Shown here: positions 1 through 35,837 of the stretch, one piece after another | Layout of the letters: the number at the start of each line of letters is the position of its first letter | Position numbering within the stretch: the first letter of the stretch is position 1 | Assembly: GCA_003252075.1 (NCBI GenBank) | Contig: QKDO01000111.1 | Location: 1 to 35,837 of the forward strand | Origin: Nitrospirota bacterium | GTDB lineage: Bacteria; Nitrospirota; Thermodesulfovibrionia; Thermodesulfovibrionales; UBA6898 | Direction of reading: 5' to 3' | DNA: 35,837 nucleotides | Translations under genes and position numbers: made by a program | The notes under the pieces: model-generated | Seen by the model: only the letters and a program-made list of their open reading frames with translations | Told to the model about the DNA's origin: nothing | Database searches by the model: none

Positions 1-1
1 T

Positions 2-94
2 GCAGAAGCACTGGCCAACTACTATGACAGGCCGGCCAGCACCTTCGCTACCTATCAGCGGTCACTCTGCAACAAGTGCCACGTGAAAGACTAG
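2..94 (+). CDS. C-terminal fragment of a c-type cytochrome
   Basis: An open frame enters from the left edge and stops at TAG 92-94. It encodes 30 residues and has a CNKCH heme c attachment motif (CxxCH) only seven residues from the C terminus. Covalent heme attachment implies export to the periplasm and a role in electron transfer. The rest of the protein lies outside the window, so heme number, family and partner cannot be judged. A strong intrinsic terminator starts about 37 bases after the stop, so this is the last gene of its transcript. Confidence 0.7.
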   Translation, partial: AEALANYYDRPASTFATYQRSLCNKCHVKD

Positions 95-130
95 TCTCCA
101 GGAAATAAGATTGTCGGTCTAACAAACCTT

Positions 131-160
131 AAGGGGCTTGCACAAGCAAGCCCCTTTTTA
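131..160 (+). terminator. Intrinsic terminator after the cytochrome fragment
   Basis: A perfect 9-bp stem (133-141 with 146-154, GC-rich) closes a 4-base ACAA loop and is followed at once by TTTTT. Flanking AA/TT extends the stem to 11 bp. This is a textbook rho-independent terminator on the + strand and ends the transcript of the cytochrome gene at the left edge. Confidence 0.93.
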
Positions 161-587
161 CTGCCTGATTTGCATCTGCCCTCCTCTCTTTTCCAAAAGA
201 AATCAACACTTCTCTCAAATGTTGAGGAAACCATGAAAGTTTTAACGTATTATGATCAAGAGTGGCATGATGCCCCACGACGCGGTGCGCACATGGGTGA
301 ATATGAAGAAGTGGTCTTCGACAAATCTGAAAGAGGTCTGCTTCGTGATGAACCTGGCACAATTCAGAAAGCTGGGCTTAGTGTTTCTCTATGATTTCAC
401 CCGGCCACTCTCAGACAAGGGGTTGGTTGTTGATCGAAGCGTAGCTTACCTGGCCGGTATGAGCCGTTCTTTTAAGGGTGGTAGCCTGATGGGCCACTTC
501 CTCCCAGATTGGTAAAACATGCTTTCAGAGCAAGGCTGAGCTATAATATGACCCATGAATATTGCCCAGGCTGACTGGGGGTGGCAT
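161..587. other. Region without a convincing gene
   Basis: About 430 bases between the terminator and the promoter-like sequence of the next gene. A 53-codon frame starts at ATG 232 behind a reasonable GAGGA ribosome site. A second, overlapping frame runs 252-515. Neither product resembles a family I know. Both could be remnants of one broken gene or chance frames. A TATAAT sits at 542-547 without a good -35 partner. No RNA gene or repeat is evident. Confidence 0.5.
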
Positions 588-615
588 TTGACGGATTATG
601 GCCTGCCTTTGTTAT
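588..615 (+). promoter_or_regulatory. Possible sigma-70 promoter for the TPR/GT-C gene
   Basis: TTGACG at 588-593 is followed after 16 bases by TGTTAT at 610-615, about 34 bases before the ATG at 649. The -35 matches five of six consensus positions and the -10 is weaker. No strong Shine-Dalgarno sequence precedes the ATG. Confidence 0.35.
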
Positions 616-648
616 CTTACAAAACGGTAAATTGAATAAAAAAATCGC

Positions 649-2790
649 ATGGACAAGAATGATAAGAATATAGGCGGCTTCGAGCGGTATCGGATGCGTT
701 ACGAACTTCTCGTGGCAGCCGGCGTTGCGTGCGTGACTTTTATCGTCTATCTCCCGGCGCTCGGAAATGGCTTTGTCAATTGGGACGACAACGACTATGT
801 GCTCAATAATCCTTATATATGGTCCCTTAATGTAGCTTTTTTGAAGTGGGCTTTTTGGGGTTTTCATGTAGGCAACTGGCATCCCCTCACCTGGCTCTCC
901 CATGCTCTGGACTATGCGATCTGGGGTCTAAACCCACGGGGACATCATTTGACGAACATCATCCTTCATGTGTTTAACACTTTTCTCGTGGTGCTCCTTG
1001 CGATTAGGCTCATAAACTTCTCCTCAAAAAAAAAGGAGGATGGCGATTCAAGGTTTTCGTCTAAACCCGCGACGCTCATTGCGGCAGGTATGACAGGGTT
1101 ATTATTCGGGATTCATCCCGTGCATGTAGAGTCGGTGGCATGGGTTGCGGAGCGAAAGGATGTGCTGTGCGGTTTCTTTTTCCTGCTCAGCATCCTGACA
1201 TATCTGAACTATTATCGGCATTCGGCTTCTTCCGTTCCGGCAGGACGGCCCGCACCGGCAGGAGACAGAGGAGAGACAAGGCAGAAGTGGTACTACCTTT
1301 CTCTTTGCTTGTTTGTTCTTGCCTTGATGAGCAAACCCATGGCGGTGAGCCTTCCTCTCGTTCTTCTGATACTGGATTGGTATCCCCTGGAGAGAATCAG
1401 CTCTCCCCGATCATTGCGGTCAGCGTTCTTAGAAAAAACTCCTTTTTTTGCGTTGAGTCTCATATCAGCAGTGGTTACATTCCTGGCACAAAGGGCGGGA
1501 GGGGCCATGGGGCTCATGGAGACAGTGCCTCTGGGCAGCCGGATAGTCGTGGCGTCGCGCTCGCTCATTGCCTACCTCTGGCAAATGCTGTTCCCTATGA
1601 AGCTGAGCCCGTCCTACCCCTATCCCAAGGATTCATTGCCGCTATCTCCCGAGTATGTCGTGGGAATAGTGCTGGTCGGGGGCATCACCATCGCCTGCAT
1701 TGCCGTAGCGAGAACCCGGAAGTTATGGCCTGCGTCGTGGGCATATTACGTGGTAACCCTGCTGCCGGTGCTGGGCCTTGTGCAGGTGGGAGGTCAGGCG
1801 ATGGCAGACAGATATACGTATCTTCCGAGCCTGGCTCCTTTTATCCTCGCCGGCATTGCGGCTGCGTGGGGCCTGATAAGAATGCGCGGAGTACTCAGAG
1901 GTCTTAGCATCGTCCTGGACATCCTGCTGATACTGGTCCTTGCCGTTGTGACCTCCTCACAAATAAGGGTCTGGAAAAACAGCGTTTCTCTTTGGACCGC
2001 TGTCATCCAAAAGGAGCCGACGAACGCCCCCCGGGCCTATACTAACTTAGGCTCGGCACTCTCTGCCGAGGGCCGCTTCTCCGAGGCGATCGATAACTTC
2101 GACAAGGCACTCCAACTGGACCCGGATGATTTCCTTGCGTACAGCAATCGAGGGTCAGTTCTGGAAAAAACAGGTCGCTTCTCCGAGGCGCTCGCGGATT
2201 TCGATAGAGCCATCGGCAGAAACCCAAAAGGTCGCATTGCCTATTTCAACCGCGGTTCAACGCTGGCGAAGATGGGCAAGTTCGAAGAGGCAATCATGGA
2301 TTTTGACCGGGTCATTGCACTCGCCCCGGACGATTATCTGGCATACAGCAGCCGAGCAGCTGCTTATGAGAGAATCGGAGAGATAGACAAAGCAATTTCA
2401 GACCTGGACCGGGTGATTGCGATCTATCCGGCATACTCAGAAGCCTATGCGAGAAAGGGAGTTCTGTACGGCCTGAAGGGTTTCATGGACGAAGCGATCC
2501 GGTGGCTGAGCAGATCCATTGAAATGCAGCCGGACTTTGTGTACGCATACTTCAACCGCGCTGTCGCCTATAGCCTTCTCCAACGACGGCGTGAGGCCCG
2601 GGAAGATTTTACCCGGGTGATCTCCTTGGACCCATATTTTGTCGAAGCCTACACAAAGCGAGGCGACCTCAGCCTCAGTATGGGGGATACGGGTAGTGCC
2701 ATCTCGGATTTTCGCAGAGCCTGTGATCTGGGGAATGAATACGGCTGCGAGATATTTCAGAGGCTATCGGCAGAGAAGCTTTTCCCATGA
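649..2790 (+). CDS. GT-C-type membrane glycosyltransferase-like protein with C-terminal TPR repeats (TMTC/DUF1736-like)
   Basis: A 713-residue membrane protein. Residues about 18-445 are hydrophobic, with many transmembrane helices. The first periplasmic loop has the acidic motif WDDNDYV (45-51), as in GT-C glycosyltransferases that use polyprenyl-phosphate sugars. The motif HPVHVESVAWVAERKD (156-171) is characteristic of the bacterial proteins related to eukaryotic TMTC O-mannosyltransferases. From about residue 459 to 700 there are roughly seven tandem TPR units with the usual W/Y-G-Y-A spacing and NPD/DPD turns, likely on the periplasmic side for substrate binding. The family suggests protein O-glycosylation, but donor and acceptor are unknown. 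It appears to be a single-gene transcript, convergent with the lipoprotein gene after it. The TPR part is clear; the catalytic role is inferred from family resemblance. Confidence 0.8.
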   Translation: MDKNDKNIGGFERYRMRYELLVAAGVACVTFIVYLPALGNGFVNWDDNDYVLNNPYIWSLNVAFLKWAFWGFHVGNWHPLTWLSHALDYAIWGLNPRGHHLTNIILHVFNTFLVVLLAIRLINFSSKKKEDGDSRFSSKPATLIAAGMTGLLFGIHPVHVESVAWVAERKDVLCGFFFLLSILTYLNYYRHSASSVPAGRPAPAGDRGETRQKWYYLSLCLFVLALMSKPMAVSLPLVLLILDWYPLERISSPRSLRSAFLEKTPFFALSLISAVVTFLAQRAGGAMGLMETVPLGSRIVVASRSLIAYLWQMLFPMKLSPSYPYPKDSLPLSPEYVVGIVLVGGITIACIAVARTRKLWPASWAYYVVTLLPVLGLVQVGGQAMADRYTYLPSLAPFILAGIAAAWGLIRMRGVLRGLSIVLDILLILVLAVVTSSQIRVWKNSVSLWTAVIQKEPTNAPRAYTNLGSALSAEGRFSEAIDNFDKALQLDPDDFLAYSNRGSVLEKTGRFSEALADFDRAIGRNPKGRIAYFNRGSTLAKMGKFEEAIMDFDRVIALAPDDYLAYSSRAAAYERIGEIDKAISDLDRVIAIYPAYSEAYARKGVLYGLKGFMDEAIRWLSRSIEMQPDFVYAYFNRAVAYSLLQRRREAREDFTRVISLDPYFVEAYTKRGDLSLSMGDTGSAISDFRRACDLGNEYGCEIFQRLSAEKLFP

Positions 2791-2832
2791 AACGAAGAGC
2801 ATCATCTCATTTCATTGAACCACGTCCCGCGG

Positions 2833-3423
2833 CTACCTGATAAATTTGTCCTCGGCCAATTTCTCGATCACCGTGCTGACAAAAGAGCTGACCAGGCGAC
2901 TATCCGTGCCCACAATCCAGGTTTCGGTAAGGGCTGACCAAATAATTTTTTGCGTTTCTGCATCGTACAGATTGGTCTGCATAAGGGCATAATCCTGGGG
3001 TTCGGCTGCGATAAGAGGAGACGTTGGCGAAAACGGTCCCTCCCATTGCTCAAGAACTGCTTTATAGCTATCCGGGTAGTCCTGATAGCTTTTCGTCTCT
3101 TTCCCGCTCAGTTTCGTCACAAGGACGGAGTCTACGCCAAGCTTATCAAGCCGTGACAGCACGACCTCTCTGCTGGGCAGCTTCCCGGAGAATTCTACGT
3201 AACCTAAGACGGTATTTATCCCGTGAGCTCTTAACTGCTTCGCTGTTTCGTCCTCCACCATTTTGCTTGTTTCCGGACTCGGGAGGAGTGCTATCACAAG
3301 AACGTTCTTGACTGGCCCTTTCCGATAGGATTCGTCCTTCCAGACGTCAGAAAAACGTGTAGCCATACAACTCGTTGCTGCCAGCAGCATAAGAACTAAA
3401 ACTATTTTGACTTTGATGTTCAT
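2833..3423 (-). CDS. Lipoprotein of unknown function
   Basis: The start was placed at the ATG at 3423 because GGGGG lies seven bases upstream and the product (196 aa) then begins with a clean lipoprotein signal: a basic n-region, a hydrophobic core and lipobox ATSC with Cys19 as the lipidated residue. A longer frame up to 3492 would bury this signal. The mature part alternates predicted strands and helices, with a conserved-looking SDVW start. A segment VLVIALLPSPETSKMVEDE suggests an alpha/beta fold like that of outer-membrane lipoproteins such as DUF4136 or CsgG-like proteins, but I cannot assign a family. It is convergent with the TPR protein gene (43 bases between stops) and separated by about 200 bases from the second lipoprotein gene on the same strand. 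Confidence 0.72.
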   Translation of the reverse strand: MNIKVKIVLVLMLLAATSCMATRFSDVWKDESYRKGPVKNVLVIALLPSPETSKMVEDETAKQLRAHGINTVLGYVEFSGKLPSREVVLSRLDKLGVDSVLVTKLSGKETKSYQDYPDSYKAVLEQWEGPFSPTSPLIAAEPQDYALMQTNLYDAETQKIIWSALTETWIVGTDSRLVSSFVSTVIEKLAEDKFIR

Positions 3424-3626
3424 GATTTGCCCCCATTGATTATTTCTCATAAGAATACAACGTCCCGCTGTCTCTGGATAGTCTTTTGGCAAGATTCCTT
3501 TTCCACCTGCGAAAGTTCAAATGGCTCATTGTCCGGTAACGGGCATCGCCTGAGCGAGTCTCCTTGGCTCCGTCTCTCTATGCAGATCGAATTCCGGTCT
3601 CGCTTTCGTTGAGACCATAAGAATTA

Positions 3627-4004
3627 TTATTGTTTCACGCGGCGATTCTCCAGCGTACTTCCGTCAAGCTTCAGAGTACCTCCCTGCTGATATACGATGG
3701 TGAGCTGATCAGAGCCTGAAAACGTTACCTTCCAGGTCATAGGGGTCAGACTCCCCGGGTTTTCGACCTTCTGGTCAATGAGATCCCCTTTACTCGTATA
3801 GGTTCCGCTTATATCCAGTGGTGTATTCCGAAGATCCCAGATCATGGTACCCTGAAAGGACCCATTCTTCATGAACTCGATGACTTCCCTGCCGTCCTGC
3901 TCCTGCCACTTCCCGAAGAGAGCCTGACCCGGCTTTTTGGCGCAGGAAATCAGGGAAAGGGCAATAACAACCGCGATGAAGTAAAATCGTGCGAACGGTC
4001 TCAT
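3627..4004 (-). CDS. Small lipoprotein, lipocalin-like beta-rich domain
   Basis: A 125-residue product. The N terminus is a lipoprotein signal with lipobox LISC and Cys21. The mature part (about 100 residues) is beta-rich and reads like the small lipocalin-like domains of bacterial lipoproteins: GKW near the N terminus, a segment with IEFMKNGSFQGT, a GTY strand and a LTIVYQQGG strand. It probably sits in the outer or inner membrane facing the periplasm. Substrate and role are unknown. A TTGACA lies about 140 bases upstream on the same strand. The gene is followed by the other lipoprotein gene on the minus strand, but the gap of about 200 bases argues against tight coupling. Confidence 0.7.
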   Translation of the reverse strand: MRPFARFYFIAVVIALSLISCAKKPGQALFGKWQEQDGREVIEFMKNGSFQGTMIWDLRNTPLDISGTYTSKGDLIDQKVENPGSLTPMTWKVTFSGSDQLTIVYQQGGTLKLDGSTLENRRVKQ

Positions 4005-4118
4005 AGCATTTTTGTCATGGAGTGCATAATTACTTTTCTTGAAAGCACGCTCTCAAGGATAGGCAACCCTTGCTGTCATTAATGTCACGGACCGCTTCCA
4101 CGGCCTTTCAGTGTCTCT

Positions 4119-4168
4119 AACGTACATGAATAGCAAAGGACTGTCAATACGGTTTCCATAAGCCGTAT
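4119..4168 (-). promoter_or_regulatory. Possible promoter and adjacent dyad upstream of the small lipoprotein gene
   Basis: On the minus strand TTGACA (4142-4147) is a perfect -35. The best -10 at 17-base spacing is only TACGTT (4119-4124). A 9-bp dyad with a CCAT loop (4147-4155 with 4160-4168) directly abuts the -35 and could be an operator. Weak evidence overall. Confidence 0.3.
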
Positions 4169-4465
4169 ATATTATGCCAAGCCCGGAGACCTTCGGATGC
4201 TTTTTCTGATCGTGTCTGTTGTCAACCTGGACGGTTCATTCATCATTTTACGTAAAATGCCTACGAGCTTGCTACAGAGATTTGGAAAGTTCATCTTAAC
4301 TGTCCGCTGCCACTTCACGCCCCGGGCATCCCTTTATGGGCCTTTACCTTCTCCGGCTGTCATTGTTCTCTTTTTGGTGATGGATCATCCGGGCTATACC
4401 AGCAGAATCGCTTTCTTTACTGCAGAAGGCGTATGTGACATGCGGGCCTTTGACAGAATGAATTC
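4169..4465. other. Intergenic stretch without a supported gene
   Basis: About 300 bases between the lipoprotein promoter region and the end of the heptaheme cytochrome gene. A 95-codon + strand frame (4197-4484) starts here. It lacks a ribosome site, has no recognisable domain and runs into the antisense of the cytochrome gene, so I do not call it. No terminator with a T-tract is visible for either flanking minus-strand gene. Confidence 0.5.
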
Positions 4466-5059
4466 TTATTCAAGAAAATCGTGACAGTTCTTGCAGAGTT
4501 CGGATGACTGTGTGGCCTGATACCGATAGAGTTTCCCCCAGTCAGAGGAATGGGGAAGATGGCAGCTGGTACAATCGAAAGGTTTACCCTTTCTGTTTGG
4601 GTCCTTCCTTCCCAGCAGCACATGGCTGCTCCCCATCATCTGGATGATAACGTGCGGCTTTTCGGGTATTTCCGGGTGACACTGAATGCACAATTTGTAG
4701 GTGTCTGCCAGCAGGAGATTTTCGTTGTCACTTGTGTGATAGTCATGGCAGCTATTACATGCGCCACTTGCAGCCGGGGCATGCTGAGATTTTCTGGTAA
4801 ACTCTTTCCTGTCATGACAACCGTAACAAAGCTCAGGGGGCTCTGCAATGAGCCCGCGTCTGCCTTTCTTGAACTTGTGCGGAATTGTCGCTGCATCAAC
4901 ACCAATGTGACAGCTTGCACAACCCATTTTTACGGCTGTATGGACCACTTTTTTTGAAGTCAGATCCATATGACACTCGAGGCAGTCTGCCGCATCGCTT
5001 CGAGATGAAACTGCCAGGCAGGGCATTAAACCAAGTAAGATGTATATGAATGTTTTCAT
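4466..5059 (-). CDS. Periplasmic heptaheme c-type cytochrome
   Basis: A 197-residue protein with a Sec signal peptide (cleavage near residue 24) and seven CxxCH motifs at residues 26-30, 47-51, 78-82, 101-105, 124-128, 163-167 and 189-193. Additional histidines spaced between them are suited to bis-His ligation. The arrangement of closely paired motifs resembles the doubled-CXXCH cytochromes used as periplasmic electron carriers or as partners of membrane quinol oxidoreductases in anaerobes. Seven hemes in under 200 residues is a high density, and no other domain is present. It stands alone between the lipoprotein and rml genes. The reductase or oxidase partner is not evident nearby, although the 13-heme cytochrome 2.7 kb away is a candidate. 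Heme count is certain from the sequence; the role is inferred. Confidence 0.92.
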   Translation of the reverse strand: MKTFIYILLGLMPCLAVSSRSDAADCLECHMDLTSKKVVHTAVKMGCASCHIGVDAATIPHKFKKGRRGLIAEPPELCYGCHDRKEFTRKSQHAPAASGACNSCHDYHTSDNENLLLADTYKLCIQCHPEIPEKPHVIIQMMGSSHVLLGRKDPNRKGKPFDCTSCHLPHSSDWGKLYRYQATQSSELCKNCHDFLE

Positions 5060-5073
5060 CTCTATCCCGGTTC

Positions 5074-5082
5074 ATTTTACCA
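5074..5082 (-). promoter_or_regulatory. Possible extended -10 element for the heptaheme cytochrome gene
   Basis: On the minus strand TGGTAAAAT reads as an extended -10 (TGn followed by TAAAAT), ending 14 bases before the ATG. No good -35 is present, which is typical of extended -10 promoters, but the implied leader is very short. Low confidence. Confidence 0.2.
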
Positions 5083-5431
5083 TATCTCATTGGGCAGCAG
5101 CGTTCCTCAAGCACGCCTAAGGGTATCTGTACGCTGTGTGTATTTAAGAAATCGCCTGATGTGAAGACCAAGCCGGGCACTGCTGATTGACCTATGGCGA
5201 TTGACCATGTAACGTTACATAAGAATGCTGCAGCTATCGGGACCTTCCCTCGCTTGTCATTTCCGATAAACGGTTTTGCATTTTTATCCCGGAGTAGACG
5301 GCAGCGCTCTTCCACACTGCGTTGATGAGATCGTTCATCTTTCCCGTCTATAGTGAGATCATTCGGCTGGGGAGATGCTGGATTTTTGCACGTTATACAA
5401 CCATAGCAGATGGAACCGTGACTAAAAGACG
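5083..5431. other. Intergenic region with a perfect 14-bp palindrome
   Basis: About 350 bases between the heptaheme cytochrome gene and rmlA. No frame looks coding. The notable element is the self-complementary ATGTAACGTTACAT at 5207-5220, about 150 bases upstream of the cytochrome start. It has the shape of a dimeric regulator site but matches no consensus I can name. Confidence 0.5.
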
Positions 5432-6313
5432 CTATTGCACATCACTTGCTATTTTTTTCAGGTACTGCCCATAGCCGTTCTTCTGGTACGGCTTGGCGAG
5501 TTTCAGAAGCTGCGCTTTATCGATATAGCCCAGAGAATAGGCGATCTCTTCGATGCAGGCAATCTTCAGACCCTGGCGTTTCTCCATCGTAGCGATAAAC
5601 TCACCCGCTTCAAGGAGGCTGTCATGCGTTCCCGTATCGAGCCACGCGTACCCCCTTCCCAGAAGTTCAACCCGGAGCTTTCTGTCACGGAGATACTGCC
5701 TGTTTACATCAGTTATCTCAAGCTCTCCCCTCGCCGAGGGCGTCAGGTTTTTTGCGATCTGCACTACCTTGCGGTCATAAAAATAGAGGCCAGTCACCGC
5801 GTAGTTGGATTTCGGTTCTTTGGGCTTTTCCTCTATGGAGAGCACCTTGCCGCTACGGTCGAACTCGACCACACCGTATCTTTCCGGGTCGTTCACATAG
5901 TAACCGAAGACCGTTGCCCCGCCTTTTACTGAAACATCCTTCACCGCCTTTTCCAGCAGTTCAGTAAATCCGTGGCCGTAGAACACATTATCGCCGAGGA
6001 TCAGGCATGCCGGGTCATCACCAATGAACTCCTCTCCCAGCCGGAACGCTTCGGCGAGGCCGTTCGGCCGCGGCTGCTCCTTATAGGAAAATCTCAGGCC
6101 CAGCTGAGAGCCGTCCTTAAAGATATCGCGAAATCTCGGCAGATCCTGCGGTGTCGATATGATGAGGATATCCCTGATCCGCGCCAGCATGAGCACTGAC
6201 AGGGGATAATAAACCATCGGCTTGTCGTAGACCGGCAGCAGCTGTTTGCATACCGACAGGGTGACCGGATAGAGTCGCGTGCCGCTGCCGCCTGCAAGTA
6301 TGATCCCTTTCAT
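5432..6313 (-). CDS. rfbA: Glucose-1-phosphate thymidylyltransferase
   Basis: A 293-residue protein, the usual length of RmlA. It joins dTTP and glucose-1-phosphate to form dTDP-glucose, the first step of dTDP-L-rhamnose synthesis for cell-surface polysaccharide. The N-terminal signature is [13 protein letters not shown] (residues 6-18), followed by the [11 protein letters not shown] segment of sugar nucleotidyltransferases. Further matches are LGDNVFYG, the [25 protein letters not shown] region and [10 protein letters not shown] near the C terminus. AGGGGG lies about nine bases upstream of the ATG. The gene lies 160 bases downstream of rfbC on the same strand, so the two may be cotranscribed. 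rfbB and rfbD, needed to complete the pathway, must be elsewhere. Confidence 0.96.
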
Positions 6314-6472
6314 GAAACTACCCCCTTCTGTAATCTGTTACGATGTTGCATGTTCGAACTCTCAGCATATCAGAAGTCAGCTTTCAGCAGAAAGGCATTC
6401 AGCTAAGAGCAAGGCGCCGACAATACCCGGAGCAATGATTTTCATTCACGTTCGTGAGTTCACGATACCTTC

Positions 6473-7018
6473 CTAGGGAAATACTTCCGCGTCCCGGAAG
6501 AAAACGCCTTGTATATCCTTTGCCGAAAGCATGGGATTTCTCTTCAGGGGCCATGTTATGTCCAGATCAGGATCATTCCATATAATGCATCGCTCATATT
6601 CCGGGGCATAGTAATCTGTGGTCTTATAGAGAAATTCAGCAGAATCCGAAACAACGAGAAACCCGTGGGCAAAACCTCCGGGTATCCACAGCTGGCGTCT
6701 GTTTTCGGCTGAAAGATAGACTCCATCCCATCTGCCGAAAAAAGGGGAGCTTTTCCTGATGTCCACCGCGACATCGAAAACCTCCCCGGATACGACGCGC
6801 ACCAGCTTTCCCTGCGGAGCTTTCACCTGGTAATGAAGACCCCGCAAGACTCCCTTTGCAGACCTGGAATGATTGTCCTGAACGAACCGCAGATCCAGAC
6901 CTGTAGCCTCTTTCCATTTGCGTTCATTAAAGCTTTCAAAGAAAAAGCCTCTCTCATCCCCGAACACATCAGGCTCGATTATCAGCATGTCAGGTATTTT
7001 TGTCTTGATCACGTTCAT
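6473..7018 (-). CDS. rfbC: dTDP-4-dehydrorhamnose 3,5-epimerase
   Basis: A 181-residue cupin-fold enzyme that epimerises dTDP-4-keto-6-deoxyglucose at C3 and C5. Recognisable features are EPDVFGDERGFFFESF near the N terminus, the VQDNHSRSAKGVLRGLHYQ segment containing the catalytic His of the RGLHYQ motif, the KLVRVVSGEVFDVAVDIRKSSP strand pair, PGGFAHGFLV, and the C-terminal WNDPDLDITWP. Length matches the family. It precedes rfbA on the same strand. With only rfbA and rfbC here, the rhamnose pathway is split in this genome or continues in another cluster. Confidence 0.96.
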   Translation of the reverse strand: MNVIKTKIPDMLIIEPDVFGDERGFFFESFNERKWKEATGLDLRFVQDNHSRSAKGVLRGLHYQVKAPQGKLVRVVSGEVFDVAVDIRKSSPFFGRWDGVYLSAENRRQLWIPGGFAHGFLVVSDSAEFLYKTTDYYAPEYERCIIWNDPDLDITWPLKRNPMLSAKDIQGVFFRDAEVFP

Positions 7019-7176
7019 GGATCGATTCCCATTCCCTGTATATTCTTGTCCGTGGTCATCAGGCGCTCAGCCTTAGCAAGTCATTGATTACTGATGCATT
7101 CCAGCACCACTTTGCTGTCCCCCTGTTTCGTTCGGTTCATTCCCGATGAACATGTTTATAATGCCTCTATGCGTCA

Positions 7177-7449
7177 TTAAAAATCTCCCTCGCCAGTTCT
7201 TCCACCTCCGGGGTGGATGATAATGCTCGTCTGGAATGATATCATCGGCCGGGATATGTTGCCCGAGCCTCTTATATGATGCAAAGCTTCAAGTTCTTGT
7301 TTTTTTATATTAATTTTGTCAATCAACGTCATAATTTGAACCATCCCGGGAGCCATTTTGTTTAAGTCTCGCATCTCGATTCTCAAGTTGTTCTCCGCCT
7401 CCATGATATCACAGTGATGCCCCACCCTGTCCAGAAGGGCTTTGGACAT
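7177..7449 (-). CDS. Possible small coiled-coil protein, unrecognised
   Basis: A 90-codon frame. The first two thirds read as an amphipathic, Leu/Ile/Met-rich helical stretch with charged residues between, suggesting a short coiled coil. The tail is Gly-rich. No signal peptide, cysteine motif or known domain is seen, and no good Shine-Dalgarno sequence precedes the ATG. Codon use is less GC-rich than in the neighbouring genes, which fits either a foreign or decaying gene or non-coding sequence. I do not recognise it. Confidence 0.3.
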   Translation of the reverse strand: MSKALLDRVGHHCDIMEAENNLRIEMRDLNKMAPGMVQIMTLIDKINIKKQELEALHHIRGSGNISRPMISFQTSIIIHPGGGRTGEGDF

Positions 7450-7700
7450 GTTGCAATAGGCTATAAACTGAGTTCGGTCGATAATACCTTTTTATGGCTA
7501 TATGCAAAGGCATGGAGGTTGTCTGCGGCGGGTTAATTTTCGCTGCTGATTACCTGAAAATCAGGCTCATTTTACACTCCAGTAAGCACCCGAAGACTAT
7601 TGCTGGAGAAGATGGCGGCTATGTGAGCAACAAACGAAAAAAGTTTGCTGCATGAATACCGGACATTTCTATTTTGACTTGACAAACTACATAAAACTTG

Positions 7701-7729
7701 TTGACTTTTTTTACCAAGTAAGCTATATA
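7701..7729 (+). promoter_or_regulatory. Promoter for the 13-heme cytochrome operon
   Basis: TTGACT (7701-7706) is followed after 17 bases by TATATA (7724-7729). Two further TTGAC copies lie just upstream at 7674-7678 and 7679-7683. The surrounding 110 bases are strongly AT-rich compared with the rest of the window. Transcription would start near the beginning of a large inverted repeat. Confidence 0.55.
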
Positions 7730-7730
7730 T

Positions 7731-7767
7731 TTTAATTATAAGCATACTTAATATGCTTATAATTAAA
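7731..7767 (+). repeat. Perfect 16-bp inverted repeat between promoter and ribosome site
   Basis: Arms 7731-7746 and 7752-7767 are exact reverse complements separated by five bases (CTTAA). The element begins two bases after the -10 and ends seven bases before the AAAGGAGG ribosome site (7775-7782), which is itself seven bases from the ATG at 7790. This position suits an operator for a dimeric repressor over the transcription start, or a 5' mRNA hairpin. There is no T-tract, so it is not an ordinary terminator. Confidence 0.85.
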
Positions 7768-7789
7768 TCCAAAGAAAGGAGGAAGCACT

Positions 7790-9619
7790 ATGTCCAGGTT
7801 TTATGACGAAGTAGTTGTAGCAAGCGGAACCTCAGTGGAAATGTCACGGGATAAGAGCGGCAGGGCTAACCACGAATCTTCCCTTACCGATGACAGACCG
7901 GCAAGGTTCCAGAAGATCCGGACAGCAGGCATCGTCGTGCTCGGCCCGCTCTCAGGGTTGCTGTTCATATGCCTTCTGCCGCTGATGTCCCTGCTCATCG
8001 TTGTGACGCTTTTGTCAAAGATGGCATCTGCTTCGGACGTCATGCAATCTGAAGAGGCCGCGATGTGCATGGGTTGCCATGCAAGCCAGGATGTTGTCAA
8101 GACATTCGGGAACAAGGAAAAAATGTCCGTACACATCAGCGAGCGCCACTTCAAAGACAGCGTCCACAGCTTTCTAGCCTGCACGGGCTGTCACAGCAAG
8201 GTTTCCATGGACGATCACCCATCAGCGAAGTACGCGAGCAGAAGAGAATTTGCCGTCCAGATCTCACAAGCCTGCAAAGGGTGTCATAGCAACGAACAAC
8301 TCATGGTCAAGCCGATGCACCGGGCAGCCATAAGTCGCTCGAATGCACCGCCGTGCTCGGAATGCCATGGCTCCCACTCCATCAGGAAGTCTGCAGGATG
8401 GAAAGAAGCAGCAAGCACCTCTCAGTACTGTCTCACCTGCCACAAGAAAGATCTCAGCACATCAGTAAACGGGGAAACCCTCTCACTCATGATCGACGAA
8501 AAACTGTTGCGGGGGTCTGTCCACAGCAGTCACGAATGTTCCCATTGCCATAGCGAATACTCGAAGACGACTCATCCTCTCGGGGAGTTCAAGAACAAAC
8601 GCGAGCTGTCGATCGCCTTTTCGGGGGTTTGCAAAGGCTGTCACGCGGACAAGTATCAGCAGCATCAGGGCAGTATTCATGCGAGTCTGCTCAGGCAGGG
8701 CAACAGGAATGCGCCGGTCTGCACGGACTGTCACGGAGCGCATACGGTCGGGCCGAAGCTTCTGGCCGAGACCCTGAGCGGCACGCCCTGCAGGAAGTGC
8801 CACGAAAGCACCTTTGAGGCGTATAAAAGCAGTGTCCACGGCCAGGCAAAGATGAGCGGCAACACCCACGCTCCCATATGTTCTTCCTGCCACTCAGCTC
8901 ACCAGGTAAAGCCTGCACTCGCGTCGAGATCTCCCAAGGCAACCTGCTTCGGGTGCCACAAAGACGCAGCAGCCCTGCATAAAGAGTGGCTTCCGAATGC
9001 TGACCTGCATCTTGATGCTATCGCCTGTACCGCATGCCATGTTCCAGAGGCAGAGCACACGGTATATCTGCGGGTAACGGACAGCAAATCAGGGGCGAGC
9101 ATCGAGAAGGCAAAACTGAAGGAGTATCTGGGGTCGGGGTATAACGATCTGACAGGGGCCAGGGCTAACGGCCTTGATGACAAGAACCTCTGGGACGTGT
9201 ACCAGCAGCTGAGCGAAAGGAAATCGGCTGCCGGAATCACGGGGACGATCGGACTTCAGGACTGCAACAAGTCACACAGCCTTGCGTCCAAAAAATGGGC
9301 GGTCAGGCAATGTGACAGCTGCCATGACGCCAATTCTAAGTTCTTCAAGACCGTTGTAATGGCTATCATAGCCCCTGACGGTCATGAAGAGCATTATGCG
9401 GTGAACCGGGCAGTATTGGGTTCCGTCATCACCTTACTGCCGATCAATCAGTTCTATGCGATCGGCGGCACCAGGCTCAGGTTCCTGGACATTCTCGGGA
9501 TACTGATGGTGTTCGGCGGAATGTCGGTACCTATCGTGCATTTAACGCTGAGGTTCCTGACCATACCGATCAGGGAAGCGAAGCGACTGAATAAACTGAG
9601 AAGGGAGGGCCGGAGATGA
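7790..9619 (+). CDS. Membrane-anchored 13-heme c-type cytochrome
   Basis: A 609-residue protein with thirteen CxxCH motifs, the first at residues 93-97 and the last at 508-512. A fourteenth, degenerate CNKSH lies at 492-496. A 45-residue hydrophilic N terminus precedes a long hydrophobic segment (about 46-78) that acts as an uncleaved or late-cleaved signal anchor. A second hydrophobic helix at about 566-593 anchors the C terminus, followed by a basic tail. The heme domain must be periplasmic. The start is secured by AAAGGAGG at ideal spacing. The stop overlaps the start of the next gene (ATGA), a cytochrome b, so the two products are probably a complex that passes electrons between membrane quinol and a large periplasmic heme wire. 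Similar c-plus-b pairs occur in metal- and sulfur-cycling anaerobes. The terminal partner is unknown. Confidence 0.92.
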   Translation: MSRFYDEVVVASGTSVEMSRDKSGRANHESSLTDDRPARFQKIRTAGIVVLGPLSGLLFICLLPLMSLLIVVTLLSKMASASDVMQSEEAAMCMGCHASQDVVKTFGNKEKMSVHISERHFKDSVHSFLACTGCHSKVSMDDHPSAKYASRREFAVQISQACKGCHSNEQLMVKPMHRAAISRSNAPPCSECHGSHSIRKSAGWKEAASTSQYCLTCHKKDLSTSVNGETLSLMIDEKLLRGSVHSSHECSHCHSEYSKTTHPLGEFKNKRELSIAFSGVCKGCHADKYQQHQGSIHASLLRQGNRNAPVCTDCHGAHTVGPKLLAETLSGTPCRKCHESTFEAYKSSVHGQAKMSGNTHAPICSSCHSAHQVKPALASRSPKATCFGCHKDAAALHKEWLPNADLHLDAIACTACHVPEAEHTVYLRVTDSKSGASIEKAKLKEYLGSGYNDLTGARANGLDDKNLWDVYQQLSERKSAAGITGTIGLQDCNKSHSLASKKWAVRQCDSCHDANSKFFKTVVMAIIAPDGHEEHYAVNRAVLGSVITLLPINQFYAIGGTRLRFLDILGILMVFGGMSVPIVHLTLRFLTIPIREAKRLNKLRREGRR

Positions 9620-10251
9620 AAAAGATATATCTTCATCCCATGACGGTCAGGATCTGTCACTGGATAAACGCGTTCAGCTTTCTGGTACTCATCGTTACCG
9701 GTATCCAGATACGTTACCGCGATGTCATCAAGGTCACCTCGTTCAGAACGGCCGTTGATATTCACAACATCTTCGGGTTCATCCTGATCTTCAACTTCTG
9801 TCTATGGCTCATCTATTATCTGGTGTCCGGCAAGTTCAAGGTCTATATCCCCACATTCAGCCTCAAGGGTTTCGTTACGGGATGCATCCGGCAGGCCAGA
9901 TATTATGGGTACGGGATATTTGTGGGCGAGGAAAACCCTCACCACAGCACTCCGGACAACAAGTTCAATCCGATGCAGCAGGTGGCCTATCTGAACATCA
10001 TGGTGCTCTTTATCCCGCTGCAGATCATTACGGGCATCCTGCTGTGGGACCTGAAGGGGTTTGCCTACTGGATAGGCCTGGCCGGCGGCGTAAAGATCGT
10101 GGACTCGGTGCATGTGCTGCTTTATCTTTTCTTCACCTCGTTCCTTTTTGTCCATGTCTATCTTGCGACCCTTGGACATACGGTAGGGGAACATATTAAG
10201 GCGATGTTCACGGGGTATGAAGAGGTGCCGGAGCGCGGCCATTCACACTGA
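9616..10251 (+). CDS. Four-helix cytochrome b (cytochrome b561 / HyaC-like) subunit
   Basis: A 211-residue integral membrane protein with four transmembrane helices (about 18-36, 51-70, 124-146 and 165-187). Candidate heme b ligands are His15 (in CHW), His50, His166 and His180. The last two are 14 residues apart on one helix, as in the di-heme cytochrome b subunits of nickel-iron hydrogenases and formate dehydrogenases. It starts inside the stop of the 13-heme cytochrome gene, so translation is coupled. The inferred role is quinone-linked electron exchange with that cytochrome. No hydrogenase or dehydrogenase catalytic subunit is present nearby. Confidence 0.9.
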   Translation: MKKIYLHPMTVRICHWINAFSFLVLIVTGIQIRYRDVIKVTSFRTAVDIHNIFGFILIFNFCLWLIYYLVSGKFKVYIPTFSLKGFVTGCIRQARYYGYGIFVGEENPHHSTPDNKFNPMQQVAYLNIMVLFIPLQIITGILLWDLKGFAYWIGLAGGVKIVDSVHVLLYLFFTSFLFVHVYLATLGHTVGEHIKAMFTGYEEVPERGHSH

Positions 10252-10268
10252 TGCACCCATCTCTCTCA

Positions 10269-10291
10269 GGGGGAGGGCTCTGCCCTTCCCC
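10269..10291. terminator. Weak hairpin between convergent genes
   Basis: A GGGGAGGGC arm and a GCCCTTCCCC arm pair with one bulged base around a TCT loop, 17 bases after the cytochrome b stop. There is no T-tract on either strand, so termination here would be inefficient or factor-dependent. It lies between convergent genes, where a bidirectional element would be expected. Confidence 0.35.
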
Positions 10292-10347
10292 TGCTCATCC
10301 CTCAGCCACGCTGTCAGTGATTGAAAGGGTTGTTCTGTCTAGCTGAC

Positions 10348-10887
10348 TCAGATCCAGAATTCCGGATATTTCCTGGTTTTCGGGACGTTGTTTACCAGAA
10401 GCGCGATGACGAGCATGATGAGTGCCCCGCCGCCGGCGGGCATGAGCGCATAGAAATAGCCGAGGTTATGGATCTTTTCCCCGCCGATCACGGCGATGAG
10501 AGCGGTAGCCCCTCCCGGAGGGTGAAGGGTCTTTGTGGCATGCATGACGGCAATAGCCGTAGCGACAGCCACGGCAGAAGCGAACCACAAATGAGCATGG
10601 AACAGCTGATATGATGCAACTCCCACAACTGCCGAGAGGATATGTCCTCCGATCAGGTTCCGCGGCTGTGCCAGCGGACTCTTGATCGCGCCGTAGATAA
10701 GCACAGCAGATGCCCCGAAGGAGCCGATGATCATCAGAAGGTCTATCTTTTCAAAGATGTTTGCATTGACAAATGCAATGAAACCGATGCCGAGAAACGC
10801 TCCTAGCCATGACCAGACGATCTCCGACATGTTGACGCGGGGAGGGCTCTGCGTTGTACCCTTCATCTTCCGGAAATAGGCGTTCAT
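10348..10887 (-). CDS. HPP-family membrane protein
   Basis: A 179-residue protein with about four to five transmembrane helices and the family signature LHPPGGATAL in the second half, after HATK. HPP proteins are small integral membrane proteins; a cyanobacterial and chloroplast branch has been linked to nitrite transport. Here the start overlaps the stop of the upstream CBS-domain gene by four bases (ATGA), so the two are coupled and the CBS protein may gate or sense for it. Placement next to a nitric oxide reductase makes a nitrogen-oxide role tempting but unproven. Confidence 0.88.
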   Translation of the reverse strand: MNAYFRKMKGTTQSPPRVNMSEIVWSWLGAFLGIGFIAFVNANIFEKIDLLMIIGSFGASAVLIYGAIKSPLAQPRNLIGGHILSAVVGVASYQLFHAHLWFASAVAVATAIAVMHATKTLHPPGGATALIAVIGGEKIHNLGYFYALMPAGGGALIMLVIALLVNNVPKTRKYPEFWI

Positions 10888-11522
10888 GAAGCTGGTCCGG
10901 TACCGCCTCTGAGTAGCGGAGCCCGGATTATATCGGCCCGGGAAACAATACCTTTGAGGAGATTTGCGCGGTCAACGACAGGCACCCGGTTAATGCCCGT
11001 TTCTGCGAACAGCTCCATGATCCTGAAAAGCGGCATGTCCTCGGTCACGGTGACCGCGGGCGAGGTCATGATGTCCCCGGCCGTTTTCTGACGGATCGGT
11101 GCTGCAAGACATCCTTTCCCTTTCATGCATTCTGCGATGAGGGACATGACATGAATCCCATCCTGTGCACCCATGCGGGAAAGGAAATCTTTTTCAGAGA
11201 TAATGCCGATGACTGTTTTGTCCTCAGCCAGCACCGGCACGCCGGATATCCGCCTGTCTGCCATGAGTCCGGCCACTTCTTTCAAGTCGGTATTTTTACG
11301 TACGGTATACACCTCTGCTGTCATGATATCGCGTGCTTTCACTGCCCCGGAAATGCGCTCTACGGCATGCTTATAGGCGAAGCGGAAAACCTCCTTCAGA
11401 TCACCAGGCGTGATATCCAGGTATCCGGGGATATCTTTCATCGCCGCAAAGATGTCACTGTCCGAAATGTCGGCCGGGACCATGAAAAGCTTGTTGCCGG
11501 AGGGTGTGTTTTCAGGTGCCAT
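10884..11522 (-). CDS. Tandem CBS-domain protein
   Basis: A 212-residue cytoplasmic protein. After a mostly helical N-terminal region of about 60 residues come two CBS motifs. The first begins at the ARDIMTAEVYTV segment and contains GVPVLAEDKTVIGIISEKDFL. The second begins at AGDIMTSPAVTVTED and ends with RVPVVDRANLLKGIVSRADII. CBS pairs bind adenosine nucleotides and regulate partner proteins. The ATG at 11522 was preferred over a TTG at 11546 because AGGAG lies about ten bases upstream. It is coupled to the HPP gene by a 4-base overlap. It is divergent from norC, and the shared upstream region holds an FNR-like dyad. Confidence 0.9.
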   Translation of the reverse strand: MAPENTPSGNKLFMVPADISDSDIFAAMKDIPGYLDITPGDLKEVFRFAYKHAVERISGAVKARDIMTAEVYTVRKNTDLKEVAGLMADRRISGVPVLAEDKTVIGIISEKDFLSRMGAQDGIHVMSLIAECMKGKGCLAAPIRQKTAGDIMTSPAVTVTEDMPLFRIMELFAETGINRVPVVDRANLLKGIVSRADIIRAPLLRGGTGPAS

Positions 11523-11589
11523 GGGTATGCTTCTCCTGCTGTTCAAAGGGATGTGTTGTCATGAACAGCTTACCCGGAAAACGGGTCGA

Positions 11590-11609
11590 GACATATGATA
11601 TATGTCATG
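11590..11609 (+). promoter_or_regulatory. FNR/DNR-like dyad upstream of norC
   Basis: TATGAT (11594-11599), four bases, then GTCATG (11604-11609) gives TGAT-N4-GTCA, one change from the Fnr-family core TGAT-N4-ATCA. The same DNA also holds a 7-bp perfect dyad with a 3-base spacer (11590-11596 with 11600-11606). If the FNR-like centre is at -41.5, transcription would start at about 11643, giving a 21-base leader containing the ribosome site of norC. The fitting -10, TAAGGT at 11631-11636, is poor. It could also serve the divergent CBS gene. Confidence 0.5.
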
Positions 11610-11663
11610 GCTTTCCTCTTTTTTGACCGGTAAGGTAAATCAGCATATTGAAGGAGGTGTTCG

Positions 11664-12335
11664 ATGAGTAACAAAGCAGCGCGGAATCTCTTTATTCTCG
11701 GTAGTCTCTTTTTCTTCGCGATCTTTCTCGGGCTTACCTATGACACCATGGGAAAGCTGGACAAGCGGGCCCCGGAGATCACGGAACAGGTAAACGCGGG
11801 CAAGATGGTCTGGCACAAGTACGACTGCATCGGGTGCCATACGATCCTGGGCAATGGGTCTTACTTTGCGCCAGACCTGACCAAGGCCACTGAACGGAAG
11901 CCAAAGGGATATCTGAAACGGTTCCTCATGGACCCGAAGTCAGCCAACCCAAACGCATCAATGCCGAAACTCGGCATCCGCGACGAGGAGGCTGATGACC
12001 TTATAGCATTCCTTGATTGGAACTCCAAAGTGGACACGAACGGCTGGCCACCGAAACCGATCCTGGCAGCAGCCGGAGGAGTCGCGGGGAAAGAGCTGAC
12101 AGAAGGGCAGAAGTTGTATCAATCCCTCGGCTGCGCTGCATGCCACTTGATCGATGGTATCGGCGGTACGACCGGACCCGAACTTACCACCGTCGGTGCT
12201 CGCAGGGATCGCGCCTGGCTTATAGGCCATTTCAAGAACCCTGAGGAGTATGTCAAGAACTCGGCAATGCCGAAGGTCGAGGCTCCTGAAGCAGATATCG
12301 AAAAACTGGCCGATTACATGATCACACTGAAATAG
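11664..12335 (+). CDS. norC: Nitric oxide reductase cytochrome c subunit, with an added second cytochrome c domain
   Basis: A 223-residue protein. One N-terminal transmembrane anchor (about 8-28) is followed by a NorC-type domain with KYDCIGCHTILGNGSYFAPDL; heme motif CIGCH is at 55-59 and likely axial Met100 lies in ASMPKLGI. After a Pro/Ala-rich linker (about 128-143) there is a second class I cytochrome c domain with CAACH at 157-161 and candidate Met202. Ordinary NorC is about 150 residues with a single heme c, so this is an extended di-heme form. It passes electrons from periplasmic donors to NorB. AAGGAGGTG precedes the ATG, and norB follows 11 bases later. No norD or norQ follows. Confidence 0.9.
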   Translation: MSNKAARNLFILGSLFFFAIFLGLTYDTMGKLDKRAPEITEQVNAGKMVWHKYDCIGCHTILGNGSYFAPDLTKATERKPKGYLKRFLMDPKSANPNASMPKLGIRDEEADDLIAFLDWNSKVDTNGWPPKPILAAAGGVAGKELTEGQKLYQSLGCAACHLIDGIGGTTGPELTTVGARRDRAWLIGHFKNPEEYVKNSAMPKVEAPEADIEKLADYMITLK

Positions 12336-12346
12336 GAGGTGGTGAA

Positions 12347-13738
12347 ATGAGCATAAAATACCAAAGTCAGAAGATCGCCGAATACTTTTATACGTTCGCT
12401 GTTGTGCTGTTCCTGGTCCAGGTGGTCGTGGGCATCATCGCAGCTTTGCAGTTCATCTGGCCGAGCTTCTTCATCCTTAACTTCAATACCATCCGTACCC
12501 TGCATATCAATGCCCTTGTTGTCTGGCTGCTCACCGGCCTGATGGGTGCTACGTACTATGTAGTTCCCGAAGAGTCCGAGACTGAGCTCTGGAGTCTCCC
12601 TCTTGCAAAGCTCCAGTTCTGGGCAACTGTTGTTGCCATTACCGCTGTTGTGCTCGGGTATATCTGGATGGGCCTGAATCCTCAGGCGAACAGCCCTATA
12701 ATGGGCATTACGCCCCTGAACGAGGGCAGGGAATATATCGAGGCACCACGGTGGGCAGATGTCCTCATCGTCATCTCGGTCCTGCTCTTCCTTTTTATCA
12801 ATTTCATGACCATGCTGAAGACGAAGAAATGGACCGGCATACAGGGCACGCTGATAGGCGGTCTCACGGTGCTTGCCCTTATGTATCTTCCGGGGATGTT
12901 TTACACCAAGAGCATGGTGAAGGACCAGTTCTGGTGGTGGTGGGTGGTGCACCTCTGGGTTGAAGGCGCATGGGAGGTCATTGCAGGAGCTCTGCTTGCA
13001 TTCATGCTCATGAAGGTTGTCGGCGCACGGAGAGAGGTCGTTGAAAAATGGATGTATATCGAAGTGGGCTTTGTCATGTTCACCGGCATACTCGGCACGG
13101 GCCATCATTATTACTGGATCGGTACCCCTGGCTACTGGCTCTGGGTCGGCGGCATCTTCAGCTCCCTTGAGCCGCTGCCGCTGCTCTTTATGGTATGGGA
13201 TGCCTTCAGGACAACGCGCGAGGCACGAAATGTTGAAAACAGGGCGGGTCTCTACTATACGGTTGCGCACGCGATATTCAATTTCGTCGGTGCCGGGTTG
13301 TGGGGTGTCATCCATACGCTTCCGCAGATCAACAAGTGGACTCACGGCACGCAGATCACGACAGCACACGGACATCTCGCTTTCTATGGCGCGTATGTGC
13401 TGCTGGTACTGGCTATGATCTATATAACGCTGCCGGCTATACGCGGGGTGAAGGCGTTCAATGCCTCACGTGCATTCCAGTCGTTCTGGTGGATGACGAT
13501 CTCCATGGTCTTCATTGTCCTCACGATAACCGGCGCAGGCATGGTGCAGGTATATATGGAACGGCTGATGGGGCTTGATTATGTTGCGGTCAAGGCGAAC
13601 TACAACATGTGGTTCTGGATCCTGCGGGCAATATTCGGTGTAGGCTTCCTGATCGGTGTCGGTATCTTTGTCATTGACTTCTTCAGGCTGGGCAAAGAAC
13701 CCGCACCTGCAGTTACTGCAGCACCGGAACGGTTATAA
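12347..13738 (+). CDS. norB: Nitric oxide reductase catalytic subunit (cNOR type)
   Basis: A 463-residue heme-copper-oxidase-superfamily protein with twelve transmembrane helices; Pseudomonas NorB is about 466 residues. It reduces two NO to N2O at a heme b3-FeB centre in the inner membrane. Metal ligands can be placed by motif: His53 (LHINALVVW) and His343 for low-spin heme b, His341 for heme b3 (HGHLAFYGAY), and His202 (VVHLWVEG), His253 and His254 (GTGHHYYWIG) for FeB. The NOR-specific glutamates Glu206, Glu210 (WVEGAWE) and Glu275 (SSLEPLP) are all present. Together these indicate a true NO reductase rather than an oxygen reductase, with none of the active-site substitutions of the NO dismutase group. 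AGGAGGTG precedes the ATG. Confidence 0.96.
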   Translation: MSIKYQSQKIAEYFYTFAVVLFLVQVVVGIIAALQFIWPSFFILNFNTIRTLHINALVVWLLTGLMGATYYVVPEESETELWSLPLAKLQFWATVVAITAVVLGYIWMGLNPQANSPIMGITPLNEGREYIEAPRWADVLIVISVLLFLFINFMTMLKTKKWTGIQGTLIGGLTVLALMYLPGMFYTKSMVKDQFWWWWVVHLWVEGAWEVIAGALLAFMLMKVVGARREVVEKWMYIEVGFVMFTGILGTGHHYYWIGTPGYWLWVGGIFSSLEPLPLLFMVWDAFRTTREARNVENRAGLYYTVAHAIFNFVGAGLWGVIHTLPQINKWTHGTQITTAHGHLAFYGAYVLLVLAMIYITLPAIRGVKAFNASRAFQSFWWMTISMVFIVLTITGAGMVQVYMERLMGLDYVAVKANYNMWFWILRAIFGVGFLIGVGIFVIDFFRLGKEPAPAVTAAPERL

Positions 13739-13749
13739 CCATCTGCATG

Positions 13750-13778
13750 ACAGGGGCGGTTGCGACCGCCCCTGTTTT
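13750..13778 (+). terminator. Intrinsic terminator of norCB
   Basis: An 11-bp perfect stem (13750-13760 with 13765-13775) with a TGCG loop is followed by TTTT. It starts 12 bases after the norB stop and ends just before the start chosen for the next gene, so norCB forms its own transcription unit with possible read-through. Confidence 0.9.
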
Positions 13779-13794
13779 CGGGTATCATGGCAAC

Positions 13795-14718
13795 ATGAAG
13801 AAGCTTATGGTTTATTTCTTTTTCTGTGTTCTCCTGACCTCTCCCCATGCTTCAGCTACAACCGATTATGCCCGCCAGACAGGGTTTGAATGCAAGGTCT
13901 GTCATGTTGACGCAATAGGCGGGGGCCCCCTCACAAAGGCAGGAGAACAGTTCATGGATGACATGAAAAGCAAGGGGCTGTACCGTCCCCTCAAGACCTC
14001 CCAGAAGATCGTCCGATTCATCATCGGCTATGTCCATCTCCTTACGGCAATAGCCTGGCTCGGCACAATTCTTTATGTGCATATACTCCTTAAGCCTGCA
14101 TATGCCGCAAAAGGACTGCCAAAAGGAGAACTGGTTCTGGGATGGATGTCCATGATCGTTCTTGCGGTCACCGGAACGCTGCTCAGTATTGCGAGGATCC
14201 CGTCTTGGGGCGTACTGTTGACAACCCGCTTCGGCGTCCTGCTGAGCATCAAGATCGCGCTTTTTCTTATCATGCTGACAACAGCGGTCATCGTGACGCT
14301 TTTTGTCGGGCCGCGGCTGAGGCGGAGCCTCACGGTGAGGAGAACGGCAGAGGGCAGGGCATTGGGCGGAGAAGCGCATATGACGCCTGAAGAGCTTTCC
14401 CATTGCGACGGCAAAGAGGGAAGACCTGCCTATATCGCATATGCAGGAATGATCTATGATGTGACAACGAGCCGGCTCTGGAAGGGCGGCAGCCACGCAC
14501 GAAAACATCTCGCCGGCAATGACCTGACTGCCGCCCTCAAAACCGCTCCTCACGGAGAAGAAAAAGTGATTGCCATGAAACCCGTTGGTGAACTGAGCAC
14601 TACTGCGGAGAAGGCTGAAAAACCGTTTCATGAAAAGCTGTTTTATTTCTTTGCCTATATGAACCTTATCTTCGTCTTCCTTCTTGTCTTTGTCATTGCC
14701 CTGATGCGCTGGTGGTAG
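13795..14718 (+). CDS. Fusion membrane protein: monoheme cytochrome c, CopD-like four-helix domain and cytochrome b5-like domain
   Basis: A 307-residue protein from the ATG at 13795. A frame from 13747 exists, but its extra codons run through the norB terminator and hide the signal peptide. Order of parts: signal peptide (1-21); short cytochrome c segment with CKVCH at 33-37; three to four helices (about 72-172) resembling the CopD/DUF2269 membrane domain, with His81 and His96 as possible heme or metal ligands; a cytochrome b5-like heme/steroid-binding domain (about 196-267) with MTPEELSHCDGKEGRPAYIA and candidate ligands His234, His238 and His253; and a C-terminal helix (282-304). It therefore probably carries c-type and b-type hemes on both faces of a membrane core. 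The combination next to norCB suggests electron delivery or a redox sensor. No close Shine-Dalgarno sequence is visible. Confidence 0.8.
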   Translation: MKKLMVYFFFCVLLTSPHASATTDYARQTGFECKVCHVDAIGGGPLTKAGEQFMDDMKSKGLYRPLKTSQKIVRFIIGYVHLLTAIAWLGTILYVHILLKPAYAAKGLPKGELVLGWMSMIVLAVTGTLLSIARIPSWGVLLTTRFGVLLSIKIALFLIMLTTAVIVTLFVGPRLRRSLTVRRTAEGRALGGEAHMTPEELSHCDGKEGRPAYIAYAGMIYDVTTSRLWKGGSHARKHLAGNDLTAALKTAPHGEEKVIAMKPVGELSTTAEKAEKPFHEKLFYFFAYMNLIFVFLLVFVIALMRWW

Positions 14719-14721
14719 CAC

Positions 14722-14737
14722 TATGATCTGCATCATA
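14722..14737 (+). promoter_or_regulatory. FNR-like site, perfect dyad
   Basis: TATGAT-CTGC-ATCATA is a perfect inverted repeat with the Fnr-family core TGAT-N4-ATCA. Its centre (14729.5) lies 41.5 bases upstream of A14771, and TAACAT (14759-14764) occupies exactly the -12 to -7 position of that start. This is class II activator geometry. The only thing downstream before the next gene is a terminator hairpin, hence the small-RNA proposal. Confidence 0.6.
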
Positions 14738-14770
14738 TTATTTCCGGAAGCCTGCAGGTAACATGGAGTC

Positions 14771-14836
14771 ATAATATTGTTGTCCCCGGCTGCCTGGGAA
14801 CCCCCTCCAACGTAGTACCAGGCAGCCATCTTTTTT
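14771..14836 (+). ncRNA. Candidate FNR-controlled small RNA
   Basis: The predicted transcript of about 66 nt starts 41.5 bases from the centre of the FNR-like dyad at 14722-14737 and ends in an intrinsic terminator. It has a short 5' single strand, then a 10-bp stem with a 20-base loop carrying CCCCCTCC (14801-14808), which is complementary to Shine-Dalgarno-like GGAGGGGG. C-rich loops of this sort are used by RoxS/RsaE-type small RNAs that respond to NO or respiration in Firmicutes. The alternative is that this is simply the 3' end of the preceding mRNA. Proposal by inference only. Confidence 0.3.
14788..14836 (+). terminator. Intrinsic terminator with a large C-rich loop
   Basis: Arms 14788-14797 and 14818-14827 form a perfect 10-bp stem around a 20-base loop. 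After ATC comes TTTTTT (14831-14836). It ends the triple-domain cytochrome transcript and/or the proposed small RNA. The loop is unusually long for a terminator. Confidence 0.8.
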
Positions 14837-14875
14837 CCCTGCTGCAGCGGATCCGGCCTTTCTATTCCTGCTGCT

Positions 14876-14918
14876 TATGATGCATATCATGTACAGGAAA
14901 TCAGGGACATGATTCAAT
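14876..14918 (+). promoter_or_regulatory. FNR-like site and -10 of the polyferredoxin gene
   Basis: TATGAT-GCAT-ATCATG (14876-14891) contains the Fnr-family core TGAT-N4-ATCA. Centred at 14883.5, it stands 41.5 bases from position 14925, and TTCAAT (14913-14918) fills the -12 to -7 slot with four of six consensus bases. This class II layout would place the transcript start one base inside the annotated ATG at 14924, which argues for a later start codon (ATG 14948) or a near-leaderless message. Confidence 0.55.
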
Positions 14919-14923
14919 AGGGC

Positions 14924-15874
14924 ATGAGCCTGACAGCCTATAGAAGAATGACGCAGGTGGCCTTTCTCCTCCTCATCTTTCTCATGCCTGTCCTGAATAT
15001 CTTCAGGTATGACACGGCGACAAGGGAACTGATCATATTCGGCCAGGTATGGAGCCTTGGGTTAAATAATGCTTTTTATGCTGATCACAGCCTGAGGGGC
15101 ACGGGTCACGTTGTCCTGCAGTTCTTCCTGAAGGCGATCCTTCCCTGGATCGTTGTCCTTGCGATTTTTCCGCTTCTCGGCGTCTTCACCGGCAGGTTTT
15201 TTTGCGGGTGGTTCTGCCCGGAAGGTACGCTTTTTGAGTTGGCAGACCATTTGACCCTGAAACTAATCGGCAGGAGAAGCCTTTTCGCAAAGAGGCCCAA
15301 TGACCCTGACGCGTCGCACAAAAGAAAGCTGCTCTACGTTCTTGTCGCATTACTGAGCCTTCTGGTACTGCCTCTGCTCGGGGGCATTGCACTCACCGGC
15401 TATCTGGTCGCTCCACGGACCATATGGAGCCAGATCATGAGTTGGAACTTCACCTTCGGTGTCAAGGCGGGCATCATCGGGGTTTCTCTCTACATGTTGA
15501 TCACGTCGATCCTCGTACGGCACTCGCTCTGCAAGTACATATGCGCTGCAGGATTGATGCAGATGCTTTTTGGGTGGGCCAGCCCCATCTCCCTGAGAGT
15601 AAGAATGGATCCGTCTCGTGCTGAAGAATGTACCAACTGCAGGGGATGCGAGAAGGCCTGCTTCATGAACGTGCTTCCGCGCATGAACAAGCGTGACATT
15701 TCCTGCGTGAACTGTGGGGCCTGCGTGGTTGCCTGTCACAGGGAACTGGGAAAAGGCAGGGGACTTTTCAGGTATCAGGCCGGTGAAAAGGCGTCCCTTG
15801 CGGCTTCAGAAAGGGTGAACAGTGAATCCGCCGGGCATTCCTGCTCAAAGCCGGTCCGTCCGGTGCGTACGTAA
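14924..15874 (+). CDS. NapH/NosR/CcoG-type membrane polyferredoxin
   Basis: A 316-residue membrane protein with about five helices. The motif FCGWFCPEG (Cys94, Cys98) and a second CxxxC (Cys203, Cys207) are the paired cytoplasmic-face cysteines of the NapH/NosR C-terminal family. Two four-cysteine clusters follow: Cys236/239/242/246 and Cys261/264/267/271, typical of two [4Fe-4S] clusters. Such proteins move electrons between quinol and periplasmic or cytoplasmic acceptors during denitrification, or assemble metal centres. The flavin domain of full NosR is missing. No Shine-Dalgarno sequence precedes ATG 14924, and the promoter geometry suggests the in-frame ATG at 14948, which still keeps the first helix. 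The exact partner is unknown; the neighbouring NO reductase is a plausible one. Confidence 0.88.
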   Translation: MSLTAYRRMTQVAFLLLIFLMPVLNIFRYDTATRELIIFGQVWSLGLNNAFYADHSLRGTGHVVLQFFLKAILPWIVVLAIFPLLGVFTGRFFCGWFCPEGTLFELADHLTLKLIGRRSLFAKRPNDPDASHKRKLLYVLVALLSLLVLPLLGGIALTGYLVAPRTIWSQIMSWNFTFGVKAGIIGVSLYMLITSILVRHSLCKYICAAGLMQMLFGWASPISLRVRMDPSRAEECTNCRGCEKACFMNVLPRMNKRDISCVNCGACVVACHRELGKGRGLFRYQAGEKASLAASERVNSESAGHSCSKPVRPVRT

Positions 15875-15959
15875 CGCATATTTTCACCACGAGTCGTGCC
15901 GCAATCAGGATGCCTGTCTGAGGGTTGCTATTTTGGGTTTCATCTGATACGTTTTCCCT

Positions 15960-16709
15960 ATGATCTTTCGCAGCGGCAGATGGACAGAGGACGAACTTGA
16001 CCGGCTCATTCATCAGACAGCTGCGATCCGGGGTGTAGGAGAGCGCATTGCCTTCATCTCAGGCCATTTTCTCGGCATTCCCTACCGGCATCCGACGCTG
16101 ATAGGAGATGCACACATGCCGGAGAATCTGGTTATCGATCTCGGCGGGATGGACTGTTTTACTTTTCTCGATTATGTCGAGGCGACACGCATGTCGTCTT
16201 CTCTTGCCGACTTTCCCCTTGTTCTCCAGCGGGTCCGGTATCACGGCGGTGTGGTCACGTACCGCACACGCAACCATTTCTTCACGGGCTGGAAAGTTTA
16301 TAATGCCGGCTTTGTTACGGATGTTACCGCCGAGGTCGGGCAAGGCAAGACCGTAATTGTGCAGAAAGAATTGAACCGAAGGGCTGACGGGACTCTCCTG
16401 CTCGATGGTATTGAGCCGAGGGCCAGCGCCTTCACCGTTCTACCGGTCGACGCTTTCAATGAAGAAATGGCAGCGAACATCAGAACCGGGGACTATGCCG
16501 GCATATATTCTGAAATGGAGGGGCTTGATGTTTCCCATGTCGGTATTATCATCCGAAAACAGGGCAGCCTTTTCTTCCGGCATGCCTCTTCAGCACCCGG
16601 TGCAGGGGCGGTCATTGATCAGGATTTTCTGGAGTATATGAACGGTAGACCGGGGCTGATTGTGCTGAGACCGTTAGATCTGCCGATGAAAATAGCGGAA
16701 TGCAGATAG
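15960..16709 (+). CDS. DUF1460 family (N-acetylmuramoyl-L-alanine amidase-like) protein
   Basis: A 249-residue protein with an NlpC/P60-like cysteine-peptidase fold. The family signature LGGMDCFTFLDYVEA puts the probable nucleophile at Cys66. RNHFFTGW supplies His106, and DVSHVGIII gives His193, followed by FRHASS (His208). Members are usually exported and act on peptidoglycan or related amide bonds. Here no signal peptide is seen, and an in-frame TGA only 15 bases upstream excludes a longer N terminus, so the product would stay cytoplasmic unless exported otherwise. AmpG, a muropeptide importer, is encoded convergently 215 bases away, which would fit a muropeptide-recycling role. That link is inference. 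Confidence 0.85.
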   Translation: MIFRSGRWTEDELDRLIHQTAAIRGVGERIAFISGHFLGIPYRHPTLIGDAHMPENLVIDLGGMDCFTFLDYVEATRMSSSLADFPLVLQRVRYHGGVVTYRTRNHFFTGWKVYNAGFVTDVTAEVGQGKTVIVQKELNRRADGTLLLDGIEPRASAFTVLPVDAFNEEMAANIRTGDYAGIYSEMEGLDVSHVGIIIRKQGSLFFRHASSAPGAGAVIDQDFLEYMNGRPGLIVLRPLDLPMKIAECR

Positions 16710-16924
16710 CTCTAGTATTCATGCAGCTGTTGCGTACAGGGCGAGACAGTGTATGCGCGCTCTGCTCCGGCGCTTTTCCTCTTGATCGCATAAGCTCGCA
16801 CTGACGGTCGGGCGAAAAGAAATCGAACGAATACCCTGTACTGCCCTGCGTGTGTCATCAGCAGGTGTCAAGGACAGAAATGAAGATACGCTGTAGGGCT
16901 ATCTCAGCGCTGTCACAAAGTATA

Positions 16925-18169
16925 TTATGTTTCCCTGATTCCCTCGATCCCTTTCTTCAGATGAACAATCATCCATAAACCCGGAAGCGCTGTCACCGCC
17001 GTGACCAGAAAGAAGGCGGCCCAGCCGACGGATGAGACGAGATACCCGGACGAAGGTGCTATAACAATCCGTCCCAGTGACGCAAGGGACGAAAGGAGTG
17101 CATACTGCGTGGCGCTGAAGCGGTGATTGCAGAGCGTCATAAGCAGCGATACAAAGGCCGCGGTACCCATCCCGCCGGTAAGGTTTTCAAATCCCACAGC
17201 AAAGATCATGACAGCATAATTTTTCCCTGCCCAAGCGAGGAGCATGAAGGAAAGGTTTGATGCTGCCTGGAGCATGCCGAAATACAGGAGTGATCGGTAG
17301 AGGCCGAGCCTGACCATGAGCGTTCCACCGAACATTGCACCGATGATCAGTGCGGCCAGGCCGAAGCCTTTGTTGACCGTTCCCACATCGGTTGCAGAAA
17401 ACCCGAGACCGCGTATGAGAAACGGTGTGGTCATGGTGCCGGCATAGGCGTCACCGAGCTTGTAAAGAATGATCAGGAGCAGGACCATAACTGCAGAAGG
17501 ACGCGAAAAATAATCTTTGAGCGGCCCCACCACCGCCTCTGACAGGTTCTTGGGGGGCACGATTTCCTTTTCCGGTTCAGGGCCTGAAAGGGAAGAGAGG
17601 ATGCCGATCATCATGCATGCTGCCATGAGCAGATAGGTATTCTGCCAGCCGATACGGTCAGAGAGGATAAGGGCAAGGGCACCTGACACCAGCATGGCAA
17701 TGCGGTACCCGAAGACAAAGAGTGCAGCCCCAGCACCTCGTTCCTTTTCATGGAGCAGATCGGTTCTGTATGCATCAACCACAATGTCCTGGGATGCTGA
17801 CGTAAAGGCAACGATCAGAGACAGTGCTGCAAGTGCCCAGAGCGCGTGACGGGGAGATGCGAATCCCATGGCCCCGATGGCGAGCATAAGGATGAGTTGT
17901 GTCCCGAACATCCACCCCCTTCGCCTCCCGAGCCAGGGAGGAACGAACCTGTCCATGAAAGGGGACCAGAGGAACTTGGCGGTGTAGGGAAGCCCGACCA
18001 GAGAAAATATACCGATCGTCCGGATATCAATGCCTGCCACGGACATCCATGCCTGGAGCGTACCGCTGGTAAGCGCAAGCGGCAGTCCTGAAGAAAAGCC
18101 CAGCATAGCGATCACCGCCATGCGCCTGCTTCTGAAGACCTGGAGATAATCGGATTTTCCAAAGGCCAT
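16925..18169 (-). CDS. ampG: AmpG-family muropeptide permease (MFS/PAT transporter)
   Basis: A 414-residue, twelve-helix major facilitator protein. N-terminal hallmarks of the PAT/AmpG family are GFSSGLPLALTSGTLQAW, the FLWSPFMDRF segment after helix 2, a GRRRGWM loop, and SASQDIVVDAYRTDLL in helix 4. It imports anhydro-muropeptides from the periplasm for cell-wall recycling. No AmpD, AmpE or beta-lactamase gene is close by. The nearest cell-wall-related gene is the DUF1460 protein, which is convergent with it. Length and motifs agree with the family. Confidence 0.92.
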   Translation of the reverse strand: MAFGKSDYLQVFRSRRMAVIAMLGFSSGLPLALTSGTLQAWMSVAGIDIRTIGIFSLVGLPYTAKFLWSPFMDRFVPPWLGRRRGWMFGTQLILMLAIGAMGFASPRHALWALAALSLIVAFTSASQDIVVDAYRTDLLHEKERGAGAALFVFGYRIAMLVSGALALILSDRIGWQNTYLLMAACMMIGILSSLSGPEPEKEIVPPKNLSEAVVGPLKDYFSRPSAVMVLLLIILYKLGDAYAGTMTTPFLIRGLGFSATDVGTVNKGFGLAALIIGAMFGGTLMVRLGLYRSLLYFGMLQAASNLSFMLLAWAGKNYAVMIFAVGFENLTGGMGTAAFVSLLMTLCNHRFSATQYALLSSLASLGRIVIAPSSGYLVSSVGWAAFFLVTAVTALPGLWMIVHLKKGIEGIRET

Positions 18170-18338
18170 AGCGTCTATATTAACAGGGATGCAGGCTTCT
18201 TGGATAATTCCTGCGAAGGCTTTTCTTCACACGCCCTCTGATGGGGAAGACAGAACATATGCGTACCTGCTACCTCATATGACACAGCTCATGCCGCAAC
18301 AGCCTGATTTATGAGAAAATACCGCTAAGGAAGAATAT

Positions 18339-19037
18339 ATGAAACGCTATATCCTGAAGGAATACGGGTCATGGGGTGTCATGCTTATGGCATTTGCTGC
18401 AGGACCGGCGGTCTCCGGCAGATTCAGTATGAAAGCGCTTGCCGCGCTCCTTGCGCTTGCATTGTTTATTAATGCCAAGCAGTCGTTCACGGTCTGGATG
18501 CGCAGCGCAGCTGCTGAGCGGTCGATACCGCTCGCGGTCTTTCTCGTTCAGTGCGTTCTGGCAACGACGTTGATGACTGTCGTTGCAGGACAGAGCATCA
18601 CGCAGCTCATTCCCTATGCAGGCGTCCCTTTTGCTTATCTTCTCTGCCTGAGACTGCTTGGAGAGCATGCTCTTCCCACCGAAGTGCTCGGCTTTATCCT
18701 ATTGTCGCTTTCCTCGCTGATCGGGAGATTTGCTGTTTCCGGGGTCATAGACCCGCGGCTGTTCCTGGCAGTAGCGGTCTTTTTTACCGCCGGGGTATTC
18801 AAGGTAAGGATACAGTTCAGGAAAGAGGTCCGCTACCGCGTTATGATGATCGCGTACCTTGCCGGATCCATCGTAATGTATCTGACTTTCGGGTTGCCGC
18901 TCCTGCTGCTTGTCCCGCTTACTGACAATGTTCTTTCTGCCCTGATCCGGTACCGGCCAGCTCTGCGCACCACAGGATGGCTTGAGGTGAGCAAGGGCCT
19001 TGCCTTTCTGGTTCTGCTGGCATTCCATTATGCCTGA
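18339..19037 (+). CDS. YwiC-like membrane protein
   Basis: A 232-residue integral membrane protein with about seven helices. The start KRYILKEYGSWGVMLMAFAAG corresponds to the K-E-H/Y-G-x-W segment that begins YwiC-like proteins, a family of unknown function named after a gene in the narK/fnr region of Bacillus subtilis. A second basic motif, RIQFRKEVRYR, lies in the second half, as in relatives. No enzymatic residues are known. Its 3' end overlaps the tsaC 3' end by ten bases (convergent). Confidence 0.8.
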   Translation: MKRYILKEYGSWGVMLMAFAAGPAVSGRFSMKALAALLALALFINAKQSFTVWMRSAAAERSIPLAVFLVQCVLATTLMTVVAGQSITQLIPYAGVPFAYLLCLRLLGEHALPTEVLGFILLSLSSLIGRFAVSGVIDPRLFLAVAVFFTAGVFKVRIQFRKEVRYRVMMIAYLAGSIVMYLTFGLPLLLLVPLTDNVLSALIRYRPALRTTGWLEVSKGLAFLVLLAFHYA

Positions 19038-19657
19038 AGCGCACGCAGGACCTCTTCTACCGTTACGACACCGCGCCTGAGTACGAAGGGTCTATCCACG
19101 GTTGCATCGACGATCGTTGAAGGAACCATGCCCGGGGTCCTGCCGCAGTCGATGACGGCATCAATGTGGTCATTGAAATACCGGGAAACGGCCTCCGGAC
19201 TTGCAGCAGGAGGGTGCGTTGAAATATTCGCGCTCGTTGCCGTTAGCGGGAAATCAACTGCTGCCGCGAGTGTCTGGGCAAAGGACGTGCCGGGGATCCT
19301 TATGGCAACCGTACCGGTTCCTGCTGTGATGTAGCGTGAAAGGTTTGCTTTCGCCGGCAGGATAAGCGTCAGGGGGCCGGGCCAGAACCTGTCCATAAGA
19401 CGCTCTGCCGCGGGCGGTACGGCTTCGGCTACCAGGCTGAGAAGCTTCCGCTGACCGATGATGAGCGGCATGGCCTTGTCCCGCGGCCTGTTCTTGATCG
19501 CGTAGATTTTTTCGAGCGACAAGAGGTTGTCGTACTTTGCCCCCAGACCGTAAAAGGTCTCCGTCGGAAAGGCAATGATATCACCCCGTAGCAGCGCCGC
19601 CGCACACCACGCAACGGCCGCTTCCATACCGCATTCCCGGGGTCTGATGATCTCCAT
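19028..19657 (-). CDS. tsaC: L-threonylcarbamoyladenylate synthase (Sua5/YciO/YrdC family)
   Basis: A 209-residue protein from the ATG at 19657. The frame extends to 19759, but the added residues do not look like the family and the first conserved element, PTETFYGLGAKYDN, sits at the expected distance from 19657. Other matches are KNRPRDKAMPLII, FWPGPLTLIL, VAIRIPG, LTATSANIS (nucleotide-binding) and the C-terminal PSTIVDATVDRPFVLRRG. It makes threonylcarbamoyl-AMP from threonine, bicarbonate and ATP for the t6A modification of tRNAs decoding ANN codons. The C terminus overlaps that of the YwiC-like gene by ten bases. Confidence 0.93.
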   Translation of the reverse strand: MEIIRPRECGMEAAVAWCAAALLRGDIIAFPTETFYGLGAKYDNLLSLEKIYAIKNRPRDKAMPLIIGQRKLLSLVAEAVPPAAERLMDRFWPGPLTLILPAKANLSRYITAGTGTVAIRIPGTSFAQTLAAAVDFPLTATSANISTHPPAASPEAVSRYFNDHIDAVIDCGRTPGMVPSTIVDATVDRPFVLRRGVVTVEEVLRALQA

Positions 19658-19708
19658 GAAGAGATGGTAGCATAGCCGTGATTTCTTTAGAAAGGGAAGT
19701 GTTTTTCC

Positions 19709-19738
19709 TTGACAAACCGTTTGAGTATTAGGCATATT
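19709..19738 (+). promoter_or_regulatory. Promoter for the RRM protein gene
   Basis: A perfect TTGACA (19709-19714) is followed after 18 bases by CATATT (19733-19738). The implied leader is about 55 bases and ends in GAGGAGG six bases before the ATG at 19801. RRM proteins of this class are often cold-shock induced through long leaders. No specific structure stands out. Confidence 0.55.
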
Positions 19739-19800
19739 TGAGCTATCCTGAAACCGCACTGTGACGTGCCGCAGGACGATTTATATTCCGAGGAGGATGC

Positions 19801-20106
19801 ATGGGTACGAGACTGTATGTAGGGAATATCTCATTCAAGGCCAGCGAGGATGATCTGAGGGAGTTCTTCTCTCAGGCAGGAGAAGTGGCATCAGTGAAAC
19901 TTATTAAGGACAACGCTACCGGAAGGCTGCGTGGATTCGGCTTTGTTGAGATGACCGCAGATGAAGACGCCCAGAAGGCCGTAACCATGTTCAACGGCAA
20001 GCAGTTCATGGAGCGGTCGATCGTCGTCAATGAAGCAAAACCGATGGAAAAGCGGGAAGGTGGCTTCAGAAAGGGCGGCAGGGGAGACAGGGGAGACAGA
20101 TACTAA
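19801..20106 (+). CDS. RNA-recognition-motif protein
   Basis: A 101-residue single RRM protein. RNP2 is LYVGNI (5-10) and RNP1 is RGFGFVEM (44-51), with aromatic Tyr6, Phe46 and Phe48 placed to stack on RNA bases. The last 16 residues form a short Gly/Arg/Asp tail (GGFRKGGRGDRGDRY). Such small RRM proteins are common in cyanobacteria and some anaerobes as RNA chaperones; their targets are not defined. It has its own strong promoter and ribosome site and no operon partner. Confidence 0.95.
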   Translation: MGTRLYVGNISFKASEDDLREFFSQAGEVASVKLIKDNATGRLRGFGFVEMTADEDAQKAVTMFNGKQFMERSIVVNEAKPMEKREGGFRKGGRGDRGDRY

Positions 20107-20154
20107 TTCACTGCATCATTCCAGTGCGCTCTGGTGACAATCCGGCGGCTTTTG

Positions 20155-21000
20155 TCAGGATCTTCTAAAGAGCATTGAACAGGGCGTAAGCCCTAGTTCC
20201 CGAGAAACAACATCGCATTTTGACTGGAAAAGAAAGTACGTTCTTTTCTCTGTTCCGGAAAGCGTTTCGAAATTTCCCTGTCCCTTGCTTATGATCAGGG
20301 CTGCTGTTTCAAAGCGCTCCCTGAAATCGGGAGAAGTCCACGGGAGGATGGTTCCGATCGCATCGGAGCCATTGTCAATGACCTCGCATAAGCCAGAAAG
20401 ACCGACCTGGGAGGCGTCTTCCAGCGTTACATCATTCAATACTGCAGAACCTTTTACCACCGCGGTAACACGTTTCCCCGCCGCTTTCAGTTCTTCGATC
20501 AGGAGCCTGTCGAAAACAATCTCTCCCGCATTATCAAGCAGATAGAGGACCTCTTCGGTCGCCATGAGATCTTCCCTGAAGGAAGCAAACGCATCGACCG
20601 CGATCTCGGTCCTGAGCGACTGGGCGATGGACTTTTCTATATCAATGCTCGTGAAGATACCGAAATCAATAATATTGCCGGCAATGGCTAGCCGGGAGGC
20701 TGTCCAGAGCGGGTCCGGGCTTGCCTTGACGCGGTCCCTGAGCGAAGGGTAAAGGGAAAGGGCAATGGCATTGAACTCTTTCTTTATTTTTTCGAAGGGA
20801 TCCCGGTCAATGCCGTCCCGGATCGTCCGGTGGATGAATGTCGTGGTATATGCGGGAGGCTTGCTCATGTCCGCATCCTGCATGATCGCCAGTACGTCCC
20901 TGAACACCTTCTCATGGGTCTTTTCATCGCCTCCCAACTGTCTCAGGGCGATGACTGTCTGTTTCAGGAAGCAGGGCAGGCAGTCGATGCTGGTCTTCAT
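20155..21000 (-). CDS. DUF89 / ARMT1-like metal-dependent damage-control phosphatase family protein
   Basis: A 281-residue protein. The N-terminal CLPC (Cys7, Cys10) and a following helical region are typical of the bacterial and archaeal DUF89 subfamily. The core has the metal-site motifs LLDNAGEIVFDRLLIEEL, VVKGSAVLNDVTLEDA and VIDNGSDAIGTIL, followed by IISKGQGNFETL. Characterised DUF89 enzymes hydrolyse harmful phosphometabolites such as sugar phosphates or pantetheine phosphates; which one is used here cannot be told. The start overlaps the purE stop by four bases, so it is translated downstream of purE. Confidence 0.9.
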   Translation of the reverse strand: MKTSIDCLPCFLKQTVIALRQLGGDEKTHEKVFRDVLAIMQDADMSKPPAYTTTFIHRTIRDGIDRDPFEKIKKEFNAIALSLYPSLRDRVKASPDPLWTASRLAIAGNIIDFGIFTSIDIEKSIAQSLRTEIAVDAFASFREDLMATEEVLYLLDNAGEIVFDRLLIEELKAAGKRVTAVVKGSAVLNDVTLEDASQVGLSGLCEVIDNGSDAIGTILPWTSPDFRERFETAALIISKGQGNFETLSGTEKRTYFLFQSKCDVVSRELGLTPCSMLFRRS

Positions 21001-21497
21001 CTTGCTTTCTTTTCGAGTTTGAGGGCCTTTTCTTCTACCTCCTGTGCCATCCTTTTCCTGTGCTGGACGAGTGCCTTGCGCAGCGCAGCATCATTCCGTG
21101 CCAGGATCTGACAGGCGAGGATCCCCGCGTTTCTTCCCCCTGCCTTGCCAACTGCCACCGCAGCCACCGGGATGCCGGGAGGCATCTGCACAATGCTGAG
21201 CAGTGCGTCCATGCCATGCAGGGGGGATGCATCAAGCGGCACGCCAATTACCGGCAGTATCGTATGAGAGGCGATAACCCCGGGAAGATGCGCTGCCATG
21301 CCTGCGCCTGCGACGATCACTTCAGCGCCGTTTTTTTCGGCTTCGCGGATGATCCTGAGCGTCCGTTCGGGGGTTCTGTGTGCAGAGGCTACGGTCATCC
21401 GGAAGGGAATATTGAATGCCGTGAGGACTTTCCCCGTCTCTTCCATGACCGGCAGGTCAGAGTCGCTCCCCATAATGATGAGCACTTTCAGTTTCAT
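20997..21497 (-). CDS. purE: 5-(carboxyamino)imidazole ribonucleotide mutase
   Basis: A 166-residue class I PurE. It moves the carboxylate of N5-CAIR to C4 in purine synthesis. Signatures are the N-terminal [10 protein letters not shown] phosphate loop, SAHRTPERT with the catalytic His, [11 protein letters not shown], and the [22 protein letters not shown] segment. It is tailed by a Lys/Glu-rich helix. GGAGGA is close to the ATG. It is coupled to the DUF89 gene and lies about 120 bases downstream of purD on the same strand, forming a purine cluster. purK is not seen in the window. Confidence 0.96.
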
Positions 21498-21614
21498 GAT
21501 TCCTCCTTAAAACAGTGAACGATGACGAGCGGCCGGCGGTCAGCGACCGGTGAGTACCAAACAGTTATAGCTCTGTTTTTCCCTGTCTGCTCATAACGCA
21601 TCCCTATTCACAGA

Positions 21615-22889
21615 TCACGGCCTTTTCAATGCCCTGTCAGCGATGTCCTTCCGGTAATGCATACCGTCAAAATGTATCTTCTGAACAGCCTCATATGCGC
21701 GGGCCTTTGCAGCGCCGATATCTTTTCCTGTTGCCGTTACCCCGAGCACCCTCCCGCCCGAGGTTACGACTGTATCATCCCTGAAGGAGGTCCCAGCGTG
21801 GAACACCTGGACGCCTTCGAGTTCCTGTGCCTTGTCAAGCCCGGTGATCACGTCGCCTTTCCGGTACTGGCCCGGATATCCTTTCGACGAGATCACGACG
21901 CAGACAGCAGGGTCAGGCAGCCACTCTATCCTTATGTCTGCAAGCCGCCCCTCAGCGATCGCCATGGCTATTTCCATGAAATCCGTCTTGAGACGGGAAA
22001 GCACGGGCTGTGTCTCAGGATCGCCAAGCCGGCAGTTGTATTCAAGCACGGAAGGTATCCCGTTGCGGATCATAAGCCCGGCATAGAGGACACCCTTGTA
22101 GGTGATCCCTTCCGAGCGCAGCGCCCTGACCGTCGGCTCCAGGATCTTTTCCATGACCGTCTTTTCCAGTTCAGGAGTGAGGATCGGAGCAGGGCTGTAT
22201 GCGCCCATGCCGCCGGTGTTCAGCCCCTTGTCATTATCGAAGATCCTCTTGTGGTCCTGCGAACTCACCATCGGGACTATTGTTTTGCCATCAGTGAATG
22301 CCATGAATGATGCTTCCTCACCCTGCAGGCATTCCTCGACGATCACTTTATCGCCTGCCGCGCCGAAGGCCCTGTCCTTCATAATGATCCTGAGCGCGTC
22401 GAAAGCCTCCTCGATCGTCGACGCTACGAAAACACCCTTGCCAGCCGCAAGACCGTCTGCCTTGATAACGATGGGTGCTCCCTTAAACTTAATATACTCC
22501 TCAGCATGCAGATATGAGGTGAAGACCTGGTATTCAGCAGTAGGAATACCGTGGGACCTAAGGAGATCCTTGCAGAAGACCTTGCTGGATTCCAGCTGCG
22601 CACCCGCTTTTGTCGGGCCGAGGACGCGCCTGCCCTCTTTCTCAAAGAGGTCGACAATACCCCGGGAAAGCGGGTCTTCCGGTCCTATGATGGTAAGATC
22701 GACCCATTCGTACTTTACGACATCGAGGAGGGACTGGAAATCGTGCTGATCGACCTTGATGCATTCGGCGATCTGCGCGATGCCTGCATTGCCCGGACAG
22801 CAATAGATCTTGTCAACAGACCTGCTCTGGGAAAGTTTCCAGCAGATCGCATGTTCCCGTCCCCCGCCCCCTATTACCAGTACTTTCAT
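21615..22889 (-). CDS. purD: Phosphoribosylamine-glycine ligase
   Basis: A 424-residue ATP-grasp enzyme. It joins glycine to phosphoribosylamine in purine synthesis. It begins with VLVIGGGGREHAICWKL, continues through GPEDPLSRGIVDLF, the IVIKADGLAAGKGV nucleotide loop, EASFMAFTDGKTIVPM, GGMGAYSPAP and EYNCRLGDPETQPVL, and ends with the glycinamide-synthetase C domain (AGTSFRDDTVVTSGGRVLGVT). Length is normal. GAGAGG lies about nine bases upstream of the ATG. It precedes purE on the same strand. Confidence 0.97.
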   Translation of the reverse strand: MKVLVIGGGGREHAICWKLSQSRSVDKIYCCPGNAGIAQIAECIKVDQHDFQSLLDVVKYEWVDLTIIGPEDPLSRGIVDLFEKEGRRVLGPTKAGAQLESSKVFCKDLLRSHGIPTAEYQVFTSYLHAEEYIKFKGAPIVIKADGLAAGKGVFVASTIEEAFDALRIIMKDRAFGAAGDKVIVEECLQGEEASFMAFTDGKTIVPMVSSQDHKRIFDNDKGLNTGGMGAYSPAPILTPELEKTVMEKILEPTVRALRSEGITYKGVLYAGLMIRNGIPSVLEYNCRLGDPETQPVLSRLKTDFMEIAMAIAEGRLADIRIEWLPDPAVCVVISSKGYPGQYRKGDVITGLDKAQELEGVQVFHAGTSFRDDTVVTSGGRVLGVTATGKDIGAAKARAYEAVQKIHFDGMHYRKDIADRALKRP

Positions 22890-23005
22890 AGTATTAACCT
22901 CTCGTTTTCAGATCAAGATATTCCCGTTGCACTGCACCCGTGATTTCGGTCCCTGCCGGAAGGTCCTGTCCCCGCCTCCGGGCACACAGAGGGTATTATT
23001 ATACG

Positions 23006-23698
23006 TTATCCTGCCTTCAAATAGCCTTTTTCCAGCATGCTGGTATATCCGCTGTCTGCAACAATGATATGGTCCAGGACCCTGATCCCGACGGTATCGC
23101 CAGCAACTGCGAGCTTCTCCGTTATGAGGATATCTTCGCGGCTGGGCGCATGGTCTCCGCTCGGATGGTTATGCACAAAGATGACCGAGGCTGCTGACTC
23201 CCGTATCGCGTCCCGGAAGGCTTCGCGGGGATGCACAAGAGATGCTGAAAGCGTGCCTTCGGATATCCGCGTTTCCCGGATCAGCCGGTTCTTGACATCG
23301 AGCATGAGACAGTAGAACACCTCCTTCATGAGCCCCTGAACCTTCGGAAGCACAAAGGCGTGGACATCCCTGCCTGCGGTAAAGGATGGCCCCCGTGAAG
23401 CTGTTTCGCGAAACATGCGCCTCCCGAGTTCTGCTGCGGCCCTGAGCTGGGCAGCCTTAGCCTTGCCTATGCCCCTAATCGCGGAGATCTCCGCGAGAGA
23501 GGCCTGCTCCAGGTTCCTGAGCGCACCGAACCTGTCCAGGAGCTCCGTGGCAAGATCAAGCGCACTTCTTCCCCATGCTCCGGTGCGTAGGATAACCGCA
23601 ATAAGCTGAGCGTCGGTCATTGCGGCTGCACCCTCTCTGAGGAGCCGTTCGCGCGGCCGTTCACTTTCCGGCCATTCCTTGATGCTTTTATACCCCAT
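23006..23698 (-). CDS. radC: RadC-family JAB1/MPN domain protein
   Basis: A 230-residue protein from the ATG at 23698; a frame from 23749 adds 17 residues unlike the family. The N-terminal half holds a helix-hairpin-helix with IRGIGKAKAAQL. The C-terminal half is the JAMM domain with VIFVHNHPSGDHAPSREDI, giving the zinc ligands of the HxH...D motif, and LDHIIVAD near the end. The family was once thought to repair DNA, but its true role is unsettled. It lies alone, divergent from the HEAT-repeat gene with about 120 bases between. Confidence 0.93.
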   Translation of the reverse strand: MGYKSIKEWPESERPRERLLREGAAAMTDAQLIAVILRTGAWGRSALDLATELLDRFGALRNLEQASLAEISAIRGIGKAKAAQLRAAAELGRRMFRETASRGPSFTAGRDVHAFVLPKVQGLMKEVFYCLMLDVKNRLIRETRISEGTLSASLVHPREAFRDAIRESAASVIFVHNHPSGDHAPSREDILITEKLAVAGDTVGIRVLDHIIVADSGYTSMLEKGYLKAG

Positions 23699-23817
23699 GA
23701 GTTGAGAGATTGTATCATCCTCGGGAAGGGCAGGTAAAGATGCTCTCATGCTATAATTTAAGGCAACCGGCAGGCTATGCCGGACGGTTCGACGGAGGAG
23801 ATAGGTAGCATAGGATT

Positions 23818-25953
23818 ATGGCAGAAGAGCTGCGGGAAAAATTATCGCCTGATGCAAAGCTGCTCGCCGATGCGGTGATAGAGCTGAACTTATGGCGGAG
23901 AAGCCTTGGCATATATCCTCCGGAACACCCTGTTATCAAGAACGCGATCGAACGGGCAAGTCAGAATCTTGAGAAGCTCTTTGAGATCAGGGCAAGCATT
24001 ACCCTGGGTATTGCAAAGGATGCACTGATCGTCGACGAGATAACGCTCGACCGCGGGAATCTTGTCTTCAAGGAGTTCGCGAAGACCCTGCATGCAAAAG
24101 CCATTTCTGCCATAACATTCTCCGCCGGACTCAATGAGGCAGAGCTGCTAAGGTTCCTTGAGCTCATTACCGCAAAGGGTGGACCGACAGGCAATGAACT
24201 CGCAGAGCGTGCCCAAAAAGACATGGAGCATGTCGCGTTCATCCCTATTGACATGAATAACTTCTTTTTCATCGAGGGTACACAACGAGACGCGGCTGCA
24301 GGAGAAGGAATCTGGGAGAATTATGTTCAGGGCATCCTGGAAGGCAGACTATTCGGGGTTGATGGCCCCGGCATACTCTCGGTCCCGGTGGAAACCGTTG
24401 CCGACGCCGTGAACGCCTGTTTGTCAGAGAAATCCGGCGAGGAGTCCTATGACCGGGTGATCACCGCCTACCTGGGGAAAAAAGATGAAGCAAGGATGAG
24501 CAGGGAGGCTTTTGACAAGTTCTTTTCCTTCCTCGACCGGATCCGACCGGAGATCAAACGGCAGCTTCTGACGAGAACCGGCGCACGACTGTCTGCAGAT
24601 ATCGGGAAGGTCGAAAATATCTTCAGCGAAATGACCATCGAAAGTTTCCAGAAGGTCGCGGACCTCCTTACGAAACATGCCTCGTTCATTCCCTCAACCC
24701 TGAAAAACCTGATCGACAAGCTGGCCGCCATCAAGCAGATGAAGACATCCCATTTTGATTTTTTTTACCAGCAGTCAGCGGTCCTGGACGACATCGAGAT
24801 CAGCGATGATGTCATAACGCTTTTTGGCGAAGACCATTTTCACGCCTATGTGAACAAGCAATACCAGCAGGAACTGGAGCACATGCTCGCGGCAAAAACG
24901 AGCGACAGGAGTACGGTCAACCTCTTCAGCAAGGAGTGTGAAGAAGAAGTCATTGACAGTGTTGCCCTCGACATTATGCTGGAGCTTCTCTATGCAGACT
25001 TTATTACCTCAGCAGATTACCTGACGATTGTTACAAAACTGTCTGATTTTATGAACCTCTTTGTGGATACCGGCCGGTTCGAGGAGATCCTGCAGGCCTA
25101 CAACACCTTGAGTTCGCATGCGCTGAGCGGAAAGTTCACGCATGAGGCTTCCAGCACGGTAGAGTATTTTTTCCACTCTCCCGAATTCATCTCGCGGCTG
25201 GTCACGGCTTTCAACCTCTGGGGCAGGAGGGAACGGGAAGGGGCTGTCAGGCTGGCAAGGGCATTGCGCCGTTCTGTCACAGATCCCCTTCTGGATACGC
25301 TTACCGATGAACAGGACCCGAGCATGAGGAAATTTCTGCTCTCCCTGCTCGAGGGAATCGGCAGTGATGTCGTCCCCAGTGCCGTAAAAAGGCTGGATGA
25401 CGACCGCTGGTATGTTACGAGAAATATGATATCCCTTATCCGCAACTGTAATGGGAAAAAAGAGGTCGAGAAGATACGCAAATTCATAAAGCATCAGAAT
25501 ATTGAAGTACGCATCGAGACCCTGAGGACGCTCCTCTTCTTTGGGACGCCTGACGCGGTTCCCTATCTAAAAGCCTGCCTCCAGAGCGAAGAACCCGGCA
25601 TGCGGCAGGGCGCGATCAAGCTTGCCGGAAACTTCAGGGTCAGAGAGGCCGTACCGCATCTGATCACGCTTGTCTCGAAGCGCGACCTCTTCGGTGCCGG
25701 GGCGTCTTACAAAAGGGATATCGTGAGATCACTCGGCGAGATAGGAGACAGCCAGGCGATCGATGCGTTACTGAAGATCTACCGCACATGGTCCTTGTTC
25801 AATCGCAAGAACCTTGCGGAACTCAAGGTGGAGATATTCAGGAACCTTCAGAATTATTCTCCCGAGGCAGTACGAAAACTGATCGACGTGGGCCGAAACG
25901 CAAAGAACGATGAGATCAGGTCCCTGTGCGAGAAAGGTCTGAGACAAAGCTGA
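23818..25953 (+). CDS. HEAT-repeat protein with an N-terminal module shared with the next HD-GYP protein
   Basis: A 711-residue soluble, mostly helical protein without signal peptide. Residues about 16-123 (from LADAVIELNLWRR) resemble residues 8-108 of the product of the following gene: both have a Y-x-x-EHP motif, a segment of the form SI(T)L(G)-x-x-x-D-x-L-x-V, and an AEL-MEF/LRFLELI helix. Residues about 500-690 form at least four HEAT-like helical pairs (for example VPSAVKRLDDDRWYVTRNM and AVPYLKACLQSEEPGMRQGA). The middle part (150-490) has no recognisable domain. HEAT solenoids mediate protein contacts. The next gene starts 26 bases after the stop, so the two are likely cotranscribed and may form a signalling complex. 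Confidence 0.8.
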   Translation: MAEELREKLSPDAKLLADAVIELNLWRRSLGIYPPEHPVIKNAIERASQNLEKLFEIRASITLGIAKDALIVDEITLDRGNLVFKEFAKTLHAKAISAITFSAGLNEAELLRFLELITAKGGPTGNELAERAQKDMEHVAFIPIDMNNFFFIEGTQRDAAAGEGIWENYVQGILEGRLFGVDGPGILSVPVETVADAVNACLSEKSGEESYDRVITAYLGKKDEARMSREAFDKFFSFLDRIRPEIKRQLLTRTGARLSADIGKVENIFSEMTIESFQKVADLLTKHASFIPSTLKNLIDKLAAIKQMKTSHFDFFYQQSAVLDDIEISDDVITLFGEDHFHAYVNKQYQQELEHMLAAKTSDRSTVNLFSKECEEEVIDSVALDIMLELLYADFITSADYLTIVTKLSDFMNLFVDTGRFEEILQAYNTLSSHALSGKFTHEASSTVEYFFHSPEFISRLVTAFNLWGRREREGAVRLARALRRSVTDPLLDTLTDEQDPSMRKFLLSLLEGIGSDVVPSAVKRLDDDRWYVTRNMISLIRNCNGKKEVEKIRKFIKHQNIEVRIETLRTLLFFGTPDAVPYLKACLQSEEPGMRQGAIKLAGNFRVREAVPHLITLVSKRDLFGAGASYKRDIVRSLGEIGDSQAIDALLKIYRTWSLFNRKNLAELKVEIFRNLQNYSPEAVRKLIDVGRNAKNDEIRSLCEKGLRQS

Positions 25954-25979
25954 ATGCATAAAGGAAAGGAATATGACGG

Positions 25980-27077
25980 ATGTCCGAAACAGCTGATTTC
26001 ATAGCTGACATCATGATCGCCATCTCAAACTGCACCCTCTATCGCAAGGAGCACCCTGCTGTCCTGCTCCTCTGCCAGAGGGCCCATGGCCGCCTCGGCG
26101 CGCTCTATGCGGAAGATACCTTCAGCATAGCACTTCTGGAGGACAGCCTGCACGTAAACGGCCAGCCCTTTTCCGAAAAAAGCCTGCACCTCAAAAGTTT
26201 CTTGAAGCGCCTGAAAAGAAAGGAGATCGAAAAGATCATCATATCCCGCGGTGTTACCGCTGCCGAGCTGATGGAGTTCATCGCCGAAGTGGCGCTACCC
26301 GGCAGGATCAGCGGGACCTATCCTCACATTGTCTGGGGTATAATCGAGGTGAAACGGGGCAGCGGCGCCGGGGTCGACGTTGCCTCGGTAATGGAAGAGA
26401 ACATCGAGAAGCTGAAGGGGGTTTTTCATGGTGTCGCCCGGTACAAGCGGCTCGATATGGCGGGTCTTGAAGAGATCGTTGTCAGCTTTATCGATACCCT
26501 GAGCCAGGAGGTGAATATCCTGAAGGTCATAACCCCGGCAAAATCCTATAGCGATTATACCTATACGCATAATACCAATGTGTCGGTCTTGTCGATCTTC
26601 CAGGCGCAGTCACTGGGGTTCAGTGATGAGATCCTGCATGACATTGGGCTTGCAGGACTTCTTCACGATGTCGGTAAGATGTTCGTTTCCAAGGAAGTGC
26701 TGGGGAAGCAGGGGAAGCTGACCGACCGCGAATGGGAAGAGATGAAGAAACATCCGACCTACGGAGCCATGTACCTTGCGACGCTGCCGGATATCCCCAA
26801 ATATGCGCTTGTCGCGGCATATGAACATCATATGAAGTTCAGCGGCAGAGGATATCCCGCAACCAGGAGGAAGGGAGAAAGGCAGCATATCATCAGCCAG
26901 ATCATTGCCGTAGCCGATTTTTTCGATGCCCTCAGGACAGACCGTCCTTACCGGAAGTCCGTCGATCCTTTCTCTATCATCGGCCTGCTGACGGAAACAT
27001 CAGGAAAGGACTTTAACCCCTATCTTGTTGAGAACTTCGTGCGGTCGTACAAACAGGTTACGGCAGGATTATCCTGA
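25980..27077 (+). CDS. HD-GYP domain protein (probable cyclic di-GMP phosphodiesterase)
   Basis: A 365-residue protein. The N-terminal module (8-108) matches that of the preceding HEAT protein. The C-terminal HD-GYP domain has the metal ligands His197 (in THNTN), HD at 229-230 in GLLHDVGK, His258 (KKHPT), HH at 283-284 and Asp313 (VADFFDAL). The GYP triad is at 291-293 in SGRGYP. HD-GYP enzymes hydrolyse cyclic di-GMP, or in some groups cGAMP, and act in the cytoplasm. The stop overlaps a 16-base perfect palindrome at 27076-27091. No receiver domain is present, so input presumably comes through the N-terminal module or the HEAT partner. Confidence 0.9.
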   Translation: MSETADFIADIMIAISNCTLYRKEHPAVLLLCQRAHGRLGALYAEDTFSIALLEDSLHVNGQPFSEKSLHLKSFLKRLKRKEIEKIIISRGVTAAELMEFIAEVALPGRISGTYPHIVWGIIEVKRGSGAGVDVASVMEENIEKLKGVFHGVARYKRLDMAGLEEIVVSFIDTLSQEVNILKVITPAKSYSDYTYTHNTNVSVLSIFQAQSLGFSDEILHDIGLAGLLHDVGKMFVSKEVLGKQGKLTDREWEEMKKHPTYGAMYLATLPDIPKYALVAAYEHHMKFSGRGYPATRRKGERQHIISQIIAVADFFDALRTDRPYRKSVDPFSIIGLLTETSGKDFNPYLVENFVRSYKQVTAGLS

Positions 27078-27091
27078 ACTGCCGGCAGTTC
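27076..27091. repeat. 16-base perfect palindrome at the end of the HD-GYP gene
   Basis: GAACTGCCGGCAGTTC overlaps the last two bases of the TGA stop. As RNA it can form a 6-bp stem with a CCGG loop. There is no T-tract, so it may be a weak terminator, an mRNA end-stabilising hairpin or a protein site. Confidence 0.7.
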
Positions 27092-27109
27092 CCGGGATCC
27101 GGCCTTCCC

Positions 27110-27139
27110 TTGAAAAGCAAACGGAAAATAGTGTATATT
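27110..27139 (+). promoter_or_regulatory. Promoter of tRNA-Leu
   Basis: TTGAAA (27110-27115) and TATATT (27134-27139) are separated by 18 bases, with the -10 ending 11 bases before the tRNA 5' end. This is a normal short-leader tRNA promoter. Confidence 0.6.
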
Positions 27140-27150
27140 CCTCTTTACCT

Positions 27151-27235
27151 GCCGAAGTGGTGGAACTGGTAGACACGCACGTTTGAGGGGCGTGTGGAGA
27201 AATCCATGCGGGTTCGAGTCCCGCCTTCGGCACCA
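27151..27235 (+). tRNA. tRNA-Leu (anticodon GAG)
   Basis: An 85-base tRNA with encoded CCA. The acceptor stem GCCGAAG pairs with CTTCGGC before ACCA. The D arm contains TGGTAGA, the anticodon stem CACGT/GCGTG holds the loop TTGAGGG with anticodon GAG at 27185-27187, a long variable arm follows as in class II tRNAs, and the T arm is GCGGGTTCGAGTCCCGC. GAG reads CUC and CUU leucine codons. Confidence 0.97.
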
Positions 27236-27270
27236 TCCTTCTTTCAGCAGGAAGACGCTACTGTTTATTC

Positions 27271-27615
27271 TTAGCCCGGAGGCCAGTGCATGGCCCTGCC
27301 ACCGAGCAGATGCAGATGGATATGGAACACGGTCTGGCCTGCATCAGCATTCGTGTTCATGACCAGCCGAAAACCTCTTTCCGCGATACCCTTGTCCCGG
27401 GCGATCTTCGCACCGATCCGAAAAAGATGGCCGATAAGCGCCTGGTCAGGGCGCTCAATGTCCAGCGCCGTCGGGATATGCTTGCGCGGAACGATCAGGG
27501 TATGGGCCGGCGCCTGGGGATTGATGTCCTCAAAGGCGATGGCAAGATCATCTTCATGAATGATCTTTGCCGGTATCTTCTTTTCCGCGATCTTACAGAA
27601 GATGCATTCAGTCAT
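27271..27615 (-). CDS. HIT-family nucleotide hydrolase
   Basis: A 114-residue histidine-triad protein from the ATG at 27615. It has N-terminal [33 protein letters not shown] and the catalytic triad [10 protein letters not shown] near the C terminus. HIT (Hint-type) proteins hydrolyse adenosine phosphoramidates. The frame is open further upstream to 27669, but that part overlaps hisE and lacks homology-like features; AGGGG lies eight bases upstream of ATG 27615. It overlaps the hisE stop by eight bases, so it is the last gene of a hisI-hisE-hit set. Confidence 0.94.
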
Positions 27616-27904
27616 CGTGTTTCCCCTGTTTCCCGACTCGCTTTTCCAATTCTCTGAATATATCTTCATGGCTCAGCCCGTGCTCAGGCATGAGTATCAT
27701 GCAGTGGAACCAGAGGTCTGCAAGCTCCCGCACGACCTGTTCCCTGTCCTCGTCTTTTGATGCAACGATAACCTCAATCGCTTCTTCGCCGATCTTCTTC
27801 AGTATCTCGTCCCTGCCCTTTGCAAGGAGCGACACGACATAGGAACCTTCCCGGGGATTGAGCTTCCTGTCACGTATGACAGAACAGAGGTCGTCGAGGA
27901 TCAT
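27608..27904 (-). CDS. hisE: Phosphoribosyl-ATP pyrophosphatase
   Basis: A 98-residue MazG-like enzyme from the ATG at 27904 (the frame runs on to 28000 inside hisI). It hydrolyses phosphoribosyl-ATP to phosphoribosyl-AMP, the second step of histidine synthesis. Signatures are [19 protein letters not shown], the EEAIEV metal site and [13 protein letters not shown]. The start overlaps the hisI stop by four bases (ATGA). In many bacteria HisI and HisE are fused; here they are separate but coupled, in the order cyclohydrolase then pyrophosphatase. Confidence 0.95.
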
Positions 27905-28275
27905 TGCCTGCCGTAAACGTTTTCTTCCGAGAAGACCTTTTGCGCAATCTCGCTGCCGCTGATATCCGTATAGAAACATGAACGGTGGCCGGTATGACAC
28001 GCTCCGGGGCCTTGCTGGATAACTTTGATCAGGACCGTGTCCTTGTCGCAGTCATACAGGATCTGCCTGACTTCCTGAACGTGGCCTGAGGACTCCCCTT
28101 TCTTCCACAGGGTGTTGCGGGAGCGGGACCAAAAGTGGGTATACCCGGTTTCAACCGTTCTGGCGAAGGCCTCGGCGTTCATGTACGCCATCATCAGGAC
28201 TTCCCGGTTTTCCGCGTCCTGAATGATCGCCGGGACCAGGCCGTGTCTGTCGTATTTCAGTTCTGGAATGTTCAT
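27901..28275 (-). CDS. hisI: Phosphoribosyl-AMP cyclohydrolase
   Basis: A 124-residue zinc enzyme opening the adenine ring of phosphoribosyl-AMP in histidine synthesis. Motifs are [15 protein letters not shown], the [20 protein letters not shown] segment, [11 protein letters not shown], and the zinc-site [14 protein letters not shown] with Cys and His residues in the usual spacing. It overlaps hisE by four bases. The remaining his genes are not in the window. Confidence 0.96.
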
Positions 28276-28289
28276 GCCCTCTTCAACTC

Positions 28290-28772
28290 CTATAATTTAT
28301 AGCCGATTTTCCTTAGCAATTCTTTTCTGTGCGTTTTATCCTCCGCTGCTTCAACGCCATGGGGGGCAAATCCGTCGATCACGCCCATGACACCCCTTCC
28401 CTGGGAGGACTCTGCAACGACAACTTCAAGAGGGTTGGCAGTCGCGCAGAATATCCTGCAAACCTCGGGGCAGTTCTTTATCTGGTTCAGGACGTTGATG
28501 GGGAAGGCGTTTCTCAGGAGGATGCAGAATACATGGCCTGCCCCCAGTGCCTGCAGGCATGCTGAACAGGCTTCGACCAACTGGCTATCATTTCCTTCGG
28601 TCCTGATAAGGCAGGGACCGGATGCCTCGCTGAAGGCGATGCCGAACTGCGCCTGCGGGACCGTTGTTGCGACGATCTCATAGAGGTCCTCTATGGTCTT
28701 GATGAAATGCGCCTGTCCCAGGATCAGATTGCAGCCGTCCGGTATCGTTATTTTTACCACCTGTAGTTCCAT
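28290..28772 (-). CDS. Adenosine-specific-kinase-like protein (DUF355 / PF04008 type)
   Basis: A 160-residue protein from the ATG at 28772, where AGGGGG lies about seven bases upstream; a longer frame to 28856 has no homology-like content and no ribosome site. It resembles the small family annotated as adenosine-specific kinase: it starts [25 protein letters not shown], has [20 protein letters not shown], an [23 protein letters not shown] core and [16 protein letters not shown]. Biochemical assignment in the family rests on few studies, so substrate is tentative. It is divergent from the DUF4390 gene, and its stop lies 14 bases upstream of the hisI start, so cotranscription with hisI-hisE-hit is likely. 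Confidence 0.88.
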
Positions 28773-28822
28773 GGAAGCCCCCTTGTGTACGTGCGGGAAA
28801 CCCTTTCCCCGTTGAACCGTTA

Positions 28823-28831
28823 TGCTATAAT
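28823..28831 (+). promoter_or_regulatory. Extended -10 promoter of the DUF4390-ntrYX operon
   Basis: TGC-TATAAT (28823-28831) is a consensus extended -10. No good -35 is seen. A leader of about 24 bases with AGGAGA leads to the ATG at 28862. It lies in the divergent region with the adenosine-kinase-like gene. Confidence 0.5.
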
Positions 28832-28861
28832 GAAAATATTTTTCAGGAGAAGTCAAGCCAA

Positions 28862-29419
28862 ATGTCTCGTTGTTACAGCATATTTTTATTCATTGTCGTT
28901 CTGCTCATGCCGCTTGTATCGGAAAGCCAAACCCTCTTGGGGCCGGAGTTGAAACTCTCCAATAACGACCTTTTTGTGACTTTCAGTTTGGGATTGGAGG
29001 ACAAAGGTATAGAGGCAATAAAAAACGGCATTGATAAGGAGTTCAAATTCTATATTGATCTTTTCAGAATTTGGAAGGTCTGGCCTGACGAGTTTGTGCT
29101 CGGCAAGTCCTATATTCGGACGATCAAGGCGGACGCCATCAAGAAGGAGTTCACAGCCACCTCAAGTGACGGCAATGTCCTTGTCGAAAAACGCTTCAAG
29201 TCCTTTGAGTCGATGCTGGCATGGACCATTTCATTCAAGGACCTGAAGTTGACCAATGTGCGCGAGCTTGAGCCGGGGCAGTACTTTGTGAGGATCACCG
29301 TGGAATCGAAGATCCGCAAGCTTCCCCCGGTCATCGGATACCTTTTCATCTTCGTCTCCGAGAATGAGTTCAAGATCGTGCGGGACTCGGCTTCGTTCCC
29401 GATTGCCGGTGAGCAATGA
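28862..29419 (+). CDS. DUF4390 exported protein
   Basis: A 185-residue protein with an N-terminal signal peptide (hydrophobic 5-20) and a beta-rich mature domain. It matches the DUF4390 family by its position directly before an NtrY-type kinase, its length and its pattern (LKLSNNDLFVTFSLG at the N terminus, LEPGQYFVRITVESK and LPPVIGYLFIF in the second half). Function unknown; it may be the periplasmic accessory of the sensor kinase. The stop overlaps the kinase start by four bases. Confidence 0.82.
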   Translation: MSRCYSIFLFIVVLLMPLVSESQTLLGPELKLSNNDLFVTFSLGLEDKGIEAIKNGIDKEFKFYIDLFRIWKVWPDEFVLGKSYIRTIKADAIKKEFTATSSDGNVLVEKRFKSFESMLAWTISFKDLKLTNVRELEPGQYFVRITVESKIRKLPPVIGYLFIFVSENEFKIVRDSASFPIAGEQ

Positions 29420-31452
29420 AGAACATCAGATTTACCCTGTTCATCATGTCCATTGTCCTGCTGATCATCATTGTGTTCGGCATAGAGTTCCATTTTCTGG
29501 GGATGGAGAATGTCCCGTTCCTCATAAAAGTGCTGCTCTTTGTCCTGGTAAACCTGAATGTTGTCGCTCTCCTCACGCTCATGTTCTTCGTAGGCAAAAG
29601 CCTCACGCGGCTTTATCTGGAGCGCAAGTACCGGGTGCTGGGGTACAAGTTCAAGACAAAGTTCGTGGTGGTCCTGGTGGTTATGACCCTCATCCCGTCG
29701 GCATTCCTGTTTATCGTATCGAGCGGCATTATAACGAACTATCTTGACCGGTGGTTCGACCCTCAGGTACGTCAGCCCCTGGACCAGTCCATGGAGATAG
29801 CGAAGGCTGCCTATGAGATGCAGAGACAGCAGACACTTGCCTATGCCCGGGCGGCTGCAACCGGCAGAAGGCACCCCGAAGGGTTCAACGTCTATTCCCT
29901 TGTTTCCGTGCCGGAGAATGCCACAGAGACCGTGAAGGCGGGCTTTGAGGGGAAGGCTGACGTTGAAGTCATAACATCTGATAGCGGCGACATTGTTCGT
30001 GCCGTGGTTCCGAAGGATGCTCAGCGGCCGCAGGACGGCGTCGTTGTCGTTGAGTCGACCGTGGACAAGATCATCAGCAGGAATGCAGGGACCATACAGG
30101 ATGCATACAAGAACTATCTTGCACTTGAATCATGGAAGCTGCCGATCAAGACAAACTATCTGCTTATCCTCGGCTTTTCGACGCTGCTCATGGTCTTTAT
30201 GGCCCTCTGGATTGCGCTCAGAATATCCCGGGGCATCCTTGACCCGATCCAGGCACTGGCGCAGGCTACCGGGGAGGTTGCACGGGGAAACCTCGAGATG
30301 TCGGTTGAAATCTCCAGAGATGATGAGATTGGGATCCTGGTGAGTTCGTTCAACGCCATGGTCCGTGAACTGAAGGAGAACAAGGAATCTCTTCAGCATG
30401 CCTATTCAGAGGCAGACCGCCGGAGGCTGATCATCGAGAAGATCCTCGAGAATGTGAACTCGGGCGTTATTTCCCTTGATGCAGAGGGCAACATCCTGAC
30501 TGTCAACAATGCCGCCTGCAGGATCCTGAACATCACGCCGGAGGATGTAACCAACAAAAAATATTCCAATCTCCTCACGATCCTGAACTCTGATGAGCTG
30601 AAGGAAACGGTGAGAGGCATCGTAATCAAAGACTTCAAGGCTGTCGAGAAGGAGGTCAGGATTCAGGTGGGAGAACGGCGAATCCTTCTCCGTATATTCA
30701 TAACCAGCCTTCAGTACGCTGAAGATTTCATGGGAACGCTTGTCGTGTTCGATGACCTTACCGAGATAGCCCGTGCGCAGAAAACCCTTGCCTGGCAGGA
30801 GGTCGCCAGAAGGATAGCCCATGAGATCAAGAATCCGCTGACCCCCATAAAGCTCTCTACCGAGCATATGATAAAAAAATGGCTTAACAGGGACGAAGAC
30901 TTCGGGAAAGTTTTTGATCGCTCAACCCGGACGATCATCAAGGAGGTGGAGAGCCTGAAAAGGCTGGTTGACGAGTTCTCACGTTTCGGAAAGATGCCGG
31001 AGATCAGGAAAGCACCCGTGCTCCTTTTCCCGATCATCGAGTCAGCAATGAATCTCTACAAGGACTATAAGGGGCTGAAGATACGCGTCTCAATAAGAGG
31101 CGATGAAGTGCCCGTGGAGCTTGACGAAGAGCAGTTCAAAAGAGTGCTCATCAATATTGTGGACAACGCGATACAGGCAATGCAGAATCAGGGAAGGATT
31201 GATATAATGGTACAGTATGATGTCCTCTCGAACAGGGTCTATGTTGATATAGCGGACAATGGCCCCGGCATACGGGAGGAAGACAGGGAAAAGCTCTTCC
31301 TGCCTTACTTTTCGACCAGGAGGGATGGCACCGGTCTCGGCCTTGCTATTGCGAGCAGGGTGGTCACAGAGCACAGAGGGTACATTAGGGTCATGGACAA
31401 CAGACCGAGCGGTACGATTTTCCGTATTGAACTGCCGATAAAGGAAGGGTAG
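29416..31452 (+). CDS. ntrY: NtrY-type sensor histidine kinase
   Basis: A 678-residue membrane kinase. Three N-terminal helices (about 6-25, 35-60 and 75-105), a periplasmic sensor segment (about 110-245) and a further helix (about 250-272) precede a HAMP domain (about 273-325), a PAS domain (about 345-450), a dimerisation domain with phosphoacceptor His469 in RRIAHEIKNPLTPIKLS, and an HATPase with NIVDNAIQAMQ, DNGPGI and GTGLGLAI. The topology is that of NtrY, which senses cell-envelope or nitrogen/redox status. The gene is coupled upstream to DUF4390, and ntrX begins immediately after its stop. Confidence 0.93.
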   Translation: MKNIRFTLFIMSIVLLIIIVFGIEFHFLGMENVPFLIKVLLFVLVNLNVVALLTLMFFVGKSLTRLYLERKYRVLGYKFKTKFVVVLVVMTLIPSAFLFIVSSGIITNYLDRWFDPQVRQPLDQSMEIAKAAYEMQRQQTLAYARAAATGRRHPEGFNVYSLVSVPENATETVKAGFEGKADVEVITSDSGDIVRAVVPKDAQRPQDGVVVVESTVDKIISRNAGTIQDAYKNYLALESWKLPIKTNYLLILGFSTLLMVFMALWIALRISRGILDPIQALAQATGEVARGNLEMSVEISRDDEIGILVSSFNAMVRELKENKESLQHAYSEADRRRLIIEKILENVNSGVISLDAEGNILTVNNAACRILNITPEDVTNKKYSNLLTILNSDELKETVRGIVIKDFKAVEKEVRIQVGERRILLRIFITSLQYAEDFMGTLVVFDDLTEIARAQKTLAWQEVARRIAHEIKNPLTPIKLSTEHMIKKWLNRDEDFGKVFDRSTRTIIKEVESLKRLVDEFSRFGKMPEIRKAPVLLFPIIESAMNLYKDYKGLKIRVSIRGDEVPVELDEEQFKRVLINIVDNAIQAMQNQGRIDIMVQYDVLSNRVYVDIADNGPGIREEDREKLFLPYFSTRRDGTGLGLAIASRVVTEHRGYIRVMDNRPSGTIFRIELPIKEG

Positions 31453-32796
31453 ATGGCAAAGGCGCAGGTGCTGATCGTTGACGATGAAGAGGGAATTCGG
31501 GAAAGCCTGTCCCAGATTATAGAGGATGAAGGTTATGAGACCGCAACTGCGTCATCGGGGGAGGAGGCAGTGAAGGCAGTTCAGGAGACATTGCCGGATC
31601 TGGTCCTGCTCGACATCTGGATGTCGGGGATGGACGGGATCCAGACACTGCAGGAGATCAAGGCATTATATCCTGACCTCCCGATCATCATGATCTCGGG
31701 ACATGCGAATATCGAAAGCGCGATCAAGGCAACGAAGATGGGTGCCTATGATCTCCTGGAAAAGCCCCTTTCCCTGGACAAGGTGCTTCTGTCCGTCCAG
31801 CGCGCCCTGGAAAAGAAGAACCTTGAAATGGAGAACCGAGAACTTCGCGAGAACCTTTTTCGCAGATGGAAACTGGTCGGTGAATCGCCGAAGATGAAAC
31901 AACTCGGGGAGCAGATAGGACTTGCAGCTTCCAGCAACAGCAGGGTCCTGATCCTCGGTGAGAGCGGTTCCGGCAAGGAGCTTGTTGCCCATCTTCTGCA
32001 TGAGCACAGCTCCCGGGTCAGCGGTCTTTTTGTCGAGGTGAATTGTGCTGCTATCCCCCAGGAGCTGATCGAAAGTGAGCTGTTCGGGCACGAAAAAGGT
32101 TCGTTTACCGGTGCGTTTGAGCGGAAAAAGGGCAAGTTTGAGCTTGCAGACAAGGGAACGCTTTTCCTTGACGAGATCGGCGACATGTCCCTTCAGACCC
32201 AGGCGAAGGTCCTCAGGGTAATTGAGACGCAGGAGTTCCAGCGTGTCGGCGGCAGCAAGAACATCAAGGTCGACGTCAGGATCATATCAGCGACAAACAA
32301 GGACCTGGCAGAAGAGGTAAAGAAGGGGAACTTCCGGGAAGATCTCTTTTTCCGGCTCAATGTGATACCCATTAAGGTCCCGGCCCTGCGGGAGCGTCAA
32401 GAGGATATTCCGCTTCTGGTTGACCATTTTCTTGATATCCTCGCTGCCGAGTATGGTCAGCAGAAAAAGTCTGTTTCTGCTGAAGCGCTCAGCGCCCTGC
32501 AAAGGCATGATTGGCCCGGCAATATCAGGGAATTGCGAAACGTGCTCGAGCGGCTGGTTATCATGACTCAGTCCAAGGTCATTTCACAGGTGGACATCCT
32601 TGCAACAGAGGCGCCGCGGTCAGATTATTTCGGTTTTGCAACGCTCAAGGATGCGCGGGATGCCTTTGAAAAGGAATTCATCGCGAGAAAACTTGAGGAG
32701 AACAGCTGGAACGTATCAAAGACGGCGGAGAACCTCGGCGTTGAACGGAGCAACCTGCACCGGAAGATCAAGGCATATGAGATAAAAGTGCCCTGA
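31453..32796 (+). CDS. ntrX: NtrX-type sigma-54-dependent response regulator
   Basis: A 447-residue protein. The receiver domain (1-120) has Asp10, Asp11 and phosphoacceptor Asp54. The AAA+ domain has the Walker A GESGSGKE (169-176), the sigma-54 contact loop as GSFTGA (216-221) in place of GAFTGA, a GTLFLDEIGD Walker B, and the LRERQEDIPLL arginine-finger region. The C-terminal Fis-type helix-turn-helix (about 417-444) has VSKTAENLGVERSNLHRKIKAY. It activates sigma-54 promoters. It starts directly after the ntrY stop. The Ser in place of Ala in the GAFTGA loop is a tolerated family variant. Confidence 0.95.
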   Translation: MAKAQVLIVDDEEGIRESLSQIIEDEGYETATASSGEEAVKAVQETLPDLVLLDIWMSGMDGIQTLQEIKALYPDLPIIMISGHANIESAIKATKMGAYDLLEKPLSLDKVLLSVQRALEKKNLEMENRELRENLFRRWKLVGESPKMKQLGEQIGLAASSNSRVLILGESGSGKELVAHLLHEHSSRVSGLFVEVNCAAIPQELIESELFGHEKGSFTGAFERKKGKFELADKGTLFLDEIGDMSLQTQAKVLRVIETQEFQRVGGSKNIKVDVRIISATNKDLAEEVKKGNFREDLFFRLNVIPIKVPALRERQEDIPLLVDHFLDILAAEYGQQKKSVSAEALSALQRHDWPGNIRELRNVLERLVIMTQSKVISQVDILATEAPRSDYFGFATLKDARDAFEKEFIARKLEENSWNVSKTAENLGVERSNLHRKIKAYEIKVP

Positions 32797-32863
32797 CTGG
32801 TCCGAAGGGTGTGCTACTTCAGTCCGGGGTTATTTCACAACGCTTGTTTTGCCCTCAGTTCTT

Positions 32864-34456
32864 TTACCTGCCGCACGTTTCTCTCCCTTGGGGGAGTATG
32901 CGCACCTCAAGGCTTTTCCTGTCCCAGCAGAGATGCTCCTGCCAGCGCTCTCCCCGTTCTTTGTAATCAGAACGGTAATGCGCACCTACACTCCCCTTTC
33001 TGGTAATTGCAGCCTGTACAATTATCTTGGATATCGTCAGCATGTTCTTCAACTCAAGCTCATGACGGGTGGCGTAGTCCTTACGGGTAATGGCGCCCCA
33101 GGAATGCAGCTGGTCTCCGGCCTCACCAAGGGACTTTGCGCACCTGATGATCCCCGCCTTTTCCCACATGAGCTTTCGTAATGACCTTCTGGTTTCGTCA
33201 GCCTCAGGGATGGTGGACGGTCTGAAGTCATAGCGGACGGAAGTATCCGGATTGCCGTCCGCCTCGCATGCGGCCTTTCCTGTTCGTGCGCCGTAAACGA
33301 GACCTTCGAGCAGGCTGTTCGATGCCAGCCTGTTTGCCCCATGCACGCCGGTACAGGATACTTCCCCCGCAGCGTACAGTCCCCTTAGGCTCGTCCTGCC
33401 CTCGACATCTGTCTTAACCCCGCCCATAAAGTAGTGGGCAGCAGGCGAGACCGGGATAAGATCTTCGGTGATGTCAATGTCATAGCGGAGACAGGTCGAA
33501 TGGATCCGCGGGAAGCGGTTCTTTATGAAATTTTTTTCCAGGTGCGTGAGATCAAGATATACATGGTTGCTGTTCGTTTTTATCATTTCCGAGATGATTG
33601 CCCGCGAGACAACATCACGAGGTGCAAGTTCTGCGAGAGCATGGTATGAACCCATGAACTGTTTCTTGTTGGTGTTGCGGAGCAGGGCACCTTCACCGCG
33701 CATGGCCTCGCTCAGAAGAAACTGGGGAGCGGTAGGGGAATAGAGGCTTGTTGGATGGAACTGGACGAATTCCATATCCTCAAGCACAGCTCCACCCCTG
33801 AATGCTATTGCCATGCCATCCCCAGTTGCGACCTGGGGATTGGTAGTCCTGGAGTAGAGCTGGCAAGCCCCTCCTGTTGCGAGTATGGTGGCCTTTGCAA
33901 AGAGAGCAGCTACCTTCCCGTCTTTCAGGACATATGCCCCATGGCATAGGGAGTCCTTTACCATAAGGTCAATCGTCATGGCAAAGGGATATTTTCGTAT
34001 GGAAGGGAAGGAACGGACCTTCTTGAGCAGCACACGCTCAAGCTCTTTTCCGGTAGAGTCACCGTGGGCGTGGAGGATCCGCCTCCGGGAATGGGCGGCT
34101 TCAAGGCTCAGGGACAGCTTTGTTCCTTCCTTATCGAACTCCGCACCCCAGGAAATGAGTTCCGCGATTCTTTCCGGCCCCTCCTGCACAAGGGTTCTGA
34201 CCGCATCTTCTCTGCAGAGACCATCCCCTGCCTTGAGCGTATCTTCAAAATGGATTCCCACTTCATCTTCATCGCTCATGACAGCTGCTATGCCGCCCTG
34301 GGCATATTCCGTGCTGCTTTCAGAAGGCCTGTCCTTGGTAATGACCAGCACCTCCCCATGCGGGGCAAGCTCGATCGCAGCCCGAAGGCCGGCAACACCG
34401 CTTCCGATGATGAGGAAATCAACGACCTCCTGCTGCATACGGGAAGAATACAGCAT
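32864..34456 (-). CDS. nadB: L-aspartate oxidase
   Basis: A 530-residue flavoprotein, the usual NadB length. It oxidises aspartate to iminoaspartate for NAD synthesis and can use fumarate as acceptor under anaerobiosis. Signatures are the FAD-binding FLIIGSGVAGLRAAIELA, the SSTEYAQGGIAAVM segment, HFEDTLKAGDG, the active-site QFHPTSLY, and GLYAAGEVSCTGVHGANRLASNSLLE. The ATG at 34456 was kept, though ATG 34438 (giving MQQEVVDFLII) is equally possible because neither has a clear ribosome site. nadA and nadC are not in the window. It is convergent with ntrX. Confidence 0.96.
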   Translation of the reverse strand: MLYSSRMQQEVVDFLIIGSGVAGLRAAIELAPHGEVLVITKDRPSESSTEYAQGGIAAVMSDEDEVGIHFEDTLKAGDGLCREDAVRTLVQEGPERIAELISWGAEFDKEGTKLSLSLEAAHSRRRILHAHGDSTGKELERVLLKKVRSFPSIRKYPFAMTIDLMVKDSLCHGAYVLKDGKVAALFAKATILATGGACQLYSRTTNPQVATGDGMAIAFRGGAVLEDMEFVQFHPTSLYSPTAPQFLLSEAMRGEGALLRNTNKKQFMGSYHALAELAPRDVVSRAIISEMIKTNSNHVYLDLTHLEKNFIKNRFPRIHSTCLRYDIDITEDLIPVSPAAHYFMGGVKTDVEGRTSLRGLYAAGEVSCTGVHGANRLASNSLLEGLVYGARTGKAACEADGNPDTSVRYDFRPSTIPEADETRRSLRKLMWEKAGIIRCAKSLGEAGDQLHSWGAITRKDYATRHELELKNMLTISKIIVQAAITRKGSVGAHYRSDYKERGERWQEHLCWDRKSLEVRILPQGRETCGR

Positions 34457-34482
34457 AGAATAGAGGAAATCAAGCTGGCATG

Positions 34483-34512
34483 TTGCTAAAAATATACGAT
34501 ATTTATTAAAAT
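34483..34512 (+). promoter_or_regulatory. Promoter of rpmE with an AT-rich dyad
   Basis: TTGCTA (34483-34488) and TAAAAT (34507-34512) are 18 bases apart. Between them AAATAT-ACG-ATATTT (34490-34504) is a perfect 6-bp dyad in the spacer, a typical place for a repressor. It does not match the Zur-type sites known for L31 genes. Confidence 0.45.
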
Positions 34513-34539
34513 AGCAAATTACATTTCAGGAGGAAGAAC

Positions 34540-34740
34540 GTGAAAGCAGGCATTCACCCGGTTTACAAGGAAGTCAAAGTGGTGTGCGCGTGCGGCGAAG
34601 CCTTTTCAACGCGCTCTACACGCAAAGACATCCATCTCGACATCTGCTCTAAGTGTCATCCTTTCTTCACCGGCAAACAGAAGATCCTTGATGCCGAGGG
34701 AAGAGTCGAGAAGTTCAAGAAAAAATACGCCAAGAAATAG
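34540..34740 (+). CDS. rpmE: 50S ribosomal protein L31, zinc-binding form
   Basis: A 66-residue protein with the L31 signature MKAGIHPVY. The zinc-binding cysteines are Cys16, Cys18, Cys36 and Cys39 (in CACGE and CSKCHPFF), so this is the C+ type. The tail [11 protein letters not shown] is typical. The start is GTG at 34540, set by AGGAGG eight bases upstream. A strong terminator follows. Confidence 0.98.
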
Positions 34741-34760
34741 CTGGCGCGAGAATCCATATA

Positions 34761-34793
34761 AAACAGGAAACCATTGCGGTTTCCTGTTTTTTT
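34761..34793 (+). terminator. Intrinsic terminator of rpmE
   Basis: Arms 34761-34772 and 34778-34789 form a 12-bp perfect stem (AAACAGGAAACC with its complement) around ATTGC. The 3' arm runs into seven T residues (34787-34793). It lies 20 bases after the rpmE stop. Confidence 0.92.
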
Positions 34794-34806
34794 CTTGCAT
34801 ATCCCA

Positions 34807-35703
34807 ATGATAACACACCAGAAAATAAAGAGCGTCGGCGGACAGGCGGTCATCGAGGGGGTCATGATGCGGTCGCCAGGCAACTGGACGGTTGCCGTAC
34901 GGGACCAGAAGGGTACGATCCATCTCCTGAGAGAGAAACTGGCCGAAATGCCCCGATTCCTCAAACTTCCCCTGATCCGGGGAGTTGTTGCCCTGTTCCA
35001 GGCGCTTCTGCTCGGGATCAGGGCAATCGAATTCTCTGCCGGAAAGGCATATGAAGAAGAGAGCGGAGAGAGCATGAGCAGGGTCTCCATCGTGATGACG
35101 ATTATCGTCGCGATCGGTTTGGGCATTGGCCTGTTTATCCTGTTGCCGCTGTATGCGACAAAGCTTGTCGGCCTGATATTCCACGGTGTGTCAACCAGCT
35201 CCTTTCTGTTCAACCTTGTCGACGGCCTGATCCGCATCCTTGTTTTCCTCAGCTATGTTCTTCTTATCGGTATGTGGAAGGAGATGGCGAGGATATTCAT
35301 GTACCATGGTGCAGAGCACAAGGTGATCCATGCATATGAAAAGGGGATGGAACTTACGCTCGAAAACGTCAAACAGTATAGCCCGCTCCATCCCCGGTGC
35401 GGCACCAGTTTTCTCATGATCGTCATGGTCGTCAGCATCCTGGTGTTTTCGTTCATTCCGCAGCAGTGGCCGTTCATTTACAAGTTCCTTTCACGGATCG
35501 TTCTGATCCCGCTTATTGCAGGGTCATCCTTCGAGTTGCTGAAGCTTTCCGCGAAGTGGGACCATCATCCGGTCATGCATGCCATGATCCTGCCCGGGCT
35601 CATGCTCCAGCGCCTGACAACCCGCGAGCCAGACGATGCGCAGCTTGAGGTCGCCCTGAGCGCCATGATCGAGGTCCTGAAACTGGAGGAGCCGAATGCT
35701 TGA
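34807..35703 (+). CDS. DUF1385 membrane protein
   Basis: A 298-residue protein from ATG 34807; a frame from 34774 would begin inside the rpmE terminator. Signatures are VGGQAVIEGVMMRSP near the N terminus and YHGAEHKVIHAYE in the middle, followed by HPRCGTSFLM, as in DUF1385 proteins. There are four to five hydrophobic helices (for example around residues 90-120, 130-150, 195-220 and 225-245). Function unknown; the conserved His/Glu motif suggests a metal site. In many bacteria prfA and prmC follow this gene, but here the following sequence is odd (see the end region). Confidence 0.92.
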   Translation: MITHQKIKSVGGQAVIEGVMMRSPGNWTVAVRDQKGTIHLLREKLAEMPRFLKLPLIRGVVALFQALLLGIRAIEFSAGKAYEEESGESMSRVSIVMTIIVAIGLGIGLFILLPLYATKLVGLIFHGVSTSSFLFNLVDGLIRILVFLSYVLLIGMWKEMARIFMYHGAEHKVIHAYEKGMELTLENVKQYSPLHPRCGTSFLMIVMVVSILVFSFIPQQWPFIYKFLSRIVLIPLIAGSSFELLKLSAKWDHHPVMHAMILPGLMLQRLTTREPDDAQLEVALSAMIEVLKLEEPNA

Positions 35704-35837
35704 CGGTCTTGTAGGAAGTCCGTATACGGCGTTGCGCTTTTTCCCTCGCAACGGCGACGTACCGCTACGTATGGCTCATCCCTTGGTCTTCCCACGCACT
35801 GCCTCTGGAGCTTTTTGCGTTGCCGGATATATTTTAC
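35696..35837. repeat. Possible prfA start running into a dyad-rich repeat-like element
   Basis: ATG CTT GAC (Met-Leu-Asp) at 35696-35704 overlaps the DUF1385 stop, exactly as a coupled prfA would start, but the frame then gives residues unlike release factor 1. From about 35705 the DNA is full of small dyads: the palindrome CCGTATACGG at 35720-35729, the stem CGTTGCG/CGCAACG at 35730-35753, and ACGTA-CCGC-TACGT at 35757-35770. This suggests an interspersed repeat, possibly the reason a contig ends here. Unproven from one copy. Confidence 0.35.

Follow-up and report, generated by a model that had tools for sequence, protein, structure and literature searches.

A small RNA of about 66 nt is predicted beside a nitric oxide reductase operon in the window (the whole 35,837-nucleotide stretch that was analysed, from the Nitrospirota genome G000), and comparative sequence analysis supports its placement in a conserved small RNA (sRNA) family of Thermodesulfovibrionales that is absent from Rfam 15 and belongs to a nitrosative-stress-type regulon. 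The structure, conservation, promoter architecture and regulon membership of the RNA are supported by the same comparisons. A sequence-only reading had proposed an Fnr-type dyad, a -10-like box and a large-looped stem with an intrinsic terminator at this locus, all of which can be read in the DNA, where a U-tract follows the stem; the transcribed unit that it delimited agrees with the promoter and terminator marks, the transcript itself being a prediction. The features of the locus are as follows.

11594..11609, + strand: Fnr-type dyad TATGATATATGTCATG before the nor operon, with TAAGGT 21 nt downstream
11664..13738, + strand: norC (11664-12335) and norB (12347-13738), cytochrome-c-type NO reductase
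13747..14718, + strand: CopD-like / cytochrome b5-like gene, the immediate upstream neighbour of the RNA
14722..14737, + strand: Fnr/DNR-type dyad TATGATCTGCATCATA (TATGAT-CTGC-ATCATA), 12/12 match; putative operator for transcription of the RNA, placed as in class II promoters
14759..14764, + strand: -10 box TAACAT, 21 nt past the end of the dyad; 6/6 positions kept in G001
14771..14836, + strand: predicted small RNA, ~66 nt, its start placed from the -10 box
14783..14787, + strand: 5' single-stranded UCCCC motif, open in folds; UYCCC lies directly 5' of the stem in most homologues
14788..14797, + strand: 5' stem arm GGCTGCCTGG with GCUGCC core, from the fold and compensatory changes
14798..14817, + strand: 20-nt loop GAACCCCCTCCAACGTAGTA exposing CCCCCUCC (family consensus CCCCUCC), candidate anti-Shine-Dalgarno seed
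14818..14827, + strand: 3' stem arm CCAGGCAGCC with GGCAGC core, from the fold and compensatory changes
14828..14836, + strand: tail AUCUUUUUU (read as ATCTTTTTT; hairpin ended by UCUUUUUU), intrinsic terminator
14876..14891, + strand: second Fnr-type dyad TATGATGCATATCATG, putative operator of the downstream ferredoxin-type gene
14913..14918, + strand: -10 box TTCAAT of the ferredoxin-type gene, with the ATG 5 nt further on
14924..15874, + strand: NapH/MauN-like ferredoxin-type membrane protein (NCBIfam TIGR02163, E = 7.1e-19, below the cut-off of that model)

The COX1-family protein encoded upstream of the RNA is a cytochrome-c-type NorB (PDB 3o0r, E = 8e-115), which confirms the NO reductase that had been named as a neighbour. 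The locus carries three Fnr-type dyads, belonging to the nor operon, the RNA and the ferredoxin-type gene, each followed after 21 nt by a -10-like box. The mRNA of the ferredoxin-type gene is probably leaderless, as its ATG lies only 5 nt past the TTCAAT box; this arrangement (14913-14926) recurs in relatives, for example at L054 and L052. The sole Rfam match in the window is a tRNA gene at 27151-27232.

The hairpin of G000 consists of a 10-bp stem and a 20-nt loop with a minimum free energy of -21.9 kcal/mol (z = -3.55 relative to dinucleotide shuffles), and the loop is fully open. Folding of seven family members leaves the C-rich segments of the RNA open; the CCCCUCC motif of the loop has an unpaired probability of ~0.9 or more in most of them, with locally lower values in G001, and most members carry UYCCC 5' and UCCCC/UCCCCC 3' of the stem. 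A reading of the opposite strand as a G-rich, CsrB-like RNA was also weighed; the G-U cells (5) and A-C cells (3) of the alignment are too few to separate the strands, and the promoter architecture favours the + strand.

A DNA search of 150 relatives matched the intergenic region only in the near relatives G005 and G001; conservation beyond these two was seen only by covariance model. Between G000 and the congeneric G001 the dyad is kept at 14/16 positions, the -10 box at 6/6 and the CCCC motif with the hairpin at 42/45, whereas the spacers have diverged (promoter spacer 11/21, downstream intergenic sequence 14/38; 37-52%). A covariance model built from four sequences recovered more copies in G002, G003, G004, G006, G010, G014, G042, G053, G062, G080 and other genomes; a second model, built from 18 sequences, gave matches at E < 1e-5 in 18 of 176 Thermodesulfovibrionales genomes, belonging to families f1 and f5, in which the hairpin occupies about 20 loci. 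A phylum-wide covariance search returned no convincing match outside Thermodesulfovibrionales (best E about 0.002). The conservation test suggested by the sequence-only reading thus came out in its favour, with stem and loop found in related genomes by covariance model and the upstream dyad present at 11 of 21 loci.

Compensatory changes affect 8 of the 12 family stem pairs (36 cells altered on both sides), in numbers higher than in all shuffles. The stem is 94.8% paired, with a covariation score of 0.448 compared with 0.150 +/- 0.025 for shuffled and at most 0.136 for slid alignments; the stem core had served as a manual anchor for aligning the sequences, which biases the slid control partly in its favour. 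CCCCUCC is present in the loop of 18/21 copies, and the GCUGCC/GGCAGC stem core is nearly invariant among orthologues; paralogues have an altered core and retain the loop. Scans of the window and seven homologous loci matched no bacterial sRNA family of Rfam 15. A pattern scan of genome contigs gave, among the matches listed, mostly GC-rich actinobacterial and other hairpins, and those that look homologous by shape and flanks were Nitrospirota records only. Weak matches 3' of an ftsZ-like gene were left out of the family count; these loci (L247, L080 and L248, of G009, G017 and G024) feature a C-rich hairpin with C-runs on both sides, located just 3' of a gene with an FtsZ-like C-terminus.

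Of 21 homologous hairpins, 11 are preceded by a dyad matching at least 11/12 positions, and these belong to both families; among 482 control stretches taken from these loci, only 2 have such a dyad. The other 10 of the 21 loci are without a good dyad. In the family a TA-type -10 box almost always follows the dyad at a distance of 21-22 nt, which is the class II arrangement. The FNR/DNR box is TTGAT-N4-ATCAA (PMC1274295), and the dyad of G000, with its half-site TATGAT, is a variant of it. Genome-wide, the G000 dyad occurs 39 times with one mismatch allowed, compared with 13 for a reversed control; it precedes norC, the ferredoxin-type gene, a DUF2249 gene and an Hcp-associated DUF1858 gene, as well as genes for cytochrome P460, a multihaem cytochrome of HAO/hydrazine-dehydrogenase-like type and a radical SAM protein, in all of these cases with the spacing seen at the RNA; a cupin gene and a ferredoxin gene also have the dyad in front of them. 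Since the dyad is shared with norC, cytochrome P460 and other nitrogen-oxide genes, the RNA is considered part of a nitrosative-stress-type CRP/FNR regulon, and the genes in it suggest a response to stress by NO or other nitrogen oxides. The genome encodes six CRP/FNR-type domains, two of which were read with an ExxSR recognition helix. The RNA and norB also co-occur (12/18 compared with 37/158 genomes, Fisher p = 3e-4, kinship ignored). The FNR/NO control proposed earlier is supported, at the level of sequence, by class II spacing and a regulon shared with norC. Three C-rich paralogues (L241, L244 and L216, of G023, G089 and G062) lack the Fnr dyad and display TTCACA-type repeats with an 11-bp period before the -10 box; these resemble a Pho box, the third case being imperfect.

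The favoured explanation, considered somewhat more probable than all others together, is an independently transcribed sRNA that is activated by an FNR/DNR-type regulator and pairs through C-rich strands with G-rich ribosome sites; its expression, activator, antisense action and targets we infer. A CRP/FNR-family activator of the FNR/DNR type, sensing NO or oxygen lack, would bind the dyad, which has class II placement, and drive synthesis of a short RNA; this would begin ~17 nt 5' of the hairpin and stop shortly past it. The CCCCUCC loop presented by the hairpin, and additional C-rich strands that flank it on one side or both, would serve as pairing seeds for unusually G-rich ribosome binding sites of the GGAGGGG type; this pairing would repress translation of mRNAs that are unwanted in NO or anaerobic stress.

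Independence of the RNA from its neighbours bears on two other explanations. The hairpin might be the mere 3' end of the nor-copD mRNA, as a terminator or stability hairpin with an incidental dyad; it lies ~70 nt past copD in G000 and makes a good intrinsic terminator, and the C-rich hairpins 3' of the ftsZ-like gene in G009, G017 and G024 have a similar position. This is judged very unlikely, as the gene upstream of the RNA is divergently transcribed in G062 and in the G071b copy of G071 and unrelated in G053 (a separate locus) and in G014, where the RNA lies beside cytochrome genes that are nitrite-reductase-like by their sequence; moreover, the loop sequence is conserved, which a terminator does not need, and so are the dyad and -10 box, at a fixed spacing while neighbour genes differ between genomes. 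Alternatively, the hairpin might be a leader or attenuator of the ferredoxin-type gene, read through from the first dyad. The usual neighbour of the RNA is indeed this gene, which in most genomes follows it directly in the same direction: on its other side the RNA borders norB in G002-G004, G006 and G010, and the CopD-like gene in G000, G005 and G001 and likewise, after a small ORF, in G080. However, the ferredoxin-type gene has a dyad and -10 box of its own between the RNA and its ATG and keeps them, directly after the CopD-like gene, in relatives without the RNA; a strong U-tract closes the RNA in G000, and a different gene lies downstream in G053, G014, G018 and G042, so that a leader is regarded as quite improbable. 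The varied neighbours and the separate dyad of the ferredoxin gene argue against both a mere 3' end and a required leader; together with the covarying hairpin and the class II promoter, the varied neighbours favour the independent transcription that the sequence-only reading had predicted, and the divergent upstream genes in two copies make the refuting case it had named, a hairpin that is just the 3' end of the upstream mRNA, unlikely. Spread of the hairpin through these genomes as a repeat or a mobile palindrome of REP or attC-like type is largely refuted and is given almost no weight; the hairpin has a palindromic form and some f5 genomes hold several copies, but G000 contains a single match even at E up to 5, and by DNA search too, the stems diverge through compensatory changes and the promoter context is fixed.

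The anti-Shine-Dalgarno (anti-SD) action of the C-rich loop is plausible by analogy. Its seed is both unpaired and conserved, as in anti-SD sRNAs. Pairing of the loop with GGAGGGG is calculated at about -17 to -22 kcal/mol compared with -12.7 for the 16S tail, and pairing with ordinary GGAGG at only -9.5 compared with -12.5 kcal/mol, a typical 16S 3' tail being assumed in both cases; as the loop would beat the 16S tail on the former and lose on the latter, the expected targets are a G-rich subset of ribosome sites. An exact search for UGGAGGGG-N3-9-ATG in six RNA-bearing genomes gave no conserved start site, and the sole orthologous pair recovered with UGGAGGGG falls inside a coding frame; the anti-SD step is consequently drawn by analogy with RoxS (PMC4409812) and NfeR1 (PMC10746234). 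The anti-SD loop of the earlier reading thus stands as a conserved, unpaired C-rich loop and falls short of a conserved target in this exact-site search. The AGGGGG site that it had named before rfbA is present at 6321-6326, 7 nt before the start of this rfbA-like (sugar-nucleotidyltransferase-like) gene (5432-6313, minus strand), and another such site stands before the ORF 28290-28772; the 6-nt matches behind the two targets it had named are weak evidence of targeting, and the rfbA-like gene is a possible weak target.

It may also be that promoter and RNA are real and that the RNA acts through a bound protein, such as a C-binding regulator or RNA chaperone, and not by pairing with ribosome sites. 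Near-invariance of the stem core, which mRNA pairing does not need, the single-stranded C-rich patches and the outcome of the six-genome search are in keeping with such a partner, which is nevertheless considered rather unlikely: the paralogues alter the core yet keep the loop, which would fit activity residing in the loop, and the C-rich loops of studied sRNAs target SD regions (PMC4409812, PMC10746234). A broader extension of ribosome-site pairing is doubtful and is offered as speculation: sibling C-rich-loop sRNAs of Thermodesulfovibrionales under different regulators (FNR/NO-type here, others in the paralogues) might form an anti-ribosome-site system that represses SD-led mRNAs, from which leaderless mRNAs of the NO regulon, for example the ferredoxin-type mRNA, escape.

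A literature search for sRNAs of this Nitrospirota group returned no described example; the statement of the sequence-only reading that no such RNA was known agrees with this and with the lack of an Rfam match. FnrS of Enterobacteria is Hfq-dependent and is not known to be built on a C-rich loop, while LhrC of Listeria is a multicopy sRNA family whose UCCC motifs pair with SD regions. LhrC shares multiple copies and C-rich motifs with the Nitrospirota RNA, is unrelated to it in sequence, and is under two-component control in envelope stress (PMC4132741). FnrS is an anaerobically induced member of the FNR regulon (PMC8139620); an FNR-type regulon is common to both RNAs, however the Nitrospirota RNA fails the FnrS Rfam model. 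RoxS/RsaE of Bacillus and Staphylococcus is NO-responsive and has several C-rich regions, and with one of these it blocks ribosome binding at its site on an mRNA (PMC4409812); NO-type regulation and C-rich regions are thus shared, whereas RoxS/RsaE is controlled by ResDE/SrrAB and differs in sequence and structure, and the Nitrospirota RNA does not match its Rfam model. The alpha-r14 or cuckoo RNAs of rhizobia, such as NfeR1, hold a C-rich anti-SD motif unpaired in hairpins whose stems vary (PMC10746234); they have three hairpins with CCUCCUCCC, whereas the Nitrospirota RNA has one hairpin with CCCCUCC and C-rich flanks, and they belong to another phylum and another regulator. DenR of Paracoccus denitrificans bears on NO reductase and denitrification genes, probably via a GntR-type regulator (PMC8139620); both RNAs are linked to NO reductase genes, their similarity having been compared through Rfam alone. 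By analogy, the Nitrospirota RNA would most likely work like RoxS or NfeR1 without homology to either. If it is expressed and acts as proposed, FNR/NO-controlled C-rich sRNAs of unrelated sequence would exist in a third phylum, suggesting convergent evolution of the C-rich sRNA solution and offering a tangible way into the study of post-transcriptional control in uncultured Nitrospirota that cycle nitrogen and sulfur.

The 3' ends of the family members vary. A clear U-tract right or soon after the stem is seen in some members only (G000, G005 and G001), at the place where most relatives have UCCCC/UCCCCC, and lies farther off in G002-G004. At L219, L215, L226 and L218 the 3' C-run of the RNA stops within ~15 nt of the second dyad; a regulator bound there might block the polymerase like a roadblock and so set the end of the RNA.
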